Part shown: in pieces, positions 1-64,000 of the stretch
How the letters are laid out: each line of letters starts with the position of its first letter
How positions within the stretch are numbered: the stretch's first letter is position 1
Origin: Desulfuromonas acetoxidans DSM 684
Lineage (GTDB): Bacteria; Desulfobacterota; Desulfuromonadia; Desulfuromonadales; Desulfuromonadaceae
Length of the DNA stretch: 64,000 bases
NCBI RefSeq assembly: GCF_000167355.1
Contig: NZ_AAEW02000015.1
Coordinates: 1 to 64,000 of the forward strand
Direction: 5' to 3'
Made by a program: the position numbers and the translations under genes
The notes under the pieces: generated by a model
Databases searched by the model: none
What the model saw: only the letters and a program-made list of their open reading frames with translations
Told to the model about the DNA's origin: nothing

Positions 1-17
1 TTCATACTGTCAGATGA

Positions 18-449
18 ATCAGTGTTGGCATTCAAGAGATTGACGAACAACATAAGAAACTGGTCAATTTGATTAACCGACTTTATGAAGCGATGACTCT
101 TGGCGAAGACAAGGTTGCTGTGGCCAAGGACGTGTTGAACGAGCTGGTCCAATACACCATCATCCATTTTGCCGTGGAGGAGTGCCTGTTCCGTATTTTT
201 GAATATCCCGATTACAGAGCGCATTGCGACATGCATGAAGATCTTCGGAACCAGGTGTATGAAATTAACAAAAAGGTTCAGGATGGTGAGCGTCTGATTA
301 CGCCGGAACTGCTCTTTTTCCTGCGCAAATGGATTACCAACCACATCATGGTGGAAGATAAGAAATATGGCCCTTTCCTGCTCAAAAAGGGAATGAAAAA
401 GTCATTGGGGAGCAAATTCGGCTTGAGTAAATTCTGGAGACGCAATTGA
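18..449 (+). CDS. bacteriohemerythrin (5' end disrupted or incomplete)
   Basis: Hemerythrin-fold O2-binding protein with a non-heme diiron site. All seven expected ligands are visible in order: His in the IDEQH motif (about base 51), HFAVE (H, E), HCDMH (H, H) and HIMVED (H, D). The family N-terminus (SVGIQEIDEQH) is encoded from base 18 in this frame, but a TGA lies directly before it at 15-17 and there is no good start upstream. The preceding family-like residues (SDE) are read in another frame at 10-18. This suggests a one-base deletion near 19-20, or a sequence error at the window edge. The only in-frame start is TTG at 69, which would remove the first iron ligand. A CTCACAAG/CTTGTGAG hairpin follows at 457-476. 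Function is clear; integrity is not. Confidence 0.75.
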   Translation: MSVGIQEIDEQHKKLVNLINRLYEAMTLGEDKVAVAKDVLNELVQYTIIHFAVEECLFRIFEYPDYRAHCDMHEDLRNQVYEINKKVQDGERLITPELLFFLRKWITNHIMVEDKKYGPFLLKKGMKKSLGSKFGLSKFWRRN

Positions 450-503
450 TCTGAATCTCACAAGGGTTCTTGTGAGAAATTCGGTTTAAGCTCTAAAAAT
501 TTT

Positions 504-534
504 CGGGGGCAGCCTTTCCAAAAGGCTGCCCCCG
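504..534 (-). terminator. Rho-independent terminator of the ATP-grasp gene
   Basis: A perfect 14-bp stem (504-517 with 521-534) with a 3-base loop. Read on the minus strand it is followed by AAAATTTTT, so it fits termination of the gene ending at 565. On the plus strand no T-run follows. Confidence 0.75.
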
Positions 535-564
535 ATGTGATTCAAGACGATTTTTTAAAAGCTC

Positions 565-1734
565 TTATGCCAGTTCAATAAAATCGTGCATGTCTGCTCG
601 CAGCAGATGGTCCAGCTCTTCCTGCTCATCGGACAGGGTATGGGCAAAGACAATGCCGAACACCGGGTAATTTCGATAATTCACCTTGCGCAGTTCCACC
701 GGTTGCTCCAGTTCTTCCAAAACCGCCACATAGTCAAATCCCTTGATTTTATCAACAGGCACATCCGCCGGACGATCAAGAATAACGAAGCTGGTCAGGC
801 GGTCACCGCTGAGGGCGGCAATTTGCTCCCAGTCCGGCTTCTGATTGTCAAAATAGTAAAAATAGGGATTAATGCCATGAGCATGATAGGCGATATCCGT
901 CGTACACCAGCCGGCAAAACGCATGGGATTCAGTTCAATCGGCACAACCTGTCCTTCTGGCGTAATGCGCACTTCGAGGTGGACAGGAAAATGACTCAGC
1001 TCGGCTGAGGTGCCAATCACACTCAGTAATTCGTTCAGCGCATCGTGAAGTTCAAAGACCATCTCAGCCGAGGTGGTGTAGATCCGATCGCTGACATCAT
1101 CCCCGCCCGTGAAACGGTGGTGAAGTACGTTGAGAATTACCGGTTCGCCCACATCATTATAGTAGGCATCAATCGCGTATTCTTCGCCCTCAATACATTC
1201 TTCAACGATAAAGCGACTGGCATCCAGTACCTGTTGCGGGTATTCCGTGCGAAACACATCGATTTCGTTGTGGATTTTTTCGACGATGACAGGCCACTGG
1301 TCGGCATTGTCAACGCGATGAACCGCCATGCTGAAAAAACCAACGGCCGGTTTGACGATGATTGGCCAGGACCATGTCGATGTATCTGTCTGTGCCAGTT
1401 GTTCAGCGGGAATCTCGGCATAGAAGAAATCTGGAAAAGCATCTTTAAGAAGATCGCGAAACGCACATTTGTCTTTAAATAAACGGATTTTCTCCGGCAA
1501 GGGCGTGTTGCTGAGGTGGTCACTGATCCAGCCAATCGAATTTTCCGAATTGCATAACAAGCGTGTGGATGGATCTGAGGACAACAGCTTGCTCGCTTCA
1601 GCCGTTGAGATGGTGTCAGGCTGTTGGGGCAATTGGAGTTGCTGAAGCTCTGGCGTGTCGATCGCGGCGATATGATGCTGTTGAAGGCTCTGCAGCAAAA
1701 AAGAGGAAACATAGGGGCGGTCAAGAAGGATCAT
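565..1734 (-). CDS. ATP-grasp domain protein (carboxylate-amine/thiol ligase-like)
   Basis: Predicted cytoplasmic ATP-grasp ligase of about 389 aa. The start at 1734 (MILLDRPYVSS) is preferred because this hydrophobic strand is the usual beginning of such proteins; an upstream ATG at 1926 would add 64 low-complexity residues. Visible elements are a central WPIIVKPAVG strand (lysine and glycine-rich loop), FIVEECIEGEEYAID (ATP-grasp hallmark), and VHLEVRITPEGQVVPIELNPMRFAG, where E and N bind metal. The substrate cannot be told from sequence. It is divergent from ybiT, with the promoters in the 1735-1946 gap. The Shine-Dalgarno before the chosen start is weak, so the exact start is uncertain. 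Confidence 0.75.
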   Translation of the reverse strand: MILLDRPYVSSFLLQSLQQHHIAAIDTPELQQLQLPQQPDTISTAEASKLLSSDPSTRLLCNSENSIGWISDHLSNTPLPEKIRLFKDKCAFRDLLKDAFPDFFYAEIPAEQLAQTDTSTWSWPIIVKPAVGFFSMAVHRVDNADQWPVIVEKIHNEIDVFRTEYPQQVLDASRFIVEECIEGEEYAIDAYYNDVGEPVILNVLHHRFTGGDDVSDRIYTTSAEMVFELHDALNELLSVIGTSAELSHFPVHLEVRITPEGQVVPIELNPMRFAGWCTTDIAYHAHGINPYFYYFDNQKPDWEQIAALSGDRLTSFVILDRPADVPVDKIKGFDYVAVLEELEQPVELRKVNYRNYPVFGIVFAHTLSDEQEELDHLLRADMHDFIELA

Positions 1735-1946
1735 GAGAGCAGCTTTCGGCAAAAGAGTGAAAAGATAAGAGGTCAGTATACGGTGACCGCTGTGGCTGGG
1801 CAAGTCGCATGGCGAGTGTAAACCACTTTTCCTGTGACGACGCTGGCCTGAAAAGCATTGCGACGCGTTGTGATAAGTGCTATAGAGGCGCAGCCTGAGA
1901 CCGAAATATTTATCCGCATCCTTCAAGATTTGAGAAAGTTGTTGTT

Positions 1947-3581
1947 ATGATCAGCGCCAGCAATATCTGCCTTGCCTACGGTAAGCGCACCATTTTTAAA
2001 AACGTCAATATCAAGTTCACTCCGGGCAACTGCTATGGTCTGATCGGGGCCAATGGTGCCGGGAAATCCACCTTTTTGAAGATTCTCGCCGGTGATGCCG
2101 ATGCCGACAAGGGGGAAGTGACCATCGATAAAGGGATGCGTCTGGCGGTCTTACGCCAAGACCAGTTCGCCTTTGACGAAGAGACCGTGTTCAACACCGT
2201 CATCATGGGCCACGAGCGGTTGTACAAGGTGATGGCCGAACGCGAGGCGATCTACTCCAAGGGAGAGTTCACTGAGGAAGACGGGATTCGCTCCGGTGAA
2301 CTGGAAGCTGAATTCGCTGAAATGAACGGCTACGAGGCCGAATCGGAAGCCGCCGTGTTGCTCAATGGTCTCGGTATTGGCGAAGAGCTGCGTCATAAAA
2401 AAATGAAAGAACTTGAAGGCGGTGAGAAGGTGCGCGTGCTGCTCGCTCAGGCGTTGTTTGGCAATCCCGACATTCTGCTGCTCGACGAGCCGACTAACCA
2501 CCTTGATCTTAAATCGATTCAGTGGCTCGAAGAGTTTCTCGGCCGTTTTCAAAATACCGTCATTGTCGTGTCGCACGACCGGCATTTCTTGAATCAGGTG
2601 TGCACCCATATTGCCGATATCGATTTCAGCACCATCCGCACCTATGTCGGTAACTACGATTTCTGGTATGAAGCCAGCCAACTGGTGTTGAAACAGAAGC
2701 AGGATGCCAATAAAAAAGCCACCGACAAAGCCAACGAACTTAAAGCGTTTATCGCCAGGTTCAGCTCCAACGCCTCCAAGGCCAAACAGGCCACGGCACG
2801 GAAAAAGTTGCTCGATAAAATCGATATTGAAGAGCTGCCGGTGTCGTCGCGCAAATATCCGTTTGTCGTGTTTAAGCCGGAGCGCCCCTGCGGTGATATC
2901 ATTCTTGAGGTGGAGGGTCTGACCAAGAGCATTGACGGCGTCAAAGTACTGGATAATGTCAGCTTTGTGGTCAACAAAAACGACAAAATCGCTTTTGTCG
3001 GCGGCGACGGCCTGGCCAAGACCACCTTGATGCAGATTCTGGCCGGAGAGATGAAGCCCGACAGTGGTTCCTTTCGCTGGGGCGTCACCATTACCAATGC
3101 CTATTTCCCTAAGGAAAACAGTGCTTATTTCGAAAAAGAGATGAGTCTGATTGATTGGCTGTGTCAGTTTCCCCCGCATGAAGGGGAGAGTTTTGCCCGT
3201 GGCTTTCTCGGTCGCATGCTGTTCTCCGGTGATGAAGCCACCAAGATGACCACAGTGCTCAGCGGTGGCGAAAAGGTGCGCTGCATGTTGTCGCGCATGA
3301 TGCTCAGCAGTGCCAATGTGCTGCTGTTCGATGAGCCGACCAACCACCTTGATCTCGAGTCGATCACCGCTCTCAACAACAGCCTTGTTCAGTTCCCTGA
3401 AGTGATCCTGTTCACCTCCCATGACCACAAATTTGTTGCCACGGTTGCCAACCGCATTATCGAACTGACGCCGGCTGGGATTATTGATCGGGTGATGAGC
3501 TTTGACGATTATCTGGAGAGTGCTGAAGTCAATGCCTTGCGAGAACAGCTTTATGGTCAGGAGGCCGATCTGACGTTGTAA
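1947..3581 (+). CDS. ybiT: ABC-F family ATPase, YbiT type
   Basis: Soluble tandem ABC ATPase of 544 aa without membrane segments, matching the YbiT branch of ABC-F translation factors, which act at the ribosomal E site. Nucleotide domain 1: GANGAGKST Walker A, LEGGEKVRVLLA signature, LLLDEPTNHLD Walker B. The YbiT-like LRQDQFAFDE segment is present. A Lys/Ala-rich linker lies at about 245-300. Domain 2: LSGGEKVRCML signature, LLFDEPTNHLD, and an HD switch. The second Walker A reads GGDGLAKTT, with Ala where Gly normally precedes the catalytic Lys. Length is close to E. coli YbiT. Monocistronic, followed by a strong terminator. The precise cellular role of YbiT is not settled. Confidence 0.93.
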   Translation: MISASNICLAYGKRTIFKNVNIKFTPGNCYGLIGANGAGKSTFLKILAGDADADKGEVTIDKGMRLAVLRQDQFAFDEETVFNTVIMGHERLYKVMAEREAIYSKGEFTEEDGIRSGELEAEFAEMNGYEAESEAAVLLNGLGIGEELRHKKMKELEGGEKVRVLLAQALFGNPDILLLDEPTNHLDLKSIQWLEEFLGRFQNTVIVVSHDRHFLNQVCTHIADIDFSTIRTYVGNYDFWYEASQLVLKQKQDANKKATDKANELKAFIARFSSNASKAKQATARKKLLDKIDIEELPVSSRKYPFVVFKPERPCGDIILEVEGLTKSIDGVKVLDNVSFVVNKNDKIAFVGGDGLAKTTLMQILAGEMKPDSGSFRWGVTITNAYFPKENSAYFEKEMSLIDWLCQFPPHEGESFARGFLGRMLFSGDEATKMTTVLSGGEKVRCMLSRMMLSSANVLLFDEPTNHLDLESITALNNSLVQFPEVILFTSHDHKFVATVANRIIELTPAGIIDRVMSFDDYLESAEVNALREQLYGQEADLTL

Positions 3582-3607
3582 TCAAGCTGTTCTCGGCAGA
3601 AATAATA

Positions 3608-3646
3608 ATCCCCCGAAAGAGGCAACGCTCTTTCGGGGGATTTTTT
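3608..3646 (+). terminator. Rho-independent terminator after ybiT (likely bidirectional)
   Basis: Stem 3608-3621 pairs with 3628-3641 around a short loop and is followed by TTTTTT on the plus strand. The convergent zinc-ribbon gene ends at 3667, so it probably serves both genes. Confidence 0.9.
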
Positions 3647-3666
3647 ATTTCGGGAACTAGAGCGAA

Positions 3667-4005
3667 TTAACGTATCTCTTCCAGCAGTTCGTAATAGGCT
3701 TCGAGGTTATGAATCGATTGCAGGGTCATTTTGTACAGCAACCAACTAACAACGACAATAGCCACTGTTGAGAGAACCTTCCACTTGCGCGCCATGGTCG
3801 GGTGCCACCAGATCATCGGCAGCGCCAGCGGCCCGACACAGGCCAACGCCACCCAGATTGACGAGGTGCGAAAGTACCATGGCACACTGTTTGTCGGCGG
3901 TGAGAACTGAAAATTGCGGTTACGCCCGTCGAGAAACTCGCCGCAATGCTTGCATTTAATCGCTTCGTCTTGAATCAGCTCAGCACAAAAGGGGCATTTT
4001 TTCAT
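3667..4005 (-). CDS. zinc-ribbon membrane protein
   Basis: Small (112 aa) protein with an N-terminal zinc ribbon, CPFC at residues 4-7 and CKHC about 14 residues later, of the type common in UPF0547-like proteins. Two hydrophobic segments follow (about 50-70 and 78-98), so the ribbon probably sits in the cytosol next to the membrane. Start taken at the Met directly before KKCPFC; an upstream GTG at 4041 would add 12 residues. No clear Shine-Dalgarno. Function unknown. Confidence 0.7.
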   Translation of the reverse strand: MKKCPFCAELIQDEAIKCKHCGEFLDGRNRNFQFSPPTNSVPWYFRTSSIWVALACVGPLALPMIWWHPTMARKWKVLSTVAIVVVSWLLYKMTLQSIHNLEAYYELLEEIR

Positions 4006-4095
4006 CGGCAACTCGTTGTGTAGGAGAGAGGTGGCGACCACTTGCTTTTTAAGCGGGTCACCTTCCTTCTATTAAGTCACTGTCGCCCGGAGTAT

Positions 4096-4866
4096 TCAAG
4101 CCTTGCATCCGGCAAAGATGGCGATGGGGTAGGAGAAGTGGATCTCATTGCCGACCTGCCGGGTGTTCATGCCCAGTTGATTTTCCCCAATATCGTCACG
4201 GAACAGAGCGCGGATCTTTTCCTCATCTCCCGGATTGGGAAATGACGCCTGCAACTGTTTCTCCAGCTCCATCTCCACCGTATAATGACCGCGCTTGAGG
4301 TCTTTCAGGCCGGACTGGCCGAGTGACTGTTGCCACTCTTCCAGAGCCAGGGCGCGGCTGTGAGAAGGATCGCGTAGTTTTTCCAGCCGATTGTAGGCTT
4401 CAACATTTTCTTTCGGCGGCGCTGCATCCGCAATCACGATCCGGCCACCCGGCTGGCAGACTCGAATCATTTCGTCCAGAGCCGCTTGCGAGTCGAGAAA
4501 GTGGTGAAAGCTGTACCGGGTTACTACGATGGAAAAACTGTGGTCCGCGTAGGGCAGGGGCTGGGCCGTACCGACCTGCCAGCTCAAATTGGTCAAGCCG
4601 AGTTCCTGCTGATGGAGTCGGGCCTGATCAATCATCGCCTGAGTCAGGTCAATGCCGGTGACGTGCTGGGCAGTTTTGGCAAACTCGCAGGCCACCAGCC
4701 CCGGCCCGCAAGCAACATCCAGCACATGATCTTTGTTGGTAACGTTGCTCATGGCAACGAGCATTTCAATGGCGTCCAGGTGGCCGGGAAGCTGGGTGAA
4801 GGGGATCGCCTGACGGCTGAATTGATCAACAATGGTGTCGTGGTGGCTTTGTTTGGCTTGGGTCAT
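4096..4866 (-). CDS. class I SAM-dependent methyltransferase (UbiE/Methyltransf_11-like)
   Basis: About 256 aa, cytosolic. Motif I is DVACGPGLVACEF, followed by an acidic strand end (GIDLTQAMI), DHSFSIVVTRYSFHHF (motif II/post-II) and a QPGGRIVIAD strand. This is the usual architecture of small-molecule methyltransferases; the substrate is unknown. The start at 4866 is fixed by AAAGGAGAAG just upstream; an upstream Met would extend into a dispersed repeat. A paralogue of similar size lies at 17295-18089, sharing the C-terminal RLRDPSH-like region. The 5' side abuts the 158-bp repeat at 4895. Confidence 0.85.
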   Translation of the reverse strand: MTQAKQSHHDTIVDQFSRQAIPFTQLPGHLDAIEMLVAMSNVTNKDHVLDVACGPGLVACEFAKTAQHVTGIDLTQAMIDQARLHQQELGLTNLSWQVGTAQPLPYADHSFSIVVTRYSFHHFLDSQAALDEMIRVCQPGGRIVIADAAPPKENVEAYNRLEKLRDPSHSRALALEEWQQSLGQSGLKDLKRGHYTVEMELEKQLQASFPNPGDEEKIRALFRDDIGENQLGMNTRQVGNEIHFSYPIAIFAGCKA

Positions 4867-4894
4867 GAGACTTCTCCTTTGGCAAAATGCTTTA

Positions 4895-5050
4895 GCAGGG
4901 TGTTGAAAAAGTCCCATCCGGGGCCTTTTCAACGACGCAAGCCGAAAATGCGATTTCCGTCTTGCTTACAAAATCAAGCACTTGAAAACATGTCCTTGAT
5001 TTTGGTCGCCCGTCCATGGGCTCCATAGGCTGTTTTTCAACAGCCTGTTA
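4895..5050 (+). repeat. 158-bp MITE-like dispersed repeat, copy 1
   Basis: Element bounded by imperfect terminal inverted repeats (CAGGGTGTTGAAAAA at the left, TTTTTCAACAGCCTG at the right). A closely similar copy lies in opposite orientation at 45013-45170; identity is visible almost throughout, including the inner GATTTCCGTCTTGCTTACA. It contains no gene. It lies between the methyltransferase start and the end of the AraC gene. Confidence 0.85.
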
Positions 5051-5077
5051 GGAGTAGTGTGACCGATATGGCAGACG

Positions 5078-5899
5078 TTATCTTGTATGAGACTGACGGG
5101 AATCCAAAAGACTTTTGCGGTAGCTGGCCGGACTGATCTGGAAAATCTCCTTGAACACCCGGCTGAAGTGGCTCTGGTCGTAAAAGCCACATTCCAGGGT
5201 GATCTCGGCCAGCTCCTTGCCCGAATCGATCAGCGCCTTGGCCTTGTTGGCTTTGCGATTGAGGAAATAACTCTGCATGGACAGGTGGTAGCTGCGGCGA
5301 AAGATCCGGTTGCAATGTTCCTTGCTGTAACCACACTGGCGGGCGATCTCATCATAAGGCGGTGTTTCTGCCTGACAGTGATCCAACTGCTCACGAATCG
5401 TCACCGCCAGTGGCTCGGCCATTGTGCTGCTGTCGATGCAAAAGGGGTAGCGGTTGAAGTGCTGGTGTAAATACGGCCCCAGCCAGGCGTTCAACAAGGC
5501 TGTTCTTTCAGCGTTGTCGCGTTCATCCAGCAGTTGCCGGCACAGCGTTATGAACTCCGCGTAGACCTGGGGCGTGGTCGTAACGCTTTGACCGAAGATC
5601 GACCACTGTGCTGGGGAAACTTGCTCATAGTCTGCTGGCTGTTCAAAAATTTCCAGCACATATACCCCGGAAAAATCTGCTGAAAAAGCCTCGACACAAT
5701 GGACCACCTGTGGACCAACCGCAACAACCCGGCCCGTGGTCAATTCGACCCCGTTTCCGTTAATTTGTAACCTCAGTGCTCCTGCAGTAATGGCAGAAAT
5801 GACCAGCGACGTGTGACTATGAGGACGTTCGCAGCCACGCGCCTGATCAATAAAGCGCACTTCGAATTGGTTGGCAATGTTAACGGCTTGAATCGTCAT
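5078..5899 (-). CDS. AraC-family transcriptional regulator (cupin sensor)
   Basis: 273 aa. The N-terminal half is a cupin-like sensing domain with a GCERPHSHTSLVIS metal/ligand-strand motif and a second His (QVVHCVEAF). The C-terminal 100 residues contain two AraC helix-turn-helix units: the first around DEIARQCGYSKEHCNRIFRR, the second ending in GFYDQSHFSRVFKEIF, the AraC signature. Ligand and targets are unknown. It reads toward the methyltransferase, separated from it by the 158-bp repeat, so co-regulation is possible but not shown. Confidence 0.9.
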   Translation of the reverse strand: MTIQAVNIANQFEVRFIDQARGCERPHSHTSLVISAITAGALRLQINGNGVELTTGRVVAVGPQVVHCVEAFSADFSGVYVLEIFEQPADYEQVSPAQWSIFGQSVTTTPQVYAEFITLCRQLLDERDNAERTALLNAWLGPYLHQHFNRYPFCIDSSTMAEPLAVTIREQLDHCQAETPPYDEIARQCGYSKEHCNRIFRRSYHLSMQSYFLNRKANKAKALIDSGKELAEITLECGFYDQSHFSRVFKEIFQISPASYRKSLLDSRQSHTR

Positions 5900-6090
5900 G
5901 ATGGTCTCGTGGTTGAGAGTGTGTCTATTAAATGACGGAACTCTCTGTCGTTTGTCAAGAAAGCCTTTGCGATAGGGGGGGCGCCCGTTTGCTCCATTCG
6001 TAACATCTTGTATCTAATGACAGTTTTACCTGTTTATCACTGTTTGGCAAAGACTCCTGTGCTAAACTTGTGGTTCAGGGAGGAACGCTT

Positions 6091-9000
6091 ATGTCACGCT
6101 GGATGAAAAGATCACTGATCACCGTTGCTGTTATCGTCGGGTTGTTGCTGTTATCGATGTTGGTCGTACCCTGGCAAGTTAAAAAACAGGGAACCGCCTG
6201 GATTGCCGAAAATACCGAGCGGACTCTTACCATTGAAAAGGCTTATTTCAATCCTTTTACCTTAAAGCTCGAACTTTCCGGTGTCACCCTGACCGAACCG
6301 GCCAGTGATCAGCCGTTTGTTTCTTGGGATCGCCTGATGGTGGCCGTCAGTCTGCGCTCGATCATTGATCAGGCGTTGATTTTGCGCCGCATTGAGATTG
6401 ATCACCCCTATGTCAAGATCGACCTGCTCGGGGAGCAGCAGTTCAACTTCTCCGATTTTATGCACCTGGGCGACGATGCGCCTCCTCCGGTTGAACCTGT
6501 GCCAGAAGAAGAGTCCGGCCCGTTCCTGTTTTCGTTTAATAACATCGTCATCAGCGATGGCGAGATCGACTTCAATGATCAGGCATCGCCGCAAAGCTCT
6601 CACCATGAGATCCGTCAACTGGCCCTGAGCGTGCCGGTGATCGGCAATGTGGAATATCTGGCCGATGAATATGTCACGCCGGAGCTGGCCATGCTGCTCA
6701 ATGGCGCTGATATTCATGCCGAGGGCCAATCCAAGCCGTTTGATAACTCTCTCGAAACTAACCTGTCGCTGGCGTTTTTTAATACCGATCTGGCGTTTTA
6801 TGCGCAGAATGCACCGGTGGCGCTGCCTGTCGATGTGCAGAGTGGCATCCTTGATTGCGAGATCAATCTCACCTATCTGGTCACCAAGGATGAATTGCCT
6901 AAGCTGCTGGTTAACGGTGATTTTGCCCTCAGTGAGCTGGTGGTCAATGAGCCGGATGGCAAGCCGCTGTTTGCCATGCCGACCCTGCTGCTCGACGTTG
7001 AACAGGCCGATGTGTTCAAGCAGGATTTTACCTTATCCCTGATTGCCCTATTTGAACCCCATCTGTGGCTCAGCCGCGATGAACAGGCGCAATTGAACCT
7101 GACGCGGTTGTTCGCTTCCTCCGAGCCACAAAGTGAAGAGCCTCCGGCGGTGGAGGGTGAGGGTGAAGGGAGCATGCCCCTGTTGCTGATCCGTTCACTG
7201 GCACTGCATAACGGGCAACTGTCGTTTGATGATCAGTCACTCAAAACACCGATTGCCGAACGGATTCATGGTATCACTCTGACGGTGGACAATTTTTCCA
7301 CCCATCCCGACCAACAAGCCACGCTTGATCTGCGCCTGCAGACGGATCATCAGCTGGATGTTGCCATCAATGGTCAACTCGGTGCCGTGCCCGCTCAGGC
7401 CGATCTGGCCTTCAGCGCCAACGGCTTACAGCTTGAACCTTATTATCCCTATCTTGAACAAGTGCTCACCGCACCGCTTTCCGGTCAGGTCGATGCCGCA
7501 GCTCAGCTTGTTTATGCCGATGGCAACACCCTGGTGCACGATGGCGCGGTGACGCTCCGTGATCTGGTGGTGCCGTTTTCCGGTGAGGATCGTTTTACCC
7601 TCAAACAATTGCAGGTGAACGGCACCACGGTGGATGTCAACGCGCAGCAGGTCAATCTGGGGCAGCTCAGTCTGACTCAGGGTGATATCAAAGCGACTCG
7701 AATGGCCGATGGATCGTTGTCACCGGAAAAACTGCTGCGCCCGGCACAACAGCAACCCCCGCAAACGACTGCAACACAACAAGATTCAAAGCCGTGGAAT
7801 ATCAACCTGGCCAGCTTCGACCTCGGCCCGTTTAAGCTGCAATTTCGTGATGACACCAGCGAGAAAAAACCGCTGCTTGTGGTCAACCAGATTGGTGTGC
7901 ATGCCGAGAATCTCAGCTTTCCCAAGGCGACAAAGAGTCCGTTCAAGTTGACGGCTAAAGTGGGCAAAACAGGAGATGTGCGGGTTGATGGCTCCGTGGT
8001 GCACACGCCGCTGAATCTGGTGGCAACATCGCGCATCAAGGCGTTTCCGTTGGATGACTTCAACGACTTTATCCCTGCCGATCTGAAACTCAAGGTCAAA
8101 GACGGGCAACTGTTCTCCACGATCACCACTCGCCTCAATCAGCAGGGCTCTGACCTGAAAGGGACATTCTCCGGTGATGTCGCTGTCCACCGCTTTAATC
8201 TTCTCGATGGTTTCGGCGGTGAAATGGTGCGTTGGGACGGCCTCAACCTGTCCGGCATTCAGGGCGATGTCGCGCCGTTTGCCCTGCATATCAAAGAAGT
8301 CGCTCTCAACGACTATCAGGCCAATATCGAAGTGGCTGCCGATGGCCAGGTTAACCTGACCAGTGTTCAGGCTTCTGAGGCGGCTGAGACCGAAGGGGAG
8401 GCGGCTGTTGAGCCTAAGCCGGAACCGGCGGCTGTGGCCGAGGCGATGAAACCGGAATCCAGCGAGCCGCCAGCGGATATCCGCATTGATGCCGTCACCT
8501 TGCAAGGGGGCACGGTTTCCTTCACCGACCGCCATCTGCCCAGCACCTTTGCTACCACCATGTACGATCTGGGCGGGCGCATCTCCGGTCTGGCCTCCGA
8601 TGAAGAGATGCAGGCCGATGTTGACCTGCGCGGTCAATTGGAAAACAACTCGCCACTGACCATCACCGGTAAACTCAATCCGCTCAGCCAAGATCTGTTT
8701 GCTGATCTGACCATCAGCTTCAAAGATATCGACCTATCGCCGATGACGCCGTATTCCGGCACCTATCTCGGCTATGCCATCGACAAGGGCAAGCTGTATC
8801 TTGACCTCAACTACACCATCGAACATCAGCAGATTGAAGCTGACAACAAGGTGATGATCGACCAGTTCACCTTTGGCGACTCCATCGACAGCGAACAAGC
8901 GACCTCGCTGCCGGTCGCCTTTGCCATCTCACTGCTCAAAGATCGCAACGACGAGATTCATCTCGATATTCCCATTTCCGGCAACCTCAACGATCCCGAC

Positions 9001-9666
9001 TTCAGCCTCGCCAGCACGATATTTACCGTTTTGCGTAATCTGCTGGTGAAAGCGGCCACATCACCGTTTGCCTTGCTGTCGTCACTGATTCCCGAAGGCG
9101 AAGATGTCAGTAGTATCAGCTTCACTCTGGGGCGCTCCAATATCAGTGCAGATCAGACACATGTTCTCGACAGTCTGGCCGAAGTCCTCACTAAACGGCC
9201 ATCGCTGATTCTAGAAATCAGCCCCTATGCCGATCAAAATAACGATCCTGAAGCGTATCGGCGCCAACAACTCACGGAAATGCTCCAGGCAGTTAAGTGG
9301 GAAGATATGGATGATGATGAACGTAAAAATATGACGGTTGGCGATGTGCAAATCACCGACGAGGAATATCCGGATGTACTCAAACAGGTCTACAAAAATG
9401 CTGAATTTCCCCGACCGCGTAACGTGCTCGGTTTCCTCAAATCCTTGCCACCGGAAGAGATGGAAAAACTGTTGCTGGCCAATATCCGCGCTGGCGATGA
9501 GGAGATGGCCGCTCTGGCCAAGGCGCGCGCCATGGCTGTGCGTGATGGCATCTTGGCTATCAATCCCGAATTAAAACCTCGACTGTTTTTGATGACCACG
9601 GAGATTTATGCTGAGCCTGAATCTGGCCCAGCCAGTCGGGTGGAATTTGGGATTAATGCGAAGTAG
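6091..9666 (+). CDS. DUF748 / AsmA-like giant envelope protein
   Basis: 1191 aa, starting at the ATG behind CAGGGAGG. A single N-terminal membrane anchor (about residues 7-30) is followed by a very long extracytoplasmic region of repeating beta-strand units typical of DUF748 and related AsmA/TamB-like proteins, thought to form lipid-conducting grooves across the periplasm. Acidic/Pro/Ala-rich linkers occur near 140 and 770-800. The C-terminus (ISADQTHVLDSLAEVLTKRP...) is the conserved DUF748 ending, resembling an OmpA-like peptidoglycan-binding fold. It stands alone, followed by its own terminator. A role in outer-membrane lipid transport is inferred from the family only. Confidence 0.85.
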   Translation: MSRWMKRSLITVAVIVGLLLLSMLVVPWQVKKQGTAWIAENTERTLTIEKAYFNPFTLKLELSGVTLTEPASDQPFVSWDRLMVAVSLRSIIDQALILRRIEIDHPYVKIDLLGEQQFNFSDFMHLGDDAPPPVEPVPEEESGPFLFSFNNIVISDGEIDFNDQASPQSSHHEIRQLALSVPVIGNVEYLADEYVTPELAMLLNGADIHAEGQSKPFDNSLETNLSLAFFNTDLAFYAQNAPVALPVDVQSGILDCEINLTYLVTKDELPKLLVNGDFALSELVVNEPDGKPLFAMPTLLLDVEQADVFKQDFTLSLIALFEPHLWLSRDEQAQLNLTRLFASSEPQSEEPPAVEGEGEGSMPLLLIRSLALHNGQLSFDDQSLKTPIAERIHGITLTVDNFSTHPDQQATLDLRLQTDHQLDVAINGQLGAVPAQADLAFSANGLQLEPYYPYLEQVLTAPLSGQVDAAAQLVYADGNTLVHDGAVTLRDLVVPFSGEDRFTLKQLQVNGTTVDVNAQQVNLGQLSLTQGDIKATRMADGSLSPEKLLRPAQQQPPQTTATQQDSKPWNINLASFDLGPFKLQFRDDTSEKKPLLVVNQIGVHAENLSFPKATKSPFKLTAKVGKTGDVRVDGSVVHTPLNLVATSRIKAFPLDDFNDFIPADLKLKVKDGQLFSTITTRLNQQGSDLKGTFSGDVAVHRFNLLDGFGGEMVRWDGLNLSGIQGDVAPFALHIKEVALNDYQANIEVAADGQVNLTSVQASEAAETEGEAAVEPKPEPAAVAEAMKPESSEPPADIRIDAVTLQGGTVSFTDRHLPSTFATTMYDLGGRISGLASDEEMQADVDLRGQLENNSPLTITGKLNPLSQDLFADLTISFKDIDLSPMTPYSGTYLGYAIDKGKLYLDLNYTIEHQQIEADNKVMIDQFTFGDSIDSEQATSLPVAFAISLLKDRNDEIHLDIPISGNLNDPDFSLASTIFTVLRNLLVKAATSPFALLSSLIPEGEDVSSISFTLGRSNISADQTHVLDSLAEVLTKRPSLILEISPYADQNNDPEAYRRQQLTEMLQAVKWEDMDDDERKNMTVGDVQITDEEYPDVLKQVYKNAEFPRPRNVLGFLKSLPPEEMEKLLLANIRAGDEEMAALAKARAMAVRDGILAINPELKPRLFLMTTEIYAEPESGPASRVEFGINAK

Positions 9667-9730
9667 GGGAGCAGCGATTCTGGTTTAGGCGGTTAGATCT
9701 AAGCAGAATGTAAGCGCGCAAAATAGGACA

Positions 9731-9776
9731 AAAGAAAGCGGGGTCATCCAACAATGACCCTGCTTTCTTTGTTTTT
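9731..9776 (+). terminator. Rho-independent terminator after the DUF748 gene
   Basis: AAAGAAAGC plus GGGTCAT pair with ATGACCC plus GCTTTCTTT around a short loop, followed by GTTTTT. Confidence 0.85.
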
Positions 9777-10120
9777 ATTATAGCCATCGAATAGACAATT
9801 AGAATTGTAGATTGTTTCATGTGAATTCGTTATTTTATGGGTCGTGTAAATCACGGACTGTGAGAGGCTTTTATCTACTTTTCACGACAATAGATGTGAT
9901 TTTGGGTGAATTAATCAATTCTGCCTAGCACGGCGGTTTTTTCTAAAATGTGCAGATATTTTCTGTCTATCACGTTTTCTTCGAAGATGGGGAGTCGAGG
10001 TAGTGGATTGTAATTACAGCGGATATGCGTATCTAGCACGCTTAGATTCGAAGATTTAAACTTGCTAGGCAGAATCCGTCAATATGGTGATAGGCGGAAA
10101 CGTTTCTGCCTAATACACTG
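9777..10120. other. AT-rich gap preceding the cassette, with 13-bp inverted repeats
   Basis: No supported gene. ATTCTGCCTAGCA at 9918-9930 recurs as its exact reverse complement at 10063-10075, and a third partial copy (TTCTGCCTA) lies at 10104-10112, just before the cassette boundary. Base composition is unlike the upstream gene. It could be a regulatory or recombination region; no complete attC or integrase gene is visible here. Confidence 0.5.
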
Positions 10121-11506
10121 TTAGCGAGATAAAATATGATATTTTCACGACCCAAAATAACTGAAGTGTTCACGCCAAGACGTGCTGAAGTGAACCCTAA
10201 AATGTATGTCAATCGTCCTTTTCACGAAAAGACGTTAAAGCGATCTGTCGATGGTTCACTTCATACGATCATTTCAGGCGAAAGTGGCAATGGGAAAAGT
10301 TGGTTATACAAGAAAGTCGCCTTAGACCAAAACTGGAAAGTATTTCCTGGCAATTTTAGTAATGCAGCAAGGTTAGGTTCACTAACAGCTGAAATATTTA
10401 ATGCTATTGTCCCTAAAGGTTCCAAAGAATGGATTGCACATGAAGAAACAATTAATGCTGAGTTATCGGCGTTAGTAGCTAAGGGGGGAGCAAATGCAAA
10501 ACGCTCCTACTCAATTAAGACAGCTGAGTTGCTTGAAAAATCTTTTGAAGTAGGAAGAAGAGAAGCTGGGAATCGAACTGCAGTACTTGTTTTAGATAAT
10601 TTGGAGGCAATTTTTACCAAAAAAGAACTTATGACAGAGCTCGGCAATATACTGTTGCTACTTGATGATGAAAGATACGCTCAACACAAAATAAAAATAT
10701 TAATAGTCGGAGTCCCTGCTAACATTGTTGAATACTACCAAAGTATCGAAAATTTAGAGCCTATTGGAAATCGAGTTGAAGAACTATTTCATGTCCAAAG
10801 CCTGAAAGAGGAGCAGGTAAAAATATTCTTGATTAAAGGTTTTCAGGAGCAACTCAAGGTAAAATTAAGCGACACTGCACTCGATGAATGGTCAAAGCAC
10901 ATATATAAATCAACTCTCGGCATAGCACAAAGGCTCCATGAATATTGTGAGCGCCTCTCATACATAATTGAAGATAATGGGTGGGAAATCCCATCTCATA
11001 TTTTGGATGACGCAGACTGGGAGTTTTCTGCAAGTTCACTATACAAGGCATACTCAGTAGTTGATAAATGTATGAATGAACGTGAAACTCGCACTGCGAG
11101 AAGGAATCAAGTTTTATATGCCTTAGGCTGTATTGACCAAACGTCGTTCGACTATTCACTTGTTGAAAAAATTGTCAGGCAAGAATTTCCAAAGACAACT
11201 AAAGGAGTATCCCTAGGGATAAGCCAGATACTTTCTGATTTATCAAAAAGCGAAATGCACCTTCTCCGAAAAACTGCCAAAGGAAATGCTTATAGGTTTA
11301 CTGATCCTAAGTATTTGATGTGCATTAGATTAATGCTCGTAATTGATAAAGAAAAAGAAACTATATCAAAGAAACATCTTAAAAGATAAATGGCTGAACT
11401 TCAGTGGAATAAAGAACGAACCGCTAACAAAAGCATTCACCAGACGGCAAGAAGCGCGGCGGCACTGACGCGGAAAGTTTGGGTGGGCCGCTGGTGATGC
11501 AGGTCG
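10121..11506 (+). mobile_element. integron-type gene cassette
   Basis: The unit starts right after G10120 with TTAGCG and ends at G11506 before the next TTATGC. Its attC-like R'' box (CGCTAAC, 11422-11428) is exactly complementary to its own start G/TTAGCG, as expected for a cassette that circularises through its attC. It holds one ORF in the usual orientation. Composition is much more AT-rich than the flanks. No integrase gene is in the window, so this would be a lone attC without an integrase nearby. Confidence 0.7.
10136..11389 (+). CDS. AAA+ ATPase with winged-helix-like C-terminus (ORC/Cdc6-like), cassette-borne
   Basis: 417 aa. Visible elements: Walker A GESGNGKSW at about residues 48-56, Walker B TAVLVLDNLEAI near 147-158, and a sensor-1-like strand KILIVGVP near 193-200. 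After a helical lid, the C-terminal 100 residues (from RRNQVLYALGC through YRFTDPKYL) look like a winged-helix domain, giving an ORC/Cdc6-like layout. It sits 15 bases after the cassette boundary with no evident Shine-Dalgarno, which is common for cassette genes. Codon use is AT-rich compared with its neighbours. Specific function is unknown; a phage-defence or regulatory role is only a hypothesis from the cassette context. Confidence 0.75.
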   Translation: MIFSRPKITEVFTPRRAEVNPKMYVNRPFHEKTLKRSVDGSLHTIISGESGNGKSWLYKKVALDQNWKVFPGNFSNAARLGSLTAEIFNAIVPKGSKEWIAHEETINAELSALVAKGGANAKRSYSIKTAELLEKSFEVGRREAGNRTAVLVLDNLEAIFTKKELMTELGNILLLLDDERYAQHKIKILIVGVPANIVEYYQSIENLEPIGNRVEELFHVQSLKEEQVKIFLIKGFQEQLKVKLSDTALDEWSKHIYKSTLGIAQRLHEYCERLSYIIEDNGWEIPSHILDDADWEFSASSLYKAYSVVDKCMNERETRTARRNQVLYALGCIDQTSFDYSLVEKIVRQEFPKTTKGVSLGISQILSDLSKSEMHLLRKTAKGNAYRFTDPKYLMCIRLMLVIDKEKETISKKHLKR

Positions 11507-11512
11507 TTATGC
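11422..11512 (+). other. attC-like recombination site
   Basis: R'' CGCTAAC at 11422-11428 and R' GTTATGC at 11506-11512 flank an imperfect stem: 11433-11448 pairs with 11487-11500, leaving two unpaired bases on the left arm only (one T, one A). Asymmetric extrahelical bases are the known strand-selection signal of folded attC sites. A loop of about 38 bases separates the arms. Total length of about 91 bp is within the attC range. Confidence 0.75.
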
Positions 11513-11830
11513 GTAAAGGTGATGCGCGAGTCTTTTCCTCGGCAGCGTAGATTTGGGTAAAAATATGGCAAGTGATCTTTGGCAATGGAATTTCGTGGTT
11601 AACGACCTTCTTCATGAACAGATAAAGCTAAAACGTAAGATATGGCTGAAGAAGGGGGAGCTATTTCTAGAGAAGAAAGAAGATAAGCTTCAAGCTTTTT
11701 TGCTTGGTAATGATGAGGATAGATTCTCTCTAGATGAAACACTTACTTCCTACTTCAAGGAACCAAAGGGGTCAAGACCAAAGGGGTCAGATCTACGGTT
11801 GACTGATGCTGACAGGATTTGCTTAGATTT
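11507..11830 (+). other. 3'-truncated second cassette with short unknown ORF
   Basis: Sequence following the attC junction. An ORF can start at ATG 11565 (MASDLWQWNF...) and is Lys/Glu/Leu-rich through about 11760; no family is recognised. From about 11761 the reading frame runs into repeated AAAGGGGTCA sequence and then antisense into the beta-lactamase gene until 11960, so the natural 3' end has been lost. No R'' box matching the cassette start (GCATAAC) appears before the break, so this cassette appears truncated by recombination at the REP-like sequence. Confidence 0.5.
11779..11804 (+). repeat. short REP-like motif, copy 1
   Basis: AAAGGGGTCAGATCTACGG followed by TTGACT. Related copies lie at 13155-13176, 14902-14929 and 17251-17277. 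The core AAGTCTACGGTGGACTT is partly palindromic. It marks the junction between the truncated cassette and the beta-lactamase gene. Confidence 0.55.
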
Positions 11831-12964
11831 TTACTCGTCAGCGACCATTTTTTTAAATCGCAGCAGAACCTCTTGTGCAATCTCACGTGTTGGATCTCGT
11901 TCGTCGTCGAGAATTGGTGCATTGGTGTTACACAATACGGCCACGGTGGTTTGGGTGTGAGGGTCATGCCAGGCGTCGGCATGAAAGCCGATCACCGTAC
12001 CGTTATGGCCAATGCCGAAGCTGTCATCTACCAGAATCCCTGCGGCATAGGTCACGCCTTGGGCAATTGGATAACCGGGAAAGTTTTGCGGTTGAAATTG
12101 GGATGTTAGCAGATTACCACTGGCCAGAGCCTCCATCCATATCGCAACATCCTCAGCGGTGGCAGCGAGACAGCCCGCCGACCAGACATAGGACATATTC
12201 ATGTTTGTCCAGTCTTCATAGTGTCCGTCTTCATCAAAATCGTAGTAGCCACGTACAAGCTGTTGGGGTTGGTCGTCATCTTCCAGGACGAAGGTGTTTT
12301 GAAGGGCCAGCGGAGTCAGCAGGGCCTGCTGCAGATAGTCGTGATAACTTTGGCCGGAAACGGTTTCAATCAGTTGCCCAAGTAGAATGTAATTGGTGTT
12401 GTTGTAGCTGAACTCGGTTCCGGGCGGGTAGAGCAGTTCCGGTGAATTGAGCAGGGCGTTTTCGACTAGTGTGTGCGGTGGGTAGTCGGTTAAAGGCTGT
12501 GGCAGGACTGAATCGGTCAGAAATTGAGGGCTAAGGTATTCACCCAACCCGCTACTCATGGTTAATAGCTGGTTAACACTGATCTGTGCCAGCACTTCGG
12601 CATCGTACTGTTCGCCCAGGTAGTCGCTGATCGGGGCCTCGAGGTTGATCAGGCCATCTTGGGTCAGTTGGAGGACTCCGGTACCGGTGAAGCTTTTGGA
12701 CAGACTGCCGATGCGAAAGCGGTGAGCGGCCGTTACCAGCGTCTTGGTGCTAAGGTCGGCATATCCCCAGGTTATGGCAAAATTGCCGTAGTCGGGCGAA
12801 ATGATATAGACAGAGGCTCCTGGTACGCCAGTTTCTTGGCACACCGTGGCGACCAGGTCGTTCAACTCGCTGCTGAGTGTCGGCCGGTTGTTGCTGTCTG
12901 AAGAGCAGGCCGCAATTAGCAGCAGGCAGTATGAAATAAACAAAGTCCTGAAAAAAGTTCTCAT
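11831..12964 (-). CDS. serine beta-lactamase-family hydrolase, lipoprotein
   Basis: 377 aa from the ATG preceded by AGAGGAAAAGAGG. An N-terminal lipoprotein signal (LLLIAACSS) predicts membrane anchoring in the periplasm. The class C beta-lactamase / D-Ala-D-Ala carboxypeptidase fold is supported by SLSK (SxxK nucleophile, in FRIGSLSKSF), YNN (YxN, in FSYNNTNY) and HNG in the third motif (GHNGTVIG). Such proteins are usually peptidases or esterases acting on peptidoglycan or small D-peptides rather than antibiotic resistance enzymes. An ORF start at 13120 exists but would bury the signal peptide. The 3' end abuts the broken cassette. Confidence 0.87.
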   Translation of the reverse strand: MRTFFRTLFISYCLLLIAACSSDSNNRPTLSSELNDLVATVCQETGVPGASVYIISPDYGNFAITWGYADLSTKTLVTAAHRFRIGSLSKSFTGTGVLQLTQDGLINLEAPISDYLGEQYDAEVLAQISVNQLLTMSSGLGEYLSPQFLTDSVLPQPLTDYPPHTLVENALLNSPELLYPPGTEFSYNNTNYILLGQLIETVSGQSYHDYLQQALLTPLALQNTFVLEDDDQPQQLVRGYYDFDEDGHYEDWTNMNMSYVWSAGCLAATAEDVAIWMEALASGNLLTSQFQPQNFPGYPIAQGVTYAAGILVDDSFGIGHNGTVIGFHADAWHDPHTQTTVAVLCNTNAPILDDERDPTREIAQEVLLRFKKMVADE

Positions 12965-13610
12965 CCTCTTTTCCTCTGAAAATGGCAATTTGATACCCCC
13001 GTAATTCCCACGTTGAAAGAAGTGCGTAGAAAGGGGAGGTCGATCATTGAGGTGCCCCGAAAAACAGGCAATCGTCAGATTTCTAAACTCCAGAGCGCCA
13101 GGTAAGAGTGATAAATTCACCGCCCACAGTCATATTGAAAAAATAAACCGAATAGGTCAAGTCTACGGTGGACTTATCGTTGTTGACTGAGGGTCACCTG
13201 AAATGGCAAGGCTGCTGATTTTGTGGATGAAAGTTGGTTGCGTGCAAGGTGAAATGAGTTCAGACGCAAGAGATCGCCCTTCTCGTAGGCCGTCCTGTGG
13301 CGGTAGTCAGCAACGCCCTTCGGCTGGATAAGGAAAATTGGTAAAATAGAGGCGAGCTGGTTTAAAATCGGTAGCGGCAAAACGTTCAATGATTTAACCT
13401 GTGGACTGGTGCGTAAGGGATTCGACATCCTTATCGCCAAAGATGTTTTTTTCCTTAAAAAATTCTGGTCAAAGCGAATGTGTTTCGGACTGGGTGGAAC
13501 GTGACTGATGATAGCTATGAAGTTACAGAACGTTTCTGGAGAGTTTCTCAAATGGTCAAGCAGTTACCGTTCGTGAAACTCCAAGTTAAGGCGTTTTGGG
13601 AGATTTTGTG
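12965..13610. other. gene-free region with REP-like remnant
   Basis: No convincing gene in 646 bases. A REP-like GGTCAAGTCTACGGTGGACT copy is at 13155-13176. A minus-strand ORF at 13174-13551 has no recognisable domain, no ribosome-binding site and low-complexity composition; I treat it as chance. The region next to 13600 supplies GGGAG ahead of the nitrilase-like gene. Confidence 0.5.
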
Positions 13611-14762
13611 ATGTTTGAAATCATAGAGAAACATATCAATGTCGACTTGCCTCTCGGTGATCCTTTGTACTACATGGTTTGCCAGCTTCCCAATCATTTG
13701 GGCTTGGCCGATTTTTCCTGTCGGCTGGCCAATCCTAAGAATAAGTGGGATGAACTGAAGACAGTGTTCGAGCTCGTTGCTACGGGTGAAGGCAACCTTA
13801 AAAAATGCCATTTTGTGGCTTTCCCAGAAGCGGCTATTCCCGGTGAATATGTCGACAGTGCACTGACATTTATCGAAGAAAGATTTCGGCCGAATTCAGT
13901 GACATTTTTTGGCGTGGACCATGTGCCACTGGTGGAGTACCGGGAGTTGCTGGAACGCTACTCTGATGACAACCCTGAAGCGCTGGCTTCGGTTATTCAG
14001 GATCTCGATAGCGGTGATATCGATGAGCTTCCAACCAACTGCAGTATTACCGCGGTCAAGGAAAATGATGGCAGGTTCAGGGTCTTCATGCAGGCCAAAA
14101 GTCATCCGTATGTCGGGGAGGAGCACCTTGATTCGCAGCACAACCTTTACCGAGGTAAGGTTTTCCCACTGTTTCATTGTCAGCCGACCAGTTTCACTTT
14201 TATGAGCCTGATCTGTTTCGACTATGTTTACCGCGATCTTCACCAGTCGAACATCAGCGCAATTGTCGACAAAGCCAATCACCTGTATTTTAATAGTCGC
14301 CAACAACTTGACCTGTTGATGGTTTTGGAATGCAATCCAAAACCCGAACACACGGCCTTTCGTGATGTGGTTAATGGTTTTTATGGCGAATATATGCAAT
14401 ACACGCCGGGAGTCCGAAATACCGTCACCGTATTTTGCAACACCTCGGCAGAAACGAGTGGCCTACCCAAAAAAGAAGCGTTGAGCTTCGGCCATTCGTC
14501 AGTTTTTATCCATAAGAGCCACAAAATGTCATCGGCAGACACCCCTGAGTACCTGGTTGACAATTTCGCTGGATTACCGGTCTGCCGTCTACGTTTCGGG
14601 GAAGAGACCAGACTGTACTATTTCAGCTTACCGATGTTTCACGAGCTTGACCCCCGGACCACTCGTACACCGATGAAAGTACACGGGATCTTCAAATCAA
14701 TGAACAACAGTTGGCAGCGGATAGAAGATAAAGTCAGCAATTTTAGCGGAACAAAATCATGA
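13611..14762 (+). CDS. nitrilase-fold (carbon-nitrogen hydrolase-like) protein
   Basis: 383 aa from the ATG behind GGGAG; a TTG at 13596 is a weaker alternative. The nitrilase Glu-Lys-Cys triad can be placed: E73 in AFPEAAIPGEY, K163 in FMQAKSHPYVG, and C202 in SLICFDYVY, the usual hydrophobic-Cys strand. No signal peptide. Length exceeds the common 260-300 aa of simple amidases, with extra sequence between the Glu and the Lys and at the C-terminus. No partner gene adjoins it. Nitrilase-like domains also occur fused to certain defence-associated reverse transcriptases, but no RT is present here. Substrate unknown. Confidence 0.72.
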   Translation: MFEIIEKHINVDLPLGDPLYYMVCQLPNHLGLADFSCRLANPKNKWDELKTVFELVATGEGNLKKCHFVAFPEAAIPGEYVDSALTFIEERFRPNSVTFFGVDHVPLVEYRELLERYSDDNPEALASVIQDLDSGDIDELPTNCSITAVKENDGRFRVFMQAKSHPYVGEEHLDSQHNLYRGKVFPLFHCQPTSFTFMSLICFDYVYRDLHQSNISAIVDKANHLYFNSRQQLDLLMVLECNPKPEHTAFRDVVNGFYGEYMQYTPGVRNTVTVFCNTSAETSGLPKKEALSFGHSSVFIHKSHKMSSADTPEYLVDNFAGLPVCRLRFGEETRLYYFSLPMFHELDPRTTRTPMKVHGIFKSMNNSWQRIEDKVSNFSGTKS

Positions 14763-14894
14763 GCTTGAAACGGATGTAAACAGTTCAATAAGCCAACTGA
14801 AAAAATACCATCATAAAAGGTTTCACATGCCGCGTACCCTATTGAGACCGCCTCTCAACGTCCTTTTCTTTTAAGAATTTTCTCTCGGACTCAA

Positions 14895-15113
14895 AAATAC
14901 CAAAAGGGAGCAAGCCTGCGGTGGACTTACTCTTGTTGGCAAATGTTTAGCGTCCGGCAAGGGTTCCAGCCAGGCTTTGATGGTCTCGGGAGCGCTTTTG
15001 ATCATGGATACCAAATCCTCTAATGTCTCTTCTGAGCCGTTCATCCGTTTGACCCGGTCGATAAAATTGTGACGTTTCGTCAGTTGGCGGGTTTGCTCAA
15101 CCCCTAGTCCGTC
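14895..15113 (-). pseudogene. 3' fragment of a methyltransferase gene
   Basis: Minus-strand translation of 14940-15113 (EQTRQLTKRHNFID...KRMN...EETL) matches the C-terminal third of the methyltransferase at 17295-18089 residue by residue over about 55 positions. It lacks the whole SAM-binding domain and its own ending is altered. The similarity continues into the shared 3' flank (TCAAAAATACCAAAAGGG, compare 17241-17256). It is a duplicated, decaying gene end. Confidence 0.85.
14902..14929 (+). repeat. short REP-like motif, copy 3
   Basis: AAAAGGGAGCAAGCCTGCGG then TGGACTTA, related to the copies at 13155-13176 and 17251-17277. It lies in the 3' flank duplicated together with the methyltransferase fragment. 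Confidence 0.5.
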
Positions 15114-15172
15114 GCTTGTGGAGTGCGTGGGGGGAAGATTAAAAGAGTCCCTCTGTGCTGAGGAATAAATAT

Positions 15173-15225
15173 AAAACAAGAGAAGGCCAGGGCATCCTGT
15201 AATGCTCTGGCCTTCTCTTGTTTTT
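15173..15225. terminator. long bidirectional terminator hairpin
   Basis: AAAACAAGAGAAGGCCAG at the left pairs with CTGGCCTTCTCTTGTTTTT at the right, with one mismatch inside a further GCAT/ATGC extension. T-runs exist on both strands. It separates the methyltransferase fragment from the GGDEF gene. Confidence 0.85.
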
Positions 15226-15364
15226 GAATCTGGATTAACGATTCTATCGTTTGCTAAAAGAGGGGGGATTGATTAAACTGCGAGATAGCAGTAAAGTCTC
15301 TATCTGTCTATTTTCACTAAGCAACTTTAGTGATAGAAATGAACGTTTTTTGAGGATGTGCCAA

Positions 15365-17206
15365 ATGCGGAAGTCAATTTACATTGCGATTTTGTTTGTT
15401 CTCCTCCAAACCTCTTTGACTTTTGCTCAAAATAGCATCGACAGTGCCTCAGGACGTCCTATCAACAGTGAAGAAACACTGAATGTAACAGCATCTCTTC
15501 TGGAGTTAACAAACGAGGAAATAGCGTATCTTGCACAAAAAAAGACGATTAAAGTTTGTGTTGATCCTGGCTGGATGCCCTTTGAGGCGGTCTCTAATAA
15601 TAAACATGTCGGAATGAGCGCAGACTATCTTGATTTGGTCGCACAAAAATTAGGAGTAAACTTTCAACTCGTTCCAACGGAGTCATGGCCGGAATCACTT
15701 GAGAACGTGAAATCTCGGAAATGCGATATTCTGCCACTGGCCATGGCAACGCCTGGAAGAAAAACATACCTGAACTTTACAACGCCCTATATCGTTATTC
15801 CTCTTGTCATTGCCACAACCAAGGAAAAGCCCTTCATCGCAGATCTGCCAGATGTGCTTCATCATCGCATGGGGCTTGTGAAAGGCTATGCTTTTACAGA
15901 ATTTCTGAGGATGGAATATCCTGAAATGGATATTACAGAATTTGATACGATTTACGATGGCCTTACTGCACTTGAGAAAAATGAAATCTACGGATTTATC
16001 GACAACCTGACAACCATTTCATATGAAATTACCCATTACTTTTCATCGTCGATCAAAATTTCCGGACGGATCAATCGAAACTGGGAGCTTGGCATTGCCG
16101 TCAGAAATGACGATCCTGTGCTGTTGCACATCCTTGATAAGGCGGTTAAAAGCATAGGCAGTAATCCGGTCCAGGAAATTCACAGCAAATGGATTGCTGT
16201 CACCTATGAACATCAGTTTGACTATTCAATATTTTGGAAAGTGGTGGCAGCTGTCGGTGTTGTCGGTTTTTTGTTTCTCTCTCGCTATCGCAAGGTCAAC
16301 AGGTTTAACAAAACACTCCAAGACCTCAATATGCGGTTAAAGGAGAGTGAAGAGTCTTTTCGCAGCCTGGTCGATAATGCCCATGAAGGGATTGTTGTCG
16401 TACAAAATAAGCGGTTGGTGTTCGTAAATCCGCGTGCGTGTGAAATGACTGGTTACGATCATGATGCACTGCTGAATATGGAAACCTTTTTACCTCTGAT
16501 CGCCCCTGAAGCACGTGAGACAATGATGGCCAATCATCTGAAACGGCTCGCCGGTAAAGAAGCTCCTGTTCGTTATGAAAGCCAGTTTCTTAAGCGTGAC
16601 GGGACTGTCTACCCGATAGAGCTGACGGGAGTGTTGATCCGTTGGAAGAACAACCCGGCCACCCTGAACATCCTTTCCGATATCAGTGAACGCAAGGCTT
16701 CAGAAGATGCCGTGCGGTTTATGGCTCTTCACGATAATTTGACGCGTCTGCCCAACCGTTACTTGTTGATGGAACGTCTGGAACAGTCTCTTGCTCAAGC
16801 ACGGCGCTCCCGGCAGCCGATGGCCGTACTTTTTATGGATCTGGACGGTTTTAAACAGGTCAATGATACCTATGGGCATGATGTTGGCGATAAACTTCTC
16901 AAGGGTGTTGCGCAGCGGGTGCAGAAGCTGATGCGGGATTCAGATACTCTGGCACGGATGGGCGGTGATGAGTTTGTCATCCTTTTGCCTCAAGTCGATC
17001 ACTTGTCGGGTGTTGAGACCTTGATTAGCCGTATCGATAAGGCACTGCAATTGCCATTTCAGTTCGATTCTTTAGAAGTGAAGAGCCGGGCAAGTGTCGG
17101 GTTTTCCCTTTTCCCGGAGAATGGGGAGACGGCAGAGGAGCTTTTGCGTGTTGCTGATCAGAACATGTATGTCGTTAAACAAAAAGGGCGGAGTAAGTCT
17201 GCATAA
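15365..17206 (+). CDS. periplasmic-binding/PAS/GGDEF diguanylate cyclase
   Basis: 613 aa inner-membrane sensor. Start chosen at MRKSIYIAILF, behind GAGG, because it begins a signal/anchor helix; upstream codons give no signal. Order: signal helix 1-22, a SBP_bac_3-like periplasmic domain (about 55-275: KKTIKVCVDPGWMPFE...), a transmembrane helix (about 285-305), a PAS domain (about 325-440, ending in DISERK), and a GGDEF domain (about 450-612). The active site reads MGGDEF and an RxxD inhibitory site (RDSD) lies just before it, so it probably makes c-di-GMP with product inhibition. The periplasmic domain implies control by a small solute. The gene is flanked by duplicated methyltransferase 3' sequence. 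Confidence 0.92.
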   Translation: MRKSIYIAILFVLLQTSLTFAQNSIDSASGRPINSEETLNVTASLLELTNEEIAYLAQKKTIKVCVDPGWMPFEAVSNNKHVGMSADYLDLVAQKLGVNFQLVPTESWPESLENVKSRKCDILPLAMATPGRKTYLNFTTPYIVIPLVIATTKEKPFIADLPDVLHHRMGLVKGYAFTEFLRMEYPEMDITEFDTIYDGLTALEKNEIYGFIDNLTTISYEITHYFSSSIKISGRINRNWELGIAVRNDDPVLLHILDKAVKSIGSNPVQEIHSKWIAVTYEHQFDYSIFWKVVAAVGVVGFLFLSRYRKVNRFNKTLQDLNMRLKESEESFRSLVDNAHEGIVVVQNKRLVFVNPRACEMTGYDHDALLNMETFLPLIAPEARETMMANHLKRLAGKEAPVRYESQFLKRDGTVYPIELTGVLIRWKNNPATLNILSDISERKASEDAVRFMALHDNLTRLPNRYLLMERLEQSLAQARRSRQPMAVLFMDLDGFKQVNDTYGHDVGDKLLKGVAQRVQKLMRDSDTLARMGGDEFVILLPQVDHLSGVETLISRIDKALQLPFQFDSLEVKSRASVGFSLFPENGETAEELLRVADQNMYVVKQKGRSKSA

Positions 17207-17250
17207 TTCAACACGATTAAGTAGTCGTGCGAAGCATCGTTAAAAATGCC

Positions 17251-17277
17251 AAAAGGGGGGCAAGTCTACTTGGCTTA
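17251..17277 (+). repeat. short REP-like motif, copy 4
   Basis: AAAAGGGGGGCAAGTCTACT then TGGCTTA, downstream of the intact methyltransferase gene, parallel to the copy at 14902-14929. Confidence 0.45.
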
Positions 17278-17294
17278 CCTCTGTGAGCAAAGGA

Positions 17295-18089
17295 TCAGCC
17301 TTTGCGCCCAACGACAATAATATGATGATTAACGAAGCTCGTTTCTATTCCACCGAAATGATCAGCATCCGGAAACGGTTTTTGCCAAGCCTTAACGGCA
17401 TTGGGAGCGTTTTTCATCATGGCAACCAACTCATCAAGCGTTTCCTCCGTGCAGTTCATCCGTTTGGCCCAGTCGATAAAATTGTGGCGTTTGGTCAGTT
17501 GACGAGTTTGCTGGACCTGTAGGCCGCCAAGTTCAAACATCTGTCGCCACTGCTGCTCGGAATAGGCGCGAAAGTGGGATGGATCGCGCAGGCGTTCAAA
17601 CTGATCCACATAGAGTGCGTGATTTTCTTCTGCTGGTAACACATGATCCTGCACTGCCAGCAACCCACCTTGTTTTAACACCCGAACACTCTCCGCAATA
17701 AACTTCTGACAAGCGGGAAAATGATGTGCCGCGATCCGGCAGGTGACGAGATCGAAGCTGCCATCCTCAAAGGGCAGGTTTTCGGCATCCGCCAGTTGGA
17801 AGGTGACATTGGTCTGGCCTTTTTCGTCGCAGACAAATTTCTTCGCCGTTTCCACCATGTTGGGTGTCAGATCGACGGCAATCACCTGTTGAACATACGG
17901 AGCCAGTATTAAGGCGGTATGGCCGCCGCCGGTGGCCACATCCAGAACCTTCCAGTCTTTTTGCGGCTGGACCATATTGAGAAGATAGTCGAGGTCAACG
18001 CCTTTGGCGTGAGTTTGACTGCGCACGTAAGCATCGCCGACCTGGCTGTACTGATCTCGACTCATTTCTTTGGATGTTTTATCCGTCAT
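17295..18089 (-). CDS. class I SAM-dependent methyltransferase
   Basis: 264 aa, cytosolic. Motif I is VLDVATGGGHTAL, the acidic loop is IAVDLTPNMV, followed by ADAENLPFEDGSFDLV and RVLKQGGLLAVQDH. This is a Methyltransf_11 protein of the UbiE/MenG-like class; substrate unknown. It lies 14 bases after the thioesterase stop, so the two genes are probably one operon transcribed on the minus strand. A truncated duplicate of its 3' third lies at 14895-15113. Confidence 0.88.
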   Translation of the reverse strand: MTDKTSKEMSRDQYSQVGDAYVRSQTHAKGVDLDYLLNMVQPQKDWKVLDVATGGGHTALILAPYVQQVIAVDLTPNMVETAKKFVCDEKGQTNVTFQLADAENLPFEDGSFDLVTCRIAAHHFPACQKFIAESVRVLKQGGLLAVQDHVLPAEENHALYVDQFERLRDPSHFRAYSEQQWRQMFELGGLQVQQTRQLTKRHNFIDWAKRMNCTEETLDELVAMMKNAPNAVKAWQKPFPDADHFGGIETSFVNHHIIVVGRKG

Positions 18090-18103
18090 AACTGTTCACC
18101 GTT

Positions 18104-18601
18104 TTATTTTGATTCTGGTTCTATGGCGTCCATTTTTGCGGCCATATGTTCCGGCATCTGAACCGCGATCACTTTGCCTTGCACACAAACCTCTCCATCA
18201 GCACTGACCGTCACATTGACCACCACTTTGCGGCCTTTAAGTTCGCTGATTTTTCCCCTGATCTCAAGGGGGCCACCCAGCGGTGTGGGACGCAAGTAAT
18301 CGACCTGTAACGAAGCGGTGACAAAGCGCAGCGGTGGGGCGGTGTCCATAGCGCGGCCCTCATTGCGGTAGGCGGCTGCTGAAGCCGTTCCCGTGCCGTG
18401 GCAGTCGATGAGCGATGCAAGCAGGCCGCCATACACGTAACCGGGAACCGCGATGTGGTAAGGCTTGGGTTGAAATAGGGCAACGGTTTCGTCTCCATCC
18501 CACGAACTTTTGAGTTGCAGACCGTGTTCATTGTGACGTCCACAGCCATAGCAGTAGCTGAGTTCATCGGGATAGTGATCCTGAAAGTTGTCGTTTTGCA
18601 T
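18104..18601 (-). CDS. PaaI-like hotdog-fold thioesterase
   Basis: 165 aa. An N-terminal CYGCGRHNEHGLQLK segment resembles that of PaaI/4HBT family members, followed by the hotdog signature PGYVYGGLLASLIDCHGTG (helix with catalytic-type Asp) and the strand SLQVDYLRPTPLGGPL. Predicted acyl-CoA thioesterase in the cytosol. Start fixed by AGGAGGG. First gene of a two-gene operon with the methyltransferase. The natural acyl substrate is unknown. Confidence 0.85.
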   Translation of the reverse strand: MQNDNFQDHYPDELSYCYGCGRHNEHGLQLKSSWDGDETVALFQPKPYHIAVPGYVYGGLLASLIDCHGTGTASAAAYRNEGRAMDTAPPLRFVTASLQVDYLRPTPLGGPLEIRGKISELKGRKVVVNVTVSADGEVCVQGKVIAVQMPEHMAAKMDAIEPESK

Positions 18602-18905
18602 GAGATGATCCCTCCTGTTGGTTCACTAGATAAAAGCATAATTTTAGCATCGAACATGGTAAAACCCGCATTGTTTTTCTTTGTTGCGTCTGAGAGTGGT
18701 CTGTTCTGCCAACGCGGACCTTTCTTATCCGATGAATGAAGTTATTGAATGATTCACTTTTGAAGTGTTGCCTCCCATTTTAGAGTTGTGATAAAACATT
18801 AAAAAAAGTATAGACAAATTAATGTTTATGGCTTGCCGAGAGCGTCAGCAATTTCTCGTCTCAATCTTGTGGTGTTGCATCCTGAATTGAACGAATTGAG
18901 CATAT

Positions 18906-19538
18906 ATGCGAACTGAAAATTTTGAAAGGCATCAACGTGTCATTATCGGGCCGGGCGAGCAGTATGTCTCGAATGTTCCTGTGACGATTACGACACTTCT
19001 TGGCTCCTGTGTTGCGGTGTGCCTTTATGATCCTGTCAATCACGTGATGGGGATGAATCATTTTTTGTTGAGTTCCAATCAGGCTGTTAATCATGGGCCG
19101 ATCTTCCTGACGGAAGCAGGGCGCTATGGAATCCATGCTATGGAACTGTTGATCAATGAGATGTTGAAGCTTGGTGCGCGTCGCACCTGCCTTAAAGCGA
19201 AAGCATTTGGCGGCGGAAATGTGTTAAAGGATCTTCGTTCCATTCAAAACAACATGTCTGTTGGGGATGCCAATGTGGAGTTTGTCCGTGAATTTCTCGA
19301 ATGCGAACAGATTCCACTTGTGGCGGAAAGTCTTGGTGGTGAAGATGGACGGGTGATTCACTTTTCTTTTGGCAGTTTTAAGGTCTATGCGCGTAAGATC
19401 AAAAACGTGAATCAGGAAAGACTGATTGCCCAACGAGATCGTGACTGTTGGCTTCACGCCATCCGCGAACAGGAAGACTATTTATCCAAGCCTGATCGTA
19501 TTGAATTGTGGAATACGCAACGGCACCTTTCCAGATAG
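18906..19538 (+). CDS. cheD: chemoreceptor glutamine deamidase CheD
   Basis: 210 aa. The CheD core is clear: TLLGSCVAVCLYDP holds the catalytic Cys, MGMNHFLL the catalytic His, and KAKAFGGGN the following conserved stretch. CheD deamidates specific glutamines of methyl-accepting chemotaxis proteins and in some bacteria interacts with CheC. Here it is an orphan, without other che genes beside it; an MCP is encoded at 26273-27949. An AT-rich 300-base leader precedes it. The C-terminal 45 residues (IAQRDRDCWLHAI...) are a non-core extension. Confidence 0.93.
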   Translation: MRTENFERHQRVIIGPGEQYVSNVPVTITTLLGSCVAVCLYDPVNHVMGMNHFLLSSNQAVNHGPIFLTEAGRYGIHAMELLINEMLKLGARRTCLKAKAFGGGNVLKDLRSIQNNMSVGDANVEFVREFLECEQIPLVAESLGGEDGRVIHFSFGSFKVYARKIKNVNQERLIAQRDRDCWLHAIREQEDYLSKPDRIELWNTQRHLSR

Positions 19539-19804
19539 AACGCCTTGTCAATTATCTTGCAGAGATAATTCCTCACTGTTCCGCCCCTTCTTGGCGTCCG
19601 CCCCACAGTGATATCACATTCTTAATCTTCCACTTTTCTGCGGTTGCACCACAGATAGAGCTTGCTGCTGTGTTGTTTTATCGCGGTGGGCATTTTGCCG
19701 CTGTTACTGGGGCAAATCAGTGCGTCTATATTTTCTCTGGATAAGACTTTGCTCTCGTGGAGTAACACGAAAATAAAACCCCATGCAATTTTGACCACAT
19801 GCAG

Positions 19805-19925
19805 CATTGTTTTTACCTATATTAGCTATTGGCACGTTTAATGATAGCTTTTAGTGCGAATGTTAATGAACAATGGTGTTTTGTGGGATATCCCCCGTGT
19901 TTATAGGTATGGGGGCATTTTTTTG
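19805..19925 (+). promoter_or_regulatory. candidate structured leader/attenuator of the cytochrome gene
   Basis: CATTGTT (19805-19811) can pair with AACAATG (19869-19875), enclosing an AGCTAT/ATAGCT hairpin (19824-19829 with 19844-19849). A CCCCC/GGGGG hairpin (19892-19896 with 19911-19915) then ends in a run of seven Ts directly before the GGGGGGAG Shine-Dalgarno. This is the order aptamer-like fold, terminator-like hairpin, start. It matches no riboswitch class I know. 19539-19804 holds nothing recognisable. Confidence 0.4.
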
Positions 19926-19938
19926 TGAGGGGGGAGCG

Positions 19939-21024
19939 ATGTTTTTAACATCGAGACGTGTGATTATTGTCGTGTTTGTCAGTGTCGTGGTGCTTTTGGT
20001 GCTGGCCCCAGATGTTCAGGCGGCGGTGACCGGCGCATGTTCTAACTGTCATACCATGCACAACAGTCAGGATGGTTCAGTTCTTGATGCAACCGTTAAC
20101 GATACGTTGCTGGTGTCGAGCTGTATTGGCTGTCACTCTTCTTCGGGGAGTGAGACGATTGTCAACTTTGGGCCAACGCGTATTCCGATTGTTTTCAATA
20201 CCACGGGTTATCCGACTAAGCCTCTGGCCGGGGGGAATTTTTATGATGTGGCAGCAGCTGGTGGCAACATCGACAGCCATGGCCATAATGTCTATGGCAT
20301 CAGTAACCAGGATAGCGACTTGGATCATGCGCCGCTTGATCTTTGGGGTGGCGGGTGCACCAATTCGTGTCATGCGTCTCTGGCCATGCCCAAAAGCAGT
20401 ATGACGGATACCCAGATTGATGGCTGTAAGATCTGTCATCAAAAATATAAACACCACGGCACTGATATTGCCGAGGGCAGCATGGAAACCGAGGAGAGTG
20501 GTTGGTATCGTTTTCTTGGTGGTCATGATGCGCGCTATGGCGGGGGGATTGTGATGCTCACCTCGTATGTTGCTGGAATTGAAGATGCTGATTGGGAGCA
20601 GGACCCTACTTTGGGGCACAACAGATATCAGGGGGCGGTGACAAACCACAACGACAATGTTCTGTTGCAAACCACCCATAGTATCAGCGCTTTTTGCACC
20701 GGGTGCCATGCCCAGGCTCATATGAATACGGAAGATGCCGCATCAGGGGTGTGGTTACGGCATCCGACCATGATCCGTTTGCCGACGACTGGTGAATTCG
20801 CCGACTACAATCCTGAGACCGACTACGATGCGAGTGTGCCGGTCGGCTGGCTTGATCCCACCACGCCAACCCGTAGTGATGCTGTGGTAACCTGTTTGTC
20901 TTGCCATCTTGTTCATGGTAGCCAGTATCCCGATATGTTGCGCTGGGATTACAGCGCCATGACTGCCGGTGGCGGTGATAATGAGACAGGCTGCTTTAAG
21001 TGTCATTCCAGTAAGGATAGTTAA
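19939..21024 (+). CDS. seven-heme c-type cytochrome
   Basis: 361 aa from the ATG behind GAGGGGGGAG. A signal peptide spans about 1-28 (...APDVQA/A), so export to the periplasm is expected. Heme motifs in order: CSNCH, CIGCH, CTNSCH (a CX3CH variant), CKICH, CTGCH, CLSCH and CFKCH; the last is 6 residues from the end. Additional His residues (HTMH, HSS, HGHN, HNRY, HNDN, HSIS, HLVHG) can be distal ligands. It resembles the doubled-CXXCH/cytochrome c3-like multiheme proteins used in dissimilatory metal or extracellular electron transfer. Partner unknown; monocistronic. Confidence 0.88.
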   Translation: MFLTSRRVIIVVFVSVVVLLVLAPDVQAAVTGACSNCHTMHNSQDGSVLDATVNDTLLVSSCIGCHSSSGSETIVNFGPTRIPIVFNTTGYPTKPLAGGNFYDVAAAGGNIDSHGHNVYGISNQDSDLDHAPLDLWGGGCTNSCHASLAMPKSSMTDTQIDGCKICHQKYKHHGTDIAEGSMETEESGWYRFLGGHDARYGGGIVMLTSYVAGIEDADWEQDPTLGHNRYQGAVTNHNDNVLLQTTHSISAFCTGCHAQAHMNTEDAASGVWLRHPTMIRLPTTGEFADYNPETDYDASVPVGWLDPTTPTRSDAVVTCLSCHLVHGSQYPDMLRWDYSAMTAGGGDNETGCFKCHSSKDS

Positions 21025-21103
21025 AAACACTCTTTGGCCTGAGGGACGTGGAGAAGAATTGAAAGCGATGGTCACGCCTTGTTGAAACAACTTTTCCGCT
21101 CTA

Positions 21104-21274
21104 TTTTGATTTTTTCGAAGCCTTGGACACTGTTGTCAGGCAGTCAACCAGATCAAAATATTTTTCGTCATCATAGGCCATCAGAAGATAATCGATGTCT
21201 GCGGCGGAGACACCGTGTACGTTTTTGAAATGTGGCTTGTTTTTTGATTGAATACGGGATTGGTTTTCCTTTGT
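21104..21274 (-). pseudogene. possible remnant of a small gene
   Basis: The minus strand encodes an unbroken 57-codon stretch ending at TAG 21101-21103 with protein-like composition (KPHFKNVHGVSAADIDYLL, then MAYDDEKYFDLVDCL). It is bounded upstream by a stop and has no start codon before the conserved-looking part. No family recognised. It may be the 3' end of a decayed gene. The rest of 21025-21458 appears empty. Confidence 0.3.
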
Positions 21275-21458
21275 CTATTGCCTGAGCCAAGTTATCCATT
21301 TTTGCCGTGAGCTTTATTGTCATTATATGGTAATAATTCTAATATTTGGAGTGCGTTATTGGCCTTCCAATGACGATGTTGACGGCACAGGGGCTTGTTG
21401 TGCTTCTACCGCGATCATTATCGTCACAATCTATCCGGATCACACAGGCAGACTTTTT

Positions 21459-23147
21459 ATGAACTCTCTTGCACGAAGCTTACGGCTTCTCTTGTTTGTC
21501 GCATTAATTTTTCTCTGCAACGGTTGCTCGACGCTCCAAACTAAAAGCAGCCATCCCAGCCATGTCGGCCAGCCCTATTCAGGTGTTAAGAAAGCCGCAA
21601 AAAGTTTTGAGGACGGCCCTCCGTCAAAGCATGTCAACCATGACCCGAGTGGCCCCATCGGTGTGGGCGCCTTTTTTATCCCGGTGCAAGAATGCGTCTC
21701 AGGCGCCTTTTTTTATCTCTACACGACCATTGACTTGGTTTGCTCCCTGGCAGGCGATACGCTTACTCTCCCGGTCGATCTGATGTATCTCAACGATTTT
21801 GAAATCAACAAGGCGGTCAGCACCCAAGATATTCAAATGCTGCTTCAGCAGTATCAGATGCATAAGATCAGCGAACCGCCCCTTATTGGCGCCATTATGG
21901 CGGGAGATCATCAGAAAATTGCCACCCTGTTGCAGACTGAACCCGCGTGTGTCAATGACACGGGACCGCTTGGATTCAGCCCGCTCTTTTATGCGACTGC
22001 CATTGGCGATCAACCTGGCATTGATCTTCTTGTTCACGCGGGTGCCGGGCTAACCCCAGCCTATGCTGGTGTTGTGATCGCCTATGTAAGTGACGAAACG
22101 ACGTTGCTTTACCTAATGGATCAGATGGATGTCGATCTTTCTTCAGTGGCTCCTGACGGCCCATTTCACGGTTCCAATCTGCTCACTGCGGCTTTACGTA
22201 ACGGGCATCGGAAGCTGGCGCTGAAGGTTTTTGACGATGGCGGCAGTGATCTCAACTATCGGGATAGCGACGGCATGACGTCGCTGCTTTGGGCCATCCG
22301 CGCCGCAGATCTGGATCTGGCCGTGCAACTGTTGGAGCACGGTGCCACGCTGCAGGATACGGATAGACTGATGGAAGCCGCACTCGAACAGGAGGATCGC
22401 CGTTTTTTTGACCTTTTGCTCGACGAGGGCGCGTCCTTGCCCGTCAATGCGCTTTTGCTGGCGGTGGAGAATGACGATGTCACCTTGATGCAACGGCTTA
22501 TTGAGATGGGCGCTGACCTCAATGCCCGCGATTATGCCGGTAATTGTGCACTTCACCTTGCTGCGTCGGCCAATAAGCCAGCGATGATCCAACGTTTGGT
22601 CGATGCTGGCCTGAGCATCAATTCGCGCAACGAGCGTGGTGCCACGCCGCTATGGACGGCTGTGCACGGCCACAACCCGGAAGCCGTGCAGCTGCTTCTG
22701 CAGCTCGGTGCCGACCCGAAAATCCCCATGAAAAGTGCTTCACGCGGTGATATCCGGCCCATGAAGGAAGCTCTGCGCCCGTTGTTCTCGGCGTATCAGA
22801 GCCCTGAGAATAGTGAAAGGCGGCGCAAAATCATTCAAATGCTGATTCCAAAAGCCGCCACGTACGATGACTTAACTTATGCCGTGCGCATAGGTGATCG
22901 TGCCGCTGTAACGTCATTAATCGATAGTGGAATCGACCCCAATGCCGGGGTTGCCATTTACTATGCTGAAGATGATGGTGTGCTTGACCTCCTGGTTGGC
23001 CATGGTGGTGATGCCAATGACCGCAAGCGTTTTTCCGCCTGCGTTGAACGGTGGCGAACCCAGTTCGCTAATACTTATTATTCGGGCACACCTGAAGAGA
23101 ATTGCGAATACCATTGTCAACAAAGAACGGAAGGGTTTTGTCCCTAG
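21459..23147 (+). CDS. ankyrin-repeat lipoprotein
   Basis: 562 aa, start chosen at MNSLARSLRLLLF, which begins a lipoprotein signal ending near CNGC; an upstream in-frame ATG (21327) would spoil it. Residues about 55-110 contain a hydrophobic segment (GAFFYLYTTIDLV). From about 140 onward ankyrin-type repeats are recognisable, e.g. TGPLGFSPLFYATAIGD, DSDGMTSLLWAIRAAD, DYAGNCALHLAASAN and NERGATPLWTAVHGHN, each followed by helix pairs. It ends in a Cys-rich tail (CEYHCQQRTEGFC). Probably a protein-protein interaction module at the envelope; partner unknown. Confidence 0.8.
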   Translation: MNSLARSLRLLLFVALIFLCNGCSTLQTKSSHPSHVGQPYSGVKKAAKSFEDGPPSKHVNHDPSGPIGVGAFFIPVQECVSGAFFYLYTTIDLVCSLAGDTLTLPVDLMYLNDFEINKAVSTQDIQMLLQQYQMHKISEPPLIGAIMAGDHQKIATLLQTEPACVNDTGPLGFSPLFYATAIGDQPGIDLLVHAGAGLTPAYAGVVIAYVSDETTLLYLMDQMDVDLSSVAPDGPFHGSNLLTAALRNGHRKLALKVFDDGGSDLNYRDSDGMTSLLWAIRAADLDLAVQLLEHGATLQDTDRLMEAALEQEDRRFFDLLLDEGASLPVNALLLAVENDDVTLMQRLIEMGADLNARDYAGNCALHLAASANKPAMIQRLVDAGLSINSRNERGATPLWTAVHGHNPEAVQLLLQLGADPKIPMKSASRGDIRPMKEALRPLFSAYQSPENSERRRKIIQMLIPKAATYDDLTYAVRIGDRAAVTSLIDSGIDPNAGVAIYYAEDDGVLDLLVGHGGDANDRKRFSACVERWRTQFANTYYSGTPEENCEYHCQQRTEGFCP

Positions 23148-23175
23148 GGGGCATTCGTTGTTTTCTGCCCGCGCC

Positions 23176-23219
23176 AAACCGTTGGCCGCACTTGGTTAAA
23201 GGTGTGGCCAACGGTTTTT
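23176..23219. terminator. Rho-independent terminator between convergent genes
   Basis: AAACCGTTGGCC (23176-23187) pairs with GGCCAACGGTTT (23206-23217) and is followed by Ts. It sits between the ankyrin gene and the convergent alcohol dehydrogenase gene. Confidence 0.85.
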
Positions 23220-23240
23220 CAGCACAAGTCTGCAGCTGGT

Positions 23241-24392
23241 TTAAAAGGTGACCACCTCGCCGTTAAAGCAGCACTCAAAGATCTGTTTCATCTCTTCTTC
23301 ACTCGGCTGACGCGGGTTGGTGCCGGTGCACGGGTCGGCCAGAGCGTTGGTGACCATGGCGTCAAGCTTTTCCTGCCATGCTTCAGGCGTCATGCCATAC
23401 GCTTTGAAGCTGTCTTCGATACCCACGGTCCGGCGCAGTTTTTCCACTTCGGTGGCAAACTCTTCAGCTGTTTCTTTGCCCAGCTCCTTGGCCATCAATT
23501 CATATTTATCAGTGGCGCGGCTGTTGAAGCGGATGACATTCGGCATCAGGATGGCGTTGGCGCGTCCGTGGGGAACGCCAAACATGCCGCCAATCTGATG
23601 AGAGATTGAGTGGATGATACCGAGGATGGCATTGGAAAAGGCCATTCCCGCCATGCAGGAGGCATCGTGCATGGCCTGACGTGCTGCCATGTCTTCGCCA
23701 TTGGCGCAGGCTTGGGGCAGGGTGTCAAAAATCGTCCGGATGGAACGCAGCGCCATGGTGTCGCTATAGGTGCTTGCCAGGGCCGCAACCACAGCTTCTA
23801 CATCGTGAGACAGGGCGTCCATGCCGGTGTTGGCCGTGATATCGGCAGGCATGCTTTTCGCCAACTCACCATCGACAATGGCGATGTCGGGGCAAATTTC
23901 ATACGACACCAGCGGATGTTTGATCCCTTTTGCCGTGTCGGTGATAACGGCAACGCAGGTGGCTTCGGTTCCGGTGCCGCTGGTTGAAGGGATGGCAACG
24001 AAGCGCGCCTTGTTTCGCAGCGGTTTGATGGTGAACGGTGCCGTGATCTCCCCGAATGTCGCGTCGGGATACTCATAAAACACCCACATGGCTTTGGCCG
24101 CATCAATGGCCGAGCAGCCGCCCAGCCCGACAATCAGGTCGGGGTTCTCACGGTTGCACAGTTCCACACCTCTCATGACCGTCTCAACCGACGGGTCTGC
24201 TTCCACCCCTTCAAAAACCACCGAAGAAATACCGGCTTCTTGCAAGAGGTTGATGGTTTTATCGAGAAAACCAAGTCGTTTCATCGAACCACCACCGATA
24301 ACGATAAGGGCTTTTTTGCCGGTTACTTGTTTCAGGTTTTCCAGAGAACCGGGGCCATGATAGATCTTTTGCGGAATGGTGAATGAAGCCAT
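23241..24392 (-). CDS. iron-containing (group III) alcohol dehydrogenase
   Basis: 383 aa from the Met preceded by AAGGAG. The Fe-ADH fold is shown by the nucleotide-binding GLGGCSAIDAAK (GGGS-type) loop, PSTSGTGTEAT, the metal-binding TGMDALSHDVEA segment, and HSISHQIGGMFGVPHGRANAILMP carrying further metal His residues. It should interconvert aldehydes or ketones and alcohols with NAD(P)H in the cytosol; specificity is not evident. Divergent from an AraC regulator at 24972, the same arrangement as YqhC controlling yqhD in enterobacteria, so aldehyde-responsive control is a reasonable inference. Repeat module A lies between the two. Confidence 0.93.
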   Translation of the reverse strand: MASFTIPQKIYHGPGSLENLKQVTGKKALIVIGGGSMKRLGFLDKTINLLQEAGISSVVFEGVEADPSVETVMRGVELCNRENPDLIVGLGGCSAIDAAKAMWVFYEYPDATFGEITAPFTIKPLRNKARFVAIPSTSGTGTEATCVAVITDTAKGIKHPLVSYEICPDIAIVDGELAKSMPADITANTGMDALSHDVEAVVAALASTYSDTMALRSIRTIFDTLPQACANGEDMAARQAMHDASCMAGMAFSNAILGIIHSISHQIGGMFGVPHGRANAILMPNVIRFNSRATDKYELMAKELGKETAEEFATEVEKLRRTVGIEDSFKAYGMTPEAWQEKLDAMVTNALADPCTGTNPRQPSEEEMKQIFECCFNGEVVTF

Positions 24393-24673
24393 TGTTTTCT
24401 CCTTGATGTTGTCAGGGTGTTGTTTTCCCTGCTTGGTTGAAAAGGGGGATGGCAATGCGCTGTTGCCGTTAAAAGTGAGGGAACTGTACGTCCATTGACC
24501 GGAGAATGAAATGTCTGTTTCTGCTTAAAGTGTGCCCAATTCTGTCAAAGTTTGATTTTAAATGCAGTTTACGAGTGATTTTTATGACCAAAACTACTAT
24601 GGTGATGGCCTGTAATTGATTTGGTGTCAGTTGTGGGGCATGAGTTCCAATCGTGTTTCATGAGTACGCGTGG

Positions 24674-24909
24674 CTTGGTGCCCACGTGACGCGGGCTTCC
24701 GCGCCCGCACGTCGGGTCCCTTTTGCGTCGTCAAAAGGGACGGAAAAACGACTCCCGACATTGCGCCCTGCGGGTTCCCTCACTTCAGTCGCTTACGTCG
24801 TGATGTCGGCAAAACTCGGTCTGTTTTCAACAGTCTTCAAACAGTTGCCGACGACCATCACGGCGACGCTCCTTGCGCTCGGCGCTGCTGAACGGGAGAG
24901 CTTGGTTGC
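24674..24909 (+). repeat. dispersed repeat module A, copy 1
   Basis: Starts CTTGGTGCCCACGTGACG and ends GGGAGAGCTTGGTTGC. Internal hairpins: GCGGGC/GCCCGC and TCCCTTTT/AAAAGGGA. Matching sequences lie at 37053-37435 and 58876-59101, and its tail recurs at 36660 and 62650. It fills most of the 24393-24971 gap between the adh gene and its putative AraC regulator; the remaining bases hold their promoters. Confidence 0.85.
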
Positions 24910-24971
24910 GATCTGAAAAAAGAGGCGGATCAGCGGTAAGGATAGGTACACATATATAAGAGGAATGTGGC

Positions 24972-25847
24972 ATGAATGAGATGGTCAAGCTGATAGAGCA
25001 ATTTGAGTTGAAGGAGTTGTTTAACAAATCCCGCTTGAAAGGGGTGCGTTTTTTTAAATCCAGCAGCCATATTCCCCGCTCACCATTGCTTTATGATCCG
25101 GGGATTTTTATCGTCGCTCAGGGTCGTAAAATCGGCCATTTGGGAGAGCGCAGCTTTCAATATGATCCCAACAATTATCTGGTCACATCCGTTCCCATTC
25201 CGTTTGAGTGTGAAACGTTTGCGGATGCAGACGCGCCGTTTCTTGGTTTGTATGTCGATATTGATATGCCGGTGCTCCACGAGTTGATGGGATTGTTGGG
25301 GCAGAGCAGGGTGGCCGCTTCTGTCAGAATACGCGATATTCCCAAAGGGGTGGCTCCGGCTGAGATGGATGCGGCCATGCACGATGCGGTGATTCGGCTG
25401 TTGAAGTGCCTGCATTCAGAAGCGGATGCGCTGGTTCTCGGGCCGGGGCTTATCCGTGAAATCATTTATCGTGCTCTGTGCGGCACGCAGGCGTCTTCGT
25501 TGTATGCCCTTGCCGCCCAGGACGGCAGCTTTGCCCGCGTCTCAAAAACCCTGCACCTGATTCACCGCGAGTGTTCACGCAAACTCGATGTCGATCAACT
25601 GGCGAGTGTCGCCGGGATGAGCGCCTCAACGTTTCACCGGGCATTCAAAGAGATCACTTCTGAATCTCCCATTCAGTATCTGAAAAAAGTGCGCCTCAAC
25701 AAGGCGCGTGATCTGATCGAACGTGAGCACATGAAGGTCTACATTGCGGCGGATAAGGTTGGCTACGAAAGTAGCTCGCAATTCAGCCGTGATTTCAAGC
25801 GTTTCTTTGGCGTGAGTCCTGCTGAGATGATGAGGGGGGCGAGGTAA
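24972..25847 (+). CDS. AraC-family regulator with AraC_N domain (YqhC-like)
   Basis: 291 aa, start behind GAGGA. The N-terminal domain (about 1-180: SPLLYDPGIFIVAQGRK, YLVTSVPIPFECET) is the AraC_N type found in YqhC-like regulators. The C-terminal part contains two HTH units: LDVDQLASVAGMSASTFHRAF, then VGYESSSQFSRDFKRFFGVSP, a textbook AraC signature. Divergent from the Fe-alcohol dehydrogenase, which it probably activates in response to aldehydes; this is inference from the yqhC-yqhD paradigm. Confidence 0.92.
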   Translation: MNEMVKLIEQFELKELFNKSRLKGVRFFKSSSHIPRSPLLYDPGIFIVAQGRKIGHLGERSFQYDPNNYLVTSVPIPFECETFADADAPFLGLYVDIDMPVLHELMGLLGQSRVAASVRIRDIPKGVAPAEMDAAMHDAVIRLLKCLHSEADALVLGPGLIREIIYRALCGTQASSLYALAAQDGSFARVSKTLHLIHRECSRKLDVDQLASVAGMSASTFHRAFKEITSESPIQYLKKVRLNKARDLIEREHMKVYIAADKVGYESSSQFSRDFKRFFGVSPAEMMRGAR

Positions 25848-26009
25848 GTGATACTTCTGTCATTCATCCAAGAAGTCTCAGAGGCGAAGCCGTTCAGCTT
25901 ATCGCGAAAATCGGTTAGTTCGGTTATCCTTTTTGGCGTTACTTTATGAGTTTGCGCCGGATCTTTCATGTCTCTTCCTAATCCTTCAGCATCATTGAAA
26001 TTGTCTCTT

Positions 26010-26092
26010 GTCGGAGCGGCTTCAGCCGCGAATTCCCATCATGAAAAGGATCCATGACCAGAACAATTCGCGAATAAATTCGCTCCTACAGG
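26010..26092. repeat. REP doublet (two facing hairpins)
   Basis: GGAGCGGCTTCAGCCGCGAA and AATTCGCGAATAAATTCGCTCC are each hairpin-forming and face each other, the arrangement of REP pairs dispersed in many proteobacteria. They lie between the AraC regulator and the hrpB fragment. Confidence 0.7.
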
Positions 26093-26137
26093 GGGTCACT
26101 CCGATGACAAAATTGACGGTGTTCAAGTACGAGTGAC

Positions 26138-26292
26138 CAGATCCTGCCACACTTTTCGGCAAGCTGCACATGCACAACAGTGCTGTTCTGCAAGCCGAAC
26201 CGGGCGCGGGTAAGACCTCCCGTGCGCCATTTGCCTTGCTCGAGGCCAAATGGTTGCAGGGCCAGCGTGTCATTATGTTGGAGTCGAGCCAC
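26138..26292 (+). pseudogene. 5' fragment of hrpB (helicase) gene
   Basis: About 155 bases closely matching the start of the intact hrpB at 28335-28499, including the Walker A-encoding GCCGAACCGGGCGCGGGTAA and TGGTTGCAGGGCCAGCG. Neighbouring bases differ, and there is no continuation into the rest of the helicase. Its last 20 bases overlap the end of the MCP gene on the other strand, whose final six or seven codons therefore derive from hrpB-like sequence. The source is 2.2 kb downstream on the same strand. Confidence 0.88.
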
Positions 26293-27949
26293 CTGCCAAC
26301 TTGAAACGGCTCAGCATGTGTTGTAAATACGCTGCTTGGCTGGAGAGTTCTTCGGAGGCTGCGGCAGATTCTTCAGCTGTTGCCGTATTCTGCTGTACCC
26401 CTTCGTCTATTTGTCCCAGCCCCTGATTAACCTGGGCGATGCCTTGGGCCTGTTCGTTGCTGGCTGCGGCAATTTCAGCGACTAAGTCAGTTACTTTAGT
26501 AATCGAGCCGACGATGTCCTCCAAGGCTTTGGACGTTTGTTGAGCAATCTGGGTTCCATTTTCGGTTTTTGTTACTGAGCCTTCGATCAACTCGGCGGTC
26601 TCGGAAGCGGCTTTGGCACTCCGTGCTGCCAAGTTGCGGACTTCCTCCGCAACTACTGCAAAACCTTTACCGTGCTGACCTGCTCGGGCTGCCTCGACAG
26701 CGGCGTTCAGTGCGAGAAGATTTGTCTGAAAAGCAATTTCATCAATCGTCTTAATTATTTTGCTGATGTTTTGACCTGACTCACTGATCTCTTCCATCGC
26801 TGCTACCATGGCCGCCATCTGATGCCCGCCGTTTTGCGCGGCCTTATTCGCTTCGCTTGCCAATTGGTTCGCGGTGTTGGCGTTATCAGCGTTGGTCTTG
26901 GTTTGACTGGCCATCTCACTCATGGAACTGCTGATTTCTTCAAGAGATGCTGCCGTTTGAGTGGCTCCTTGCGAAAGTGTCTGGCTTGAATCAGAAACTT
27001 GACTGCTGGCAGAATCAATTTGTTCTCCCGCAGACTGGATTTGTGACATGACGTCAGTTAATGACCGGTTCGCTCGACTCAGTGGATCTTTTATAAGGCC
27101 GCTGGCCACAAAAGTGAGATCACCATCGGCAATCTTATTGAACGCCGTGACCACCTCATCTTGCAGGTTGTCAGCAAAAGCGTCTAAGGTTTTTGCCATT
27201 TCCCCCATCTCATCTTTGCGGACCATGTGCAGGCGGTGACTGAGATCTCCTTTTCCAAGGTTGTTCAGCATTCGGTTGACCTCTTTTAACGGATTGACGA
27301 TGCTGCGGGTTGTGAAATAGGCCATCACCAGCATGGCAAAAATCGAAAGCAATAGCGCTGTATAGATCGCGTTTTTTGATCTGGATGCAGTAGATTCGAT
27401 ATCCGATTCAATTGCGTGCATGCGCTTGGTACTCGCAGAGTGAATCAATGCCGCGTTGTTAATCAGTGCCCGGATTGACTCTTTTAACGGTCCCATAGCC
27501 TTGTTGCCAGCTTGTGGCGTTCTGATTTCTCCGGCCTGTATTCGTTGAAAAATCCCCTCAAATCCTTGCTTATATGATTTTGCTCCACTGGCCATTTTTT
27601 TTACGGCAGCTTGCTCATCCGGTAGATAGGCAACCTTTTCCAAAGCCGTAATGCTCTTGGTCAGCTTGGTATACTCCTGTTGCCATTTGTCAAAATAGGT
27701 GGAAGTTTTTTCTGTTTTACTGATGTTGAGAAAAATATCTTTCTCATAACGCCTCAGGCCCAATGCCTGGCTGGACGCTGTGGCAATATGTTCGGCGATA
27801 GCGCCATCGGTTTCAAGAGTCGTGATGATCCGTTTCGAAAGGCTTGTCGAGCCCCAGATGCCGGTCCCACCGGCGATCACTAAAAAAAGAAGTAGTGTGC
27901 CGAAGCTGCCGCTGAGGCGTATCCAGACTCGAAGGTTGTTAAGATTCAT
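26273..27949 (-). CDS. methyl-accepting chemotaxis protein
   Basis: 558 aa from the Met behind AAGGAGG. Layout: TM1 (about 8-30), a periplasmic four-helix-bundle sensor of about 160 residues, TM2 (about 190-212), a HAMP domain (RSIVNPLKEVNRML...), a helical methylation region, and the cytoplasmic tip with the hallmark IDEIAFQTNLLALNAAVEAA and RAGQHGKGFAVVAEEVR. It transduces chemoeffector binding to CheA/CheW. It ends without a CheR-binding pentapeptide. The last few residues (about LAGGSTPT) overlap the antisense hrpB fragment, so the original C-terminus may have been replaced. Ligand unknown; CheD is encoded 7 kb away. Confidence 0.95.
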   Translation of the reverse strand: MNLNNLRVWIRLSGSFGTLLLFLVIAGGTGIWGSTSLSKRIITTLETDGAIAEHIATASSQALGLRRYEKDIFLNISKTEKTSTYFDKWQQEYTKLTKSITALEKVAYLPDEQAAVKKMASGAKSYKQGFEGIFQRIQAGEIRTPQAGNKAMGPLKESIRALINNAALIHSASTKRMHAIESDIESTASRSKNAIYTALLLSIFAMLVMAYFTTRSIVNPLKEVNRMLNNLGKGDLSHRLHMVRKDEMGEMAKTLDAFADNLQDEVVTAFNKIADGDLTFVASGLIKDPLSRANRSLTDVMSQIQSAGEQIDSASSQVSDSSQTLSQGATQTAASLEEISSSMSEMASQTKTNADNANTANQLASEANKAAQNGGHQMAAMVAAMEEISESGQNISKIIKTIDEIAFQTNLLALNAAVEAARAGQHGKGFAVVAEEVRNLAARSAKAASETAELIEGSVTKTENGTQIAQQTSKALEDIVGSITKVTDLVAEIAAASNEQAQGIAQVNQGLGQIDEGVQQNTATAEESAAASEELSSQAAYLQHMLSRFKLAGGSTPT

Positions 27950-28316
27950 GATTTGCCTCCTTGGGATGTCCGCTGGAAGTGGGATGAACATTGCTGGAAA
28001 ACTATTTACAGCAACAGCGTTTCTGCGCAGTGTGTTGTTCGATATAAATTGGTTGAGACGTTATCCTTTGCGTTGTGAAACATTCGTTGTGCAGAGAGTA
28101 AATGTTAGCTGGGTGGTAATTGTTAGTTTGTTTTTCATGAAGCTATAGCTTTTGCAGGTTTGGTTTTTGTTAGGATGTGAATTTTTTTGTAAATAATGTG
28201 TTGTGTTTGTTTAGTTGGTTAAATGCGCGTTTGATCAGGTACGATGAAAGGGTGTCGCGAAATTTTCTTGATTTGGTTACACTTCCGACATTTATTTGCG
28301 CTATTGACCGGATTTT
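27950..28316. other. intergenic region between MCP and hrpB
   Basis: Divergent 5' region of 367 bases, AT-rich, presumably with both promoters. No gene, hairpin terminator or repeat recognised. Confidence 0.5.
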
Positions 28317-30821
28317 ATGATGCCCCTTCCCATAGACCATATCCTGCCGCAATTGCTGGCCGAGCTGCAAACGCACGACAGCGTTGTTCTGCAGGCCGAA
28401 CCGGGCGCGGGTAAGACCACGCGGGTGCCGTTGGCGTTGCTGGATGCCGAATGGTTGCAGGGCCAGCGGATTATCATGCTGGAGCCGCGCCGTCTGGCTG
28501 CGGTGCATGCGGCGCGCTATATGAGCCGTCAGCTCGGTGAGGAGCCGGGGCAGACCGTGGGCTATACCATTCGCCATCAGCAGGCGGTGAGCAAGCAGAC
28601 ACGTATTGAGGTGGTGACCGAAGGGGTGTTGACGCGACGCTTGCAGAATGATCCGACTCTGGACGGGGTAGGTCTGATCATCTTTGATGAATTTCACGAG
28701 CGGGCATTGCAGGCCGATCTTGGCATGGCGCTGGTTGGTGATGTGCGGGCGGCCTTGCGTGATGATCTGAAAGTGCTGGTGATGTCGGCGACGCTTGATG
28801 GCGCGGCATTGGCCGATTACTTCGGCGGTTGCCCGGTGGTGCCGAGCGACGGGCGCTGCTATCCGGTAGAGGTGTTTCACCTCGGCGATGATGATCGGCT
28901 GGAAGTCCAGGTGAGTCGGGCGGTACACAAGGCGGTGGCGGAGCAGCCGGGCGATGTGCTGGTGTTTTTGCCGGGGGCGCGGGAGATTCAGCGTTGTTGT
29001 AATGCTCTGGCTGGACGGTTGGATGGCGATATCTTGGTGTTGCCGTTGTACGGTGCTTTGCCGTTTGAACAGCAACAGCAGGCCATTCAGCCGACAACTC
29101 GGCGCAAAGTGGTGTTGGCCACCAACATTGCCGAAACCAGTCTGACCATTGAAGGGGTTCGGGTGGTGATCGACAGTGGTTTGGAACGGCTGATGACCTT
29201 TGAACCGCGCACCGGCATGAACCGGCTGGTGACGCGGCGTATTTCCCAGGCCAGCGTGCGCCAGCGCAGTGGCCGGGCCGGCCGGACCGCTGCCGGAGCC
29301 TGTTACCGGTTGTGGTCGCCACAAGCGGAGGCGGCCATGATCGATTATGTGGCACCGGAGATTTTACGCAGTGATTTGACGTCCCTGGCTTTGGAGTTGA
29401 TCGCCTGGGGCGTGACCGAGGCCGATGCGTTGCCGTGGGTGGACGCGCCGCCTGCGGCCCATATGAATGCCGCCTTCAACTTGCTGCTCCAACTGGATGC
29501 GATTGATGAACAACGCCGTCTGACCACAGTTGGTCGAGCCATGACCCGCTTGCCGCTGCATCCCCGGTTGGCGCGGATGCTGGTGGCGGCTGAAGATGAA
29601 AATGAGCAGGTTTTGGCGTGTCAGTTGGCCGTGGTGCTCGAATCGCCGCAATGGTTTCGCAGCGGGCAGAGCGATACGGTGAGTGACAGTGATCTGCTTG
29701 ACCATCTGGAACAGTGGCAGCCGCATGGCAAGAAATCTTCGTCGCGCATCTCACCATTAGCCCATCAAAGCTATCGTCAACTGTGCCGACGTTTAGGTTG
29801 CTCGCCGACCACAACCCCGAGCCGTAATAGCGTTGCTTTGGGGCGTTTACTGATTGCCGCTTACCCGGATCGGGTTGCCCAGAAGCGGGATGGCAGTATA
29901 GAAGGCAGCACGGATCACTTCCTGCTCAGCAATGGCCGTGGTGCCCGCCTGTCGCCGCGCTGCCGGGTACGGCAGCATCGTTGGCTGGTGGCGGTGGATG
30001 TAGAGTTTTCCGCTTCTGGTGAGGCCTTGATCCATCGTGCTTCGGCGCTGGATGAGCGTCAGTTGGACAACATGTGGCCACACCCTGTGAACTGGCAGAT
30101 GGAAACCGTGTGGGATGACAGCGGACAACGGGTGGTAACGCGGGAAGCGCGGCGTTGGGGAGCGTTGCTCCTGTCGTCACGTCCGCATGCACTGGATGCG
30201 GAACAGGCTCTGCCGATTGTGCTCGAACAGATCCGCTCTGGTGGTTTGGAGCGACTCAATTGGACCAAAGAGACGCTGTGTTTGCGTCAGCGGATGGCGT
30301 TTGTGCAACAGCATCAACTGGTCGATGATTGGCCACAGGTTGATGATGCGGCACTGCTGGATTCGTTGAATGTCTGGCTGGCACCGTGGCTCAATGGCAT
30401 GAGTCGTCTGGACCAGGTGGCCAAGTTGAACCTGCTCGAACCGCTCTGCAGCCTGTTGAGTTGGCCGCAGCGTCAGCAACTGGATGAACTGGCCCCGGAG
30501 CGTTTGACGGTGCCCAGTGGTTCCAGGATTGCCGTGGATTACAGCGATCCGCATCAGCCGGTGTTAGCCGCGAAATTACAGGAACTGTTCGGTTGGCAGC
30601 AAACGCCGCGGATTGGCAAAGGCCGCGTGCCGGTTATGCTGCACCTGTTGTCACCTGCCCGGCGTCCCATGCAGACCACCACGGATTTAGCCAACTTCTG
30701 GGCGACCACCTATGATGAAGTTAAAAAGGAACTCAAAGGGCGTTACCCCAAACATCCGTGGCCGGATGATCCGCTGCAGGCTCCGGCGCAACGCGGTGTG
30801 AAGAAACGGTCAGATCGCTAA
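28317..30821 (+). CDS. hrpB: ATP-dependent helicase HrpB
   Basis: 834 aa DEAH-box helicase. Motif I EPGAGKTT (residues about 28-35), Ia LEPRRLAA, II DEFHER, III MSATLDG, IV-VI including TNIAETSLTI and QRSGRAGR, then the helicase-associated domains and the HrpB-specific C-terminus. HrpB-type proteins are 800-850 aa and cytosolic; their RNA substrate in bacteria is poorly defined. Tandem ATGs begin at 28317; no strong Shine-Dalgarno is seen. A fragment of its 5' end is duplicated at 26138-26292. Confidence 0.95.
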   Translation: MMPLPIDHILPQLLAELQTHDSVVLQAEPGAGKTTRVPLALLDAEWLQGQRIIMLEPRRLAAVHAARYMSRQLGEEPGQTVGYTIRHQQAVSKQTRIEVVTEGVLTRRLQNDPTLDGVGLIIFDEFHERALQADLGMALVGDVRAALRDDLKVLVMSATLDGAALADYFGGCPVVPSDGRCYPVEVFHLGDDDRLEVQVSRAVHKAVAEQPGDVLVFLPGAREIQRCCNALAGRLDGDILVLPLYGALPFEQQQQAIQPTTRRKVVLATNIAETSLTIEGVRVVIDSGLERLMTFEPRTGMNRLVTRRISQASVRQRSGRAGRTAAGACYRLWSPQAEAAMIDYVAPEILRSDLTSLALELIAWGVTEADALPWVDAPPAAHMNAAFNLLLQLDAIDEQRRLTTVGRAMTRLPLHPRLARMLVAAEDENEQVLACQLAVVLESPQWFRSGQSDTVSDSDLLDHLEQWQPHGKKSSSRISPLAHQSYRQLCRRLGCSPTTTPSRNSVALGRLLIAAYPDRVAQKRDGSIEGSTDHFLLSNGRGARLSPRCRVRQHRWLVAVDVEFSASGEALIHRASALDERQLDNMWPHPVNWQMETVWDDSGQRVVTREARRWGALLLSSRPHALDAEQALPIVLEQIRSGGLERLNWTKETLCLRQRMAFVQQHQLVDDWPQVDDAALLDSLNVWLAPWLNGMSRLDQVAKLNLLEPLCSLLSWPQRQQLDELAPERLTVPSGSRIAVDYSDPHQPVLAAKLQELFGWQQTPRIGKGRVPVMLHLLSPARRPMQTTTDLANFWATTYDEVKKELKGRYPKHPWPDDPLQAPAQRGVKKRSDR

Positions 30822-30929
30822 CGTCCTGTCCCGGTTCGTTTTTTTTCTTGGCGGTAGCGCCAATTGCCGTTACACTGGCGCCTCTTTTGACATCACGAAC
30901 AGAGCCCAACAAATAAAAGGAGTCTACTC

Positions 30930-31211
30930 ATGGCCATTGCCAGTGCACGCCACATTCTTGTTTCCAGTGAAGAGAAATGCCTTGAACTCAAATCGCAGAT
31001 CGAAGCCGGTGCCACCGACTTTGCCGAATGCGCCCAGAAATTTTCCCAATGTCCGTCCGGTCGCAAAGGCGGCGATCTCGGTCAGTTTGCTCCCGGCCAA
31101 ATGGTCAAAGAGTTTGACGAAGTGGTGTTCAGCGGCGAAGTGGGCAAGGTACTCGGCCCGGTGAAAACCCAGTTTGGCTATCACCTGATTGAGGTGACCA
31201 AGCGCTCCTAA
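30930..31211 (+). CDS. ppiC: parvulin-type peptidyl-prolyl isomerase
   Basis: 93 aa, a single rotamase (PpiC) domain without a signal peptide, hence cytosolic. Family landmarks: ARHILV at the start, FAECAQKFSQCPSGRKGGDLGQF in the centre and GYHLIEV at the end. It catalyses cis-trans isomerisation of prolyl bonds. Preceded by AAAAGGAG. Short hairpin elements follow the stop. Confidence 0.95.
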   Translation: MAIASARHILVSSEEKCLELKSQIEAGATDFAECAQKFSQCPSGRKGGDLGQFAPGQMVKEFDEVVFSGEVGKVLGPVKTQFGYHLIEVTKRS

Positions 31212-31229
31212 AGGTGTTCACCGCGGAGG

Positions 31230-31297
31230 CACAGAGACACGGAGAAAGATCAAAACCCAGGGTTCTTAGGTCTTCTCCGTAGCTCCGTGTCTCTGTG
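31230..31297. repeat. long hairpin, dispersed-repeat type
   Basis: CACAGAGACACGGAG (31230-31244) pairs perfectly with 31283-31297, with a further GGAGAA/TTCTCC inside. Sequences of the pattern 'cacagagacacggag' recur intergenically in many deltaproteobacterial genomes; only one copy was seen here. Confidence 0.6.
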
Positions 31298-31347
31298 GTT
31301 CATAGGTTTTAAAGCTTAAACTCACCAGAAAATTTAAAGAACCACTG

Positions 31348-31385
31348 AAAAGCCGGAGCAGGGAATTCCTGTTGCGGCTTTTTTT
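31348..31385 (+). terminator. Rho-independent terminator after ppiC
   Basis: AAAAGCCG with an inner CAGG pairs with CCTG and CGGCTTTT, followed by a run of Ts ending at 31385. Confidence 0.8.
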
Positions 31386-31388
31386 GTG

Positions 31389-31435
31389 TTGACGGGCCAT
31401 GATTTATTTAGTAAGTAAACGTTTACTTACTAAAT
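31389..31435 (+). promoter_or_regulatory. promoter with 30-bp palindromic TetR operator
   Basis: 31406-31435 is a perfect 30-bp palindrome centred on AAAC/GTTT with arms ATTTAGTAAGTAAAC. It overlaps the probable -10 of a promoter whose -35 is TTGACG at 31389-31394. It lies 10 bases before the tetR start, so autorepression of the four-gene operon is likely. Confidence 0.8.
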
Positions 31436-31445
31436 GGAGAACGCC

Positions 31446-32015
31446 ATGGGACGACCCAATTTGAAAAAAGAAGTGATTGAGGAAGCGGCCATTCGCCTGT
31501 TTGCCACTAAGGGGCTGGCGCGCACGGTGATTCGTGATATTGCCCGCGAAGCCGGGGTGACGGAAGGTGCCTTGTATAAGCACTATCCCAGCAAAGACGC
31601 GATGGCCTGGGCACTGTTTCAGCGTGAGATAGACCGGTTTACCGCGCCGTTTGCCGAAGTTCTTGCCGAGCAGATCCCTGCATCACAGCGGCTGGTGAAA
31701 GCGATCCATTACACCTACGACTATTATCTGCAATTTCCCACTCGCTTTACCTTTATCCTGCTCACGCAGCACGGTTTTCCTGAGGAAGATCTTGAAGCGC
31801 AGACCAACCCCAATGATGTCATCATCCGTTTCGTTGACGAGCTGCATGGCGAGAAGCAGGGCGATGCCGTTTTAATGGCGGCCATGGTGATGGGCGCTGT
31901 CATGCAGCCACTGGTGATGCACCGTTATGGGCGGATTCCCTTGTTGACCGAAGAGGTGATTGATCACGTGAGTCGAGTCGTGTGTCGGATGCTGGAGGTG
32001 GATGATGCGCACTGA
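31446..32015 (+). CDS. TetR/AcrR-family repressor
   Basis: 189 aa. The N-terminal HTH is typical: EAAIRLFATKGLARTVIRDIAREAGVTEGALYKHYPSKD, with the conserved LYKHYPSK end. The C-terminal ligand domain is helical and unassigned. The start at 31446 uses GGAG at 31436; an ATG at 31434 lies inside the operator. First gene of an operon with a CPBP protease, a transporter and the acyltransferase-synthetase. The ligand is probably a lipid or fatty acyl compound, inferred from the operon only. Confidence 0.92.
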   Translation: MGRPNLKKEVIEEAAIRLFATKGLARTVIRDIAREAGVTEGALYKHYPSKDAMAWALFQREIDRFTAPFAEVLAEQIPASQRLVKAIHYTYDYYLQFPTRFTFILLTQHGFPEEDLEAQTNPNDVIIRFVDELHGEKQGDAVLMAAMVMGAVMQPLVMHRYGRIPLLTEEVIDHVSRVVCRMLEVDDAH

Positions 32016-32691
32016 GACCAAAGCGTGGGTATGGCTGACGCTGTGGCTGGTGTTTCCGGCCCTGGCGACCTGGACCTCGTTTACCTTGCAGTGGTGGCCG
32101 CAGGTACTTTATCCGCTGTCCAAGGTGGTACTGGTGGTGGCTCCGTTTGTCGTCTGGCGTCTTCGTTCGGTGATCGTGGCGTCACGTCAGGCTGGCGTGA
32201 AGAAGACACATGGACTTTGGGGCCTGCTCAGCGGTGCTGTGCTTGGTGTGGTGATTTTTGCCGCCTGGCAGGGGCTGTTTCAGGGCCAGATTAATGGTGA
32301 CGCCATTGCTACCAAACTGACTTCCCTTAATCTACTTGACCATTACTGGAGCGTGGCGCTGTTTATCGCCATGATCAATAGCCTGCTGGAGGAGTGGTAT
32401 TGGCGTGGGTTTGTCTTTGAACGCCTCAAAGAACGCAATTTGGCAGCCGTGTGGGTTGTGTTGCTGGGTGGTGTGGGGTTTGGTTTTCACCATTATTTTA
32501 CTTTAATTGTTTATTTCTCGTTGCCGATTACGTTATTTTTCACCTTTGCCACTATGGTCGCAGGAGCTCTGTGGAGCTGGATGCGATGCCGTGGGGTTTC
32601 ACTTGTCGACTGCTATATCAGTCACCTGATTGCCGATGTCGCTCTGTTATGGATCGGCTGGCAATTACTCGGAGGGACTCATGTCATATGA
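32005..32691 (+). CDS. CPBP-family intramembrane metalloprotease
   Basis: 228 aa, about six to seven membrane helices. The CPBP/Abi signature is present: EExxxR as SLLEEWYWRGFVFE, then FGFHHYF with the downstream His and SHLIADV with the last His. These enzymes cleave or bind membrane protein substrates in the inner membrane. The start overlaps the tetR end by 11 bases, so translation is probably coupled; a tandem ATG at 32002 is an alternative. Confidence 0.85.
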   Translation: MRTETKAWVWLTLWLVFPALATWTSFTLQWWPQVLYPLSKVVLVVAPFVVWRLRSVIVASRQAGVKKTHGLWGLLSGAVLGVVIFAAWQGLFQGQINGDAIATKLTSLNLLDHYWSVALFIAMINSLLEEWYWRGFVFERLKERNLAAVWVVLLGGVGFGFHHYFTLIVYFSLPITLFFTFATMVAGALWSWMRCRGVSLVDCYISHLIADVALLWIGWQLLGGTHVI

Positions 32692-33943
32692 CCCGCACGT
32701 TCAGGAACAGATTCGCCAGGGACGCAGCAAGTTTATTGCCATGGCCGCGACCTATTTTCTCGGTGCCTTTAACGATAATTTCTTCAAACAAGCTGCGTTG
32801 CTGCTGGCCGTCAGCACGGCCATGACCCAATTGCAGGGCACGGCCACCACCTTGTTTGCGCTGCCGTTTATCCTGTTTTCCGCCGGGGCTGGTTGGTTGG
32901 CCGATCGTTACAGCAAGAAGCACGTGGTGATTGGCGTCAAGTTTCTCGAACTGTTGGCCATGCTGGTGGGCGCCTGGGGCGTGATTACCCTGCACTGGAA
33001 CGGAATTCTCGCCATGGTGTTTATCATGTCATTGCAATCGACCCTGTTTGGCCCGGCCATCAATGGCTCTATTCCGGAACTCTACCCCAGTACCTATGTG
33101 ACCAAGGCTAATGCGGTGCTCAAGCTGGTGACCACTCTGGCGATTCTTATGGGGATTGCCTTAGCCGGGATTGCATTGGATCGCGGTATTGCCGAGGACC
33201 ATTTTTACGATGGACGGCTGGTGGTTGGTATCGGTGTGGTTGTGGTGTCTCTGATTGGCGTAATGTGCAGCTTTGGTGTGGTTAAACGTCCGGCACAGGG
33301 CACAAAGACACCGTTTCCCTGGCTGGGACCGTGGCATTCGGCTTGTGATCTGTGGCGGCTGCGTCAGGACCGACCCTTGTTTCTGGCCATTATCGGTGAT
33401 GCGTTCTTTTATTTCATGGCGTCGCTGGTGGTGCTGGTGATCAACACCCTCGGTGTTCAACAGTTGGGCTACAGCTCAACGTTGACCAGTCTGCTGATCG
33501 TTGCTTTGATGGTGGGGATCTGTGCCGGGTCGTTCCTGTCCGCACGGCTGACCCGAGTCGATCGTTGGACTCATGTGGTGGTGCCATCAGCGGTGGGGCT
33601 TGGCATTGGGTTGACGGTCAGTGGTCTGGCACCGCTTTTACCTCAGGTGGTTCAATTGCCGGTGCTGTTCGTGGCCCTGTCGGTCAGCGGCTGTTGTGGC
33701 GGCATTTTTATTATTCCTCAGTCCAGTTTTATTCAGGTTCGGCCTGCCGATCATGAACGCGGCCGGGTGATCTCGGTGTCCAACTTTGGCGCGTTCAGCG
33801 GCATCCTGTTTTCCGGTCAGTTGTTCACTTTATTAGACGCGACCTTGAGTCCCGCCTGGGGCATGGTAGTGTGTGGTATGTTAACTTTGACAATGGCCGT
33901 GGTGTTTTTTCAATTGCTCACCAAGGAGGCATGGCGTGTTTAG
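32681..33943 (+). CDS. MFS transporter, LplT-like (lysophospholipid flippase)
   Basis: 420 aa with about 12 membrane helices. The N-terminus TYFLGAFNDNFFKQAALLLAV is the hallmark of the LplT/Aas-linked branch of the major facilitator family; GWLADRYSKKHV is the MFS A-loop. Such proteins move lysophospholipids across the inner membrane for re-acylation. Start by GGAGGGACTC. It overlaps the CPBP gene by 11 bases and the next gene by 8, so all four genes form one unit. The call is supported by the following Aas-like gene. Confidence 0.88.
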   Translation: MSYDPHVQEQIRQGRSKFIAMAATYFLGAFNDNFFKQAALLLAVSTAMTQLQGTATTLFALPFILFSAGAGWLADRYSKKHVVIGVKFLELLAMLVGAWGVITLHWNGILAMVFIMSLQSTLFGPAINGSIPELYPSTYVTKANAVLKLVTTLAILMGIALAGIALDRGIAEDHFYDGRLVVGIGVVVVSLIGVMCSFGVVKRPAQGTKTPFPWLGPWHSACDLWRLRQDRPLFLAIIGDAFFYFMASLVVLVINTLGVQQLGYSSTLTSLLIVALMVGICAGSFLSARLTRVDRWTHVVVPSAVGLGIGLTVSGLAPLLPQVVQLPVLFVALSVSGCCGGIFIIPQSSFIQVRPADHERGRVISVSNFGAFSGILFSGQLFTLLDATLSPAWGMVVCGMLTLTMAVVFFQLLTKEAWRV

Positions 33944-36575
33944 ATCATTTATCCTGTTTATCTTGCGCACCCTGTTGCGCTTGCGCTATCGCATTGACAT
34001 AAAAGGTCTTGATAGAATTCGTCGTGACGGCAAGGTGGGGATGTTGTTTTTGCCCAACCATCCGGCATTGGTCGATCCACTGATTGTCAATGTGGCACTG
34101 CAGCAACATTTTAGCGTACGCCCATTGGCAGACCGGGCGCAGGCAGATCATCCGGTGACCGGGTTTCTTCTTAATAAAATGCAGGCGTTATTGATTCCCG
34201 ACCTGAGTCAGCAGAGCAATCAGGGCGAGCGTGGTGATGTTGCCGAGGCGTTGCAGTTGATGGAGCGCAGCCTGGAGCAGGGCGAGCATTTGCTGGTGTA
34301 TCCGGCTGGCCGGATCTATCGTGGTCCCAATGAGGAGTTGCGTGGCAGTAGTGCCGTCGATCGTCTGGTCAAAGCCGTGCCTGAAGCACGGGTGGTACTG
34401 GTGCGTACCTCGGGATTATGGGGCAGTCGTTTCAGTCGTGCCCACGGCGACAAACCCCATTTCTTTAAAACGTTGTTGGCTATGTTGCCGAAACTGCTGG
34501 TCAATGGTCTGGTGTTTATGCCCAAGCGCACCGTGACCGTCGAATTTATCGAAGAGGCGGATTTTCCGCGCCAGGGCAGCCGCCAGGAGATCAATGGGTA
34601 TCTGGAAACCTTTTATAATGAGGTGGCGCAGCCGGCTTTTACCGTGCCCGATTATTTCTGGCAGGGCAACCAGACCCGTGAGTTGCCTGCACCGACTCAA
34701 GCGCAGTTTTCCAGCGATGCCAGTCATATTCCAGCGGCCACACGGCAACTGGTGGAAGAAAAACTCAAAGAGATCAGTGGGCATCATAAGATTAAAGATG
34801 ACATGACCCTGGCCTACGATCTGGGACTCGACAGCCTGGCGGTGATGGAATTTTTGACCTGGCTCAATGAGGAATTCAGTGTTGATGTTGAAAATCTCGA
34901 TGCGTTGCAGCGGGTCTCCGATTGTCTGCTGGCGGCGCGTGGCGAAGGTCTTGGTTTTTCTGCCGAACCACTTAAGCCGGTGGCGGATGGCTGGTTTGAT
35001 CAGCGTTCGGATAAAACGCTGGCGTTTCGTCAGGCGGATAACCTTGCCGAGTTGATCCTGTATCAGGCCAAAAATAACCCGGATCAAGTGATCGTCGCTG
35101 ATCAGCAAGGTGGGGCGAAGACCTGGCGGCAACTGTTGACCGGCGTGTTGGCGCTGCAGCCGTTATTGCGTGAGATTGAAGAGGATTCCATTGCCATCAT
35201 GCTGCCGTCATCGGTAGCAGCTTGTCTGTGTTGGCTGGCCGTGGTGTTCAGCGGCAAGCGGCCCGTGTTGCTCAATTGGACCACCGGCGAACGCTATATG
35301 TCCCATGCTTTGGAACAAACCGGCACAACCCGCGTGTTGACATCGGCCCTGTTGATCGAAAAACTCAGGACACGTGGGGTTGACGTGGGCAAGGTGAATG
35401 CCGTGTGGCTGGCCATGGAAAACCTGGTGGGTCAGTTAACTCTGGTCGATAAACTTAAAGCGCGGTTGAAAGGTCAGTTCTTCAGCTTCTTTTTATCCAC
35501 CAAAAAGATTCATGATACCGCTGCCGTGTTGTTCACCAGCGGCAGCGAAGCGTTGCCAAAGTCAGTATCGCTGAGCCATCGTAACATCCTCACCAACATG
35601 GACGACATGACCCAGGTGATTCCGCTCAAAGAAAGTGATCGCCTGTTGGGGATGCTGCCGCCGTTTCACTCTCTCGGTTTATCCGGCACCATTGTCATGC
35701 CGCTATGCCTGGGACTGCGTACTGCCTATTATCCTAACCCGACCGATGGGGCGATTTTGGCGCAACATGTGGAAGCCTATCGCTGCTCGGTGGTGGTTGG
35801 CACACCAACTTTTCTGGCGGCTATTGCCGGTTCAGCCCATGAAAACCAGTTGCAGAGTCTGCGCATGATCTTTACCGGGGCGGAGAAGTGTCCGGAAGCA
35901 ACCTATCAGCTACTCGCCGAACGTTGCCCGCAGTCCATTGTTTGTGAAGGCTATGGCGTAACGGAGTGCTCGCCGCTGGTCAGTGTGAATTCGCCGAACA
36001 ACCCGGTGCCGGGCACCATCGGCCAAGTGATGCCGTCGATGGACTACCAACTGGTTCATCCGGAAACCCTGCAGCCATTGCCCGAGGATCAAGCCGGTAT
36101 CTTGGTGGTGCGCGGGCCCAATGTGTTTAACGGCTATCTTGAGAAGAGCGTCAAGTCACCATTCATCGTGCTGGACGGTAAAGCCTGGTACAACACCGGC
36201 GATCTGGTTCGGCGCAACAAACAGGGGGGATTGACGTTCTGTGGACGGCTCAAGCGTTTTGTCAAACTCGGTGGTGAGATGATCTCTCTGCCCGCGATTG
36301 AGGAAATCATTGCTTCTGCTCCTGAACTGCAAAGTCGCTCAGTTGAAGGAGATGGACCGCTGATTGCCGTGGAAGCGATCAATCCGGATAGCCATGCCGA
36401 GTTGGTGTTGTTCAGCCGAGTTCCACTGGAACGTGAGCAGGTGAATCAGGTGATTCGTGATGCCGGGTTGTCGCCGCTGCATAATATCCGTCAGATTCGT
36501 ATGGTGGATGAGATTCCCGTGTTGGGGACCGGTAAGACCAATTATAGGGCTTTGCGGGAGATGTTGGCGGAGTAG
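33936..36575 (+). CDS. Aas-like acyltransferase-ACP-acyl-ACP synthetase fusion
   Basis: 879 aa. Domain 1 (about 1-235) is a PlsC-type acyltransferase with NHPALVD (H42-D47 HX4D) and YPAGR. Domain 2 (about 265-335) looks like an acyl carrier protein, with GLDSLAVMEF holding the candidate phosphopantetheine Ser300. Domain 3 (about 360-879) is an AMP-forming acyl synthetase: LFTSGSEALPKSVSLSHRN, GYGVTECSPLV and NTGDLVRR. E. coli Aas (2-acylglycerophosphoethanolamine acyltransferase/acyl-ACP synthetase) has domains 1 and 3 but no built-in ACP. Together with the LplT-like gene it should recycle lysophospholipids at the inner membrane. Confidence 0.9.
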   Translation: MFRSFILFILRTLLRLRYRIDIKGLDRIRRDGKVGMLFLPNHPALVDPLIVNVALQQHFSVRPLADRAQADHPVTGFLLNKMQALLIPDLSQQSNQGERGDVAEALQLMERSLEQGEHLLVYPAGRIYRGPNEELRGSSAVDRLVKAVPEARVVLVRTSGLWGSRFSRAHGDKPHFFKTLLAMLPKLLVNGLVFMPKRTVTVEFIEEADFPRQGSRQEINGYLETFYNEVAQPAFTVPDYFWQGNQTRELPAPTQAQFSSDASHIPAATRQLVEEKLKEISGHHKIKDDMTLAYDLGLDSLAVMEFLTWLNEEFSVDVENLDALQRVSDCLLAARGEGLGFSAEPLKPVADGWFDQRSDKTLAFRQADNLAELILYQAKNNPDQVIVADQQGGAKTWRQLLTGVLALQPLLREIEEDSIAIMLPSSVAACLCWLAVVFSGKRPVLLNWTTGERYMSHALEQTGTTRVLTSALLIEKLRTRGVDVGKVNAVWLAMENLVGQLTLVDKLKARLKGQFFSFFLSTKKIHDTAAVLFTSGSEALPKSVSLSHRNILTNMDDMTQVIPLKESDRLLGMLPPFHSLGLSGTIVMPLCLGLRTAYYPNPTDGAILAQHVEAYRCSVVVGTPTFLAAIAGSAHENQLQSLRMIFTGAEKCPEATYQLLAERCPQSIVCEGYGVTECSPLVSVNSPNNPVPGTIGQVMPSMDYQLVHPETLQPLPEDQAGILVVRGPNVFNGYLEKSVKSPFIVLDGKAWYNTGDLVRRNKQGGLTFCGRLKRFVKLGGEMISLPAIEEIIASAPELQSRSVEGDGPLIAVEAINPDSHAELVLFSRVPLEREQVNQVIRDAGLSPLHNIRQIRMVDEIPVLGTGKTNYRALREMLAE

Positions 36576-36600
36576 GGGATTGTTGAAATAGAGGAAGGGG

Positions 36601-36636
36601 CAGGCAGAGAGGATTGATTCAGCTCTGCCTGTTTTT
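36601..36636 (+). terminator. Rho-independent terminator of the tetR operon
   Basis: CAGGCAGAG (36601-36609) pairs with CTCTGCCTG (36623-36631), followed by TTTTT. Confidence 0.88.
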
Positions 36637-36654
36637 GTTTTGGAACTATGTGCG

Positions 36655-36997
36655 CTGTCGAGCGTCTTCCGTTCGGCGCTACTGAACGGGAGGACTTTGA
36701 TGCTAAATAACCCACTGCTGAAGGGTGGGCTCCGCCCCACCCGTTTGATCGGTGCCACGGAAGAAGTAGAACGAGCCGGGCGGTTGTTATCAACGTTTTA
36801 CGCCATGGCTGTCGAGACGCAAAATTCGCCGACCTAAAGGGCGGCGAGCCGAATTCGTGAAGCATTACGGAAACAGATTCATTGTCGGTTGATCTAGGTT
36901 CAGGAGGTGTTCAGCTGGCTTTTGCATACTTTTGAGCGGCTAGTCAAAAGTATGTCGGCCGCCGGGACGAGACCCGGCGGTCTTGACTTTGATCTTC
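36655..36997 (+). repeat. dispersed repeat, module A tail plus module B, copy 2
   Basis: Begins with the A-module ending (GTTCGGCGCTACTGAACGGG), then module B: GGGTGGGCTCCGCCCCACCC hairpin, TTATCAACGTTTTACGCC, GGCGGCGAGCCGAATTC, and the CATACTTTT/AAAAGTATG and CCGCCGGG/CCCGGCGG hairpins. It parallels 59030-59431 and 62650-62957. Confidence 0.85.
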
Positions 36998-37052
36998 AAT
37001 GGTTCGTCATTCGGAAAGGATTGCTCTGTCTAACCTCATCCGTTTGCAATGA

Positions 37053-37435
37053 TGGTACCCACATGACGCGGGCTTCCGCGCCCGCCCGTCGGCTCCCTTT
37101 TGCGTCGACAAAAGGGAGGCAAAATCGACTCCCAAGGGGTTGTCATCAATCAGGTTCACGGCGCTATTGCAGATCTTTTTCACGTCTGCGGCGTTATCAG
37201 TCGTCGCCATAGAATGACTATGGCTCCTTCTTCTGCCTTGCTGACGCAAAAAATCTCAAGCAACATCTCTCGTTCACCTGATTAATTACAACCCCAATGC
37301 GCCCTGCGGGTTCCCTCTCTCCATTCCCTTACATCGCGATGTCGGCAAAACTCGCTACGCTCAAACAGGTTGCCGACAACCATCGCGCTGACGTTCATTG
37401 CGTTCGGTGCTGCTGAACGGGAGGGCTTGGTTGCA
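37053..37435 (+). repeat. dispersed repeat module A, copy 2, interrupted by a MITE
   Basis: Module A (compare 24674-24909) split at its ACTCCC site by a 160-bp insertion (37136-37295). The flanking halves match the uninterrupted copies on both sides. It follows the A-tail/B copy directly, which suggests the modules are arranged in alternating arrays. Any ORFs called here are artefacts of the repeat. Confidence 0.85.
37136..37295 (+). mobile_element. 160-bp MITE nested in repeat A
   Basis: Starts GGGGTTGTCATCAATCAGGT and ends with the near-exact reverse complement (17 of 20 positions), i.e. 20-bp terminal inverted repeats. A dinucleotide AA lies on each side (37134-37135, 37296-37297), a possible target duplication. 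Comparison with the uninterrupted A copies defines the insertion. No coding capacity. Confidence 0.8.
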
Positions 37436-37468
37436 AAATAACAGAGAGTAGAGATTTAAAAGAGAAGA

Positions 37469-38575
37469 CTAACCGGAAAACTCCACAGACGTCACCCGAT
37501 TTCGCCCCGTTTCCTTGGATTGATACAACGCCTCATCCGCTGTGCGAATCAGATGCTGTGGCTGCATGTCGCTTTGGGGAATAGTGCAGGAGACTCCGAG
37601 GCTCAGCGTGACATTGTCAGCGACTTCGGACGCTTGGTGCTCAAGAGCCAGTTGCTCAATGTTATTACGTGCTGTTTCCGCATGGGCGGTCGCTTCTTCC
37701 ACCGAAGTGGCCGGCAGCAGAAAGATAAACTCTTCACCGCCGTAACGGGCAACCAGACCGCTACTCTGCTCAGACAGGGTCTGTTCCAAGGCTTGGGCCA
37801 CACTGGATAGACAGGTATCGCCCTGTTGATGGCCGTAGGTATCGTTGTAACGTTTGAAAAAGTCGATGTCGCACAAGATGATGGAGAGCGGGGATTGCTC
37901 GACAAGGCTTTTTTGCCATTGCTCGGTAAAGCTTTCATCAAAAGTGCGGCGATTGGCAATCTGGGTCAGACCGTCAATGCGGGCGATGCGTTCCAGAGCA
38001 GCATGGGCTTTTTCCAGGGCCTGCTCGGCTTTTTTGCGGTCGGTGATATCTTTGTATTGGGCGAGGGTGCCGGGGGTGCCATCGAGGGTGACCAGTGGTG
38101 TTGTGGTCATGATAAAGTTGCTGACCTCACCGCCTTCGTTGGTGATTTCGATATCGGTCTGACTTTTTTTCTTATGGGAGTTTGCCAGTTTACATTCCTG
38201 CTCACTGAGCAGTTCCGTGCAGGAATGACCAATGACGTTTTCGCAACAACAGTCGAGATGTTCCAGCATGCTGCGGTTGGCGCGAACGATGATTCCGTCG
38301 TCGCGGATCACCATCATTGGATCGGCGCAGGCGGAAAAAATCTGTTCCAATTCCATATCGGACATTTCGGATTTGAGCAGTTGTTCGTTTGTCCGGCCGA
38401 TATATTCTTCCAAAGCGGAGGTCATCTCTTCTAACTCGAGGCATTTTTCGCACACTTTACGGCCTTGAGTTTTTTTTTCCTGAAGAGACGAGGATGCTTC
38501 CTGAGGAAATGAAGACACTGTCTGCTCCTGCAATGAAAGAAATTCATTAGAACGCCTACTTGGTTGTTCTAGCAT
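37469..38575 (-). CDS. PAS-GGDEF diguanylate cyclase
   Basis: 368 aa, no membrane segment, so cytosolic. After a charged, partly coiled N-terminus with a CEKCLE motif (residues 42-47), a PAS domain spans about 70-185 (IFSACADPMMVIRDDGIIVRAN... ending DITDRKKAEQ). It carries a cysteine cluster (LDCCCENVIGHSC) that could bind heme, a metal or react to redox. The GGDEF domain (about 200-368) has an intact YGGEEF active site; the RxxD inhibitory site is not seen before it, so product inhibition may be absent. Predicted c-di-GMP synthesis. Confidence 0.9.
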   Translation of the reverse strand: MLEQPSRRSNEFLSLQEQTVSSFPQEASSSLQEKKTQGRKVCEKCLELEEMTSALEEYIGRTNEQLLKSEMSDMELEQIFSACADPMMVIRDDGIIVRANRSMLEHLDCCCENVIGHSCTELLSEQECKLANSHKKKSQTDIEITNEGGEVSNFIMTTTPLVTLDGTPGTLAQYKDITDRKKAEQALEKAHAALERIARIDGLTQIANRRTFDESFTEQWQKSLVEQSPLSIILCDIDFFKRYNDTYGHQQGDTCLSSVAQALEQTLSEQSSGLVARYGGEEFIFLLPATSVEEATAHAETARNNIEQLALEHQASEVADNVTLSLGVSCTIPQSDMQPQHLIRTADEALYQSKETGRNRVTSVEFSG

Positions 38576-38709
38576 ATTCGTCCTGGGTTTAACAACCGTG
38601 TTTTCATTTCGTAGAGAACAGACTCCTGCTACACTGCTGACAGTACTCCATGGCCCACAAACTTGACGAAATTGACCACCTTTTGCTGCTGGACAGGACC
38701 CGATTGACC

Positions 38710-39054
38710 ATGAGTCTCAGTGAATTTGAAATAATCCGATTAAAGCGGCTGTTTAATGCCTATTGTGAGATAAGGATTCCCCGTGAATTGAATACGAAAC
38801 TGCGTCTCGATTACCGGATTCGCGGTCGTCATCTGACCTTATATGAATCCCGTCACCACCATGAAAAGGTGGACTTGTGGTATTCCACGGCCATTGCCCG
38901 TTTTGAAAAAGATCCTCACCAGCAGGTCTGGCGGTTGTTCAGTGCCGACCGCAATGAAGACTGGCTTCCCTACCATCCGCACCCAGAGGATCGGGATATT
39001 GAACGGTTGCTTGATTGTGTCACCGATGATCCCACCGGCATTTTCTGGGGATGA
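38710..39054 (+). CDS. DUF3024-family protein
   Basis: About 114 aa if started at MSLSEFEIIRLK, which aligns with how the family usually begins; an in-frame ATG at 38650 would give 134 aa and cannot be excluded. Recognised by the pattern of LTLYESR, a Trp-rich middle (VWRLFSADRNEDW) and the ending DDPTGIFWG. Soluble; function unknown for the family. Divergent from the GGDEF gene. Confidence 0.65.
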   Translation: MSLSEFEIIRLKRLFNAYCEIRIPRELNTKLRLDYRIRGRHLTLYESRHHHEKVDLWYSTAIARFEKDPHQQVWRLFSADRNEDWLPYHPHPEDRDIERLLDCVTDDPTGIFWG

Positions 39055-39207
39055 TGTTCTTGTGGCGGCATTACCAAAATCATTGCTTTTTTCTGCTTAA
39101 ACTTTGAGCAGCTTAGCTGCCCTAAAATGAGGAAAATGGTCAGCCTTTGTGCATGCGCGTCCATCACTTCAAGATAAAAATGCGCTTTTTCAGGTGGTTA
39201 TCTGAAC

Positions 39208-39223
39208 TGGCCAGCCTTTTGCA
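39208..39223 (+). promoter_or_regulatory. sigma-54 promoter of the nifE operon
   Basis: TGGCCAGCCTTTTGCA has GG-N10-GC spacing and the conserved TGGC and TTGCA boxes of RpoN promoters, about 195 bases upstream of the nifE start. nif genes are typically RpoN-dependent, which supports the match. A 10-bp stem (39291-39300 with 39317-39326, CTGTTGACGG arms) lies in the leader. No clear TGT-N10-ACA NifA site was found. Confidence 0.7.
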
Positions 39224-39418
39224 GATATCACAGCACGAGTATTATTATTCTTCAGGTCGCCTGTTGCCGGTTTGGTATGGCGACCCTGTTCTGTTGACGG
39301 CATCCCCTCGGTTATTCCGTCAACAGAATGCCTGCGCAATGCAACCTTCCCCTGGTTGAGAGACTCAACGGCGCGTTTCTCGGCAAGAGGTTTAACGACT
39401 CTTGTGAAAGGACATGCT

Positions 39419-40771
39419 GTGTCTGATAAACCAAAAATTAAAGATCTGCTTGATGAAAGTGCCTGCGAGCACAACGCGACCAAAAAGAAAGCGTGCAATA
39501 CGACAACGCCCGGTGCCACCAGTGGTGGCTGTGCGTTCGAAGGCGCGCAAATTTCCCTGTTCCCCTATGCGGATGCCGCCCATCTGGTGCATGGTCCGCT
39601 GACCTGCTTGAGTTCTTCCTGGGAAACCCGGGCCACTCCGACCAGTTATGAGGGCCGGGACATGACTCAGATGGGCTTTACCACGGCTGTCACCACCAAT
39701 GATGTCATCTTTGGCGGTGAAGATAAGCTGTACGATGGCATCGTCTATGTGATGGAGCACTATGATCCGAAGGCGATATTTGTCTATTCCACCTGCGTAA
39801 CGGCGATGATCGGTGATGATATTGATGTTGTGTGTCGCCATGCTGAGAAGAAATTTAACATCCCGATTGTGCCGGTGCATGCGCCGGGGTTTGTCGGCGG
39901 CAAAAACCTCGGCAGTCGTCTCGGTGGTGAAGCCGTGCTCAAGAACCTCATTGGGCGCAAGGAGCCGCAGGGCGATGTGAGCCATGCCATCAACCTGATT
40001 GGTGATTACAATGTCACCGGCGATATGTGGCAGTACAAACCGATTCTCGATGAACTGGGTATTCGTATCCTCTCCACGTTGAGCGGTGACGGTCGAATTG
40101 ATGAAATCTGTACCGCTCATCGCGCCAAACTTAACGTTATTGTCTGTGCCAAATCCCTGGTCACGTTTACCCGCAAGATGAAAGAGCGTTACGGCATTCC
40201 GTTTGTTTCGGTGTCATTTTACGGTCAGCGCGATACCACCAACGCCATCATGGCGATTGCTGAGGGGATCGGTGATCCGGAGCTGATCGAACGTACCCGC
40301 AAGGTGTTGGCTCGTGAGGAGCAACGCCTCGATGAACAACTCACGCCTTACCGGGAACTGTTTAAAGGCAAAAAGGCGGTTCTCAACACCGGCGGTAACA
40401 AGTCGTGGTCGATTGCTTCGGCGTTGCAGGATCTTGGTATTGAGGTGGTTGCTACCTCAGTGCGCAAAGCGACGGAGGCCGATAAGGAAAAGGCGCGCGA
40501 ATACCTCGGTGAAAACGGCGTGCTGATGACCAACCCCGGTGCCGAACAAGCCAAGATGATCGATAAGTTCAAGGCTGATCTGTTGTTGGCCGGTGGTCGC
40601 AGTCTGTACACGGCGATCAAAAAGGGGATCTCGTTCATCGACGTAAATCAAGAAAAAAAGAAAAGTTACGGCGCTTACAATGGACTGCTCAGCCTGGCTG
40701 AGGATGTGAAGAATGCGCTGGAGAATCCGGTATTCCGTTGTGTGCGCAAGGAGGTTCCATGGGAGAAATAA
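39419..40771 (+). CDS. nifE: nitrogenase cofactor biosynthesis protein NifE
   Basis: 450 aa, GTG start behind AAAGGA. The N-terminus (KIKDLLDESACEHN, GGCAFEGAQISLFPYADAAHLVHGP) is diagnostic of NifE, as are YSTCVTAMIGDD and VHAPGFVGGKNLGSRLGGEA. With NifN it forms the NifEN scaffold on which the FeMo-cofactor precursor matures. It overlaps nifN by 13 bases. The other nif genes (nifHDK, nifB) are not in the window. An upstream extension of the same frame to 39272 has no family support. Confidence 0.96.
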   Translation: MSDKPKIKDLLDESACEHNATKKKACNTTTPGATSGGCAFEGAQISLFPYADAAHLVHGPLTCLSSSWETRATPTSYEGRDMTQMGFTTAVTTNDVIFGGEDKLYDGIVYVMEHYDPKAIFVYSTCVTAMIGDDIDVVCRHAEKKFNIPIVPVHAPGFVGGKNLGSRLGGEAVLKNLIGRKEPQGDVSHAINLIGDYNVTGDMWQYKPILDELGIRILSTLSGDGRIDEICTAHRAKLNVIVCAKSLVTFTRKMKERYGIPFVSVSFYGQRDTTNAIMAIAEGIGDPELIERTRKVLAREEQRLDEQLTPYRELFKGKKAVLNTGGNKSWSIASALQDLGIEVVATSVRKATEADKEKAREYLGENGVLMTNPGAEQAKMIDKFKADLLLAGGRSLYTAIKKGISFIDVNQEKKKSYGAYNGLLSLAEDVKNALENPVFRCVRKEVPWEK

Positions 40772-42090
40772 TTCATAAAAATACCAAGCCGTTGCAGGTG
40801 AATCCGTTTCGTCTTACCCAACCGATGGGAGCGGTTCTGGCCTTTCTCGGTGTTGATCAATGTATGCCTCTGATGCATGGGGCGCAGGGTTGTACGTCGT
40901 TTACCAAGGTGTTCATGACCCGCCATTTTTGTGAGCCCATCGCTATTCAGACCACTGCGGTCAGTGATGCGGTGGCTGTGCTCGATGGTGGCGATTACAG
41001 CATCAGTGAAGCGGTGAAAAATATCACCGGAAAAATCTCTCCGTCTCTGGTTGGCCTGCACACCACCGGATTGCCGGAAACCAAGGGCGACGATATTCGC
41101 GGCGTGTCGAAATTGATTGATTTTCCCTTGGTTTATGTCAATACGCCGGATTACGAAGGGGCCATGGAAAGTGGCTGGGCGTTAACCACCAAAGCATTGA
41201 TTGATCAGTTGACCGAAGAGCAGAGCGCCATCAATGAACGCAAGGTGGTGTTGTTGCCGCATGTCAGCCTGACACCGCTGGAGGTGGAGAAGATCCAGCA
41301 GTTCATTGCCGCCTTCGGTCTTGAGGTGGTCGCCGTTCCGGATCTGTCCACCTCATTGGATGGCCATCTCGGTGACGGGCAGGCCGCGTTGAGCAAGGGC
41401 GGTGTGACGGTTGACGCGATCCGCATTCTAGCCGATGCCGGTCATGTGCTGACCATTGGTGATTCAATGCGTGATGTGGCCAAAGCGCTGCAGAAAAAGA
41501 ATCCGCAGGTGGCGCATGAGCATTTTCCCCATGTCAATGGGCTGGATGCCACGGATGCCCTGGCCGCGCATCTGTTGAAGATCACCGGCATGCAGCGTCC
41601 ACCGCAACAGATTATCCGTTGGCGACAGCGGTTGCAGGACGCCATGCTCGACAGCCATTTTTCACTGGGACAGACCCGGTTTATTTTGGCGGGTGAGCCC
41701 GACCAGATGGCGGCATTGTCCCAATCGCTTTACGATGCCGGGGGGCGGATTCCTTTATGCGTGGTCAGCAGTGATTCGTCCATTCTTGATAAAATCAAAG
41801 CGGACCGTGTGGTGGTTGGCGACCTCGAAGATGTTGAAGTGGCATTGGATGAAGCCGACGTCGTGCTGAGTAATTTTCATGCGGAACGGCTGGCGCATCA
41901 TGCCGGAAAAGGGTTGATGTTACGTGGGATGCCCAACTGGGAGCAGGTGGGTAATGCCCTGAAGGTTGACGTGCTCTACGAAGGGGGCGCGTACTTTTTA
42001 TGTGAGGCGGCGAATCTGGCCGAAGAATGGCGTGTTCAGCATGTTCGGCGCCGCGACGAAGACGCTTTGAAAAAAGGATGTCAAAAATGA
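40759..42090 (+). CDS. nifN: nitrogenase cofactor biosynthesis protein NifN
   Basis: 443 aa, start behind AAGGAGG and overlapping nifE. Typical NifN features: NPFRLTQPMGAVLAFLGVDQCMPLMHGAQGCTSFTKVFMTRHF at the N-terminus, DAVAVLDGGDYSISEAVKNI, and a downstream nucleotide-fold-like half. Partner of NifE in the NifEN complex. Its stop codon overlaps the cowN start (ATGA), so the three genes are translationally coupled. No NifX domain is fused. Confidence 0.96.
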   Translation: MGEIIHKNTKPLQVNPFRLTQPMGAVLAFLGVDQCMPLMHGAQGCTSFTKVFMTRHFCEPIAIQTTAVSDAVAVLDGGDYSISEAVKNITGKISPSLVGLHTTGLPETKGDDIRGVSKLIDFPLVYVNTPDYEGAMESGWALTTKALIDQLTEEQSAINERKVVLLPHVSLTPLEVEKIQQFIAAFGLEVVAVPDLSTSLDGHLGDGQAALSKGGVTVDAIRILADAGHVLTIGDSMRDVAKALQKKNPQVAHEHFPHVNGLDATDALAAHLLKITGMQRPPQQIIRWRQRLQDAMLDSHFSLGQTRFILAGEPDQMAALSQSLYDAGGRIPLCVVSSDSSILDKIKADRVVVGDLEDVEVALDEADVVLSNFHAERLAHHAGKGLMLRGMPNWEQVGNALKVDVLYEGGAYFLCEAANLAEEWRVQHVRRRDEDALKKGCQK

Positions 42091-42392
42091 CTGTGACTCA
42101 AGAACCGGACCGCTATGTGTCCTTCGAAGGGATCGATTGTGAAGGCAACTCGAAACTGTTGATGTGCATGCTGAAAAAACATCTGGAAGACCCCAGTAAA
42201 AACAACGCGTTCTGGGAGATGTTTACCGATAAACTCGGTAAGGCCGAACGGGGTGAGACCGTTAATGGCATTCAGATCGATGAGTTGTTCCTGATTCATG
42301 CCTACATCAATAATTTGCAGGATTTTTTCGAAGACCACGAAGATGATGTGGCCATGACTCTGTTGAAAAAAATTGAACGAGAGTGTTGTTGA
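42087..42392 (+). CDS. cowN: nitrogenase-protective protein CowN
   Basis: 101 aa. Matches CowN by DRYVSFEGIDCEGNSKLLM, DDP/EDPSKNNAFWEMF, DELFLIHAYINNLQDFFE and the terminal IERECC. CowN sustains nitrogen fixation in the presence of carbon monoxide, probably by shielding nitrogenase. The start at 42087 has AAAGGA eight bases upstream and overlaps the nifN stop by ATGA. Its place inside the nifEN operon means it is made together with the cofactor assembly proteins. Followed by a strong terminator. Confidence 0.95.
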   Translation: MTVTQEPDRYVSFEGIDCEGNSKLLMCMLKKHLEDPSKNNAFWEMFTDKLGKAERGETVNGIQIDELFLIHAYINNLQDFFEDHEDDVAMTLLKKIERECC

Positions 42393-42441
42393 TTTTTTTT
42401 CGATAAGTTATGAAAAACAGAAATAATTATCGCTTATTGTG

Positions 42442-42483
42442 AAAAATGTCGCTGGAACAGTCGGTTCCAGCGACATTTTTTTT
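42442..42483 (+). terminator. Rho-independent terminator of nifE-nifN-cowN
   Basis: AATGTCGCTGGAAC pairs perfectly with GTTCCAGCGACATT around AGTCG and is followed by eight Ts. Confidence 0.93.
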
Positions 42484-42493
42484 GAAAATAATC

Positions 42494-42521
42494 TTGACAA
42501 AAATACTCAGGTGTTTATCCT
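42494..42521 (+). promoter_or_regulatory. sigma-70-type promoter of the metY leader
   Basis: TTGACA at 42494-42499 and TATCCT at 42516-42521 with 16 bases between them, placing the transcription start near 42528, the first base of the riboswitch P1 helix. Confidence 0.7.
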
Positions 42522-42527
42522 TGAAAC

Positions 42528-42697
42528 CATGCATTAAGAGAGGCGTGGCGGCATGAGCCAAGCGCCCGGCAACCTGACAACCAAGGTGCCAGCATGTTTT
42601 GTGAACACGGTGTTTGCAAAACAGCGATGCGCCCCGTAAGGGGAAAGTTGACCTACCGTACACGTTGTACTTTCGTCATCTCTCGCGTCGCCTCTCT
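42528..42697 (+). ncRNA. SAM-I/SAM-IV-clan riboswitch leader of metY
   Basis: A P1 helix CATGC (42528-42532) / GCATG (42592-42596) closes a core with AGAGAGG, a helix GGCG-GGC/GCC-GCGCC, and the S-box-like CCGGCAACC...GGTGCCA hairpin. Further hairpins follow: TGTTTTG/CAAAACA and CCCC/GGGG. Position before an O-acetylhomoserine sulfhydrylase gene fits methionine control by S-adenosylmethionine. The 5' AGAGAGGCG (42537-42545) is exactly complementary to CGCCTCTCT (42689-42697), a possible alternative pairing for the off/on switch. Assignment to SAM-I versus SAM-IV is not certain. Confidence 0.75.
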
Positions 42698-42747
42698 CGC
42701 AACATTTTTACCAGGCTTTTTCGGCCGTATCAAAGAGAGGATTCACC

Positions 42748-44031
42748 ATGAGCACACACATTGAGACCCAGGTTCTCCACGCGGGCTATCAGCCTGATCC
42801 AACCACCGGCAGTCGCGCGGTTCCCGTGTACCGCACCAGTTCCTATCAGTTTCGTGATACCGAACATGCGGCCAATCTGTTTGCCCTCAAAGAGCTGGGC
42901 AACATTTATACGCGTCTGATGAACCCGACCACTGATGTGCTGGAACAACGGGTTGCCGCCCTGGAAGGTGGTGCCGGTGCTCTGGCTCTGGCATCGGGCA
43001 CCAGTGCGATTTTCTACAGCATTATCAATCTGGCCCAGGCCGGTGACGAGATCGTCGCTTCCAGCCATCTTTACGGCGGCAGTTACACCCAGTTCAATGA
43101 CATCCTGCCGCAATTGGGGATCAAGGTGGTGTTTGTCGACCCGGCCGATCCGCACAATTTTGCCGAAGCCATCACCGACAAGACCAAAGCCGTGTTTACC
43201 GAGGTGATTGGCAATCCCAAGCTGGATGTGGCTGATATCGAAGCTCTGGCCACCATTGCCCACGATCACGGCCTGCCGCTGATTGTTGACAGCACCTTTG
43301 CCACACCGTATCTGCTGCGGCCGATTGATCATGGGGCAGATATCGTTATTCACTCGCTGACCAAATGGCTCGGCGGCCATGGTGCCGGGATTGGTGGTAT
43401 TGTTGTTGATGCCGGTCGCTTTGATTGGACGACGGGCAAGCATCCGTTGCTCAGTGAGCCTGATCCCAGTTACCATGGGATTCGTTATGCGACAGACCTT
43501 GGAGAACTCAATCCACTGGCCTATATTCTGCGCATGAGACTGGTGCCACTGCGCAACCTTGGTGCCTGCATTTCGCCGGATAATTCGTGGTTTTTCCTGC
43601 AGGGCATTGAGACCTTGCCACTGCGCATGGAGCGACACAGCGAAAATGCGCTGAAAGTGGCGCGTTTTCTCAGAGACCATCCGCAGGTGGATTGGGTGAG
43701 CTATCCCGGTCTTGAAGATGATCCGTCTTACGCCAAGGCGCAGAAATATCTGAAAAAAGGCTGTGGTGCGATGGTTGTCTTTGGTATTAACGGTGGCGAA
43801 AAGGCGGGCCAAAATTTTATTGAACGGCTGCAACTGTTTTCGCACCTGGCCAATGTCGGTGATGCCCGCAGTCTGGCGATCCACCCGACGTCGACCACCC
43901 ATGCCCAGTTGACCACCGAGCAGCAGGCGTCTGGTGGTATTACGCCGGAGCTGATTCGTCTGTCGATCGGTGTGGAGCATATCGAAGATATTCTGGCTGA
44001 TCTGGAGCAGGCTCTGACGACTACAGCTTGA
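42748..44031 (+). CDS. metY: O-acetylhomoserine sulfhydrylase (aminocarboxypropyltransferase)
   Basis: 427 aa PLP enzyme of the Cys/Met metabolism family. Landmarks: [50 protein letters not shown], the PLP-phosphate-binding ASGTSAIFY, and [11 protein letters not shown] with the Schiff-base lysine. Converts O-acetylhomoserine and sulfide to homocysteine. Preceded by GAGAGGA and a SAM-type riboswitch, followed by a terminator, so monocistronic and repressed by SAM in all likelihood. Confidence 0.95.
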
Positions 44032-44049
44032 CGTACAAATAACCCCTCG

Positions 44050-44089
44050 GCCGCCCGCAGTGACTCACTGAATTGCGGGCGGCTTTTTT
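44050..44089 (+). terminator. Rho-independent terminator after metY
   Basis: GCCGCCCGCA (44050-44059) pairs with TGCGGGCGGC (44074-44083), followed by six Ts. Confidence 0.92.
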
Positions 44090-44104
44090 CTCTTGAAACG
44101 TATT

Positions 44105-44989
44105 ATGGCGATTTCTCGTTATTGCTCAAAACTGGTTCTGCCCCATGCCCAGCCACCTTACCCTGATCTGGTGGCGTTTCTGGCCGGATATTTCCCTCAT
44201 GTTACGTACGAGGAATGGGCCAGACGGGTGGACGACGGCAAGGTGCTTGACGCCGATCAACAGCCGCTGGGGCGTGACGGCTATCGCCCCCAACAGGTGA
44301 TTTATTATTACCGTGAGGTGGAGGAACAGCCGCTGATTCCGTTTGCCGAAACCATCCTGTATCAGGATGATGCGTTGCTGGTAGCGTGCAAACCACATTT
44401 TTTGCCGGTGCATCCCGGAGGCCGCTATGTCACGGAAAACCTCGTCTATCGCCTGCGGCTGGCGACGGGAAACGATCAGTTGGCACCGGTGCATCGCATT
44501 GATCGTTTTACCGCCGGGTTGGTGTTATTTGCTCAACGCTCCGAAGATCGCGCGCGTTACAATGCCCTGTTCAGCCAGGGAAACATAAAAAAACGCTACG
44601 ATGCCGTGGCGCATTGCCCTGAGGAACCGCAGCAGCGTCATTGGCAGGTGGCAAATCGCATTGAGCAGGGCGATCCCTGGTTCCGTTGGCAGGTGGTTGC
44701 CGGTGACGTGAATGCCCGATCATCCATTGAACTCCTCGACTTGCGCCAGGGCTATGGGTTGTTTTCTCTGCAACCGATCACTGGAAAAACCCACCAGTTA
44801 CGCCTGCATATGAGTGGGCTGGGGTTTGGCCTGGTCAATGATCGCTACTATCCGAACCTGTTACCGGAACAGCCCGATGATTTTTCAACACCGTTGCAAC
44901 TGTTGGCTAAAGAGGTCATTTTTACTGACCCGGTGACCGGGAAGCATCATCATTTTGAATCACCACGGACGTTAGCATGGGCGTTTTGA
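44105..44989 (+). CDS. RluA-family rRNA/tRNA pseudouridine synthase
   Basis: 294 aa. The catalytic motif is PVHRIDRFTAGLVLFA (HRLDxxTSG-type with the catalytic Asp). Other landmarks: LLVACKPHFLPVHPGG upstream and the C-terminal ITGKTHQLRLHMSGLG, both typical of the RluA group. It isomerises uridine in RNA in the cytosol; the target site cannot be read from sequence. The start is uncertain: ATG at 44105 lies just after the metY terminator with no good Shine-Dalgarno; a TTG at 44093 is in frame. Confidence 0.9.
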   Translation: MAISRYCSKLVLPHAQPPYPDLVAFLAGYFPHVTYEEWARRVDDGKVLDADQQPLGRDGYRPQQVIYYYREVEEQPLIPFAETILYQDDALLVACKPHFLPVHPGGRYVTENLVYRLRLATGNDQLAPVHRIDRFTAGLVLFAQRSEDRARYNALFSQGNIKKRYDAVAHCPEEPQQRHWQVANRIEQGDPWFRWQVVAGDVNARSSIELLDLRQGYGLFSLQPITGKTHQLRLHMSGLGFGLVNDRYYPNLLPEQPDDFSTPLQLLAKEVIFTDPVTGKHHHFESPRTLAWAF

Positions 44990-45012
44990 TGCCATTGGCG
45001 AAACCATGATTT

Positions 45013-45170
45013 CTAACAGGTGGTTGAAAAACAGCCTGTGGAGCCCATGGACGGATGGCTAAAATCTAGGACAGGTTTTCAAACCCTTGATCTTGTAAGC
45101 AAGACGGAAATCGCATTTTCGGTTTGCGTCATTGAAAAGGCCCCGGATGGGACTTTTTCAACATCCTGCC
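45013..45170 (-). repeat. 158-bp MITE-like dispersed repeat, copy 2 (inverted)
   Basis: Reverse complement of the 4895-5050 element, with the same terminal repeats (CAGG, GTTGAAAAA) and nearly the same interior; differences are scattered single bases. Located between the pseudouridine synthase gene and the small lipoprotein gene. Confidence 0.87.
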
Positions 45171-45263
45171 AAGATTAAAGGTTGTGAAGTGGCCCTGGCG
45201 AGATAAAATGATCTATATGAATTATTTACTGCTGAGCGATCGATCCTGGTCGAAGGAGGGGGT

Positions 45264-45404
45264 ATGAAATTTTATGCCATTGTTTTGGCTGTTTGTGTGG
45301 TCTCTTTATCTGGATGCAGCGTTTTAACACAAGGTGGGGATGGGAAAGCTCCTCTTGAAGAGTGTCGCCATCAAGGGGATTCGCCGGCTGTTGCGCCGGC
45401 TTAG
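45264..45404 (+). CDS. small lipoprotein (46 aa)
   Basis: Short gene starting ATG 45264 behind GGAGGGGG. Residues 1-18 form a lipoprotein signal (AIVLAVCVVSLSGC), with the lipobox LSGC. The mature part is only about 29 residues and Pro/Ala-rich at the end (SPAVAPA). No family recognised. The strong ribosome-binding site and clean lipobox make it likely real. 45405-45514 holds nothing recognised. Confidence 0.65.
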   Translation: MKFYAIVLAVCVVSLSGCSVLTQGGDGKAPLEECRHQGDSPAVAPA

Positions 45405-45514
45405 CGTGAGGCTCAAATCCCTTTTTCGGAATTCCTGTTTCGATTGATCTATTTGCGCGGTTTGCTCACTATAGGATGTGAGTTTACACGCTCACGGGTC
45501 GGACCACTTTTGTG

Positions 45515-46138
45515 TCACAACGGTGGCGTACAATCGACTCCTGCCAGCGCTTCCTGTCTGGTTTTATCGCCTAAAAATATCTTACGGGCATCGCCGATAA
45601 ACAGGCGACAATCCTCACGCAATTGCGAATAATGTCTCTCCAGTTCACCGTAGCCCTCTGCGAGTGGATTGTCATGGCGGATTCTTCCGGCGGTATGAAT
45701 CAGAGCGCGTTGCATCACCGTTTTATCCCGGTAACTGGTGAGCCAGTCTTTTTCCACCATGCGTGGCAAGAGGGGCAGAAAGGTTTTCGGCAGGATATTC
45801 TGATGGTGTTGCAACGTGTGATAGAGGGATTGAGAGAAGTGCTCAAGAGGGACTGGATGGTAATCGTTCCAGTCCCGTGCGGTAAAATGATCGTAAAACA
45901 GGTCGATCATGATGCCGCGGTAGCGACCGAAGCGGTCGTCGAGACGGTCCTGACTGCGACAGAATGCCGGATGATCGTGGGCGAAGCGGTCAAGCTGACG
46001 ATGTTGCTGCAACCCGTGTAACAGCCTGTCGGGAAAACGTCCTTGCGTCAGACGGCCTTTAACAAAGTCGCCCAGCAGGTTGCCTGCCCGGACCAGTGGG
46101 TCATCGTCACTGAGCAGGGCGTGCAGCAGGTAATTCAC
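45515..46138 (-). CDS. acpH: ACP phosphodiesterase (AcpH-like)
   Basis: 207 aa. The N-terminus MNYLLHALLSDDDPLVRAGN, continuing LLGDFVKG, and the HRQLDRFAHDHPAFCRSQDR and YRGIMIDLFYDHFTARDW segments are typical of AcpH/DUF479. It removes the 4'-phosphopantetheine group from acyl carrier protein; the HD-like residues bind the metal. The start overlaps the M23 peptidase stop by four bases (ATGA), so both are translated from one message. The C-terminus is slightly longer than expected but open. Confidence 0.85.
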   Translation of the reverse strand: MNYLLHALLSDDDPLVRAGNLLGDFVKGRLTQGRFPDRLLHGLQQHRQLDRFAHDHPAFCRSQDRLDDRFGRYRGIMIDLFYDHFTARDWNDYHPVPLEHFSQSLYHTLQHHQNILPKTFLPLLPRMVEKDWLTSYRDKTVMQRALIHTAGRIRHDNPLAEGYGELERHYSQLREDCRLFIGDARKIFLGDKTRQEALAGVDCTPPL

Positions 46139-47484
46139 AGCGTGGTTTTGGCTTCGTCACCCGTGGTTTCTTCATCAGGTAACAGGGCCAGTTGCTGTTT
46201 GGCCTGGGTCAACTGTTGCATCAATTCGACGGTCAACTGATCAAATTCAGCCCGGTTGGCCTTGGAGATCGGCTTGGCCGGTTCCGACTTGATTTTGAGA
46301 GGGTTGATCGGTCTGCCGTGATGAAAGACCCGGAAGTCGAGATGCGGACCGGTGGCAATTCCGGTACTGCCGACGTAGCCGATCACTTCGCCCTGTTTGA
46401 CCCGTTTGCCTTTTTTCATGCCGCGAGCGAAACGCACCATATGGATATAGGTGGTCTCGTAGTCGTTGGGATGGCGCAGACGAATCTTGTTGCCGTTGTT
46501 GCGGTCATAGCTCTTTTGGGTGATGGTGCCGTCGGCCACAGCCTTAATCGGCGTACCGGTTGGCGCGGCATAGTCGATGGCCAGATGGGGTTTCCATCTA
46601 TTGAGCACGGGATGGAAGCGACGTTTCGTGTAGCCGGAAGAGATGCGGGTATAGGAGAGCGGTGCCTTGAGAAACGCTTTGCGCAGGCTTTTTCCGTCCT
46701 GATTGTAGTAGCCGCTGTCGGTGCCATGCGTGTAATGGAACGCATAGAAACTCTGGCCCTGATTGTTGAATTCTGCGGCAAGGATATCGCCATAGCCTGC
46801 CAGATTGCCATCACGATAGCGTTTTTCCACCAGGGCGGTAAAATAATCGCCTTCACGGATATCGCGGATAAAGTCAATATCCCAGGCAAAGATATTCATC
46901 AGCTCTGCGGCCAACTCTGAAGATTCTCCGAGTTGAGCGACTGTTCCGAACAGACTTGAGTTGATCACACCGCCCACTTGTTCGACATCAACCACATAGG
47001 GAATGGGTTGGCGCTCAATAAAGAATTCACCATCTTCCTGACGGATGATCAGTTGATCATCACGATTGATGTCGTAATAGAAGCTGACAAAGCTCTCGTT
47101 TTCCACCTCAATCTGGTAAGGGTGACCGGCGCATAGTTGGCTGAGAGGAAACACGTTTTCACTCTGGCGGGCGATGACGAGTATCTCCTGCGGGGAAAAA
47201 TAGTGGCCGAGAATAGCAGTGATCGTGTCACCGGGTTGTACCGATTGACAGATGGTCTCCCGTTGGATCTGAATAACGTGCTCAGGTGCCGGTTCATGAA
47301 AGGCTGCCGGAGCGGGAAGGGTACTGTCAGTGGCGGTGGTGGGAGCGGAAGGACTCGTGAGTTTCGATAAGATAAAAACGACCAAGACAGCACTTGCCAG
47401 AACCAGAAGCAACGTCGTATTCTGCTTGCGCTGGCGGCGGGAGGTTGCCATGGATCGGAACGACCTGCGGTTATGACGCGACAT
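46135..47484 (-). CDS. M23-family peptidoglycan endopeptidase
   Basis: 449 aa. One N-terminal membrane anchor (about 25-45, LLLVLASAVLVVFIL), then an OapA/LysM-like module (QPGDTITAILGHYFSPQEILVIAR), a linker domain, and a C-terminal Peptidase_M23 domain: HLAIDYAAPTGTPIKAVADG (H and D zinc ligands) and GPHLDFRVFHHGRPINP (HxH). It should cut peptide cross-links in the periplasm. First gene of a two-gene operon with acpH. An alternative Met 12 codons downstream (MATSRRQR) is possible. Confidence 0.92.
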   Translation of the reverse strand: MSRHNRRSFRSMATSRRQRKQNTTLLLVLASAVLVVFILSKLTSPSAPTTATDSTLPAPAAFHEPAPEHVIQIQRETICQSVQPGDTITAILGHYFSPQEILVIARQSENVFPLSQLCAGHPYQIEVENESFVSFYYDINRDDQLIIRQEDGEFFIERQPIPYVVDVEQVGGVINSSLFGTVAQLGESSELAAELMNIFAWDIDFIRDIREGDYFTALVEKRYRDGNLAGYGDILAAEFNNQGQSFYAFHYTHGTDSGYYNQDGKSLRKAFLKAPLSYTRISSGYTKRRFHPVLNRWKPHLAIDYAAPTGTPIKAVADGTITQKSYDRNNGNKIRLRHPNDYETTYIHMVRFARGMKKGKRVKQGEVIGYVGSTGIATGPHLDFRVFHHGRPINPLKIKSEPAKPISKANRAEFDQLTVELMQQLTQAKQQLALLPDEETTGDEAKTTL

Positions 47485-47683
47485 GGGTATAAGTATCCGT
47501 CCTGTTGATCTGTGTAAGTGGTTGTGATCAATGAATCGGCTAAAGATAGCAGTTTTGGTTTACGGGTGTCCAGAAGTTGTCCATGAGGATCGTCCCATGT
47601 GAAAATGGCTTGTGGGTGAGGGGGCTGGTTAATGAAGTTTATGGCTCTGCTCTGGTTGAGAGCAGCTTAGGGAAAGAGTGGAT

Positions 47684-48829
47684 ATGATCAATCGACAGCG
47701 TATCAGTGATGAGTTTTTTCGTCTGGCTTCTATCTGCAGTCCGTCGTTCCACGAAGCGGAAATTGCTGATTATCTGGCTCAGCGCTTTCGCGAATTGGGC
47801 GCCGAGGTGGAGATGGATGAAACGGCTGGCGCCATTGGCGGTGAGGCGGGTAATCTGATTGCCCGTTTTGCTGCGCATCAGTCGTCGGCACCTCCGTTGT
47901 TATTGTCTGCGCACATGGATACCGTATCGCCGGCAGACGGGGTGCAGCCGGTGCTTGAAAACGGTGTGTTTCGCAGTGCCGGTGAGACTGTTCTCGGGGC
48001 CGACGATAAGTCGGGCATTGCCGAGATTCTTGAGGCAATCTGTGTTCTCAAGGAACAGAATCTGCCCCATCCGCCGCTGGAAGTGGTGATCACGGTGTGT
48101 GAAGAGGTTGGCCTGCTTGGCGCCAAGCATCTCGATGTGTCACAGCTCAGCGCACGCTTCGGATTGGTGTTGGATACCTCCGGTGTCGGTACGGTTGCCT
48201 ACAAAGCGCCCTGTGCCAACAAACTGCGTTTTCTTATTGAAGGGGTGGAGTCTCATGCCGGTCTCGACCCGGAGCACGGTATTTCAGCTATCCAGGTGGC
48301 GGCCAAGGCGATCTCGGCCATGAAACTGGGGCGCATTGACGAGCAGACCACGGCCAATATCGGCATCATCCAGGGCGGTCAGGCGACCAATATCGTACCG
48401 CGCCATGTTCAGTTGCTTGGTGAAGCGCGCAGCTTTGATGAGCAGGCGTTGCAACAACAGACCGAGCATATGATCGATTGTCTGCGTCAGGCGGCCGATG
48501 CCAGTGTGGTGGAGATCCACGGTGAATCGACCCAAGCGCAGTTGACTACAGAAGTGATGGCCGATTATCCGTTGATGGATGTTCCGACGGATGCACCGGT
48601 GTTGCGGCGCCTGTGTGCGGCCGCAGAACGACTCGGCCAACCGCTGGAAGCGGGCAGCTCAGGGGGAGGCAGCGATGCCAACCTGTTCAATCAATACGGT
48701 ATTCAGACTGTTAATTTGGCCAGTGGCATGCAGAAGGTGCACTCGGTCAATGAATTTGTCCTCGTCGATGATCTGGTGAGCGTGGCAGATCTGGTCGTGG
48801 CGTTTGTCCAAGACATGGCAGAAGTGTGA
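47684..48829 (+). CDS. M20-family metallopeptidase (PepT-like)
   Basis: 381 aa, cytosolic. Metal ligands in LSAHMDTVSPAD (H, D), GADDKSGIAEIL (D) and TVCEEVGLLGAKH (E, E), then a dimerisation domain (HAGLDPEHGISAIQ...) and a final His (MQKVHSVNEFV). It probably cleaves peptides; specificity is not clear. Start at the Met behind GGGAAAG; a GTG six bases upstream is also in frame. Its stop overlaps the aminotransferase start by one base (TGATG). Confidence 0.88.
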   Translation: MINRQRISDEFFRLASICSPSFHEAEIADYLAQRFRELGAEVEMDETAGAIGGEAGNLIARFAAHQSSAPPLLLSAHMDTVSPADGVQPVLENGVFRSAGETVLGADDKSGIAEILEAICVLKEQNLPHPPLEVVITVCEEVGLLGAKHLDVSQLSARFGLVLDTSGVGTVAYKAPCANKLRFLIEGVESHAGLDPEHGISAIQVAAKAISAMKLGRIDEQTTANIGIIQGGQATNIVPRHVQLLGEARSFDEQALQQQTEHMIDCLRQAADASVVEIHGESTQAQLTTEVMADYPLMDVPTDAPVLRRLCAAAERLGQPLEAGSSGGGSDANLFNQYGIQTVNLASGMQKVHSVNEFVLVDDLVSVADLVVAFVQDMAEV

Positions 48830-49983
48830 TGAAGCGGTCCTCTCGCCTTGATGCTGTGACGTTTCCACCGATCACTGAGGTGAAAGGGTGGCTGGCTGGT
48901 CGTGATTTTCCAGCGGACAAGCCACTGGTTGATCTGTGTCAGGCGATTCCCGATTATCCGCCGCATGATGACCTTGTCGCTCATGTTCAGCAACGTATGG
49001 GCGCAGCGGAATGTGCTGTCTATTCACCGGATGAGGGCTTACTTGAAACGCGCGAAAGTGTCAGCCGCTGGTATCAGCGTCGCTGTGGGCACGGACCGAC
49101 ACCGGCGCAGTTGTGTCTGACCATTGGCGCCAGTCAGGCGTTCTGGCTTACTCTGCTGTTGCTGTGCGAGGACGGGGATGAAGTGATTGTTCAACTTCCG
49201 GCCTATTTTGATCATCCCATGGGCATGGAAGCGTTGGGGATCGTGCCGCGCTATGTTCCTTTTGATGCCGAACCTGAAGCGTTTGCAGAGGCTGTCAATG
49301 CACGGACCCGGGCAATTCTCATGGTCACGCCAAGCAATCCGACTGGGGCGATTCTCAGCCCGAAAAAAATAGATGCATTGTACGAACTGGCCTGCCGGCA
49401 TGATATTGCTCTGGTGCTCGATGAAACCTACCATGCCTTTGTGCCGTCGGGACAAGCGCCACATACGTTGTTTTCACGCTCCGATTGGCCGCAGAACCTG
49501 ATCCATTTTGCCTCGTTCGGCAAAACCTTTGCTCTGACCGGTTATCGTGCCGGGTGTCTGGTGGCTGATGAATCGCTGATTCGTCAGGCTTTAAAGGTGC
49601 AGGACAGCATGGTGGTATGCCAACCACGGGTCACGCAATATGCCGTGGCCTATGGTTGTGACAACCTGGATGACTGGGTGGCCGAGAACAATCATACGAT
49701 GCAACAACGCCATGATCTGTTCTGCCGGCTGTTTGCGGAGCAGAACGCCTTTGACCTTTGTGCCAGTGGCGCCTTTTTCGCCTGGGTGCGTCATCCCTGG
49801 CCGCAGATGTCGGGACGTCAGGCGGCGCGGCGATTGGTGGATCATGCTCATGTCGCCTGCTTGCCGGGTGAGGTGTTTGGTCCAGGACTGGAAGGGTATC
49901 TGCGTCTGGCTTTTGGCAATGTCCGCCTTGAACAGATTCCCATGGCTGTCGATCGCTTCAAACAGGTTGATTCTACGTTATAA
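48829..49983 (+). CDS. class I/II PLP-dependent aminotransferase
   Basis: 384 aa. Landmarks: the TIGASQAFWL PLP-phosphate loop, VTPSNPTGAILSPKKI with the N-P-T-G pattern, VLDETYHAF with the PLP-binding Asp/Tyr, and FASFGKTFALTGYRAG with the Schiff-base Lys. Close to the aspartate/aromatic aminotransferase branch; amino acid specificity unknown. Coupled to the M20 peptidase, so the pair may process peptide-derived amino acids. Confidence 0.9.
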   Translation: MKRSSRLDAVTFPPITEVKGWLAGRDFPADKPLVDLCQAIPDYPPHDDLVAHVQQRMGAAECAVYSPDEGLLETRESVSRWYQRRCGHGPTPAQLCLTIGASQAFWLTLLLLCEDGDEVIVQLPAYFDHPMGMEALGIVPRYVPFDAEPEAFAEAVNARTRAILMVTPSNPTGAILSPKKIDALYELACRHDIALVLDETYHAFVPSGQAPHTLFSRSDWPQNLIHFASFGKTFALTGYRAGCLVADESLIRQALKVQDSMVVCQPRVTQYAVAYGCDNLDDWVAENNHTMQQRHDLFCRLFAEQNAFDLCASGAFFAWVRHPWPQMSGRQAARRLVDHAHVACLPGEVFGPGLEGYLRLAFGNVRLEQIPMAVDRFKQVDSTL

Positions 49984-50035
49984 AACGCTACACTTGAAAG
50001 ACATCTTTTCATCTTTTTAAGTGGAGCGCCTGCCT

Positions 50036-50860
50036 ATGCCCCGAGCTTTTATCCTCGCCTGTTGTCTGGTTATGGCTTCGTTGTCCATGGTCTGGGCCGA
50101 AGCGGAACCCATTCCCTTTGCTGCTCCTGAAGAAAACTCAATTCCCGCCGGTCCCGATGGCGATCTGATTCGCCGTGGTCTTTTGATTCTCACCGATACT
50201 CCGCGTCAACTTCCCGATCTTGTTCACAGCCGCCTGCGTTGCAGCAATTGTCATCTCAAGGCCGGGACTGTTGCCTATGCCGCACCCTGGGTGGGGGTGA
50301 CGACTCGGTATCCTCGCTATAGTCGCCGTTCTGCCGGTGATGTGTCGCTGCCGCAACGGATTCAGGGGTGTTTTCGCCGAAGTCTTAACAGTGAGGCTCC
50401 GGCAGTGGACAGCGAACCGATGCAGGCGATTGTCGCCTATATGACCTGGCTGTCTGAAGAGATATCAGAGGGGTATCGACTCGAAGGGTGGGGCTTCCCC
50501 CGTTTGGCTGAAATGCCGCCCGCAGACCGCCAGCGCGGTGAGCAGTTGTTTGTGCAGCGCTGTGCCGTTTGTCACGGCAAAGAGGGGCAGGGACGCCTTG
50601 ATGAGACCCCTCAGCGCTATCCTTACGGTTTTCCCCCTCTGTGGGGCAAAGATTCCTTTAACATTGCCGCCGGGATGGCGCGGTTACACAAAGCCGCTGC
50701 GTTTATTCAGCGCAATATGCCGTTTTCTTCCGGGGGGATTCTGACCATTCAGCAAGCCTATGATCTTGCTGATTTTGTCATCCATCAGCCGCGGGAGGAT
50801 TATCCGCCGAAAGTTCATGATTGGCCTGAAGGAGGAAAACCAAGCGATGCCCGTTATTAA
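50036..50860 (+). CDS. diheme cytochrome c, TsdA-like
   Basis: 274 aa. A signal peptide (about 1-21, cut near VWA/EAE) predicts periplasmic location. Two heme motifs: CSNCHLKAGT (N-terminal domain) and CAVCHGKEG (C-terminal domain). The first domain has the TsdA-type pattern RIQGCFRRSLNSEA and AIVAYMTWLSEE, as in thiosulfate dehydrogenase/tetrathionate reductase; that activity is inferred only. It overlaps the following peroxidase gene by 14 bases, so they are made together. Confidence 0.85.
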   Translation: MPRAFILACCLVMASLSMVWAEAEPIPFAAPEENSIPAGPDGDLIRRGLLILTDTPRQLPDLVHSRLRCSNCHLKAGTVAYAAPWVGVTTRYPRYSRRSAGDVSLPQRIQGCFRRSLNSEAPAVDSEPMQAIVAYMTWLSEEISEGYRLEGWGFPRLAEMPPADRQRGEQLFVQRCAVCHGKEGQGRLDETPQRYPYGFPPLWGKDSFNIAAGMARLHKAAAFIQRNMPFSSGGILTIQQAYDLADFVIHQPREDYPPKVHDWPEGGKPSDARY

Positions 50861-51905
50861 AACCATCCTTTGTCTCGTGGTCTCTGGCGTTGTTTTGAGT
50901 GGGAGTGCGGTGTTCGCTCAAACTGAGTCGGAGCCCTCCTTGCAGGATCAGGCTCGCTTCTATTTTGATGTGATTCCTGATCAGGTGCCGCGCCAGGAGC
51001 TGGTGGACCATTTTGAGGAGAAAGTGGCTTTGGGGCAGCGATTATTTTTTGATCCCCGTTTATCGCTGAGCCAGACAGTCAGTTGCCATTCCTGTCATAA
51101 TCTGTCGCTTGGTGGCGACGATGGTCGGTCGGTGTCCGTGGGGCATGGTTGGCAGACCGGTCCACGCAATGCGCCGACGGTTTTCAATTCCGTGCTGCAG
51201 ATTGCCCAGTTCTGGGATGGTCGGGCGCGTGATCTGATCGAGCAGGCCGGGGCACCGATGACCAGCCCGGTGGAGATGGCCAGTACTGATCCCATGATCT
51301 GTGATGTCCTGTCGAGCATGCCCGATTATGTGGAATGGTTTAGCCGGGCTTTTCCCGACCGGAACAATCCGATCTGTTTTGCCACCACGCGTCATGCCCT
51401 GGCTGCTTTTGTGTCAACGTTGCTGACCCCGGATGCGCCGTTTGATTGTTATCTGCAGGGGCAACAGTCGGCGTTGACGCGTGTGCAGAAGGAGGGGTTG
51501 CGTCAATTTATCACACTGGGCTGCACGCAGTGCCACATGAGTACCAATCTCGGCGGCAACAGTTATTACCGCTTTGGGGTCAAGCATGAACCGGAGCAAC
51601 GCTATCGGCCTGTGGCAGATCTCGGACGCCGTCAGGTCATGGAGACCATCCGTGAAGATTATGTATTTAAAGTGCCGACGTTGCGTAATGTCGCGTTGAC
51701 CGCCCCTTACTTTCATTCCGGCAGTGCCTGGACGCTTGAGGAGGCTGTGGAGGTGATGGCCTGGGTGCAGTTGGATAAAAAACTGAACCCAACGCAGGTT
51801 GATTCCCTTGTGCTGTTCATGGACAGTCTGACGGGCATTCGCCCGACAGTGACGCTGCCGTTGTTGCCGGCATCAACCCCACAAACGCCACATCCTTCAT
51901 ATTAG
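50847..51905 (+). CDS. diheme cytochrome c peroxidase (MacA/CcpA family)
   Basis: 352 aa. Signal peptide ending near VFA/QTE. Two heme motifs, CHSCHNLSLGG and CTQCHMSTNLG, with the family context LGQRLFFDPRLS, NAPTVFNSV, FWDGRARDL and KVPTLRNVALTAPYFHSG, which provides distal ligands. It reduces H2O2 in the periplasm or, as shown for Geobacter MacA, can pass electrons in respiratory chains. Start behind GGAGG. Its electron donor could be the co-encoded TsdA-like cytochrome. Confidence 0.92.
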   Translation: MPVIKTILCLVVSGVVLSGSAVFAQTESEPSLQDQARFYFDVIPDQVPRQELVDHFEEKVALGQRLFFDPRLSLSQTVSCHSCHNLSLGGDDGRSVSVGHGWQTGPRNAPTVFNSVLQIAQFWDGRARDLIEQAGAPMTSPVEMASTDPMICDVLSSMPDYVEWFSRAFPDRNNPICFATTRHALAAFVSTLLTPDAPFDCYLQGQQSALTRVQKEGLRQFITLGCTQCHMSTNLGGNSYYRFGVKHEPEQRYRPVADLGRRQVMETIREDYVFKVPTLRNVALTAPYFHSGSAWTLEEAVEVMAWVQLDKKLNPTQVDSLVLFMDSLTGIRPTVTLPLLPASTPQTPHPSY

Positions 51906-51923
51906 GGGGATGACGCCGTGCGA

Positions 51924-53405
51924 TTAAGCATTGTTTTGCCGGCGGACGCAGTTACGACCATCATGTTTAGCCTGATAGAGAGCGGCATCTGCACGGGAGA
52001 CAACGCGGTCGATTTTTGTTTCACCCTGCCATTGGCTGACGCCAAAACTGGCGGTGACCGAAACGTTGCCCTCTGCAGTGGGAAACGATAGATCTTCTAT
52101 GGCTTGGCGGATTTTCTCAGCATGGGTTTGCGCCCCATTGAGGTTTGTCGACGGCAGAAGAATCAGAAATTCCTCTCCACCAAAGCGACTGACTAGATCC
52201 GATTCTCGGCAGTGGCTGCGGCAGGTCTGGGCAACCTCCATCAAAACCTGATCACCCACATGATGGCCATAGGTGTCGTTGACTTTTTTAAAGTGGTCGA
52301 TGTCCATCATTACCACGGACAATGGTGTTCCTGTCCGCTGGTTGCGTTTGATTTCCAGAGCGGCCTGTTCCAGGGCATAGCGGCGGTTGGCAATGCCTGT
52401 CAGGGGGTCTGTGGTGGCTTGCTGTTGAAGTTGCTGTTGAATGCGGAATTGTTCCTGTTGTGAACGAACCGTCAGAATCGACAAGGTGAACAAAATGGCT
52501 CCAACCACGAGGCCGAATCCTCCCATTAAGAGGCTGTGGCGTCGCCAGTCGGCAAAAAAATTATCTTCGTTGATGGAAACAGCCGCGATCATCGATGTGT
52601 CGCCGACCCGTTCAAGACTGGCGAATAAACGCTCGCCATTAATTGGTGAAGCGCCGTGGAATATCTTACTTTTTTTCAGATTGCACAGCAATTTAGTGCC
52701 ACCTGGAAAATTTTGGCCGACCACCTGCTCATGGCCTGGAATCCGGGTATAGATTGTGCCATCCTCGGAGGAAATGGTGATGATCATATCTTCCGGCAGG
52801 TCGAGTTCTCGATAACGGCCATACAGGTGGTCGATGTCGATAATAGCAACCAGTATTCGTTTTAACCGGCCGTATTGGTCACGCTCCGCTTTACTGAAAC
52901 CAAAAAACCACCGCTGGTTATGGACCTTGGAGAGTTGTGGCTTGCCGATGAAAAAGGCGCTGTTTTTATGATCAAGATGGTAGCGCAAATAATCGCGCTC
53001 CGTGATGTCCGGTGGCGCTTCCGACCTGCTCCAGTTGACGATCTCTCCTGATGGCGCAACGATAAGCAGGTCCATCAGGTAGCTGTTGTTAGTTTTGAGT
53101 CTCAGTAGAACATCGTTGATTCCGTTCAGATGCGTTTTATCGTTGTTGATCAGCAGGTTGTCGAGGCCGACAAACATCTGCTCGACACCGTAAAACATCC
53201 GTTCAATATCCATGGCCAGAAAACGCACCAGACCTGTTGTATCGGCGTAGGCTTCGCGAATCGCAACCTTGTGCGCCGAATAAATATTGCTGCCGATGAA
53301 CGACATGGTCAGAATGATACTGAGAAATCCGAAAAAGCAGGTGCGTTTCACAACGTGCCTTCCTGAAAAAAGTCTACATAAGTTCATTATACGATATCGC
53401 TTCAT
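51924..53405 (-). CDS. membrane sensor diguanylate cyclase (dCACHE-GGDEF)
   Basis: 493 aa. TM1 (about 24-42), a periplasmic double-Cache-like domain of about 250 residues (DLLIVAPSGEIVNWSR... DYLRYHL), TM2 (about 292-315), a short coiled stretch, and a GGDEF domain (from about 335). The active site is FGGEEF and a RESD (RxxD) inhibitory site precedes it, so c-di-GMP synthesis with feedback is expected. The sensed ligand is unknown. An alternative Met is 6 codons downstream. Confidence 0.92.
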   Translation of the reverse strand: MKRYRIMNLCRLFSGRHVVKRTCFFGFLSIILTMSFIGSNIYSAHKVAIREAYADTTGLVRFLAMDIERMFYGVEQMFVGLDNLLINNDKTHLNGINDVLLRLKTNNSYLMDLLIVAPSGEIVNWSRSEAPPDITERDYLRYHLDHKNSAFFIGKPQLSKVHNQRWFFGFSKAERDQYGRLKRILVAIIDIDHLYGRYRELDLPEDMIITISSEDGTIYTRIPGHEQVVGQNFPGGTKLLCNLKKSKIFHGASPINGERLFASLERVGDTSMIAAVSINEDNFFADWRRHSLLMGGFGLVVGAILFTLSILTVRSQQEQFRIQQQLQQQATTDPLTGIANRRYALEQAALEIKRNQRTGTPLSVVMMDIDHFKKVNDTYGHHVGDQVLMEVAQTCRSHCRESDLVSRFGGEEFLILLPSTNLNGAQTHAEKIRQAIEDLSFPTAEGNVSVTASFGVSQWQGETKIDRVVSRADAALYQAKHDGRNCVRRQNNA

Positions 53406-53522
53406 AAAGCCCAGCGGAAAAAGCGTCTATTTTTCAATTACATAAGAGAAGGTTCATATGATGACGTTATTTATATATGGACATTAATCGGTAAATAAAA
53501 GACTTTTTTGGTAATATTTATC

Positions 53523-53551
53523 TTGACAAGAAGAGGGGTATTTGTAAAATA
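53523..53551 (+). promoter_or_regulatory. candidate promoter of the cytochrome bd operon
   Basis: TTGACA at 53523-53528 and an AAAATA -10-like box 17 bases on, about 120 bases before the DUF4492 gene. The surrounding 53406-53671 region is AT-rich and contains no gene. Confidence 0.5.
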
Positions 53552-53671
53552 AGACGAAATTTGTCCTCTTTGCCAAGGCGGCAAAAAACGACAGCAAGAT
53601 GCTGTAAATGTTAAAAATTGCGCTAGGCTATTTTTATCCCTTAATCAGTTTCATATCCGTGGAGAAGTCTG

Positions 53672-53893
53672 ATGGTCTCAGTCCGTTCGGTCGTGAATTT
53701 TTATGTCGAAGGGTTCCGTTCCATGAAGCTGGGTAAGACGCTGTGGAAGATTATTCTTCTCAAGCTGCTTGTCTTTCTGACGGTTTTGAACCTGTTTTTT
53801 CCCGATTACCTGAATACGAATTTTGAAACAGACCAGCAGCGTGCTGATCATGTTTTAAACCATATCGCAGCGCTCCCTGCCACGGGACGCTAA
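53672..53893 (+). CDS. DUF4492 membrane protein of the cyd operon
   Basis: 73 aa, start behind GGAG. One membrane helix (IILLKLLVFLTVLNLFFP) preceded by a basic amphipathic segment (SVVNFYVEGFRSM). The VNFYVEGFRSMKLGKTLW pattern identifies DUF4492, regularly found just upstream of cydAB in Bacteroidetes, epsilon- and deltaproteobacteria; probably an assembly or accessory subunit of cytochrome bd. Separated from cydA by 19 bases with a strong Shine-Dalgarno. Confidence 0.85.
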   Translation: MVSVRSVVNFYVEGFRSMKLGKTLWKIILLKLLVFLTVLNLFFPDYLNTNFETDQQRADHVLNHIAALPATGR

Positions 53894-53912
53894 CGCTCAA
53901 AGGAGGTTGTCT

Positions 53913-55448
53913 GTGCTAGAACAACTTGATGTGTCACAATTGAATTGGGCCAGGGCACAATTTGCCTTGACGGCCATGTATCACTGGATCTTTGTCCCTT
54001 TGACTCTGGGGCTGTCCTTCCTGCTGGCTTTTTTTGAAACCCTGTATGTTAAAACCGGTAACGAGCAGTGGAAAAATATCACCAAGTTCTGGATGAAGCT
54101 GTTCGGTATCAACTTCGCGATCGGTGTTGCCACCGGTATCATCATGGAGTTTGAATTCGGCACCAACTGGTCGAACTACTCTTGGATGGTTGGCGATATT
54201 TTCGGTGCGCCTCTCGCTGCTGAAGGTATTTTTGCTTTCTTTCTTGAGACCACATTCTTTGCCGTTATGTTTTTCGGCTGGAACCGGGTTTCAAAAAAAT
54301 TCCACCTGTTATCAACCTGGTTGGTCGCCATTGGTTCCAACATGTCAGCCTTGTGGATCCTGGTAGCCAATGGTTGGATGCAGCACCCGGTCGGTATGGC
54401 CTTTAACCCGGATACCGCACGGTTTGAGATGGAAAATTTCTGGGATGTGCTGTTTTCACCGGTAGCCATGAGTCATTTTGTCCATACAACAAGCTCCGGT
54501 TTCTTGCTGGCGAGCCTGTTTGTTGTTACCGTCTGTAGCTGGTATCTGCTTAAGGGGCGCCATGTGGACATGGCCAAGAAAAGTTTGGCTGTTGCCTGTA
54601 CCTTTGGTGTGATTTCCGCCAGTTTCGTTGCCTTTACCGGTGATGAGTCCGCCTATGTCGCTGCCCAGGTTCAGCCGATGAAACTGGCTGCCATGGAAGG
54701 GTTGTGGGACGGTGATGTCAACGCCGATCTGGTTGCTCTGGGTATTGTTAATCCGGCCAAAAAACCGGGAGATGATCAGGATGCGTTCCAGATCGAAATC
54801 AAGATCCCTTACCTGTTGTCTTTACTGGCCAACCGCGAACTGGGCAGCTTTGTTCCCGGTGTCAATGATCTGGTTTATGGTAACGCTGAACACGGTGTCA
54901 TCGGTACCGATGAGAAGATTGTTCTCGGCAAGCAGGCCATCCACCAACTGGCTTTGTATAAAAAGGCCAAGGATGAGGGGGATGATGTTGCCGCCGCCGC
55001 AGCCCTGGAGGAGTTCAATAAAAATCAGGAACACCTCGGTTACGGATATCTGACCAGTGCTGAAGAAGCGGTGCCCAATGTTCCTCTGGTGTTTTACAGT
55101 TTCCATGTGATGGTGGTTCTTGGCACTCTGTTCCCACTGTTGTTTCTTGCTATCCTGTTCTTCCTCTACAAAAAGAACCTCACCGAGCAGACATGGTTCT
55201 TGCGTCTCGGTGTTCTCTCGGTCTTTCTTGGTTATGTGGCTTCTCAGGCCGGTTGGGTTGTTGCCGAGGTCGGTCGTCAGCCCTGGGCGATTCAGGGCTT
55301 GCTGCCCGTGTCCATTGCCCGGACCAACCTGACCACGACCACGGTACAGATGACCTTTTTCATGTTCCTGATCATTTTCACGACGTTGCTGATTGCCGAA
55401 GTACGGATTATGACCAGACAGATCCAAAACGGACCGGAGGGAGAATAA
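53913..55448 (+). CDS. cydA: cytochrome bd quinol oxidase subunit I
   Basis: 511 aa, GTG start behind AAAGGAGG. Nine or so membrane helices. Landmarks: LNWARAQFALTAMYHWIF (His ligand of heme b595), SHFVHTTSSGFLLASLF (His of heme b558), a long periplasmic Q-loop region between about 250 and 380, and the GRQPW motif (VVAEVGRQPWAIQG). Reduces O2 to water with quinol in the inner membrane with high affinity, suiting microaerobic protection of an anaerobe. Followed by cydB after 1 base. Confidence 0.95.
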   Translation: MLEQLDVSQLNWARAQFALTAMYHWIFVPLTLGLSFLLAFFETLYVKTGNEQWKNITKFWMKLFGINFAIGVATGIIMEFEFGTNWSNYSWMVGDIFGAPLAAEGIFAFFLETTFFAVMFFGWNRVSKKFHLLSTWLVAIGSNMSALWILVANGWMQHPVGMAFNPDTARFEMENFWDVLFSPVAMSHFVHTTSSGFLLASLFVVTVCSWYLLKGRHVDMAKKSLAVACTFGVISASFVAFTGDESAYVAAQVQPMKLAAMEGLWDGDVNADLVALGIVNPAKKPGDDQDAFQIEIKIPYLLSLLANRELGSFVPGVNDLVYGNAEHGVIGTDEKIVLGKQAIHQLALYKKAKDEGDDVAAAAALEEFNKNQEHLGYGYLTSAEEAVPNVPLVFYSFHVMVVLGTLFPLLFLAILFFLYKKNLTEQTWFLRLGVLSVFLGYVASQAGWVVAEVGRQPWAIQGLLPVSIARTNLTTTTVQMTFFMFLIIFTTLLIAEVRIMTRQIQNGPEGE

Positions 55449-55449
55449 A

Positions 55450-56586
55450 ATGGGTAGTCTCGATCTTTCACAATTGCAACACCTGTGGTGGTTGCTGGTA
55501 TCCGTCGTCGGTGCACTGTTTGTCTTCCTGATGTTTGTCCAGGGTGGTCAAGGACTTCTGTTGACCATCGCTCGTACCGAAACGGAAAAATCTTTGATTG
55601 TTAACTCTCTCGGTAAGAAGTGGGAGCTGACTTTTACGACGCTGGTATTGTTTGGCGGTGCTTTCTTCGCGGCATTTCCCCTGTTTTATTCCACCAGCTT
55701 CGGTGGTGCGTACTGGGTGTGGATGCTGATTCTGTTCACATTCATCGTTCAGGCAGTCAGTTACGAATACCGCAGAAAGCCGGACAATTTCCTCGGTGCC
55801 AAAGTCTATGAAGTGTTCCTGTTCATCAATGGCACGGTTGGTGTTCTGCTGATTGGCGCGGCTGTCGGTACTTTTTTTACCGGCTCCAATTTCAGCCTCA
55901 GCGACTATAATTTTGTGACCTGGGAGCATCCGGGGCGTGGTATTGAGGCAGCGTTCAGTCTGTTCAACCTGAGCTTTGGTATCTTCCTGGTGTTCCTGGC
56001 CCGTGTTCTCGGCGCTCTGTATCTTAATAACAACATTGAACATGAGGTGTTGATTGAGCGGACTCGCAAAGCAGCCTTTAAAAACCTGCTGCTGTTGCTG
56101 CCGTTCCTGCTCTATGTGCTGATCCAATTGCTGGTAATGGAAGGGTATGCCGTTGATCCGGCAACTGGTACGGTGTTCATGGAGAAAGGCAAGTATCTCA
56201 ATAACCTGCTGGCCATGCCGGTCAATGGTCTCGGCTTCCTGCTTGTCGGTCTGGTGCTGGTGGTGTGGGGTGTTATTGCCACACGCTTCATGGCCAGTCG
56301 CAAAGGAATCTGGTTTGCCGGTCTCGGTACGGTGCTGGTGGTCTTGTCGGTGTTCTCCATTGCCGGGTACAACAATACAGCGTTCTATCCTTCCAAGTTT
56401 GATCTGCAGAGCAGCCTGACCATTGCCAACGCTTCAAGCAGTCACTATACGCTGACCGCGATGAGTTACATAGCGCTGGCGATTCCGTTCGTCCTGGCTT
56501 ACATCTGGTATGTATGGAGCCTGCTTGATAAGCGCAAGCTGACTGAAGAAGATATTCTTGTTGAAGGTAGCGACGAAAAATACTAA
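55450..56586 (+). CDS. cydB: cytochrome bd quinol oxidase subunit II
   Basis: 378 aa, about eight membrane helices, without heme ligands as expected for CydB. Landmarks: LQHLWWLLVSVVGALFVFLMFVQGGQ at the start, YEYRRKPDN loop, and NNTAFYPS, NASSSHYTLTAMSYIALAIPFVLAYIWYVW near the end. Forms the heterodimer with CydA. Start just after the cydA stop with GGAGGGAG upstream. Followed by a 31-codon ORF. Confidence 0.95.
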   Translation: MGSLDLSQLQHLWWLLVSVVGALFVFLMFVQGGQGLLLTIARTETEKSLIVNSLGKKWELTFTTLVLFGGAFFAAFPLFYSTSFGGAYWVWMLILFTFIVQAVSYEYRRKPDNFLGAKVYEVFLFINGTVGVLLIGAAVGTFFTGSNFSLSDYNFVTWEHPGRGIEAAFSLFNLSFGIFLVFLARVLGALYLNNNIEHEVLIERTRKAAFKNLLLLLPFLLYVLIQLLVMEGYAVDPATGTVFMEKGKYLNNLLAMPVNGLGFLLVGLVLVVWGVIATRFMASRKGIWFAGLGTVLVVLSVFSIAGYNNTAFYPSKFDLQSSLTIANASSSHYTLTAMSYIALAIPFVLAYIWYVWSLLDKRKLTEEDILVEGSDEKY

Positions 56587-56596
56587 GGAGAAAATC

Positions 56597-56692
56597 ATGA
56601 CGTTTCTTTTGATTGCCGGATGGTTCGCTGTCGTTGTCGGCTCACTGATTGCTTCAGAAATCGTACTTAAAAAACTCAATCTTCTTGATTGA
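56597..56692 (+). CDS. CydX-like small subunit
   Basis: 31-residue ORF immediately after cydB (10 bases gap), ATG behind AAGGAG. A single membrane helix (LLIAGWFAVVVGSLIASEIVL) ends in a short charged tail (KKLNLLD), the size and position of CydX/CydH-type small subunits that stabilise cytochrome bd. Sequence is not like E. coli CydX beyond that. Followed directly by the operon terminator. Confidence 0.7.
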   Translation: MTFLLIAGWFAVVVGSLIASEIVLKKLNLLD

Positions 56693-56701
56693 TTATCCTT
56701 C

Positions 56702-56733
56702 GGGCGGCGCGGATGTTTCGCGCCGCCCTTTTA
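56702..56733 (+). terminator. Rho-independent terminator of the cyd operon
   Basis: GGGCGGCGCG (56702-56711) pairs with CGCGCCGCCC (56719-56728), followed by TTTT. Confidence 0.88.
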
Positions 56734-56945
56734 AATTCCCTTGTAGTATGGCTGTGCGAATAGCGCTTCCCTTCATGATTTTTCCCTGCCTAGATCGTTT
56801 TATGAGTCAAACTCTGTTTGAAACCAGCTAGAAAAATTTGACACTTTCCCTTCGCTCACGTATACAAGACGACCAATATCTGACTGATACATATTCTCTT
56901 GAAAAGAGTGTTAATAAATCCCTGTCCAATAAAAAAGGTCTTACG

Positions 56946-57845
56946 ATGAATTTAAAACCTGAGATGATTGAACAACTCGAACGGGTGCTCAGTTCTGTTG
57001 AGCAACTGCTCCCCAAGCCGGTCAAGTCAGTGGATTGGTCAACATGCCATGCGGCCAACTGGCGTCGTCACTCGTTTTCTGGATTTCTTGAGCCGGTCAA
57101 GGTGACGGATACCACCCGTTTAGAAGAGTTGCTGGGTGTCGAGGAGCAAAAAGAGATTCTGGTCAATAACACCCGACAGTTTATTGCTGGACTGCCGGCT
57201 AACAATGCCTTGCTGTGGGGCTCACGCGGCACCGGGAAGTCCTCATTGGTCAAAGCCCTGTTGAATGAGTATGGCGTTGAGGGCTTACGCGCTATACAGG
57301 TGGAGAAAGAGGATTTGATCTATTTGTCGGAGATTTTCGCTGCCGTTGAGAACGAGCCGTATCGCTTTATTCTGCTGTGTGATGATCTGACCTTTGAGGT
57401 GGGCGAGCTGAGTTACAAGATGCTTAAAAGTGCGCTTGATGGCTCGGTTTACTCCGCTCCGGAAAATGTGCTGATTTACGTTACTTCCAACCGTCGGCAT
57501 TTGTTGCCGGAATACGAAGGTGACCATCTCGGCGGTAAATATGTCAAAGGGGAATTACAGCAAAGTGAAGCCATGGAAGAGAAGGTTTCTCTGTCTGACC
57601 GTTTCGGGCTGTGGATCGCTTTTCATGTTTTTACTCAGGAGCGTTATTTGGATGCCGTTCGCTTGTGTGTGGAGCGTTTCGGTCGTGAGCGCAACATCGA
57701 TATTCCATGGAGTAAGACTCTGGAGATGGATGCCATCCAATGGTCGCATGACAAAAGTAAGCGCTGTGGTCGCACGGCCTACCAGTTTGCCAAAAACTGG
57801 GTTGGTCGTACCCTGTTGCAGCAACAGCAGCAGAGTGCGCAATAA
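56946..57845 (+). CDS. DUF815-family ATPase
   Basis: 299 aa from the Met behind AAAGG (MNLKPEMIEQLE). P-loop WGSRGTGKSSLVKA and Walker B-like FILLCDDLTFE identify the DUF815 AAA-like ATPases; the YVTSNRRHLLPE stretch follows, typical of the family. Cytosolic. Function is unknown for the family. Upstream in-frame ATG at 56838 has no support. Terminator directly after. Not obviously linked to the FRG gene downstream. Confidence 0.85.
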   Translation: MNLKPEMIEQLERVLSSVEQLLPKPVKSVDWSTCHAANWRRHSFSGFLEPVKVTDTTRLEELLGVEEQKEILVNNTRQFIAGLPANNALLWGSRGTGKSSLVKALLNEYGVEGLRAIQVEKEDLIYLSEIFAAVENEPYRFILLCDDLTFEVGELSYKMLKSALDGSVYSAPENVLIYVTSNRRHLLPEYEGDHLGGKYVKGELQQSEAMEEKVSLSDRFGLWIAFHVFTQERYLDAVRLCVERFGRERNIDIPWSKTLEMDAIQWSHDKSKRCGRTAYQFAKNWVGRTLLQQQQQSAQ

Positions 57846-57885
57846 CGCAGCCATCATACTCGTCAGCTGCGAATAATGTCACGAC

Positions 57886-57916
57886 AAGCCGCAATCTTTC
57901 GATTGCGGCTTTTTTT
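57886..57916 (+). terminator. Rho-independent terminator after the DUF815 gene
   Basis: AAGCCGCAATC pairs with GATTGCGGCTT around TTTC, followed by Ts. Confidence 0.9.
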
Positions 57917-57998
57917 GTTCATCATTGTTGTCTAACACAGCTGAATTATAAGCTGTGCAGCGTATACTTGAGACTGATGATATGACAAGGGGGGAACT

Positions 57999-58796
57999 AT
58001 GTCGGAAATTTATGTACGCAGTTGGTCGCAACTGCATGACATGTTGTTTGCAGAGTCATGGGATGACGAGATTGGGCGGTTTCGCTCGCGGTTGGCCTTT
58101 CGTGGTTTATCCGATGAGAATTATGAGCTGGCCACTACGTTGATGCGGCTCGGTGGCGATTACAGCATTCTTGAGCGCCATCTGCTGCGCAATTTTAAGA
58201 AATATGCCCACCGCAGTATGGTGGAGCGGGATTCGGTCTGGCACTGGTTGGCCCTGGCCCAGCATCATGGCTTGCCGACCCGACTGATGGACTGGACTTA
58301 CTCGCCGTACATCGCGCTGCATTTTGCCACGGCCAATCTGGAACGTTTCGATTGCAATGGGGTGATCTGGTCGGTCAACTATCTGCTGGCACACCAGAAG
58401 TTGCCGGAGCGCTTTCGTCTCAAGCTGGACGAGGAGGGGGCGAATGTGTTTACCATGGAGATGCTCAGCCAGTGTGTTGGTTGCCTCAACGAACTCCCCA
58501 AAATTGGTGAGGGTGATTACCTGATTTTCGTCGAGCCACCGTCTATTGATGATCGGATTATCAATCAGTACAGCATGTTTACTGTGATGCCGGACTCCAT
58601 CATGCTGGTCAACGATTGGCTGCAACAGCATCCCGAACTATGGCAGAAGATTATTATTCCCGCTGAGCTGAAGTGGGAGATACGCGATAAGCTTGATCAG
58701 GCTAATATCACCGAGCGGGTGCTGTTTCCCGGTCTTGATGGTCTAAGCCATTGGCTCAAGCGGCATTACAGTCCTAAGAGTGAATATGGGAGGTAG
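57999..58796 (+). CDS. FRG-domain protein
   Basis: 265 aa, start behind GGGGGGAA. The FRG domain is recognised by LAFRGLSDENYEL (F-R-G) near residues 32-44, the basic WHWLALAQHHGLPTRLMDWT block near 82-101 and YIALHFATA. The role of FRG domains is not established; some occur in toxin or defence-like settings. No signal peptide. It stands alone between a terminator and a long repeat. Function not assigned. Confidence 0.8.
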   Translation: MSEIYVRSWSQLHDMLFAESWDDEIGRFRSRLAFRGLSDENYELATTLMRLGGDYSILERHLLRNFKKYAHRSMVERDSVWHWLALAQHHGLPTRLMDWTYSPYIALHFATANLERFDCNGVIWSVNYLLAHQKLPERFRLKLDEEGANVFTMEMLSQCVGCLNELPKIGEGDYLIFVEPPSIDDRIINQYSMFTVMPDSIMLVNDWLQQHPELWQKIIIPAELKWEIRDKLDQANITERVLFPGLDGLSHWLKRHYSPKSEYGR

Positions 58797-58875
58797 GTGA
58801 GTACGCGTTCCGAAAGAATGTGCATAAGGGACTGTTGGTTTTTTATATTTCATTCGTACGTCATGCTCTCACAAT

Positions 58876-59431
58876 GCTTGGTACGCACGTGACGTGGGCT
58901 TCCGCGCCCACACGTCGGGTCCCTTTTGCGTCGTCAAAAGAGACGGAAAAACGACTCCCGGGCTTCGCGCTCTTCGAGTCCCCTCACTTCAGTCGCTTAC
59001 GCCGTGATATCGGCAAAAACTCGCTGGCGCTCAAACAGTTTGCCGAAAACCATCACGACGACGCTCCTTGCGTTCGGCGCTGCAGTACGGGAGGGCTGAA
59101 GTGCAAAAAAACAAGCCTAGGCAGGGTGGGCACTGCCCACCCGTTTAACAGGTGCCACGGAAGAAATAGAGTGAGGCGTAAGACGGTTATCAACGTTTTA
59201 CGCCTGTGCTGATGTGGCGCGCGATTTCCGTCTTGCGTTATTGGGAAACACAGGACGTGTTTATCCAATATTCTCCTTGTTGAGGCGAGCCGAATCTGTA
59301 AAGCAAGACGGAAATAGCCTCATTATCGGTTGATTCAGGTTCAGGAGAAGTTCAGCTGGCTTTTGCATACTTTTGAGCGGCTAGTCAAAAGTATGTCGGC
59401 TGCCGGGACGAAACCCGGCGACCTTGACCTT
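58876..59431 (+). repeat. dispersed repeat, modules A and B joined, copy 3
   Basis: A module 58876-59101 (same start and end as 24674-24909), then B module from about 59112: GGGTGGGCACTGCCCACCC hairpin, TTATCAACGTTTTACGCC, a variant centre, GGTTCAGGAG, and the CATACTTTT/AAAAGTATG hairpin. Between them lies a segment carrying GATTTCCGTCTTGC, which is also in the 158-bp element. This is the only contiguous A-B unit with both modules complete. Confidence 0.85.
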
Positions 59432-59454
59432 GCTTTTTAAAAGAGAAGAAGCCG

Positions 59455-60297
59455 TTACTCTTTGCTGCTCTCCTGATACAGGTGCACATCCCGCTGCGGA
59501 TAGGGAATGCTGATCCCCTCTTCATCAAAACGGATCTTGACGGTTTCCATCAGGTGAAAGTAGAGATCCCAGTAATCCTTAGTGGCGGCCCAGGGTCGCA
59601 CAACAAAATTGACACTGCTGTCACCCAGCTCGGAAACGGCAATGACCGGAGCCGGATCTTTGAGAATCCGCGTGTCAGACTCCAGAATCTCCTGAAGAAT
59701 TTTCTTGGCCTTGCGCAGGTCATCGTCATAGCCAATACCAAAGACCATATCGATACGGCGTGTATGATTGGCGGAATAATTAATGATGTTACTGCCCATT
59801 AGATTGGCATTGGGGATGATCACCAGTTTGTTGTCCGGGGTGCGCAACTCGGTGGTGAAGATTTGGATCTGCTCGACCAGCCCGGCGACACCAGCCCCTT
59901 CGATATAGTCGCCGTTTTTAAACGGGCGGAAAATGATCATCAGCACACCGGCGGCAAAGTTGGACAGCGATCCCTGTAATGCTAAGCCGATGGCCAGACC
60001 GGCGGCACCGAGGATGGCAACGAATGAAGTGGTCTGAATACCCAGCTGGTTGAGCGCGGCAATGATGACAAAGGCCAGTACGCCCATGTAGGTGAGGCTG
60101 CCGACGAATGAGATTAACAGATCATCCACTTTGCTGCGTCTGAGGATCCGGCGCACCGCATTGCGGATGATGCGGGCGAACACACGACCAAGGATGAAAA
60201 TGACGACGGCGGCGATAACCTTGGGGCCGTACTGAAACAGCAAGTCAAGAATGCGTGGTCCCAAGTGTTCCATATCGAGTAATTGAGAAAAATCCAT
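59455..60297 (-). CDS. MscS-family mechanosensitive channel
   Basis: 280 aa, start behind GGAGGGGAG. Three membrane helices, the third being the pore helix with AILGAAGLAIGLALQGSLSNFAAGVLMI, the alanine/glycine packing of MscS. The soluble beta domain follows (RPFKNGDYIE, TPDNKLVIIPNANLMGSNIINYS). It opens on membrane tension to release osmolytes. Length close to E. coli MscS. Divergent from srkA. 60298-60582 shows no further feature. Confidence 0.93.
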   Translation of the reverse strand: MDFSQLLDMEHLGPRILDLLFQYGPKVIAAVVIFILGRVFARIIRNAVRRILRRSKVDDLLISFVGSLTYMGVLAFVIIAALNQLGIQTTSFVAILGAAGLAIGLALQGSLSNFAAGVLMIIFRPFKNGDYIEGAGVAGLVEQIQIFTTELRTPDNKLVIIPNANLMGSNIINYSANHTRRIDMVFGIGYDDDLRKAKKILQEILESDTRILKDPAPVIAVSELGDSSVNFVVRPWAATKDYWDLYFHLMETVKIRFDEEGISIPYPQRDVHLYQESSKE

Positions 60298-60582
60298 GCT
60301 CCCCTCCATTGATTAAAACAGTTCGTTTCTCCATCATTATTTATCATAAAAAACTCTTAAGAACACCTCTAATTATTGCGGGAAATTGAAAGAGGGTCGC
60401 TTTTAAGGCCGTTAACGATTCCGACCCATTAGAAGCGTGTTCTGTCCGTTGGACCGTCATGGAAAATCGTTGATCGCGATCAGATGATTGTGCAGCCATT
60501 TTTGTTATGGCCGACACGCTTCTCTTTACACATTTGTGTTAGGATAACCCGCGAAAACAACGACACCGAACCCAGAGGTGAT

Positions 60583-61590
60583 ATGGAAGAGAACAGTACC
60601 GTAGAAAACAGCCACCCATTTCATGGCTTGACCCCCGATAGCGTGATGGATGCTGTGGAATCGCTAGGTTTTGTCTGTGACTGCCGGGTATTTGCGCTTA
60701 ACAGTTATGAGAATCGCGTCTATCAGGTTGGTATTGAGGATCATGAGCCACTGGTGGTGAAGTTTTACCGGCCACAACGCTGGAGCGATGAGCAAATTCT
60801 TGAAGAGCATCAGTTCTGCTTCGAGTTGGTCGAACAGGAGCTGCCTGTTGTTGCTCCGTGGCGCAATGACGATGGCCAGAGCCTGTTTTCTTTCGGAGGA
60901 AACCGTCTGGCGGTGTTTGAGCGGCGTGGCGGTCATGCGCCGGAATTCGACAATCTGGACAACCTGCGCGTGCTCGGTCGCATGTTGGGCCGTATGCACG
61001 CGGTTGGTTCGCGATGTGCTTTTGACCATCGTCCCACCCTTGATTGTCACACCTTTGGTTCCAGCCGGGTGGCGCTGATCAGTGAGCACTTTATGCCGGT
61101 GGAATATCAGGCCACCTATGATGCGGTGACGCGGGATCTTCTTCAGGGTGTCGATGCCATCTTTGGTCGTCTTGAAGGTGCGTTAACACCAATCCGTGCG
61201 CATGGCGATTGTCATGCCGGTAATATTCTGTGGCGTGATGGACGCCCCAACTTTGTTGATTTTGATGATGCCCGCATGGCTCCGGCCATTCAGGATTTGT
61301 GGATGATGCTCAGTGGCGACCAAACCCGCCAACATCAACAGTTGCAGGCATTGATGGATGGATATGAGTTGTTTCAACCGTTTCCCGTAGCCCAGCTTCC
61401 GGCCATTGAGGCATTACGCAGCCTGCGCATGATTCATTACGCCTCGTGGCTGGCGGAGCGTTGGGATGATCCGACCTTTCCCGTGCATTTCCCCTGGTTT
61501 AATACCATGCACTATTGGGGAGAACATGTTTTGCAACTCAGAGAACAACTGGCGGCCCTGAATGAGCCGCCATTGTCTGTGCTTTACTGA
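60583..61590 (+). CDS. srkA: stress response kinase A (SrkA/YihE-like)
   Basis: 335 aa from the Met behind AGAGGTG; an upstream ORF extension to 60484 is unsupported. APH/kinase-fold: LNSYENRVYQVGIED (nucleotide loop), VVKFYRPQRWS with the catalytic-type Lys, AHGDCHAGNILW (catalytic loop Asp) and VDFDDARMAPAIQDLW (metal Asp). Close to E. coli SrkA, a Ser/Thr kinase linked to stress survival. Cytosolic. Confidence 0.92.
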   Translation: MEENSTVENSHPFHGLTPDSVMDAVESLGFVCDCRVFALNSYENRVYQVGIEDHEPLVVKFYRPQRWSDEQILEEHQFCFELVEQELPVVAPWRNDDGQSLFSFGGNRLAVFERRGGHAPEFDNLDNLRVLGRMLGRMHAVGSRCAFDHRPTLDCHTFGSSRVALISEHFMPVEYQATYDAVTRDLLQGVDAIFGRLEGALTPIRAHGDCHAGNILWRDGRPNFVDFDDARMAPAIQDLWMMLSGDQTRQHQQLQALMDGYELFQPFPVAQLPAIEALRSLRMIHYASWLAERWDDPTFPVHFPWFNTMHYWGEHVLQLREQLAALNEPPLSVLY

Positions 61591-61636
61591 AGCGTATCTT
61601 GTGGAACGGATTTGTGGATAGATCCGCTGCTTTTAT

Positions 61637-62020
61637 TTACCAGGGAAAGTGGAGAACAACACGCGGGATCGGAGGTGCCGGAAGTACGATGGTTGTCCGC
61701 TGGTCACGATAGCCCCTTTTATAAATGTTGCAGGTTGGTTGACGGTGATGACGGTATTCGGCCAGATGATGACGGCGGTGGTGCTTGTTATGGCGGCTGA
61801 CTTTAACCGCATGTTTGCCAGGGTGGCGCTGGTGTTTCTGATAGCGTTGGTCATGGCCGTGATCGTATCGGGCATAATCACGATGGTGTGAATTATACGT
61901 TTGAACAACATGTGGGCGGTTGCGAGAGTCCTCATCGCGATGATGTTTGGCAAAACTGGTTGACGCCATTACAGTGAAGGTCAGGGCTAAGGTCATGAGT
62001 ACGAAAACGATGCGTCGCAT
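61637..62020 (-). CDS. exported histidine/arginine-rich protein
   Basis: 127 aa from the Met behind AAGGAGG. Signal peptide about 1-24 (FVLMTLALTFTVMASTSFA). The mature chain is packed with His, Arg and Tyr (e.g. KHHRDEDSRNR, HNKHHRRHHLAEYRHHR) and ends VVLHFPW. This suggests metal binding in the periplasm, but no family is recognised. Convergent with srkA, with only 46 bases between them. An earlier Met at 62158 would hide the signal. Confidence 0.75.
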   Translation of the reverse strand: MRRIVFVLMTLALTFTVMASTSFAKHHRDEDSRNRPHVVQTYNSHHRDYARYDHGHDQRYQKHQRHPGKHAVKVSRHNKHHRRHHLAEYRHHRQPTCNIYKRGYRDQRTTIVLPAPPIPRVVLHFPW

Positions 62021-62238
62021 AAGTTCCTCCTTTTTGTCGGGTACGAGTGAGTGATCTGATTGCATTGCGTTGTGTTGCGCTTTTGAGTCAAGCCTAGCCC
62101 CGGCAAAACAGGTTTGCATTCGACATCGCGGCAAATCCGGGTCGATGTCGGGTCGCATTTCTATGATTTCAAGTGGTTATGTTTGGCTGGTTCCCAGGTT
62201 GATTTTGATAAAAACGTTGTTGGGCAGGAAAGAATTCT

Positions 62239-62634
62239 ATGAAAATCGACGAATGTTATCTCAATTTTAAAGCCGTTCGCTCGCAAGGTGCAGGGGGACA
62301 GCATGTCAATAAAACATCGACGGCGATCATGTTGAGTGTTGATCTGAAGGATTGTGGTCTGCCGCCGGCGGTGGTGGAACGGCTGCTGGCTCGGCGCGAC
62401 CGACGCATCGATCAGGATGGTGTATTGACCATTAAGGCGCAGAACTCACGCAGCCAGGAGCGCAATCGCCAGGAGGCGTTGCAGCGTTTGGAGGAGTTGC
62501 TTGAGGAGGCGAGTCGGACGGTCAAGAAACGGCGGCCGACCAAGCCCAGTGCTTCGGCCCGGCGTAAGCGGGTTGACAGTAAAAAGCATCGCAGCAGTAT
62601 TAAGCAGTTGCGGGGGAAGGTTGATCCTTCCTGA
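62239..62634 (+). CDS. arfB: peptide chain release factor-like ribosome rescue protein ArfB
   Basis: 131 aa. The N-terminal RF-1 domain carries the GGQ motif (RSQGAGGQHVNKTSTA), and a basic C-terminal tail (KKRRPTKPSASARRKRVDSKKHRSSIKQLRG) fits ArfB/YaeJ, which inserts into the empty mRNA channel of stalled ribosomes and hydrolyses peptidyl-tRNA. Start behind AGGAAAG. Length close to YaeJ. Confidence 0.9.
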   Translation: MKIDECYLNFKAVRSQGAGGQHVNKTSTAIMLSVDLKDCGLPPAVVERLLARRDRRIDQDGVLTIKAQNSRSQERNRQEALQRLEELLEEASRTVKKRRPTKPSASARRKRVDSKKHRSSIKQLRGKVDPS

Positions 62635-62642
62635 CGGATCTA

Positions 62643-62957
62643 CTTCTCGCTACCGCTCAAACAGGTTGCCGACGACCATCGCGATGACGATTCTCTTCGT
62701 TCGGCACTGCTGAACGGGAGAGCTTGGTTGCTCAATAACACACGACTGCAGGGCGGGCACCGTCCCGTCCGTTTGATCGGTGCCACACCAGAGATAGAGC
62801 GCAACTTAAGATTGTTATCAACATTTTACGCCAAAGATGATGAGTTGCATGATTCGCCGACCAAAAGGGCGGCGAGCCGGATCTGCAAAGCATAGCGAAA
62901 ACAGACACAGTGTCGGTTGATTTGAGGTTCAGGAGGTGTTCAGCCGGTTTTTGCATC
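62643..62957 (+). repeat. dispersed repeat, A tail plus truncated module B, copy 4
   Basis: A-module ending (GTTCGGCACTGCTGAACGGG) followed by B (GGCGGGCACCGTCCCGTCC hairpin, TTATCAACATTTTACGCC, GGCGGCGAGCCGGATC, GGTTCAGGAGG). It stops at about 62957 where the IS3 element begins; the CATACTTTT hairpin present in other copies is missing here. Confidence 0.85.
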
Positions 62958-63031
62958 TGTAGTGGTCTACTAAACTTGGACACCCACAAAGGTGGTAACA
63001 TCCACCTAAACGAGAAAGGGGTCTAAGGACT

Positions 63032-63334
63032 ATGGGAAGAAAAATATTCACAAATGAATTCAAGGTAGAATGTGCCAGCCTTGTTTTGGATCAGGGATAC
63101 AGTGTCCCAGATGCTGCCCGAGTTATGGATGTTGGAGAAACGGCCATGCGTCGTTGGGTAAAGCAGCTCAAACAGGAACGAGCTGGGACGACACCGGAAA
63201 CTCCAGCCCTTACAGAGGACAAAAAGCGTATCCAGGAACTCGAAGCCCATATTCGTCGTCTGGAGAAAGAGAAGCAAATCCTAAAAAAGGCTACCGCTCT
63301 CTTAATGTCGGAAGACAAGCTTCGTTTGAGTTGA
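63032..63334 (+). CDS. IS3-family transposase OrfA
   Basis: 100 aa. An N-terminal helix-turn-helix (FKVECASLVLDQGYSVPDAARVMDVGETAMRRWV) is followed by a leucine-zipper-like coiled coil (IQELEAHIRRLEKEKQILKK). A slippery A AAA AAG at 63283-63289 near its end allows -1 frameshifting into OrfB, giving the OrfAB transposase. Starts after AAGGACT. Confidence 0.93.
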   Translation: MGRKIFTNEFKVECASLVLDQGYSVPDAARVMDVGETAMRRWVKQLKQERAGTTPETPALTEDKKRIQELEAHIRRLEKEKQILKKATALLMSEDKLRLS

Positions 63335-64000
63335 TCAGTACATTGAGAGAGCATGACTGCGTTTGTGTCCTTTGCCGTCTTTTTGATGTTTCGCGTTCTA
63401 GCTACTATGCCTATTTGAATCGTCGAGCTCATCCAGATACTGAACGCATCAAGTTACGTATTCGGATCAAGGAGTTGTTCAATAAAAGTCGTTATTCAGC
63501 TGGAAGCCGCAGTCTTACCAACATGTTACGCAGTGAAGGTATCACCATAGGACGTTTCAGAGTACGTCGTCTGATGCGTGAGGCGAGCTTATTCAGTAAA
63601 CAACCTAAACCACGTTTGTACAGAATTGCCAAAGTAGAACATCCAAAGATTCCGAACCTGTTGAATCGGGATTTTGATGCGAAGAGGAAAAACCAGACAT
63701 GGTGTAGTGATATTACCTATGTTCGAGTTGGAAAACGGTGGATTTATGTCGCTGCGGTATTAGATCTTTACACTCGGCGTGTTGTTGGGTTGAGCTTATC
63801 AGAAAACTGTGACGCACAACTTGCAGTTAACGCTATCAAAAGCGCTTATCGGACAAGGAAAAAGCCAACTGGGGTTTTGGTTCACACAGACCAGGGACAA
63901 CAATATGGCAGTGATTTGTTCTGTCTCCAGCTTCGATGCTATCAGATGAAACAGAGCATGAGTCGGCGAGGAAATTGCTGGGATAATGCACCAATGGAGC
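63289..64000 (+). CDS. IS3-family transposase OrfB (partial at window end)
   Basis: Continues in the -1 frame after the slippery site; there is no in-frame ATG early on, so it is probably made only as the fusion. rve/DDE domain: WCSDITYVRV holds the first Asp, HTDQGQQYGS the second, and DNAPME the Glu, which is the last complete codon in the window. The C-terminus lies outside. No inactivating stop is seen. Confidence 0.92.

Follow-up and report, generated by a model that had tools for sequence, protein, structure and literature searches.

How a lone gene cassette comes to stand beside an ordinary chromosomal gene, with no integron integrase near it, is the question raised by one locus of Desulfuromonas acetoxidans DSM 684. 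The window analysed here is a stretch of 64,000 nt (contig NZ_AAEW02000015.1, positions 1 to 64,000) from a draft genome of 51 contigs and 3.82 Mb that is 96.5% complete. An initial annotation, made from the letters alone, described one captured cassette in surroundings that are otherwise chromosomal. Our analysis favours a fuller reading, to which we assign a probability of roughly 0.65, in which the locus is an attI platform without an integrase gene of its own and the cassette was recombined into it by an integrase encoded elsewhere.

The cassette and its attC site

Judged from its sequence features, the stretch 10121–11506 (+ strand) is an integron gene cassette. Its left edge reads G|TTAGCG at 10120–10126, and the start GTTAGCG is complementary in 7 of 7 letters to the R″ box of its own attC, CGCTAAC (11422–11428). 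The attC (11422–11512, +) is closed by the R′ box GTTATGC (11506–11512), and between the boxes two arms (11433–11448 and 11487–11500) form a stem of 14 pairs, GCA-(T)-TCACCAG-(A)-CGGC against GCCG-CTGGTGA-TGC. Two bases of the stem are unpaired (11436 or 11437, and 11444), both on the 5′ arm only. The cassette spans T10121 to G11506, and 90% of this span is occupied by an open reading frame (10136–11389, +) whose GC content is 37.5%, against 51.2% for the window. The initial annotation had recorded the boxes at these positions, the exact complementarity of cassette start and R″, the one-sided unpaired bases and an AT-rich reading frame in cassette orientation, and all of these were found as described.

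In the attC scan, this site scored 34, the highest value on either strand of the 64 kb, the runner-up scoring 29.5. Of 100 single strands of 64 kb simulated with a first-order Markov model, none reached 34; together they gave 131 hits scoring at least 24, nine of which reached 30. The rule for R″ (RYYYAAC) had been relaxed after a stricter scan missed the window attC, because CGCTAAC differs from it at the first two letters, and the null was scored under the relaxed rule too. An earlier loose scan, with many false sites scoring equal to or above real ones, had been replaced. The positive control was a class 1 integron region. With the threshold set at 18, the scan listed four sites there; the two best (28 and 24) correspond to the attC of the two cassettes present, and the remaining two (19.5 and 18) are false. 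An exact 7-letter R″ match 0.2–4 kb upstream is frequent by chance (45 of the 131 null hits); the 7/7 complementarity counts here because the attI boundary described below fixes the start position independently. The attC palindromes were misaligned by MAFFT, and no consensus pair was predicted from the alignment.

A chance hairpin adjoining an ordinary chromosomal gene could show such features as the ordinary DNA folding energy of the site (z −1.12, with 31 of 200 shuffles folding equally well or better) and an R″ that departs from RYYYAAC. This explanation is opposed by the scan statistics, by the boundary that relatives show at the cassette start and by a recurrent module that ends at the same point, and we consider its probability negligible.

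The reading frame encodes a 417-aa ATPase of the AAA_22 family (Pfam, 32.4 bits against a cut-off of 27) with a Walker A motif, GESGNGKS, that was spotted by eye; no convincing promoter was seen in the leader. One weak partial match to the ATPase was present in 394 other genomes of the phylum, and relatives with 30–31% identity occurred in two plasmid records, from Vibrio and Tritonibacter. A protein search of viral contigs gave no relative, and phmmer against solved structures gave nothing credible. PADLOC returned a partial match of residues 8–64 to the candidate defence protein PDC-S59 (E 1e-7); a role of the ATPase in defence is a guess.

Between R′ and the conserved right flank lies a further stretch, 11507–11776 (+), which is probably a truncated second cassette. 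It holds a reading frame from 11565, and its 3′ end appears to have been lost at a repeated ACCAAAGGGGTCA, copies of which stand at 11762 and 11777. Neither an attC nor a family match was found in 11507–11776, and the chain walk, which requires 6 or 7 letters of a cassette start to be complementary to the R″ of the same cassette and then a stem, gave no partner for GTTATGC.

The attI platform and its counterparts in relatives

The left edge of the cassette coincides with the end of a conserved attI-like site, which recurs in other genomes. The leader, or putative attI region (9917–10123, +), contains five copies of TTCYGYCTA, at 9919, 9961 and 10104 on the + strand and at 10066 and 10091 on the − strand; these five, within 194 bp, are all that occur in the 64 kb. 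It ends in the attI core TTCTGCCTAATACACT|GTTA (10104–10123, +), with the predicted crossover between G10120 and T10121, and this core is common to contig C4 of the same genome and to the relatives G002, G007, G008, G010 and G084. Upstream lies the conserved left neighbour, a DUF748/AsmA-family gene (6070–9666, +; Pfam DUF748, E 9e-298), with a terminator-like hairpin on its 3′ side (9731–9770, +; a 17-pair stem and a T run, from a consensus scan only). Full or near full length orthologues of this gene (69–96%) are present in five of nine other genomes of the genus, in one case split across two contigs. To the right, 11777–12393 is common to G008 at 96%, and the neighbouring gene encodes a beta-lactamase/esterase-like serine hydrolase (11831–13120, −; PF00144, E 8e-56) that has two partial matches at the same place in G008. 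Elsewhere in the window, a SAM-I/IV riboswitch was detected at 42526–42659, barely above the gathering score.

For the comparison of the flanks, the query was the initial 24 kb of the window, and each species was represented by one genome. G008 aligned to 5934–10123 at 92.7% and G002 to 5987–10124 at 88.6%, and both diverge at the cassette start. Beyond this boundary G008 has small genes (two of them with weak sub-threshold HEPN and HSDR_N matches) and several strong attC, and G002 has a cassette of 378 bp whose weak attC was accepted by the looser walk and rejected by the stricter one, so that three species hold unlike content after the same base. The match to G008 resumes at 11777; the variable stretch is therefore 10121–11776, which is longer than the cassette. 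The flanking gene is also kept in G007, whose attI lies about 14 kb further on. The ATPase gene was found in none of 57 relatives, two of which share the left flank up to the boundary; the same gene between the same flanks with no cassette boundary, the case that would have told against a cassette, was not encountered among them. The capture proposed at first is well supported by this divergence from exactly the cassette start, together with an attC unmatched in the simulated strands, whereas the description as a single cassette in an otherwise chromosomal setting is not supported, given the conserved attI-like site at the left edge, a second such site on contig C4, an integron integrase on contig C41 and the probable truncated unit on the right.

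The leader as a whole is conserved in G002, and G008 lacks the first motif and the spacer that follows it. Its outer part is partly like the leader of contig C4 (65 bp, 69%, E 6e-6). A partial leader copy in G008 (C1:3357236–3357459; 76% to window 9720–9941) lies about 10 kb further on and has no attI core. A leader search through 136 genomes of the order found 13 places in seven genomes, ten of which include the last ~60 bp; the query stopped at 10126, and the fact that matches end there was not used as evidence. The ten places of this ~60-bp module are distributed over six genomes: the window, its own C4, G002, G007, three places in G008, two in G010 (same family) and one in G084 (same order as the window genome). 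When whole loci served as queries, the match to the window stopped at 10123–10125 in G008, G002, C4 and G007 and extended 8–16 bases more in loci L060, L065 and L066. C4 and position 868 kb of G008 C1 are one place (flank 93%) with unlike content. The C4 platform likewise opens with an ATPase (nSTAND1), although its identity to the window ATPase is only 21%; the R″ letters GGCTAAC stand at the very end of this first reading frame, with no hairpin by either the looser or the stricter walk.

In G008, G010 and G084, the module stands beside integron integrases with open reading frames. On contig C2 of G008 it is 119 bp from the start of such a gene, in divergent orientation, and the looser walk places five cassettes after it, one of which matches R″ in just 5 letters, whilst the stricter walk places two. 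These observations bear on a further explanation, insertion at a chance secondary site (attG) in ordinary DNA, which would give what current vocabulary calls a SALIN. A single attC and the lack of a neighbouring integrase would suit it; against it, what would have been the target is a module found again in other genomes, beside and divergent from integrases, and the content after the module differs in each species. We therefore hold insertion at an attG to be very improbable.

Integrases and the attI core

The statement of the initial annotation that the window has no integrase gene was borne out: none was found there, beside the attI or elsewhere, by an integrase profile run over the genome or by tblastn. 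Nor is there an integrase gene in the stretches of this locus that were examined in the three species, and the complete genome of G002 has no integron integrase above the cut-off anywhere. Relatives keep the docking site with other genes and no integrase, and a capture platform can therefore exist apart from the enzyme. That the window genome lacks any integrase was ruled out, since the search of the rest of the genome yielded one intI above the cut-off, on contig C41 (339 aa; L010 3273–4292). The C41 integrase has no N-terminal extension (49% identity over the shared part). Its gene has the orientation of the two C41 cassettes, and attI lies 3′ of it, which is an inverted integrase arrangement; the C41 junction GTTATATTC stands after another leader, and its attI differs from that of the window. 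From this layout, the window locus is best described as a cassette in a putative integrase-free attI platform, one of two such platforms found in the genome, the other being on C4.

The 20-bp core TTYTGYCTAATACACTGTTA occurs in 32 stretches of genome_contigs (84,980 species genomes), where about two would be expected by chance (arithmetic with even base composition), and in 11 stretches of viral_contigs. By title, the hosts are Gammaproteobacteria, including Gilvimarinus, Thioalkalivibrio and Colwellia; Desulfobulbaceae; Desulfuromonas; Desulfuromusa; and MAGs named ‘Deltaproteobacteria’ and ‘Proteobacteria’ (one each). The reversed pattern gave no match at up to two mismatches in 23 genomes, which had been chosen for the core. 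If the core is conserved between phyla in this way, attI would be recognisable without its integrase. The loci were selected by the pattern, so its 100% columns are true by construction and are not evidence.

Excluding the viral ones, 39 genome loci were examined, 31 of which have at least 1.8 kb upstream; these 31 are not independent, as they include orthologues and several loci from one genome. An integrase catalytic domain was found at seven of them, an N-terminal stump only at five and neither at 19. The chain walk detects a cassette after the core in 19 of 41 genome rows, among which two loci appear twice, and in 10 of 13 viral rows (several near-identical); for other GTTA sites the figure is 27 of 646. 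Seven of the 18 genomes reached via the core, including all three of Thioalkalivibrio, have no integron integrase at E 1e-40. In the three Thioalkalivibrio genomes, the left flank is common at 90–95% until 8–19 bases past the crossover and the loci then diverge as in the window. In these Thioalkalivibrio loci (L074, L084 and L098), the orphan attI lies at a common place beside a type I restriction HsdR gene, recognised by eye, and unlike genes stand beyond the crossover, one with DUF4062. In the viral_contigs loci L103–L113, the core is followed by cassettes on contigs with phage-like genes, for example Glyco_hydro_108, and L105 and L107 each have two cores 5245 bp apart.

Where the core has an integrase beside it, the enzyme is mostly of one type. 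Among 22 integrase loci with at least 600 bp upstream, it was present at eight of the nine with an N-terminal extension and at one of the 13 without (Fisher p 2.4e-4, a value that is too good because many integrase loci were found through the core). Locus L035, with a weak extended-integrase match and 594 bp upstream, just under the cut, has no core, and none lies beside the extended integrase of the gammaproteobacterial genome G141 in the 746 bp up to the contig end. Judged from the core loci beside integrases, the cognate enzyme would mostly be of the type with about 140 extra N-terminal residues.

Mobile elements were also seen near the arrays. At all six of its sites (two in L059 and one each in L060, L061 and L171, in G008, and one in L066, in G010), an element that opens with GAATAAGGATAGATAGCG immediately follows xxxTAAC, and at four of them (one in L059; L060, L066 and L171) the TAAC belongs to the R″ of a cassette with a complementary start. 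In L060, an IS91-type transposase (Y2_Tnp, Zn_Tnp_IS91) lies within about 1.2 kb of the GAATAAGGATAGATAGCG end. The element resembles a transposon whose target is the attC R″ box. In G008 it was initially read as a group II intron end, given the introns that Rfam detects nearby in L059, but the transposase in L060 fits better and the intron assignment was rejected. According to Rfam, fragments of group II introns lie close to the cassette arrays at 2196–2634 and 5514–5993 of L059 (G008 C2), one of them with an intron-type reverse transcriptase.

Origin of the locus and its relation to known systems

On the preferred reading, the bottom strand of the attC of a circular cassette would fold and recombine with the window attI at G10120|T10121. 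The integron integrase acting on it would be encoded elsewhere, in trans, or would be one lost long ago. Such an insertion would leave the ATPase gene in array orientation, and the outcome would be the present arrangement of one complete cassette and a probable remnant of a second in an attI platform without its own integrase gene.

The best sign of trans action comes from sequence comparison within G141. This genome has three core-headed arrays on three contigs (L163, L164 and L165), each with 5–9 attC-like sites and no integrase nearby, and its one integrase at E 1e-40, of the extended type, is on a fourth contig. Contigs C10 and C24 share cassette sequence (337 bp, 91%) starting within a few bases of the crossover at GTTATAC; C1 has a 245-bp leader in common with C24 and no more than short pieces in common with C10. 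Between the arrays of the window genome, or between those of G008, no shared cassettes were recognised, and the stretches in common are attI, intron or IS pieces and others of no assigned kind; for the genus Desulfuromonas, the argument for trans action is therefore one of position only.

The main competing account is that a complete integron was filled in cis and lost its integrase before the three species parted, each species then losing different cassettes of a longer array. An integrase or a stump occurs at 12 of the 31 core loci, which makes a former integrase in cis a live alternative, and the five that keep only an N-terminal stump, in the expected place and direction, indicate that integrase loss in cis happens. 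The lack of an integrase above the cut-off in G002 would agree with such a loss, and unequal loss from a longer ancestral array could be the source of the species differences. Against this account, the leaders of the window, G002, G008, C4 and G007 yielded no integrase remnant to a profile of extended integrases; the two orphan leaders of the window genome are alike upstream of the module, in the stretch that the integrase gene already occupies at the linked locus L059; and the arrays of G141 have cassettes in common. On balance, loss of an integrase once present in cis seems unlikely to us, though far from negligible, and we continue to favour recombination by an integrase in trans.

A more general proposal is that of split integrons, in which one N-extended integrase would serve several scattered integrase-free attI platforms, each with its own array at a fixed chromosomal place, the window being one of them. 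We put it forward tentatively, at a little short of even odds. As to the present state of the window platform, no extended integrase was found in the draft genome, and the platform is therefore probably idle now unless the C41 integrase can use the window attI; no enzyme in this draft (96.5% complete) demonstrably works on that site.

Clusters of attC lacking an integron-integrase are known as CALIN (PMC9024848; PMC12444791). In the parts of the literature cited here, CALIN are stated to be mobilisable in trans and to keep conserved positions in Xanthomonas, and integrase-free cassette clusters at conserved places are already published (PMC12444791). The window resembles them in having an attC-bounded cassette, no neighbouring integrase and a place kept between species. 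It differs in having one attC, whereas IntegronFinder 2 by default reports CALIN from two attC up (PMC9024848), and in that its array is headed by a conserved attI of its own, a feature outside the CALIN descriptions in the cited parts of PMC9024848 and PMC12444791. With a complete sedentary integron, it shares the usual order and orientation of attI followed by a cassette with attC, and the same core stands beside intI on contig C2 of G008; unlike such an integron, the window locus is without an integrase gene. In the open-access literature, most subscription papers being outside its scope, our search found no family of orphan attI with a common core. The attI sites outside class 1 are described as poorly known in the cited part of PMC9024848, and integrase-free arrays are therefore easily read as debris.

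Two further systems invite comparison. In the delta-attI-type cassettes of class 1 and 2 integrons, attI pieces likewise occur away from the integrase, but there, as far as the cited account goes, the attI piece replaces the attC at the 3′ end of a cassette (PMC12901181), whereas the window attI heads its array and is inherited with the neighbouring gene. As in attG insertions (named in PMC12901181 and PMC12444791), the window cassette lies outside a complete integron, but its target is a recurrent attI module, whereas an attG lacks attI identity. A sequence signature of attI that holds in both Gammaproteobacteria and Desulfobacterota, such as this core, would make orphan platforms countable, would make the question of whether one integrase serves several sites in trans directly testable, and would tell attI-headed arrays from attG insertions.
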